13,955 bases of DNA from positions 1 through 13,955 of the forward strand of contig JARLFW010000114.1 of assembly GCA_031296345.1 (NCBI GenBank), written 5' to 3'. This document shows, piece by piece, positions 1 through 13,955 of this stretch. Position 1 is the stretch's first letter, and each line of letters opens with the position of its first letter. The notes under the pieces were generated by a model. It searched no databases. It was not told the origin of the DNA and saw only the letters and a program-made list of their open reading frames with translations. A program made the translations under genes and the position numbers. This DNA comes from Nitrosotalea sp. GTDB taxonomy: Archaea > Thermoproteota > Nitrososphaeria > Nitrososphaerales > Nitrosopumilaceae.

Positions 1-786
1 AATCTCTACTATACCATCAGAGTATTCATGGAAGAGTTCTATAATTTCATCAGATTTTGAATTTGACAATAACACTTTGACTCCCTTTTTGTCTAATGCC
101 TTGAATTTGTTATACAGTCTTGTCTGGTCAGTAAAATCAAAATCACTATCAGTATAGCTTGTAAAACTTGCTGTACTACTTACTGGCTGATATGGCGGAT
201 CAAGATACACAAAATCTCCGCTCCCCACTCCCTTTAGCGCATCTTCAAAGTCTTGGCATTTTATGGAGACATCTTTTGATTGTAATACCTTACTTACTTG
301 ATACAAATTTTCTTCATTTATAATATTTGGATTGGTATATCTTCCAACAGGGACGTTGAATTTTCCTTTGCTGTTTACTCTGTATAATCCATTAAAGCAA
401 GTCTTGTTCAAAAATATCAATCTTGAAACTATATCAATCTCGTTTTTGGGATTTGCCTCTCTTACCTTGTAATAGTATCCACTAGAATCCTTGGAGTAGT
501 GTTGTGCATGTTTTTCTAAAGACGTTACAAGTTCCTTGACATTATCTCGTATAGTATTATACGACAACACAAGATCAGAGTTTAGATCAGAGATGAACCA
601 CTTTGCTTTTCGCTCTTTTGCAGCCAAAGAAAAAAAGACTGCACCCCCGCCTAGAAACGGCTCAAAATATCTATCAAATTTAGTAGGAATATTTTCTGAT
701 ATTACTGGCAATAGCTGTCTCTTTCCGCCTGCCCATTTGACAAACGGTCTTGGAGCAACAGAGATTACATGATATTGTTGTTTCAA
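1..786 (-). CDS. D12-class adenine-specific DNA methyltransferase (Dam/DpnM-like), 3' end cut by window edge
   Basis: The minus-strand frame is open from a TTG start to base 1, giving 262 residues; related enzymes are about 270-290 aa, so only a short C-terminal tail is missing. Near the N-terminus it reads PFVKWAGGKRQLLP, the S-adenosylmethionine-binding motif typical of D12 class N6-adenine methyltransferases, followed by FEPFLGGGAVFFSL. The catalytic motif DPPY is at residues 196-199, and a later VLLSN strand also fits the family. No ATG exists near the N-terminus; the frame begins after a stop at 793-795 with TTG codons at 792 and 786. It should transfer methyl groups to adenine N6 in a short DNA site; the site cannot be read from sequence. 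No partner endonuclease is visible, but the next gene is outside the window. It may be an orphan methylase or part of a restriction system. Confidence 0.88.
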   Translation of the reverse strand, partial: MKQQYHVISVAPRPFVKWAGGKRQLLPVISENIPTKFDRYFEPFLGGGAVFFSLAAKERKAKWFISDLNSDLVLSYNTIRDNVKELVTSLEKHAQHYSKDSSGYYYKVREANPKNEIDIVSRLIFLNKTCFNGLYRVNSKGKFNVPVGRYTNPNIINEENLYQVSKVLQSKDVSIKCQDFEDALKGVGSGDFVYLDPPYQPVSSTASFTSYTDSDFDFTDQTRLYNKFKALDKKGVKVLLSNSKSDEIIELFHEYSDGIVEI

Positions 787-887
787 TATCAATTAATTGT
801 AAAATTATATTTCGTTTAAACAGATAACAAAAGATCACCCCCAGTGTAACTTTTTTTAATCAAAACCAAAGTTCAAGATAACTTAGT

Positions 888-918
888 CGTACTAAAATAA
901 TAAAAGTAAAAGGAAAGG
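888..918 (-). terminator. T-rich transcription terminator of amoA
   Basis: Read on the minus strand, the bases just after the amoA stop are a pyrimidine-rich run of T clusters (CCTTTTACTTTTATTATTTT). Archaeal RNA polymerase typically terminates at such T-tracts without a hairpin. Inference from composition and position only. Confidence 0.45.
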
Positions 919-922
919 GAAG

Positions 923-1573
923 TTAGTCCCACTTAGACCAGGCTGCCATCCATCTGTAAGTCCATGTTGTTAGTTTGGTTCCTAATGCAGTCATTGTTAC
1001 CGTTAACACGGCACTAGCGCCTGCACCCAAAGCTACCGGACTATCATAGAACTTTCCTACCTGTGGTTCTATTGGTGTCATGTATGGAGGCAATGTGGTT
1101 CTTGGGTATTTGAAAGCAGTCTCAAGAGGATCATCTATTGTGATTAGATTGATCATGTTGAACAACGACATGGACATTCCACAGAGTACACCGCCTATTA
1201 GGATCAAAGAGTGTTTGTTTCTCTTTGTTGCCCAATATGCCAAGTCCATCAGTATTGCCGATGGAATCCACATTGGTACCACGATGAAACTGTACGGATA
1301 TCCTAAGGAGAACCATGCACCTTTTGCTATCCACGTATACACTGTCATTATCAGTGCATAGTATGTTGCCGTTCCTGGAACTCCAGTAAACGTTAGATAG
1401 TATGCTGCACCGACTGCGAGCATCAATGATTGTGATAATGTAAATATCACAAATGATGTCCACGCCCAGTCAGTATAGAAGATGTAGTCTCCTGCGTTGA
1501 TTGTCAACAAGGTCGAGTTGACTGCTACCACTACTATGAATAAGTAGTGAGTACATCGTCTTAGCCAGACCAT
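923..1573 (-). CDS. amoA: Ammonia monooxygenase subunit A
   Basis: Membrane subunit of archaeal AMO, the copper enzyme that oxidizes ammonia to hydroxylamine in the first step of nitrification. The 216-aa length and sequence are those of archaeal AmoA: it begins MVWLRRCTHYLFIVVVAVNS, has about six hydrophobic spans, contains the conserved stretches SLGYPYSFIVVPMWIP and KYPRTTLPPYMTPIEPQVG, and ends AAWSKWD. It is the 3'-most gene of the minus-strand amoC-amoX-amoA series but has its own TATA box (1597-1606) 28 nt upstream of the ATG, so it is probably transcribed on its own as a leaderless mRNA. No frameshift or unusual codon is seen. This is the standard marker gene for ammonia-oxidizing archaea. 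Confidence 0.98.
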   Translation of the reverse strand: MVWLRRCTHYLFIVVVAVNSTLLTINAGDYIFYTDWAWTSFVIFTLSQSLMLAVGAAYYLTFTGVPGTATYYALIMTVYTWIAKGAWFSLGYPYSFIVVPMWIPSAILMDLAYWATKRNKHSLILIGGVLCGMSMSLFNMINLITIDDPLETAFKYPRTTLPPYMTPIEPQVGKFYDSPVALGAGASAVLTVTMTALGTKLTTWTYRWMAAWSKWD

Positions 1574-1596
1574 TGGATTGTATGCAGGAAGTGATG

Positions 1597-1606
1597 TATA
1601 TAAAAT
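1597..1606 (-). promoter_or_regulatory. TATA box of amoA
   Basis: On the minus strand the sequence ATTTTATATA is centred about 28 nt before the amoA ATG at 1573. In archaea this spacing puts the transcription start at or next to the start codon, consistent with leaderless mRNA and independent transcription of amoA. Confidence 0.6.
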
Positions 1607-1683
1607 TTTATGAAGTGCGAGATCAGCAGGACAAATTCAACTAGAGTTAGTTTGTAATAAAATAAAAGATAAAAGAGGATTAT

Positions 1684-2046
1684 CTATCCGAAGAAGACAC
1701 AATCAGTAATCAAGGTTAAGATCGCTACTGCACCAATTATGCCAGCGATTGCACCGTTGTATGTCTTAGCTTTTGAGGTACCTTCAGTCACCACTTTTAC
1801 ACAGAACATGTAACCTATTGCCTCGATGATTGTAAGGCAAGTTAATGCAAAGTGTGCGCTTGGCGGTGGATATGCCCAAGGATAGTATACTACTGCAACT
1901 GCTATTCCGGCCCATGTGCCTCCCCATAATGCGAGGAAGAAAGCTGTGATAATTCCGAAGTGATCTTCTGCACGTCGTCCTATCATTTTGCTTACGTCGG
2001 AACTTGAAGCTCCGCCACCAGTACCGAATCCTTTTGGTAAGGTCAT
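1684..2046 (-). CDS. amoX: AMO subunit AmoX (small membrane protein)
   Basis: This 120-aa membrane protein lies between amoA and amoC, the characteristic position of the archaea-specific orf called amoX, reported as a subunit of the archaeal AMO complex. It begins MTLPKGFGTGGGASSSDVSK, a Gly/Ser-rich polar N-terminus, followed by roughly three hydrophobic spans (about residues 30-52, 62-82 and 95-117) with the aromatic/proline loop YYPWAYPPPSAHF between the first two. No enzymatic motif is visible, and a structural role is likely. A TATA box at 2070-2079 sits 27 nt upstream of the ATG. A T-rich stretch follows the stop on the minus strand. Recognition rests on gene order, length and sequence; the molecular role is from the literature, not visible here. 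Confidence 0.9.
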   Translation of the reverse strand: MTLPKGFGTGGGASSSDVSKMIGRRAEDHFGIITAFFLALWGGTWAGIAVAVVYYPWAYPPPSAHFALTCLTIIEAIGYMFCVKVVTEGTSKAKTYNGAIAGIIGAVAILTLITDCVFFG

Positions 2047-2069
2047 TTGGATTTATTGACAGACATATG

Positions 2070-2079
2070 CTTTTAAATC
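2070..2079 (-). promoter_or_regulatory. TATA box of amoX
   Basis: The minus-strand sequence AGATTTAAAAG has its TATA core centred about 27 nt upstream of the amoX ATG (2046), matching leaderless archaeal promoter spacing. The gap between amoC and amoX also holds a terminator-like hairpin, so amoX probably has its own transcript. Confidence 0.55.
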
Positions 2080-2118
2080 TTTTCCCAAGATCTGTACAAC
2101 TCACGTTAATTTGATCGC

Positions 2119-2151
2119 TTGAGAAAAATAAGAAAAGATGCGCTTTTGCGC
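2119..2151 (-). terminator. Hairpin plus T-tract terminator of amoC
   Basis: Immediately after the amoC stop, the minus strand reads GCGC-AAAA-GCGC (bases 2151-2140), a compact GC stem with a four-base loop in an otherwise AT-rich gap, followed by a T-rich tract (ATCTTTTCTTATTTTTCTC). This resembles an intrinsic terminator and would separate amoC from amoX transcription. Confidence 0.55.
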
Positions 2152-2153
2152 GT

Positions 2154-2717
2154 TTATGGGATTGATCTACTGTACAATTTGCCCTCTAAGGCCATCTTGT
2201 ACATTTCTGCAACATATGGGTTCTCTCCTGGGGTTTCTGCTCCAAGTTCGACGAGTCGTGCGTATACTCTTACTACATAGGCAAGTGCGCCCATGAAAGC
2301 AACGACGACACCCATGTTAAACATCCAGTGATTTGGAACTGCAAAGATCTCCTCTACATACCAGAAGTGCCACATCTCATTAACACCGATGGTAAACATT
2401 GTTGCCAAGTAACCAAGGATAGTCATCTTAAGACCTGTGTTCATTGAGTTGTTTGGACCTCTCAGAATTGGTACCTTTCTGTCATAGACAGCTACCATTC
2501 CCCATCCTATTGGAAGAGCAATGAAGTGACTGTATAACCACCAGTGTGCTGGTGTGAAGGCACTATCTCTGATTGATGTCTGGTGTAAAGATCCATCTAC
2601 GAAGTTATCAACCTCTACTGATGCTGCAATTGATCCCAATGCGATGACGATAAGCCAGATCTTCTTCAGTCTCTGGATTTCGACTTCTTTTGGAATTAGT
2701 GCGGGCATTTGTGCCAT
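2154..2717 (-). CDS. amoC: Ammonia monooxygenase subunit C
   Basis: This 187-aa integral membrane subunit of AMO shows the copper-site pattern of the PmoC/AmoC family: D41-x3-H45-x12-H58 (in VDNFVDGSLHQTSIRDSAFT and the following PAHWW), the same spacing as the Asp/His/His copper ligands of bacterial particulate methane monooxygenase PmoC. About four to five hydrophobic spans follow. The sequence also contains GVNEMWHFWYVEEIFAVPNH, typical of archaeal AmoC. A TATA box at 2740-2747 is 27 nt upstream of the ATG. It is divergent from amoB across a 252-bp regulatory gap and followed by amoX and amoA on the same strand. Some ammonia-oxidizing archaea carry extra amoC copies elsewhere; only this one is in the window. 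Confidence 0.97.
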   Translation of the reverse strand: MAQMPALIPKEVEIQRLKKIWLIVIALGSIAASVEVDNFVDGSLHQTSIRDSAFTPAHWWLYSHFIALPIGWGMVAVYDRKVPILRGPNNSMNTGLKMTILGYLATMFTIGVNEMWHFWYVEEIFAVPNHWMFNMGVVVAFMGALAYVVRVYARLVELGAETPGENPYVAEMYKMALEGKLYSRSIP

Positions 2718-2739
2718 AGACTTGTGAATGGTTCATACT

Positions 2740-2747
2740 TATTTAAA
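2740..2747 (-). promoter_or_regulatory. TATA box of amoC
   Basis: The minus-strand TTTAAATA is centred about 27 nt from the amoC ATG at 2717, giving a predicted leaderless transcript. Confidence 0.58.
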
Positions 2748-2862
2748 CCGTAAGTTATAATTTCTACAAGATTAAGTATAATTCTTATATTTTCAAGCCC
2801 AAAATAATATCAATAATACTTTAAATCAAGACATAATATTGTAATAATCATATACTAAAAAT

Positions 2863-2886
2863 CATGTTATCCATGATTAACATGGA
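2863..2886. promoter_or_regulatory. Nested inverted repeats upstream of amoB (candidate operator)
   Basis: In the amoC/amoB divergent region two dyads overlap: CATGTTA (2863-2869) pairs with TAACATG (2878-2884), and TCCATG (2870-2875) pairs with CATGGA (2881-2886). The element lies about 60 bp upstream of the amoB TATA box and 120 bp from the amoC TATA box. It could bind a regulator; no factor can be named. Confidence 0.3.
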
Positions 2887-2927
2887 TGTTATACACATGT
2901 ACTATCGCCAAATGGATCAGGCAGGGC

Positions 2928-2939
2928 AAAATATATATC
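2928..2939 (+). promoter_or_regulatory. TATA box of amoB
   Basis: AAAATATATATC lies about 36 nt upstream of the amoB ATG at 2970, predicting a short 5' leader of roughly 10 nt. It falls inside the upstream in-frame extension of amoB, which argues that the extension is not translated. Confidence 0.55.
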
Positions 2940-2969
2940 GTTGTAGTTTCTCATTTGTTTCAGTTCAAT

Positions 2970-3536
2970 ATGGTCGATAAGAAGTTTATTGTGGCTGCAA
3001 TAAGTGTGATAGTAGCACTTGGAGCAGTTGGACCATCAATGGCACAAATGTTCCAACATGCTGAAGCACATGGTGTCCAGGCACAACTACAGAGTCGTTT
3101 CGTAAGAATAGATGGTGAGACTTGGTCAAAACAATCTGTTCATACTGGAGACACTTTGACTGTATCTGGCAAATTCGTAAGTCTTGTAAACAGAGACATG
3201 CGAGGATGGTACACCGTTTACGGTGATTCACCAAACGCTGGTAATAGATGGGAAATTATGGCAAGAGATCCACCTGGTAACGTAATTACAATACCAGCTA
3301 ACGGAGTAGTTCCATACACACTAACCATCAAGGCACTCGAACCAGCAGTATATCACATGCACACACAGCTTAACATAGCAAGCATCGGTCCAGGTCTCGG
3401 TCCAGGACAAACAGTCGTGGTAACAGGCGACCCAATCGTAAAACCAATTCCATATGCAAATGTGGCCTATCAATCAGTAGTGATAGCAGTTGGATATGCG
3501 ATTACTTTCGCTACAAGACCGTGGCAAGTGATTTAA
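2970..3536 (+). CDS. amoB: Ammonia monooxygenase subunit B
   Basis: AmoB is the extracytoplasmic copper-binding subunit of AMO. The 188-aa protein starts MVDKKFIVAAISVIVALGAV with a signal peptide ending near SMA-QMF, followed by HAEAHG (H30, H34), a cupredoxin-like beta domain with YHMHT (H129, H131), and one hydrophobic C-terminal span ending TRPWQVI. The N-terminal His plus HxH pattern matches the PmoB dicopper ligands. Archaeal AmoB has only this one cupredoxin domain and one anchor, unlike bacterial AmoB/PmoB (two domains), and the length here agrees. The reading frame is open back to 2886, but that extension covers the TATA box and precedes the signal peptide, so 2970 is chosen. It is divergent from amoC. 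Confidence 0.97.
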   Translation: MVDKKFIVAAISVIVALGAVGPSMAQMFQHAEAHGVQAQLQSRFVRIDGETWSKQSVHTGDTLTVSGKFVSLVNRDMRGWYTVYGDSPNAGNRWEIMARDPPGNVITIPANGVVPYTLTIKALEPAVYHMHTQLNIASIGPGLGPGQTVVVTGDPIVKPIPYANVAYQSVVIAVGYAITFATRPWQVI

Positions 3537-3540
3537 AACA

Positions 3541-3572
3541 ATCACCCCCTCTCTTTTCATTTTCTTACTTTG
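3541..3572 (+). terminator. Pyrimidine-rich terminator of amoB
   Basis: Directly after the amoB stop the plus strand has a C/T tract with several T clusters (CTCTCTTTTCATTTTCTTAC), the usual archaeal termination signal. Confidence 0.45.
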
Positions 3573-3592
3573 AATTAGTATAAACTATTTTT

Positions 3593-3871
3593 CTAGAATA
3601 AAGACTTGGTTTTATTAAATTCCAAAGTCCACTTTCGAATAAAGTAAAGAGGAGTTAGAACTGATATGGGTAATGAAATAATCATTCCAAACGGCCATGA
3701 AATGCTCATCTGTATTACCAAGTCTACAAAAAATATTAGCACTTCAATTATGATACCATAGACTAGTTTTCGTATTCTATAAAATGCAAATATTTGTGTA
3801 ACAAATGTAGGTATTACTGCAAGTATCATCTGAGTCTTGAGAAATTTTTCGGCCTTGTCATCTAGTGCCAT
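3593..3871 (-). CDS. Small three-span membrane protein, unknown function
   Basis: This 92-aa protein has a charged N-terminus (ALDDKAEKFLK) and three hydrophobic stretches at about residues 12-31, 37-56 and 60-78, with basic residues in the YRIRK loop and the RK/K-rich tail. It is convergent with amoB, 57 bp away, and divergent from the cupredoxin gene. No catalytic or metal-binding motif is visible. No clear TATA box lies at the expected distance from the ATG. It is not one of the AMO subunits I recognise, but its small size and position beside amoB make a link possible. Coding status is supported by the coherent membrane topology; function is unknown. Confidence 0.6.
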   Translation of the reverse strand: MALDDKAEKFLKTQMILAVIPTFVTQIFAFYRIRKLVYGIIIEVLIFFVDLVIQMSISWPFGMIISLPISVLTPLYFIRKWTLEFNKTKSLF

Positions 3872-3983
3872 TATATCATAACATAAGATTTGCTTGCAAT
3901 TTTAGTGTTCAAGTTTAATCATCTCAAAATCAGGCTTAATGAATTCTCAATGTTAATAGGACTTGGATCCATATCATAACATC

Positions 3984-4430
3984 ATGAAAGGTATACCTGT
4001 ACAAATAATTGCATTATGTTTTGCCTTGGTACTAGTTACTACAATTCCTACTTCATATTCCCAGACAAATACCCAGGCAAGTAAATCACATACCATATTC
4101 ATTATGGGATGTGCAATAAGTCAGGCTTGTTTTTTTCCATGCCAAATAACGGTTGCAAAAGGAGACACTGTAACATGGGTAAACAGGGATACTGTTAATC
4201 ACATGATAATTAGTGGAAGCGGACAACGGGGTCCAGATGGATGGTTTTCAAGTCCTGTTATTTTCTCACATGGAATGTTTTCACATGTGTTTGATAGAAA
4301 GGGTGCGTTTCCATACTATGACAGCGTCAATACATATTCCCAAGGTGTAGTCATTGTAGATTCTCCAACAAACTCTAATTTTGTAAAACTCCAACAGTCA
4401 TATTTTTCAGACTGGTGGTGTACAAGATAA
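3984..4430 (+). CDS. Secreted cupredoxin-fold protein lacking canonical copper ligands
   Basis: This 148-aa protein starts MKGIPVQIIALCFALVLVTT with a signal peptide ending near SYSQ, followed by a plastocyanin-like domain (QITVAKGDTVTWVNRDTVNH). The first type-1 copper ligand, H73, is present. The C-terminal ligand loop that in related archaeal cupredoxins reads about YYC-x2-H-x2-M-x-G here reads YYDSVNTYSQG, so Cys, His and Met are replaced by D113, N116 and S119. A classical blue copper site therefore cannot form. Three unusual cysteines (C43, C49, C53) lie before the domain core and a fourth (C146) near the C-terminus. A longer TTG start at 3963 is possible, but the ATG directly precedes the signal peptide. 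It is convergent with the LamG-like gene, with one base between their stops. It may have a structural role or another metal site; electron transfer is unlikely. Confidence 0.8.
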   Translation: MKGIPVQIIALCFALVLVTTIPTSYSQTNTQASKSHTIFIMGCAISQACFFPCQITVAKGDTVTWVNRDTVNHMIISGSGQRGPDGWFSSPVIFSHGMFSHVFDRKGAFPYYDSVNTYSQGVVIVDSPTNSNFVKLQQSYFSDWWCTR

Positions 4431-4431
4431 T

Positions 4432-5121
4432 CTAGTATTCTATCTTGACATCGTCAAAGTATGCACCAGTATCTTTCTTGGTCCACATTCCAACTTGACC
4501 AGATAGATAATTGTGATCATTTGCTTGAATGATTATCGTACCGTCAAGATATGCAGCAATTCCTTGTGAAGAAACTAATGCCTTTAATGTGTGCCATTCC
4601 CCTGGGGCAATTGTCACAGTCTTGTCATAGTTGCATATCAAAAAGTCAGGTGTATCCTTGCATAAAGAGAGCCTGTTTTTGTCCGAATCTGCCATCAAAA
4701 CAAAATAATGTTTTGTGTCAATGAATCGAAGAATCATGCCGGCAGACTTGGCTTGGCTGCCTGATACAATTTTAAAATTCATGGTAACATTTTCAGTATC
4801 AACAGTTGGCGAATTTGGAATTAGTTGATAGTGATAGTCAGATGATGAATCATTTACAGGTACTCTTTGCATCACATTTGGTAAAGATGGTGCACTAGGT
4901 TCTGCTCGTATAATCCAAGAAAACTTGGGGTCAATTGATCCTTCAGCAAAACCTTCTGGGACTGTCCCATTTTGATATGAATCAAAGTTAATTGTCATCG
5001 AATGTTTAAAGCCAGAATTAATTTCAGAGTTGTAAAACGCATATGATATTCCAATTATTGTAATAATAGCAAAGACTGCAAGACGTTTCTTCTTACTAAA
5101 CGGCTGTTTTTTTGCTGACAA
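4432..5121 (-). CDS. Membrane-anchored LamG/concanavalin A-like domain protein
   Basis: This 229-aa protein has a lysine-rich cytoplasmic start and one N-terminal hydrophobic span (about residues 13-30), then an extracytoplasmic beta-rich domain. The pattern of AGMILRFIDTKHYFVLMADS, PGEWHTLKALVSSQGIAAYL, DGTIIIQ and SGQVGMWTKKDTGAYFDDVK is typical of the jelly-roll family that includes LamG and DUF1080-type (3-keto-disaccharide hydrolase-like) domains. These often bind or process sugars, but no catalytic residues can be assigned. Start is TTG; an in-frame stop lies three codons upstream, so no ATG alternative exists there. A TATA-like TTTATATC lies about 36 nt upstream. A surface-attached, possibly glycan-binding role is inference. 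Confidence 0.7.
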   Translation of the reverse strand: MSAKKQPFSKKKRLAVFAIITIIGISYAFYNSEINSGFKHSMTINFDSYQNGTVPEGFAEGSIDPKFSWIIRAEPSAPSLPNVMQRVPVNDSSSDYHYQLIPNSPTVDTENVTMNFKIVSGSQAKSAGMILRFIDTKHYFVLMADSDKNRLSLCKDTPDFLICNYDKTVTIAPGEWHTLKALVSSQGIAAYLDGTIIIQANDHNYLSGQVGMWTKKDTGAYFDDVKIEY

Positions 5122-5208
5122 GAATATCTACAGGTAGAGTGCAAATTGTGATTGATATAAAGATACCATTATATGAAAATAAAAAATTCAAACGTCAGGA
5201 AAATAAAA

Positions 5209-5415
5209 TTATCGTTTCTTTTCTCGTTTTCTTGGTTTGTTCTTACTTCTCCATTTGTCAAAGCCCCATCGTGTGGCACCAAATGTACCAAGTGTAAAGA
5301 AGAGTCCCCCTACCATTAGAAAGATGAAACTATGATCAACAAAATACCAAAAACCAAATCCCAAGGTCGCACTAACAAATTGTAGTATAACAAAAGCTAT
5401 CCACCTATCTACCAT
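5209..5415 (-). CDS. Two-helix small membrane protein, unknown function
   Basis: This 68-aa protein has two hydrophobic spans (about residues 5-27 and 31-48) linked by a short turn and a strongly basic C-terminal tail (WRSKNKPRKREKKR) that should be cytoplasmic. A TATA-like TAAATAG lies about 28 nt upstream of the ATG, supporting expression. It lies 109 bp downstream of the end of amt on the same strand and upstream of the LamG-like gene. No functional motif is visible. Confidence 0.6.
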   Translation of the reverse strand: MVDRWIAFVILQFVSATLGFGFWYFVDHSFIFLMVGGLFFTLGTFGATRWGFDKWRSKNKPRKREKKR

Positions 5416-5485
5416 TTACAAAGTTTGGTAAATTGACATCTATTTACTGTTTCTCAATTTAGAAAAAACAATCAATCAAGAGTGA

Positions 5486-5522
5486 CTTGGAAAATAGAAA
5501 AATGAAAAGAGAGGGAATAGTT
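5486..5522 (-). terminator. Pyrimidine-rich terminator of amt
   Basis: After the amt stop the minus strand carries a T/C-rich run (CCCTCTCTTTTCATTTTTCT) consistent with archaeal termination. Confidence 0.4.
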
Positions 5523-5524
5523 TT

Positions 5525-7030
5525 CTACTCTGCAAATCCAGAGTATGCTCGTTCGCCGACTTGAGATATGTCCAATCCCACTTCTTCTTCTTTTGGTGTA
5601 ACACGTACTCCACCTGGCCAAATTGCATCTTGGATTCTCCAAATGATGTAAGTCATGCCAAATGACCACGCTGCACCAAATCCTGCTCCCATACAATTAA
5701 TTACAAACTGCATTGGGTTTCCAAAGAAGAGACCGTTGTGTCCAAATGGGTTGATTCTGACTTCACTGAATGCACCTGTAAGTAATGCACCTACAACACC
5801 ACCCATTCCGTGTACACCCCAAGTATCCAGTGCATCATCTATTCTTGCCCTGTTCTTGATTAATACACAGTAGAAGCAGACTGTTGCGCATGCAAATCCT
5901 ACTATAATTGATGCCCATGTTCCAATGAACCCAGAGGCTGGCGTAATTGCTACTAATCCAGCAACAGCTCCGTTAACCGCACCTATGGCGCTAGTCTTTC
6001 CTGTATGTGCCCAGCTTAAGAACATCCACCATATTGCTGCAACCGCAGTTGCAATGTTGGTGTTCTGGAATGCTTGTGTTTCTAGGAAACCAGCAAATCC
6101 TGCACTACCAGGGTTGAAACCAAACCATCCAAACCAAAGTAATGATGCACCCAATATTATAAGCGGAATTGAGTGTGGTTCAAATGGTGCTTTACCATAT
6201 CCTATTCTTCTTCCCAAGAACATTGCAGTAGCTAAGCCTGCAAATCCTGAGGTGATGTGAATGACTGTTCCTCCCGCAAAGTCTTCTGTACCAATCTTGG
6301 CTAACCAGCCCATCGCGGTACCCTGACTTGCAAGAGACCAGTTTGCATGTCCTACGAAATCATAGATGAATGTGGTCCACAATACAATGTGTATCAAGAA
6401 TGCACTCATCTTTACTCTGTCAGCATAACCAGCTATGGCAAGTGACGGAGTGATGGCAGCGAACATAAGCTGGAACATCACATAGGCTAAGTGTGGAATA
6501 GTTGGAGCATATACATCGGCTGGCGCATTGTGCGATACGTTATTCAAGCCTACCCAGTCAAGGTTTCCGATAAATCCAACAGAATCAGCAGAAGGACCAA
6601 ACATTATCGAGTATCCAAAGACTACCCATTGAACACTGACAATTGCATAGACCATGAATGCTTGTAGTATAACTGTTAGAGAGTGCTTTCTTCTTGTAAG
6701 ACCTCCATACAAGAATCCCACACCACCAGGAGTCATTATCATGACGAAGACTGCTGCTGCGTACATGAAGGTTGTATCTCCTGTGTCTATACATGGTGCA
6801 TTACTTCCACCGAACGTTCCATTACCCGGAGGTATCATCGGCTGAGCACAGTGAAGCTCATTAGTTTTAGCAGGATTTGCAAGAGCCCCTAATGGGCCAA
6901 ATTGAGCATGCGCATCCTCTATTGCCGTGAATCCAGATAACCCGACTATTAAGCCTGCGAGCACAAAAACTACCGGCCATTTGTGTTTTGTTACTATCTG
7001 CATTGGCGATTTAGAAATTGTCTCCAGCAT
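5525..7030 (-). CDS. amt: Ammonium transporter (Amt/MEP/Rh family)
   Basis: Amt imports ammonium across the cytoplasmic membrane. Family signatures are clear: MTPGGVGFLYGGL in the first core helix, the twin pore histidines (GGTVIHITSGF, about H258, and WGVHGMGGVVG, about H407), WFGWFGFNPGSAG, and eleven or so spans. Before the core is a cleavable-looking hydrophobic segment ending DAHA, then an extracytoplasmic insert with two cysteines (HCAQP, APCID). The frame is open to 7066, but the ATG at 7030 is chosen: the TATA box (about 7054-7062) lies inside the upstream extension and exactly 28 nt before this ATG, and the same promoter segment precedes another gene without being coding there. It is divergent from a 55-aa membrane protein. 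It probably works with the nearby PII protein. Confidence 0.95.
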   Translation of the reverse strand: MLETISKSPMQIVTKHKWPVVFVLAGLIVGLSGFTAIEDAHAQFGPLGALANPAKTNELHCAQPMIPPGNGTFGGSNAPCIDTGDTTFMYAAAVFVMIMTPGGVGFLYGGLTRRKHSLTVILQAFMVYAIVSVQWVVFGYSIMFGPSADSVGFIGNLDWVGLNNVSHNAPADVYAPTIPHLAYVMFQLMFAAITPSLAIAGYADRVKMSAFLIHIVLWTTFIYDFVGHANWSLASQGTAMGWLAKIGTEDFAGGTVIHITSGFAGLATAMFLGRRIGYGKAPFEPHSIPLIILGASLLWFGWFGFNPGSAGFAGFLETQAFQNTNIATAVAAIWWMFLSWAHTGKTSAIGAVNGAVAGLVAITPASGFIGTWASIIVGFACATVCFYCVLIKNRARIDDALDTWGVHGMGGVVGALLTGAFSEVRINPFGHNGLFFGNPMQFVINCMGAGFGAAWSFGMTYIIWRIQDAIWPGGVRVTPKEEEVGLDISQVGERAYSGFAE

Positions 7031-7049
7031 CTTTGGATAGAGAAGTTTC

Positions 7050-7079
7050 TCATCTATAAAAGGCATTTTATCCTAAAAT
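7050..7079 (-). promoter_or_regulatory. amt promoter with dyad operator (copy 1 of a 30-bp shared element)
   Basis: On the minus strand the element reads ATTTTAGGATAAAAT, a perfect dyad (arms ATTTTA/TAAAAT, spacer GGA, bases 7065-7079), then a TATA box CCTTTTATAG and ATGA. It matches 9558-9587 at 29 of 30 bases; the single difference is at 7064 (C versus T). Distance from TATA centre to the amt ATG (7030) is about 28 nt. The dyad sits where the BRE and upstream region would be, a good position for an activator or repressor. Confidence 0.65.
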
Positions 7080-7093
7080 ATTTTTTTTGTGAT

Positions 7094-7137
7094 ATTATAC
7101 CATCTCAGATCAATATTTTGTAAAATTTTGGTATCAT
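7094..7137. promoter_or_regulatory. Imperfect dyad midway between the amt and 55-aa ORF promoters
   Basis: ATTATACCA (7094-7102) and TGGTATCAT (7129-7137) are inverted repeats matching at 8 of 9 bases. The centre, about 7115, is close to the midpoint of the two divergent TATA boxes (about 7058 and 7167). It may bind a dimeric regulator or may be chance in AT-rich DNA. Confidence 0.25.
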
Positions 7138-7163
7138 AGAATTTGAAAAAATTCTAAATAAAA

Positions 7164-7171
7164 TTATTATA
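7164..7171 (+). promoter_or_regulatory. TATA box of the 55-aa membrane protein gene
   Basis: TTATTATA is centred 27 nt before the ATG at 7194, the same leaderless spacing as the amo genes, supporting expression of this short reading frame. Confidence 0.5.
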
Positions 7172-7193
7172 CAACTTACAAACTAAACCACCC

Positions 7194-7361
7194 ATGACAG
7201 AAGCAGGCATAGAAATTTTCATTGCAACTGGAGTAGCTCTTGTAATGACAATAGCAATTTACTTTGGTGAAAGAGCTCACAGGTATAATTTAGCAAAGAA
7301 AGGAAAAACCTGGGGAACCTACGGCTTTAGATACGAAGGCACAGGTCACGAACACGCCTAG
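7194..7361 (+). CDS. 55-aa single-span membrane protein divergent from amt
   Basis: A short reading frame begins at ATG 7194 and ends at TAG 7359-7361. The protein starts MTEAGIEIFIATGVALVMTI with one transmembrane helix (about residues 5-24), then a basic amphipathic stretch (ERAHRYNLAKKGK) and a Gly/aromatic tail (WGTYGFRYEG) ending in GHEHA with two histidines. A well-placed TATA box and absence of any competing gene support it as real. By the positive-inside rule the C-terminal part should be cytoplasmic. It may be a small accessory protein of Amt or of the membrane-bound ammonia oxidation system; this is inference from position only. Confidence 0.68.
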   Translation: MTEAGIEIFIATGVALVMTIAIYFGERAHRYNLAKKGKTWGTYGFRYEGTGHEHA

Positions 7362-7442
7362 AGTAAATCCCTTTACCATATTTTTGTAACATCCCTATAA
7401 TTAGATAGATTGATTTATTCACAAAAGATGCTTTAACAAATA

Positions 7443-7934
7443 ATGCGAGAAAATCTCAAAGAAGAAGAGTACATCATTGCATCACTTCCTCAAATTTGGG
7501 GAATAGCATTAGGATTAAGCGGTTTCTTTCATAAAAATAAAGAAGGCATTCTAATTCTTACAAACAGAAACGTAATTTTTGTCCCACGTTACATATGGAT
7601 AACTGGAAAAGAAAAGGAGAGGTATTTTCTAGATGACAAGGCAAGCATAGGAAAGATGTCAGATTACAATGAATCAGATCTTAATGAGGATCTGACTGAG
7701 AATCCAAAATCTTGGATAATGCCATTAGATTCTATAACAGATGTTAGAAGTATAATAGCAAGAAATGTAAATTTCTTGCGAATAACATTTACAGAAAAAG
7801 GAAAAGAGAAAAAATATGATTTTGGAATTTCAAAAACGGTAACAAATTACCCTACTCGTCAACCTCTTGTTTTTAAAAATTTGGACTGGAGTCTGTGGGT
7901 AGGGTTGATAGTATCAAAACTAAAAAAACCATAG
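7443..7934 (+). CDS. Hypothetical protein with PH/GRAM-like fold signature
   Basis: This 163-aa soluble protein starts MRENLKEEEYIIASLPQIWG. The segment GILILTNRNVIFVPRYIW resembles the opening strands of bacterial PH-like or GRAM-type domains (the LTN-R-x-I/V-F pattern). A later stretch IMPLDSITDVRSI and NFLRITFTEKGKEKKYDF also fits the strand succession of that fold. A TATA-like ATTTATT lies about 27 nt upstream of the ATG. It ends nine bases before the convergent gene's stop. Function is unknown; PH-like domains often bind membranes or proteins. Fold assignment is by pattern only. Confidence 0.6.
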   Translation: MRENLKEEEYIIASLPQIWGIALGLSGFFHKNKEGILILTNRNVIFVPRYIWITGKEKERYFLDDKASIGKMSDYNESDLNEDLTENPKSWIMPLDSITDVRSIIARNVNFLRITFTEKGKEKKYDFGISKTVTNYPTRQPLVFKNLDWSLWVGLIVSKLKKP

Positions 7935-7943
7935 ACTGTAAAA

Positions 7944-8417
7944 CTATTTTTTCTCTTCAGCCTGTCTGAGCCTCTCTAGTGCCTGTGAAATGACAAAATC
8001 ATCAACCGAGTCTTCTTTTTTTAGGAATTGTAGGTCAGTCACCTTCTTTTTGAACTTGAATATCTCAAGTTCATATTTTTTATTCTTGGGGGAATAGTTT
8101 GCAATTTGCAATGATGCAGACCCATTGTATTCCTCCATAAACTGTTGATAGTTATCTGATATTTTTAGCGATTTTAGGAAAACAGTTGTTTTCTGCAATA
8201 TACGAGATTGACAATATAGAATAAATTCATAGTTTGTATCTCCTTCAAAGAATCTCATTTTGATTTCATAGTCTGGCCAATATTTTATTATATGATTCCA
8301 GGCGTTGACAAGTTTTTTTTTATTATCAAATATCAGGTAGATAGTAGGGCGTACATCAAATACATGATACCCCAGGCCTATAAAATCTTCAAACCACTCT
8401 ATTTTTGAATCAGACAT
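7944..8417 (-). CDS. Hypothetical soluble protein
   Basis: A protein of 157 aa starting MSDSKIEWFEDFIGLGYHVF, rich in aromatic and charged residues and ending with a helical acidic/basic tail (SQALERLRQAEEKK). No domain is recognised. The frame is open to an ATG at 8459, but a TATA box (TATATAAT, 8442-8449) lies downstream of that ATG and 29 nt before the ATG at 8417, so the shorter start is chosen. It is divergent from the 72-aa gene. Confidence 0.6.
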   Translation of the reverse strand: MSDSKIEWFEDFIGLGYHVFDVRPTIYLIFDNKKKLVNAWNHIIKYWPDYEIKMRFFEGDTNYEFILYCQSRILQKTTVFLKSLKISDNYQQFMEEYNGSASLQIANYSPKNKKYELEIFKFKKKVTDLQFLKKEDSVDDFVISQALERLRQAEEKK

Positions 8418-8441
8418 GTCAATTCCAAGAAGCAGGTATTG

Positions 8442-8449
8442 TATATAAT
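8442..8449 (-). promoter_or_regulatory. TATA box deciding the start of the hypothetical gene 7944-8417
   Basis: The minus strand reads ATTATATA centred about 29 nt before ATG 8417. It lies within the longer reading frame starting at 8459, making that longer start unlikely. Confidence 0.5.
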
Positions 8450-8514
8450 TAGATTGCAAAAGTTTTCAATAAGAAAATTTAAGATGTCAAACAGTTCAGA
8501 TTATTTTGGATATC

Positions 8515-8733
8515 ATGGGAACTAGAAAGCGAATAAGCGAAATAATGAAGATGAGTGAAGAGGAGTTATTTGAATATATCAGACAAGAAGACAGTTCAAT
8601 CCAATCAACTGACAAAATAGAGATGAAACCTTTTGAACATGGCATCAAGATCTTTTATTTCCATAAAGATGCTGAGAAACCCTACAAGACACGAGTTTTT
8701 CTAAACCCAGAAGAATCAGAATCTCTCAAATAA
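8515..8733 (+). CDS. Small acidic hypothetical protein
   Basis: A 72-aa soluble protein starting MGTRKRISEIMKMSEEELFE, with a predicted N-terminal helix and a C-terminal part (HGIKIFYFHKDAEKPYKTRV) likely to form beta strands, ending in a short acidic tail. A TTG start at 8506 would add three residues, but the ATG at 8515 is preferred. No family is recognised. It is divergent from 7944-8417 and convergent with the Cas4-like gene. Confidence 0.5.
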   Translation: MGTRKRISEIMKMSEEELFEYIRQEDSSIQSTDKIEMKPFEHGIKIFYFHKDAEKPYKTRVFLNPEESESLK

Positions 8734-8788
8734 TTTCAAAATCATCTTTAGGAATTAAATTAAAAATTAAAATGAAAAAAGTGTGTGA

Positions 8789-9538
8789 TTATAGGATGGA
8801 TTTTGATTTGAGTTCACGCCACTTGCCACGAGCCCAGAATCCCCATTTCTGTTTGTCTTCATTTGCATAGTAACATTTCTCATTATGAGGACATTCCATG
8901 CATTTCTCAGATGGTTCGATTGCAGGAGCAATATTATTTGTCAGCAAGGTATTGAGAATTTTTGCTCTACGTTTTGTTTCGTTTAAGAGCTTCTCACTTT
9001 TTGGAACATTGAATTCCATTTCATTTCCTTCCCTATCAAAGTAGACAATCACGCCTTCTGGTTTGTCAAACATGAATAGATATGAGTTCAGATGTATGAA
9101 ATCTGCCGGATATGGCATTTCAGGTAATTTTTCTGAACCTCTAAAGAGCATCACTACTTCATCTTCAACTCTGTCAGCTCTACCGACAATCTTTACGTTA
9201 GAACCTGCATCGAGTTGACCATCAAGTGGTTTTTCCATGATGGAAAATGCGCTCTTTTTCATTATCTTTGACACCATCTGTTTGTGATTGCTTTCAGACG
9301 GATCCTTTCGATCAAGGTATGCATTTCTCAAACATCCGCTTACCTCATCTACTGTGATCTTTCCTTCATCAGCTACTTGCGGATTAATTGCTGCAAAGAC
9401 TTGCTCAATGACATCGTAAACATCTACTCGCGGTGGTGAATCAGATGCTGCACGATAATTTTCAATTCCTTCCTTAATTTTGTCTTGAACCTTTCCAACA
9501 ATTTTTGTCTTCTTGTAGCTAGCTTTGGATTCTGTCAT
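8789..9538 (-). CDS. Cas4/AddB-like Fe-S cluster protein with degenerate PD-(D/E)XK nuclease motif
   Basis: This 249-aa protein has the cysteine arrangement of Cas4 and AddB-type nucleases: C69 in SGCLRNAYL, and C213-x2-C216-x5-C222 near the C-terminus (KCMECPHNEKC), which in those families bind a 4Fe-4S cluster. Between them the nuclease core is recognisable: VKIVGRADRV (first acid D122) followed by a strand EVVMLFRGSE where active enzymes have an Asp/Glu-x-Lys. Here those positions appear to be M130 and F132, and the later Gln-containing helix reads FIHLNSYLF with His in place of Gln. It is probably catalytically altered or inactive and may be a DNA-binding or redox-sensing protein. It is divergent from the PII gene and its promoter copies that of amt. 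There is no CRISPR array or other cas gene in the window. Confidence 0.65.
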   Translation of the reverse strand: MTESKASYKKTKIVGKVQDKIKEGIENYRAASDSPPRVDVYDVIEQVFAAINPQVADEGKITVDEVSGCLRNAYLDRKDPSESNHKQMVSKIMKKSAFSIMEKPLDGQLDAGSNVKIVGRADRVEDEVVMLFRGSEKLPEMPYPADFIHLNSYLFMFDKPEGVIVYFDREGNEMEFNVPKSEKLLNETKRRAKILNTLLTNNIAPAIEPSEKCMECPHNEKCYYANEDKQKWGFWARGKWRELKSKSIL

Positions 9539-9557
9539 TCTTTTGAGAAATGGAATT

Positions 9558-9587
9558 TCATCTATAAAAGGTATTTTATCCTAAAAT
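9558..9587 (-). promoter_or_regulatory. Promoter with dyad operator (copy 2 of the 30-bp shared element)
   Basis: The element is identical to the amt promoter segment at 29 of 30 bases: dyad ATTTTAGGATAAAAT (9573-9587 on the minus strand), then TATA box CCTTTTATAG. TATA centre to ATG 9538 is about 28 nt, the same geometry as at amt. A second perfect palindrome, AAAATGATCATTTT (9583-9596), overlaps its upstream end. Because the PII gene starts about 80 bp away on the other strand, the operator could act on both genes. Confidence 0.65.
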
Positions 9588-9596
9588 GATCATTTT
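9583..9596. promoter_or_regulatory. 14-bp perfect palindrome between the Cas4-like and PII genes
   Basis: AAAATGATCATTTT is its own reverse complement and overlaps the shared dyad by five bases. It is absent from the amt copy, so it may be specific to this divergent promoter, or may be chance in AT-rich sequence. Confidence 0.35.
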
Positions 9597-9636
9597 ATGA
9601 TAATATTCTTTATTTTATAATATTTTAAGCAATGAT

Positions 9637-9645
9637 TTTAATAAA
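9637..9645 (+). promoter_or_regulatory. TATA box of the PII gene
   Basis: TTTAATAAA is centred 28 nt before the ATG at 9669, favouring that start over the ATG two codons earlier (9663). Confidence 0.45.
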
Positions 9646-9668
9646 AGCATTTCATATGTGCAATGATT

Positions 9669-10016
9669 ATGACCCTTAAGAAAATCGAGGCAGTATTTCC
9701 AAAAGAAAAATTGGATGCTGTCTTCAATGCTCTAACGCAGACTGACATAAGCGGGTTCACGTATTTTGATGTCAAGGGCAGAGGTGCCAGACCAAGAGAA
9801 ATGGTTTCATCAGGCAGAGGAGGTCGTATTGAAGCTACGCACAATATCAACTCCATAGTCATTGTAATTGTCACTGAGAGTCAGTTACCTAAAGTGATAG
9901 AAGCAATACAAACTCATGCAGGTACAGGTCAAGCAGGAGAAGGAAAGATCTTCATCTATGACGTTGCTGATGCAGTAGACATTGGAACCAAGAAACACGG
10001 CGAATCCTCACTCTAA
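9669..10016 (+). CDS. PII family nitrogen-regulatory protein (GlnB/GlnK-like), divergent T-loop
   Basis: This 115-aa protein starts MTLKKIEAVFPKEKLDAVFN, the usual PII opening, and has the C-terminal family signature TGQAGEGKIFIYDVADAVDI. PII trimers sense ATP/ADP and 2-oxoglutarate and control targets such as Amt. The T-loop region reads KGRGARPREMVSSGRGGRIE: the Gln near canonical position 39 and the uridylylation Tyr51 are not present, and the C-terminal IRTGE motif reads IGTKK. Regulation by tyrosine modification is therefore unlikely and ligand binding may differ. The lysine of the EGK motif is retained. An ATG at 9663 would add two residues; the TATA spacing favours 9669. It is divergent from the Cas4-like gene, 2.6 kb from amt, and likely linked to ammonium uptake. 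Confidence 0.9.
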   Translation: MTLKKIEAVFPKEKLDAVFNALTQTDISGFTYFDVKGRGARPREMVSSGRGGRIEATHNINSIVIVIVTESQLPKVIEAIQTHAGTGQAGEGKIFIYDVADAVDIGTKKHGESSL

Positions 10017-10017
10017 A

Positions 10018-10050
10018 TTTCTTTTATATTTTAATTTAAAATTTTCACGT
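10018..10050 (+). terminator. T-rich terminator of the PII gene
   Basis: The stop codon is followed by TTTCTTTTATATTTTAATTT and a further TTTT run, a typical archaeal T-tract terminator. Confidence 0.4.
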
Positions 10051-10067
10051 ATTGAAAATATCTTAAT

Positions 10068-10076
10068 GTATATAAC
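10068..10076 (+). promoter_or_regulatory. TATA box of the gene at 10098
   Basis: TGTATATAA is centred about 26 nt before the ATG at 10098, supporting that start and a leaderless transcript. Confidence 0.45.
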
Positions 10077-10097
10077 TCCATAAAGCACAGAAAAGTC

Positions 10098-10616
10098 ATG
10101 TTCTGGCCTGGAATGGGAGATCCTGCAAAACGCAAAAAGATGATCAGGTTTCTCATAATTTCAGCAGCAATAGGAGTTTCAGTTGTCTTGATTAGTACTA
10201 CACTTATTTCACAAGTAAAGGCACAAGATCCTCTGTATCACAAATGTCTTTCTAAATCAGATATCCAATATCAGATAACTGCATCGCTAGAAGTTTCAGT
10301 GGATGGAAAAAAATGGATAAAACCAGTTAGTACTACAGATATGCCAGCAAATTGTGAAAAAAGGACTATGGTTTTAGCAGATGATGGGACCATTACCGGT
10401 TCATGGGTTAAGAAATACCCATTTGAGGTAGGCCAATTCCTATGGACATCAGGTTTTCCTTTACGTGACATGGATGAAACAAGATCAAAGATATATGAAA
10501 ACGGCGCACAATCACCTGACTTTATTCATACCATAGTGCAAGATGGAGCTCACTATAAAGCAGAATTTGTCACAAAGAATGCTGGAGCCCCAACCTTTAC
10601 ACCTCCACAAAGTTAG
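10098..10616 (+). CDS. Membrane-anchored extracytoplasmic protein, unknown function
   Basis: This 172-aa protein has a short cytoplasmic N-terminus (MFWPGMGDPAKRKKM), one hydrophobic span at about residues 16-38 and an extracytoplasmic part beginning near VKAQDPLYHKC. The domain appears beta-rich (ITASLEVSVDGKKWIKPVS, DDGTITGSWVKKYPFEVGQF) and contains two cysteines (C50 in YHKCLS and one in PANCEKR) that could form a disulfide. The span may be an anchor or an uncleaved signal peptide. No known domain is recognised. It is convergent with the first AmoY/AmoZ-type candidate gene. Confidence 0.65.
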   Translation: MFWPGMGDPAKRKKMIRFLIISAAIGVSVVLISTTLISQVKAQDPLYHKCLSKSDIQYQITASLEVSVDGKKWIKPVSTTDMPANCEKRTMVLADDGTITGSWVKKYPFEVGQFLWTSGFPLRDMDETRSKIYENGAQSPDFIHTIVQDGAHYKAEFVTKNAGAPTFTPPQS

Positions 10617-10650
10617 ACTTGAAAAAATAGTTCAGAATCAAATAACATGA

Positions 10651-10692
10651 AATAATTCAAAATTATACCAAGTAGAATAATTCAAAATTATA
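10651..10692. repeat. Tandem pair of 17-bp repeats with internal dyad
   Basis: AATAATTCAAAATTATA occurs at 10651-10667 and again at 10676-10692, with starts 25 bp apart. Each unit contains the dyad ATAATT-CAA-AATTAT. The pair lies between the convergent ends of the gene at 10098 and the membrane protein gene at 10736, so it may form hairpins near transcript ends or be a protein-binding site. Confidence 0.6.
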
Positions 10693-10735
10693 TCATCTAA
10701 GGGACTAAATAAAAATAAGGAAAAAGAGTTGGAGT

Positions 10736-11005
10736 TTACCAGTATTTACCGTTGTCTGGGATCAGACCAATGCCTTCTCTTTCAAAGTGCTTGTTGAGTT
10801 CTGCGACCCATCTTTCTCTTGTGTCGCCACCAAGACCGTGCACTCTGAGCCAGAATGCAATTACTCCTAGAAGGAATACTGAGAACATGATGGTTGCGAA
10901 TATGTAGACCATCACATCATAAAATAGCGGGTCGTAGTTTGGACCTATCTGACCTGCAAAGTTTGACAGTATACCTACGAGCATAGTGAATATCGTGCTC
11001 ATCAT
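10736..11005 (-). CDS. Small two-span membrane protein, candidate accessory AMO subunit (AmoY/AmoZ type)
   Basis: This 89-aa protein starts MMSTIFTMLVGILSNFAGQI with one hydrophobic segment, a short loop (GPNYDPLFYD), a second span (about residues 29-53) and a soluble C-terminal tail (RVHGLGGDTRERWVAELNKH) ending DNGKYW. The frame extends to a GTG at 11017, but the TATA box at 11027-11035 is about 26-28 nt from the ATG pair at 11005/11002, so the ATG is chosen. It precedes no other gene on its strand and lies 109 bp downstream of another small membrane protein gene. Two extra small membrane subunits, AmoY and AmoZ, have been described for archaeal AMO from adjacent genes; size, topology, pairing and proximity to amo fit. 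I cannot verify this by alignment, nor say which of the two it would be. Confidence 0.6.
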   Translation of the reverse strand: MMSTIFTMLVGILSNFAGQIGPNYDPLFYDVMVYIFATIMFSVFLLGVIAFWLRVHGLGGDTRERWVAELNKHFEREGIGLIPDNGKYW

Positions 11006-11026
11006 AAATGAAAACACTTTAGGTGC

Positions 11027-11035
11027 GATATATAC
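11027..11035 (-). promoter_or_regulatory. TATA box of the first AmoY/AmoZ-type candidate
   Basis: The minus strand reads GTATATATC, centred about 26-28 nt before the ATGs at 11005 and 11002 but only 14 nt from the GTG at 11017, so it decides against the longer start. Confidence 0.5.
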
Positions 11036-11113
11036 ATTTCTGTAAGAACGAAAAGTTTGAGATCAAAATCAGGATTGAGTGTAAATTAATAAAATAAGAA
11101 AAAGAGATAATGA

Positions 11114-11416
11114 TTAAGCTCTCTTTGCTTTTTCCGCTTGCTTTGCTTTTACGACAAAAGCAATGAAGATTCCACCGAATATTCCACCTGAAATGATTGA
11201 TGCACCTACTACACCGTTTGCATCAAGGTATGGAGTACCGGAACCTGCGTGCGGATTATTTTGTACTGCCTGAACTTTTGCTCGTGCCAGTTTCAACTCT
11301 TCGTCTAGGCTGGTAATTCCACCGCCTGCTTGGTATTGAGCCGCAGCAAACGGAACGAATGTCGAGACTGCAAATAGAGCCAGGAGCACTGTTCCAATAA
11401 TTATTGGTGTTTTCAT
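11114..11416 (-). CDS. Small membrane protein with signal segment, candidate accessory AMO subunit (AmoY/AmoZ type)
   Basis: This 100-aa protein has an N-terminal signal or anchor helix (MKTPIIIGTVLLALFAVSTF, ending near FAAAQ), an extracytoplasmic helical segment (SLDEELKLARAKVQAVQNNP) with a His/Gly/Pro loop, a second span (about residues 69-89, VVGASIISGGIFGGIFIAFV) and a lysine-rich cytoplasmic tail. The topology, size and pairing with the 10736-11005 gene fit the description of the additional archaeal AMO subunits AmoY/AmoZ. Both genes have their own strong TATA boxes, as the amo genes do. Assignment is from memory of the family description, not from alignment. Another small envelope protein remains possible. 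Confidence 0.6.
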   Translation of the reverse strand: MKTPIIIGTVLLALFAVSTFVPFAAAQYQAGGGITSLDEELKLARAKVQAVQNNPHAGSGTPYLDANGVVGASIISGGIFGGIFIAFVVKAKQAEKAKRA

Positions 11417-11441
11417 ATGAGTACCTATTCAGATTCGAATC

Positions 11442-11450
11442 CGTATATAT
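11442..11450 (-). promoter_or_regulatory. TATA box of the second AmoY/AmoZ-type candidate
   Basis: The minus strand reads AAATATATAC about 30 nt before the ATG at 11416, predicting a 5' leader of only a few bases. Confidence 0.5.
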
Positions 11451-11490
11451 TTAACTTTTATGCAATTATCACGACTGCGAAGATCCAAGT

Positions 11491-11500
11491 AACATTTATG
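11491..11500 (+). promoter_or_regulatory. TATA box of the rpsO operon
   Basis: AACATTTATG is centred about 27 nt upstream of the GTG at 11524 and probably drives the whole ribosomal protein-led operon. Confidence 0.4.
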
Positions 11501-11523
11501 TTTCGTTAAAAAACAAGCGCTTC

Positions 11524-11973
11524 GTGGGCCGACTTCATTCACACCGACATGGCAAGTCACATTCGACAAGACCGATTACTCCTAGTGCACCAACATGGGT
11601 AAAACAAAGCCCAGCTGAGATCGAAGAACTTGTTGTAAAATATGCAAAAGAAGGTCTCACTCCAAGCAAGATCGGAATAAAATTGCGTGATCAATATGCA
11701 ATACCGATCACAAGACAACTTGTCAAAAAGTCAATTACAGATATTCTTGAAGAAAAGGGAATAAAGACAGACATGCCTGAAGACTTGAACAACTTGGTAA
11801 CCAAGGCACTGGGTCTTCAAAAACATTTGAAGGAACATAGATCGGATAAAAGAAATGTCAGATCACTTGAGCTCTTAGAGGCCAAAGTCCACAGACTATC
11901 TTCATACTACAAGAAAATTGGTAGAATAGCCAAAACTTGGAAATATAAGGCAGTCATTGCTCAACTCGAATAA
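11524..11973 (+). CDS. rpsO: 30S ribosomal protein S15 (archaeal S15p/S13e)
   Basis: This 149-aa protein of the small ribosomal subunit starts at GTG as (M)GRLHSHRHGKSHSTRP, the typical archaeal/eukaryotic S15p/S13e opening, followed by PTWVKQSPAEIEELVVKYAK, TPSKIGIKLRDQYAIP and the conserved C-terminal helix pair (LELLEAKVHRLSSYYKK, AKTWKYKAVIAQLE). The length is normal for the archaeal form, which carries an N-terminal extension absent in bacterial S15. It binds 16S rRNA in the central domain. Its stop codon overlaps the ATG of the next gene (TAATG), indicating translational coupling in an operon. Confidence 0.96.
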   Translation: MGRLHSHRHGKSHSTRPITPSAPTWVKQSPAEIEELVVKYAKEGLTPSKIGIKLRDQYAIPITRQLVKKSITDILEEKGIKTDMPEDLNNLVTKALGLQKHLKEHRSDKRNVRSLELLEAKVHRLSSYYKKIGRIAKTWKYKAVIAQLE

Positions 11974-13370
11974 TGGCAAAGTTAGACCAAGCATTATCTT
12001 ATTTTCATGATAGAGTTTCTGATTGTATCAAAACAGGAAAAAATATTTCAGTTATTACACACCTTGATTGTGACGGTATAACTTCTGGTAGCATTGTAAC
12101 GAAATCTTTGATCAGGGCAGGTGCAAAATGTACTGTAAAAACAGTAAATGAATTTAGCAAAAATGTTCTTGAGAAAATGAAAAATGATTCAAGACAATTT
12201 CATATCATAACTGATCTTGGCGGAGGATTTGCAAAGGATATCGATAATGCATTAGGGGAAGAGTGGATTGTAGTTGATCATCATCAGATTCCACAAGAAG
12301 AGTTTGATAATCAAAAAGTAATCAATGCATGGAAGTTTGATGTAGACGGTGGAAAGGATGTATCAGCTGGAGGAATGGCGTATCTAGTATCAAAGGGACT
12401 ACACAAAGAGAACACAGACTTGGCATGGATTGCAGTTGTTGCAGCATTAGGGGACAGACAAGACCAGGGCGAGAAGAAATCTTTCACAGGACTAAATTTA
12501 GAGATTGCAGCTATTGCAAAAAAGAATAATCAGGTTGAGATTGATTTAGACATTTTACTGGTTGGAAGAGAGACAAGATCACTGCCAGATGCACTTGCAT
12601 TTACTTCTCAGCCTTTCATAGAGGGCCTAACATGGAATCGTGATGCCTGTCTTTCACTGTTAAATTCATCAGGAATAAAACTAAAAGATGGTAGTAGATG
12701 GAGAGTTCCTGCCGAACTTTTAGAGGATGAAAAAAGAACTTTACTTCAAACTATATCAAAGTACATTTCTACAAAAAATGCAAGCGATATTCTAGATGAG
12801 CTAGTTGGATATACCTATACATTATCTGGCGAAGATAAGCGAAGTTTTCTTCGTGATGCAAGAGAGTTTTCAACAATGCTAAACTCTTGTGGCAGAATCC
12901 GCAAAGCCGGAGTAGGGGTTGCAATCTGCATGGGAGACAGGACCAAGATGTTAGAAGAGGGTGAAAACATTTTGGTGGAATATAGAACATTCCTAAGAAC
13001 ATACATGAATACACTTTCAAGTGAGAGATGGAGAATAACTGATAACGGATCATACTTGATGGTAAATGGAGAAGGTCTTGTCCCAGAAAATATGACAGGT
13101 GCAGTATCATCACTTCTTGGCGGTTCACAGAAAAATACTGGAAAGATAATCATACTAAGAACAAATGGTGATGAGGGGACGATCAAGTTCTCCTCACGCA
13201 AATCTACTGGTTGCAAATCAGAAGTTAATTTGGGATTACTAATGCGAGAATGCGCTGCCAAAGTTTCAGGTGTGGGAGGAGGACATGCAGCAGCCGCAGG
13301 AGCAAGAATTACAAAAGACAAATTGGATGAATTCCTAGATCATCTGGAAAAAAATGTCTCTAGAATGTAA
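11973..13370 (+). CDS. DHH family phosphoesterase, archaeal RecJ-like (single-strand nuclease)
   Basis: This 465-aa protein has the DHH/RecJ motifs in order: ITHLDCDGITSG (H30, D32, D34), HIITDLGGG (D81), VVDHHQ (D102, H103, H104), a further GDRQDQGE near residue 155, and the C-terminal DHHA1 signature VGGGHAAAAGA. The motifs bind two catalytic metal ions. Archaeal members are RecJ-like exonucleases acting on single-stranded DNA or RNA, and some associate with the GINS/CMG replication machinery; which role applies here is not visible. It overlaps the rpsO stop by one base and the following pcc1 start by 17 bases, so the genes are co-translated. Confidence 0.9.
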   Translation: MAKLDQALSYFHDRVSDCIKTGKNISVITHLDCDGITSGSIVTKSLIRAGAKCTVKTVNEFSKNVLEKMKNDSRQFHIITDLGGGFAKDIDNALGEEWIVVDHHQIPQEEFDNQKVINAWKFDVDGGKDVSAGGMAYLVSKGLHKENTDLAWIAVVAALGDRQDQGEKKSFTGLNLEIAAIAKKNNQVEIDLDILLVGRETRSLPDALAFTSQPFIEGLTWNRDACLSLLNSSGIKLKDGSRWRVPAELLEDEKRTLLQTISKYISTKNASDILDELVGYTYTLSGEDKRSFLRDAREFSTMLNSCGRIRKAGVGVAICMGDRTKMLEEGENILVEYRTFLRTYMNTLSSERWRITDNGSYLMVNGEGLVPENMTGAVSSLLGGSQKNTGKIIILRTNGDEGTIKFSSRKSTGCKSEVNLGLLMRECAAKVSGVGGGHAAAAGARITKDKLDEFLDHLEKNVSRM

Positions 13371-13596
13371 AGTTGAAGTGTTTCTGAATAACCTTTCAGA
13401 GAAAAGGATGGATTCCATAAGAAAATCTTTAGAGCCCGATAATGTTGATTTTCCAGAAAATCTTTCGTTTAAAATAGAAAAGCAAGACACATCTCTAGTT
13501 TTTACATTTGAGGGTAAAGGAAATATACGAACATTGATTTCTACTATTGATGAAGTTCTTGAACAGACTCAAGTTGTACTCAAAGTGACTAGTTGA
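13354..13596 (+). CDS. pcc1: KEOPS complex subunit Pcc1-like
   Basis: This 80-aa protein starts MSLECKVEVFLNNLSEKRMD and fits the small alpha/beta Pcc1 family: an N-terminal strand, a helix beginning near the EKRMDSIRKSL segment, two beta strands (SFKIEKQDTSLVFTFEG) and a final helix (NIRTLISTIDEVLEQTQVVL). Pcc1 is the dimerization subunit of KEOPS, which makes the t6A modification at tRNA position 37. It starts inside the DHH gene and its TGA overlaps the serS ATG, placing it in the same operon with a tRNA-related gene. The assignment rests on size, fold pattern and the frequent archaeal association with serS-type operons. Confidence 0.75.
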   Translation: MSLECKVEVFLNNLSEKRMDSIRKSLEPDNVDFPENLSFKIEKQDTSLVFTFEGKGNIRTLISTIDEVLEQTQVVLKVTS

Positions 13597-13955
13597 TGCT
13601 TGATCCAAAACTTCTTCGAGAGAATCCCGAGAAAATTAGAACCATGTTGGAAGCAAGAGCTGTCAAATTTCCTCTTGATGATCTAATATCACTAGACAAG
13701 GATAGAAGAGAATTAATTATAAAAACTGATGAATTAAGAAAAAAAAGAAACGAAGTATCATTAGAAATTTCAAGAATAAAGAAATTAGGTAAAGACGCAT
13801 CTGAACTAATAGGACAAATGCAAACAGTTTCTGATGATCTTCGCAAATTAGAAGAGACTCAGATAAAAGTAGAAGAGAATTTCACAAAACTTTCTTTAAC
13901 ATTGCCCAATATGGTACACGAATCAGTACCTATTGGAAAAGACGATACTGCAAAC
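13596..13955 (+). CDS. serS: Seryl-tRNA synthetase, N-terminal part (cut by window edge)
   Basis: The first 120 residues of seryl-tRNA synthetase, which charges tRNA-Ser with serine. It begins MLDPKLLRENPEKIRTMLEA, the family's standard start, followed by the long antiparallel coiled-coil arm that contacts the tRNA (about residues 30-105; DKDRRELIIKTDELRKKRNE then LRKLEETQIKVEENFTKLSL), and the linker LPNMVHESVPIGKDD that leads into the catalytic domain. It is of the common (bacterial/eukaryal-like) class, not the rare methanogen type. Its ATG overlaps the pcc1 TGA. The catalytic domain (roughly 300 residues) lies beyond the window. Confidence 0.95.
   Translation, partial: MLDPKLLRENPEKIRTMLEARAVKFPLDDLISLDKDRRELIIKTDELRKKRNEVSLEISRIKKLGKDASELIGQMQTVSDDLRKLEETQIKVEENFTKLSLTLPNMVHESVPIGKDDTAN

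Follow-up and report, generated by a model that had tools for sequence, protein, structure and literature searches.

The promoters of an ammonium-transporter gene (amt) and a cas4-like gene of a Nitrosotalea archaeon carry near-identical copies of a palindromic element upstream of the TATA box. Sequence comparison establishes the element together with its constant spacing, conservation and small set of targets; in ammonia-oxidizing archaea (AOA) a single sequence-specific regulator, most likely a winged-helix protein, probably uses the copies as its operators. The operator spans 26 bp and is palindromic. In Nitrosotalea it reads TATCATAAAA-N6-TTTTAGGATA and lies at a fixed spacing of 7 bp upstream of the TATA box; the form common to the whole family is TATCATAA-N10-TTATGATA. 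With a 26-bp operator, a short list of targets and a single candidate, direct tests of how AOA control ammonium uptake at the level of transcription become feasible, and in vitro such tests need no genetic system. The findings also link PII and amt2 with a new structured RNA and, unexpectedly, with a Cas4-fold protein. A 2023 review holds that a system for ammonia sensing and allocation presumably exists in the cell and treats its regulation as an open matter (PMC10432482). Among the open-access titles and abstract openings listed by literature searches, none deals with an AOA amt operator or with this winged-helix regulator, which is a weak form of absence.

The two copies in the window

The window, the whole stretch of 13,955 nucleotides that was analysed, contains the following features.

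5525–7030, minus strand: amt, Amt-family ammonium transporter (PF00909), with the start codon assumed to lie at 7030
7050–7098, minus strand: whole amt element (palindrome, 7-bp spacer, TATA box), common to the cas4-like promoter
7055–7061, minus strand: putative amt TATA box by consensus, TTTTATA, first base 31 nt before ATG 7030
7069–7094, minus strand: 26-bp palindromic operator of amt, TATCACAAAA-AAAATA-TTTTAGGATA, 18/26 self-complementary
7194–7361, plus strand: ORF of 55 aa that has a single hydrophobic stretch, points away from amt on the other side of the operator and is conserved in the compared loci
8789–9538, minus strand: cas4-like gene, 249 aa, Cas4-type fold, four invariant cysteines
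9558–9606, minus strand: whole cas4-like element, common to the amt promoter
9563–9569, minus strand: putative cas4-like TATA box by consensus, TTTTATA, first base 31 nt before ATG 9538
9577–9602, no strand assigned: 26-bp palindromic operator in the cas4-like/PII gap, on the minus strand TATCATAAAA-TGATCA-TTTTAGGATA, 24/26 self-complementary
9635–9646, plus strand: likely PII TATA box, ATTTTAATAAAA, starting 32 bp past the palindrome
9663–10016, plus strand: PII nitrogen regulatory protein (PF00543)

The longest amt reading frame begins within the dyad (ATG 7066); ATG 7030, in register in relatives, was taken as the start. Judged by gene order, this amt is the high-affinity amt2 of N. devanaterra.

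The first-pass annotation had described positions 7050–7079 and 9558–9587 as near-identical copies, and on the minus strand they indeed agree at 29 of 30 positions. The sequence ATTTTAGGATAAAAT occurs exactly at 7065–7079 and 9573–9587 and, with up to three mismatches, gives ten matches in the window, compared with a mean of 1.67 and a maximum of seven in shuffled sequence. In both copies the dyad is followed by RCC and then by TTTTATA, and in amt (7061 to 7030) as well as in the cas4-like gene (9569 to 9538) the A of the ATG follows the first T of the TATA box at a distance of 31 nt. The likeness continues for about 19 bp upstream at lower identity (42/50 overall), and this extension is the left arm of the longer palindrome (7069–7094 and 9577–9602); the 15-bp dyad is only part of a 26-bp palindrome. 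The accompanying statement that conservation ends shortly after the TATA box holds for the window; in loci L049, L050, L052 and L053 the likeness reaches or passes the start codon. The longest exact repeat in the window measures 17 bp. Its length proves little because 20 simulated sequences reach 13–15 bp and once 21 bp, and the weight of the evidence is carried by conservation between genomes rather than by repeat length.

Conservation, rarity and further promoters

The palindrome is found upstream of amt and of the cas4-like gene in Ca. Nitrosotalea, two sister genera and one genus of Nitrososphaeraceae. When the two upstream regions of the same locus were compared, scores were 23.5–85.5 against null maxima of at most 15 in 21 of 21 loci, which comprise every locus of Nitrosotalea and its kin with both upstream regions present and come from 19 distinct contig sets. 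Across 40 distinct rows the 26-bp length and the 7-bp spacer are constant, 11 arm positions are invariant and the centre varies. The arms are two-fold symmetric, the spacing is constant and the element is kept before orthologous amt and cas4-like genes, as expected of a palindromic operator and in agreement with the proposal that this is a promoter–operator cassette rather than a gene duplication. The exact motif does not extend to all Nitrosopumilales: in Nitrosopumilus-type genomes the amt start is preceded, at a greater distance, by a palindrome that belongs to the same family and is more degenerate. This distance is 89–91 nt in 12 of the 13 loci (out of 20) with a readable amt start. The palindrome was absent from the Nitrosocaldus-type amt/cas4-like pair and from the cas4-like gene of L059, and in the o55/PII gap of L052 the best match has six mismatches. 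No tRNA genes were seen near the sites in 11 loci.

The long form is rare, and the possibility that it recurs at many random positions was not borne out. Allowing one mismatch at most, the 15-mer occurs only at the two sites in the organism's own assembly (1,241,237 bases, 180 contigs, 78% complete), with no match for the reversed-pattern control. The shorter 13-mer TTTTRGGATAAAA has one further exact match (C78:723) and at two mismatches barely exceeds its control (144 + 151 versus 135 + 130). A profile built from 53 elements and run against five amt-bearing Nitrosotalea genomes matches the promoters of amt, the cas4-like gene and the hairpin RNA described below; apart from the same sites on the opposite strand, none of the other matches listed falls below E = 0.0048. 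An additional recurrent match, GTAAAACRCCTTTTATAG (G002, G005, G006 and G031), was taken as chance, judged from one locus, L115, where it lies inside a 251-aa reading frame. Similarly, ATAAAACTCTTTTTATAG, found in four f2 genomes, adjoins an unrelated 492/499-aa ORF and was rejected.

A distance of 32 bp from the palindrome to the likely PII TATA box, constant across 18 of 23 loci, supports control of PII from the same site, which was initially raised as a possibility. The distance is 39 in L050, L053 and L054; the values for L047 (56) and L051 (4) arose where the script matched another stretch. The TTTTATA at 9613 was dropped as the PII TATA box because ATTTTAATAAAA is the conserved one.

Further palindromes precede a covarying hairpin RNA of about 60 nt in many other Nitrosotalea. 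All 24 hairpin-RNA promoters analysed, a set that excludes L344 and L347 (hairpin not found by the script), have the palindrome and the 7-bp spacer, though the spacer and TATA sequences differ. The genome scan for this RNA used stricter filters, under which weak matches are lost. Nitrogen is at most a candidate signal for the proposed control: nine of the 37 genomes of the genus have, among the matches listed, neither an amt of this type nor the cas4-like gene; the hairpin RNA is kept in seven of these nine, and six of the seven were checked to carry the palindrome. Searches against Rfam gave no gathering-level match in seven sources, and none at E ≤ 1 in L206 (2000–2450). The gene sucC was set aside as a third target because the promoter drives the hairpin RNA, which in L200, L202 and L203 faces away from sucC. 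Two loci, L195 and L201, have a palindrome close to sucC but no hairpin that could be recognised. In Nitrosopumilus-type genomes a 36-aa ORF is preceded by the palindrome at 16 of 16 loci, chosen from 19 for having the start of this ORF; it does not align with the 55-aa ORF of the window.

The candidate regulator and alternative readings

The best candidate for the bound factor, and the likeliest one on sequence grounds, is a winged-helix protein of approximately 210–240 aa. It is encoded by a single-copy gene, which in the organism's own genome lies at G000:C29:4623–5279 (minus strand). It was found in 64 of 101 genomes and in 60 of the 66 that are amoA-positive. In Nitrosopumilus-type loci its gene and amt diverge from either side of the palindrome, and in Nitrosotalea the two genes are unlinked. 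The AlphaFold model (pLDDT 92.9) has a winged-helix fold (helices 26–40, 49–60 and 64–79; strands 85–91 and 105–110), and its structural matches are largely winged-helix regulators. Two candidate-regulator proteins gave no Pfam family at E ≤ 1, including PadR, ArsR, Rrf2, MarR and Lrp, and a PDB sequence search with the regulator and the Cas4-like protein returned nothing useful. The palindrome site before the regulator's own gene is weak and often not significant. Among the matches listed, the best remaining profile match lies 79–87 bp before this gene in G014, G005, G013 and G032, and the corresponding site ranks second best in G009 and fourth in G022.

One shared regulator, as the first-pass annotation proposed, is a well-supported inference, and there is now a specific candidate for it. 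The winged-helix protein would bind the palindrome, presumably as a dimer, beside the TATA/BRE region and would set ammonium uptake, the PII sensor and the Cas4-like protein together. Activation at amt, the cas4-like gene and PII is slightly favoured over the alternative, and the protein may repress its own gene. The opposing reading with the greatest claim, though a rather unlikely one, is that the operator is genuine and is read by another factor (Lrp-, ArsR- or TrmB-type, or unsampled), the winged-helix gene being just another target. AT-rich palindromes are bound by many archaeal regulators, the regulator's own site is weak, and its binding to the palindrome is deduced from sequence. However, in Nitrosopumilus-type loci the palindrome lies between this gene and the divergent amt, the gene retains a site where it is not linked to amt, and its protein tracks AOA closely.

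That a promoter cassette was copied between genes, that gene conversion has preserved the likeness and that no dedicated regulator is shared seems very improbable. Its best case is L052, where 88 bp with two differences are common to both promoters and run into the first codons, with similar extensions in L049, L050 and L053. Against this, identity within genomes (38.9 of 45, 13 pairs) is close to that between genomes (38.4 of 45, 156 pairs), the RNA promoter has only the palindrome and spacing in common, and the 36-aa ORF and PII promoters only the palindrome. Nor was concerted evolution of the two copies seen in general. An equally faint prospect is a special core-promoter class, with an extended BRE read by one TFB paralogue and no operator: thaumarchaea have several TFBs and the element borders on the BRE/TATA region with an unvarying 7-bp spacing, but in the PII and 36-aa ORF promoters the palindrome lies some 32 bp from the TATA box, and 26-bp two-fold symmetry is, to our knowledge, no BRE feature. 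A chance repeat in AT-rich intergenic DNA would fit the 13-bp core, for which sites with two mismatches are as frequent as those of the reversed control; conservation at orthologous sites, the constant spacing and the small control counts refute it, and its probability is negligible.

The preferred reading, an operator for the winged-helix protein, can be extended to a wider proposition that we regard as evenly balanced: an AOA-specific regulon under an undescribed winged-helix regulator reading TATCATAA-N10-TTATGATA would couple Amt2 and PII with small membrane proteins, with a Cas4-fold Fe–S protein (nuclease probably lost, possibly a redox sensor) and, in Nitrosotalea, with a small structured RNA, and would constitute a nitrogen- or energy-control circuit missing from AOA physiology. 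In methanogens, NrpR operators have the form GGAA-N6-TTCC. The AOA element resembles them as a palindromic operator at archaeal nitrogen genes (amt, glnK) with a likely winged-helix reader, and differs in sequence and length (26 bp, TATC...GATA); GGAA-N6-TTCC is absent from the 53 aligned elements, and no NrpR domain was detected in the two candidate-regulator proteins in the same Pfam search (E ≤ 1). The Ptr2 site is an archaeal activator site upstream of BRE/TATA. The AOA palindrome likewise lies directly upstream of the BRE/TATA region, whereas its sequence differs and activation in AOA is putative. Winged-helix regulators of the PadR, Rrf2, ArsR and RosR types are among the closest known systems.

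The small ORFs and the Cas4-like protein

A possible analogue of the 55-aa and 36-aa ORFs is sP36 of Methanosarcina mazei, described as a small protein of the ammonium-uptake circuit that bridges AmtB1 and GlnK1 (PMC10714827). It differs from them in being soluble and hydrophilic.

The Foldseek search with the model of the Cas4-like protein, which is of middling confidence (pLDDT 64.7), matched SSO0001 (PDB 4ic1; E = 3.8e-8), which we take to be a Cas4, and the type I-C Cas4 (PDB 8d3l; E = 2.0e-4). PADLOC gave a Cas4 match at E = 3.4e-8; the curated Cas4 profile TIGR00372 scored 20.7 bits, below its cut-off of 65. The protein shares its fold and four invariant cysteines with Cas4 nucleases and differs from them in its score on TIGR00372 and in a gene that adjoins amt and PII. 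Cysteines C69, C213, C216 and C222 are invariant in 19 Cas4-like sequences and may hold a 4Fe–4S cluster. Inspection of the alignment by eye showed no E-x-K motif, its place being taken by MLFR or a similar sequence.

A probable shared operator before amt and the cas4-like gene

Besides a number of small ORFs and a cas4-like gene, the window carries amoA, amoC, amt and PII genes, all assigned by Pfam; two further genes we take from their position, by the usual gene order, to be amoX and amoB. The features considered here are

5525-7030, minus strand: amt
7050-7079: element copy before amt
8789-9538, minus strand: cas4-like gene
9558-9587: element copy on the cas4-like/PII side
9663-10016, plus strand: PII gene

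The 30-bp match between the two copies that the first-pass annotation had claimed is borne out at 29 of 30 positions, and their shared minus-strand sequence is ATTTTAGGATAAAAT-RCC-TTTTATAGATGA. The 15-nucleotide dyad proposed there as the operator belongs to the element but forms only the right arm plus flank of a longer palindrome. Comparison of upstream regions from 27 loci and further genomes revealed, before amt and the cas4-like gene, a palindrome of constant length (26 bp), TATCATAAAA-N6-TTTTAGGATA, followed by AAATRCC and then the TATA box. Among 40 distinct amt/cas4-like rows, palindrome positions 1, 2, 4, 5, 7, 17, 18, 20, 24, 25 and 26 never vary, and the six bases at the centre do; the window palindromes are self-complementary at 18/26 (amt) and 24/26 (cas4-like) positions. 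An in-frame ATG at window position 7066, inside the operator, lengthens the amt ORF by 12 codons, and amt may therefore come out too long in automatic annotation.

Both conservation at orthologous promoters and rarity in the genome were checked, and both were found. With at most one mismatch to the 15-mer, the two window copies are the only sites in their own genome; at one mismatch the 15-mer has matches in 41 of 61 genomes, 17 of which (own included) hold paired matches 2.5-3.3 kb apart on one contig, and ATAAAAYRCYWTTTATAG with at most one mismatch has at least two sites in 24 of 37 congeneric genomes, counting the window's own. In all 21 loci of Nitrosotalea and its kin holding both upstream regions (19 distinct), those of amt and cas4-like match with scores of 23.5-85.5 against null maxima of up to 15. 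The match is absent in 17 Nitrosopumilus-type loci (8.0-11.5 versus null maxima of 9.0-13.0) and barely present in two Nitrosocaldus-type loci (13.5 and 12.5 versus 11.0); in one locus (L059) the cas4-like gene is present (67% identity) and the element was not found there. Conservation had been said to stop just past the TATA box, which does not hold for L049, L050, L052 and L053, where the similarity extends to the start codon or beyond, so that the promoter must have been copied or converted. Mean identity within a genome (38.9 of 45) is nevertheless hardly above that between genomes (38.4; 13 loci, 156 between-genome pairs), which speaks for selection on one common consensus.

The claim that PII might also be controlled from this site gains support from the opposite strand: of 23 loci, 18 have the likely PII TATA box, ATTTTAATAAAA, starting 32 bp from the cas4-like palindrome, and three have it at 39 bp.

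Further sites and a hairpin RNA

A profile built from 53 elements was scanned over 17 genomes. Among the matches listed, all five amt-bearing Nitrosotalea genomes in the set have sites at amt (E 9e-13 to 5e-12) and at cas4-like (5e-12 to 2e-9), and of its seven Nitrosotalea genomes five have a third site (4e-9 to 5e-5); beyond these and their other strand, the next listed E-value is 0.0048. The third site shares the palindrome and 7-bp spacing of amt, and its spacer and TATA box (TTAAAAAT) differ. Its promoter serves a hairpin RNA of ~60 nt. In a structure-fitted alignment six pairs show changes in both partners, a value reached in 2 of 500 shuffles, and the covariation score exceeds 500/500 shuffles, with slid controls lower; the number of pair types is unremarkable (93 of 500 shuffles). 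A genome scan with strict filters, which lose weak matches, placed the RNA in 25 of the 37 genomes of the genus and 0 of 64 others, and did not find it in the window's own genome or its nearest kin (G008, G013). In each of the 24 copies analysed (of 26) the palindrome (0-3 mismatches) is followed by the 7-bp spacer, and the RNA (loci L178, L189-L206, L238-L242, L250, L322-L347) has no Rfam match. A fourth promoter type bearing the palindrome lies in the gap between a 411/419-aa and a 96/109-aa ORF in genomes G026 and G009 (L188, site 1501; L216, site 1503).

In Nitrosopumilus-type genomes the palindrome family precedes a 36-aa ORF in 16/16 loci with a readable ORF, at 0-3 mismatches and a shuffle p<=0.005. 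The distance from the end of the palindrome to the ORF is 61-64 nt except in L139 (36 nt, with 7 bp to a TATA-like box).

36-aa ORF (L126, L131, L133, L137-L139, L141, L143, L144 and others): palindrome at constant distance

This conserved hydrophobic ORF (MAEAGMAAYGSAIGVAIALAVVCFALRGKGHPEPLD in L126) lies next to the genes for the Cas4-like protein and A-type ATPase subunit C. At Nitrosopumilus-type amt the palindrome ends 89-91 nt upstream in 12/13 loci, with 1-5 mismatches and without a shuffle control, and was accepted because its place is constant. One Nitrososphaeraceae genome (G057) has it at amt and at cas4-like, and also about 10 bp before a TATA-like box at a second amt paralogue.

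Proposed mechanism and literature setting

We regard the element, on these comparisons, as real and conserved, and probably as an operator with few targets and a testable candidate regulator, a winged-helix protein; the operator was not found described in the open-access literature searched. Since the site is palindromic, the regulator would bind as a dimer. At amt, cas4-like and the hairpin RNA it would sit immediately before BRE/TATA, whereas its position at the 36-aa ORF and at PII would be about 25 bp further away. The regulator gene may repress itself, as would fit a site close before its own start. The direction of control and the signal are inferred, and nitrogen as the signal, as proposed in the first-pass annotation, is a hypothesis.

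By gene order, the amt of the corresponding neighbourhood in N. devanaterra is the high-affinity Amt2, with PII noted adjoining, and amt2 is transcribed >10-fold more than amt1a and amt1b, according to PMC4836417. The regulation of ammonium uptake and allocation is treated as open in PMC10432482, and PMC10030591 did not find a motif that the six amo genes all share. A small protein bridging AmtB1 and GlnK1 in Methanosarcina, described in PMC10714827, offers a possible analogue for the small ORFs here. Two small ORFs of 93 and 100 aa (window 10736-11416, minus strand) are likely to be amoY/amoZ: they are about 12 genes away from amoABCX, as PMC10030591 reports for that pair in Nitrosotalea.

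The cas4-like gene and its co-occurrence with amt

The window's Cas4-like protein (8789-9538) shares 98% identity with its counterparts in Ca. Nitrosotalea bavarica and isolate GL140_3_metabat_33, and on this basis we assign the window to a Ca. Nitrosotalea. Across 19 aligned homologues four cysteines are invariant, and an E-x-K motif was not seen by eye. The structure prediction, though only moderately confident (pLDDT 64.7), has structural matches to SSO0001 and to the Cas4 of type I-C. We read the protein as a Cas4-fold Fe-S protein whose nuclease activity is perhaps lost; it may now serve as an Fe-S sensor.

A cas4-like orthologue occurs in 26 of the 37 genomes of the genus. Among the matches listed, all 26 also have the amt orthologue, one genome (G007) has amt without cas4-like, as does G006 with an amt fragment, and nine of 37 (G003, G004, G009, G010, G012, G015, G021, G031, G032), some of them incomplete, have neither. 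Four of the nine (G004, G009, G015, G021) have an amoA match, so the joint absence is not merely one of missing AMO contigs. The two genes behave as if gained or lost jointly in the genus. In some assemblies amt (L040 8496-10084; L153 1083-5264) and cas4-like (L153) read as overlapping pieces in different frames, reflecting sequencing error or decay. Uncharacterised ORFs of 55, 163, 171, 75, 68 and 229 aa accompany amt and cas4-like in differing order (window 7194-9538, L036, L047, L049, L050, L052, L053, L119); these companions occur in Nitrosotalea and its kin and partly in one Nitrosocaldus-type genome.
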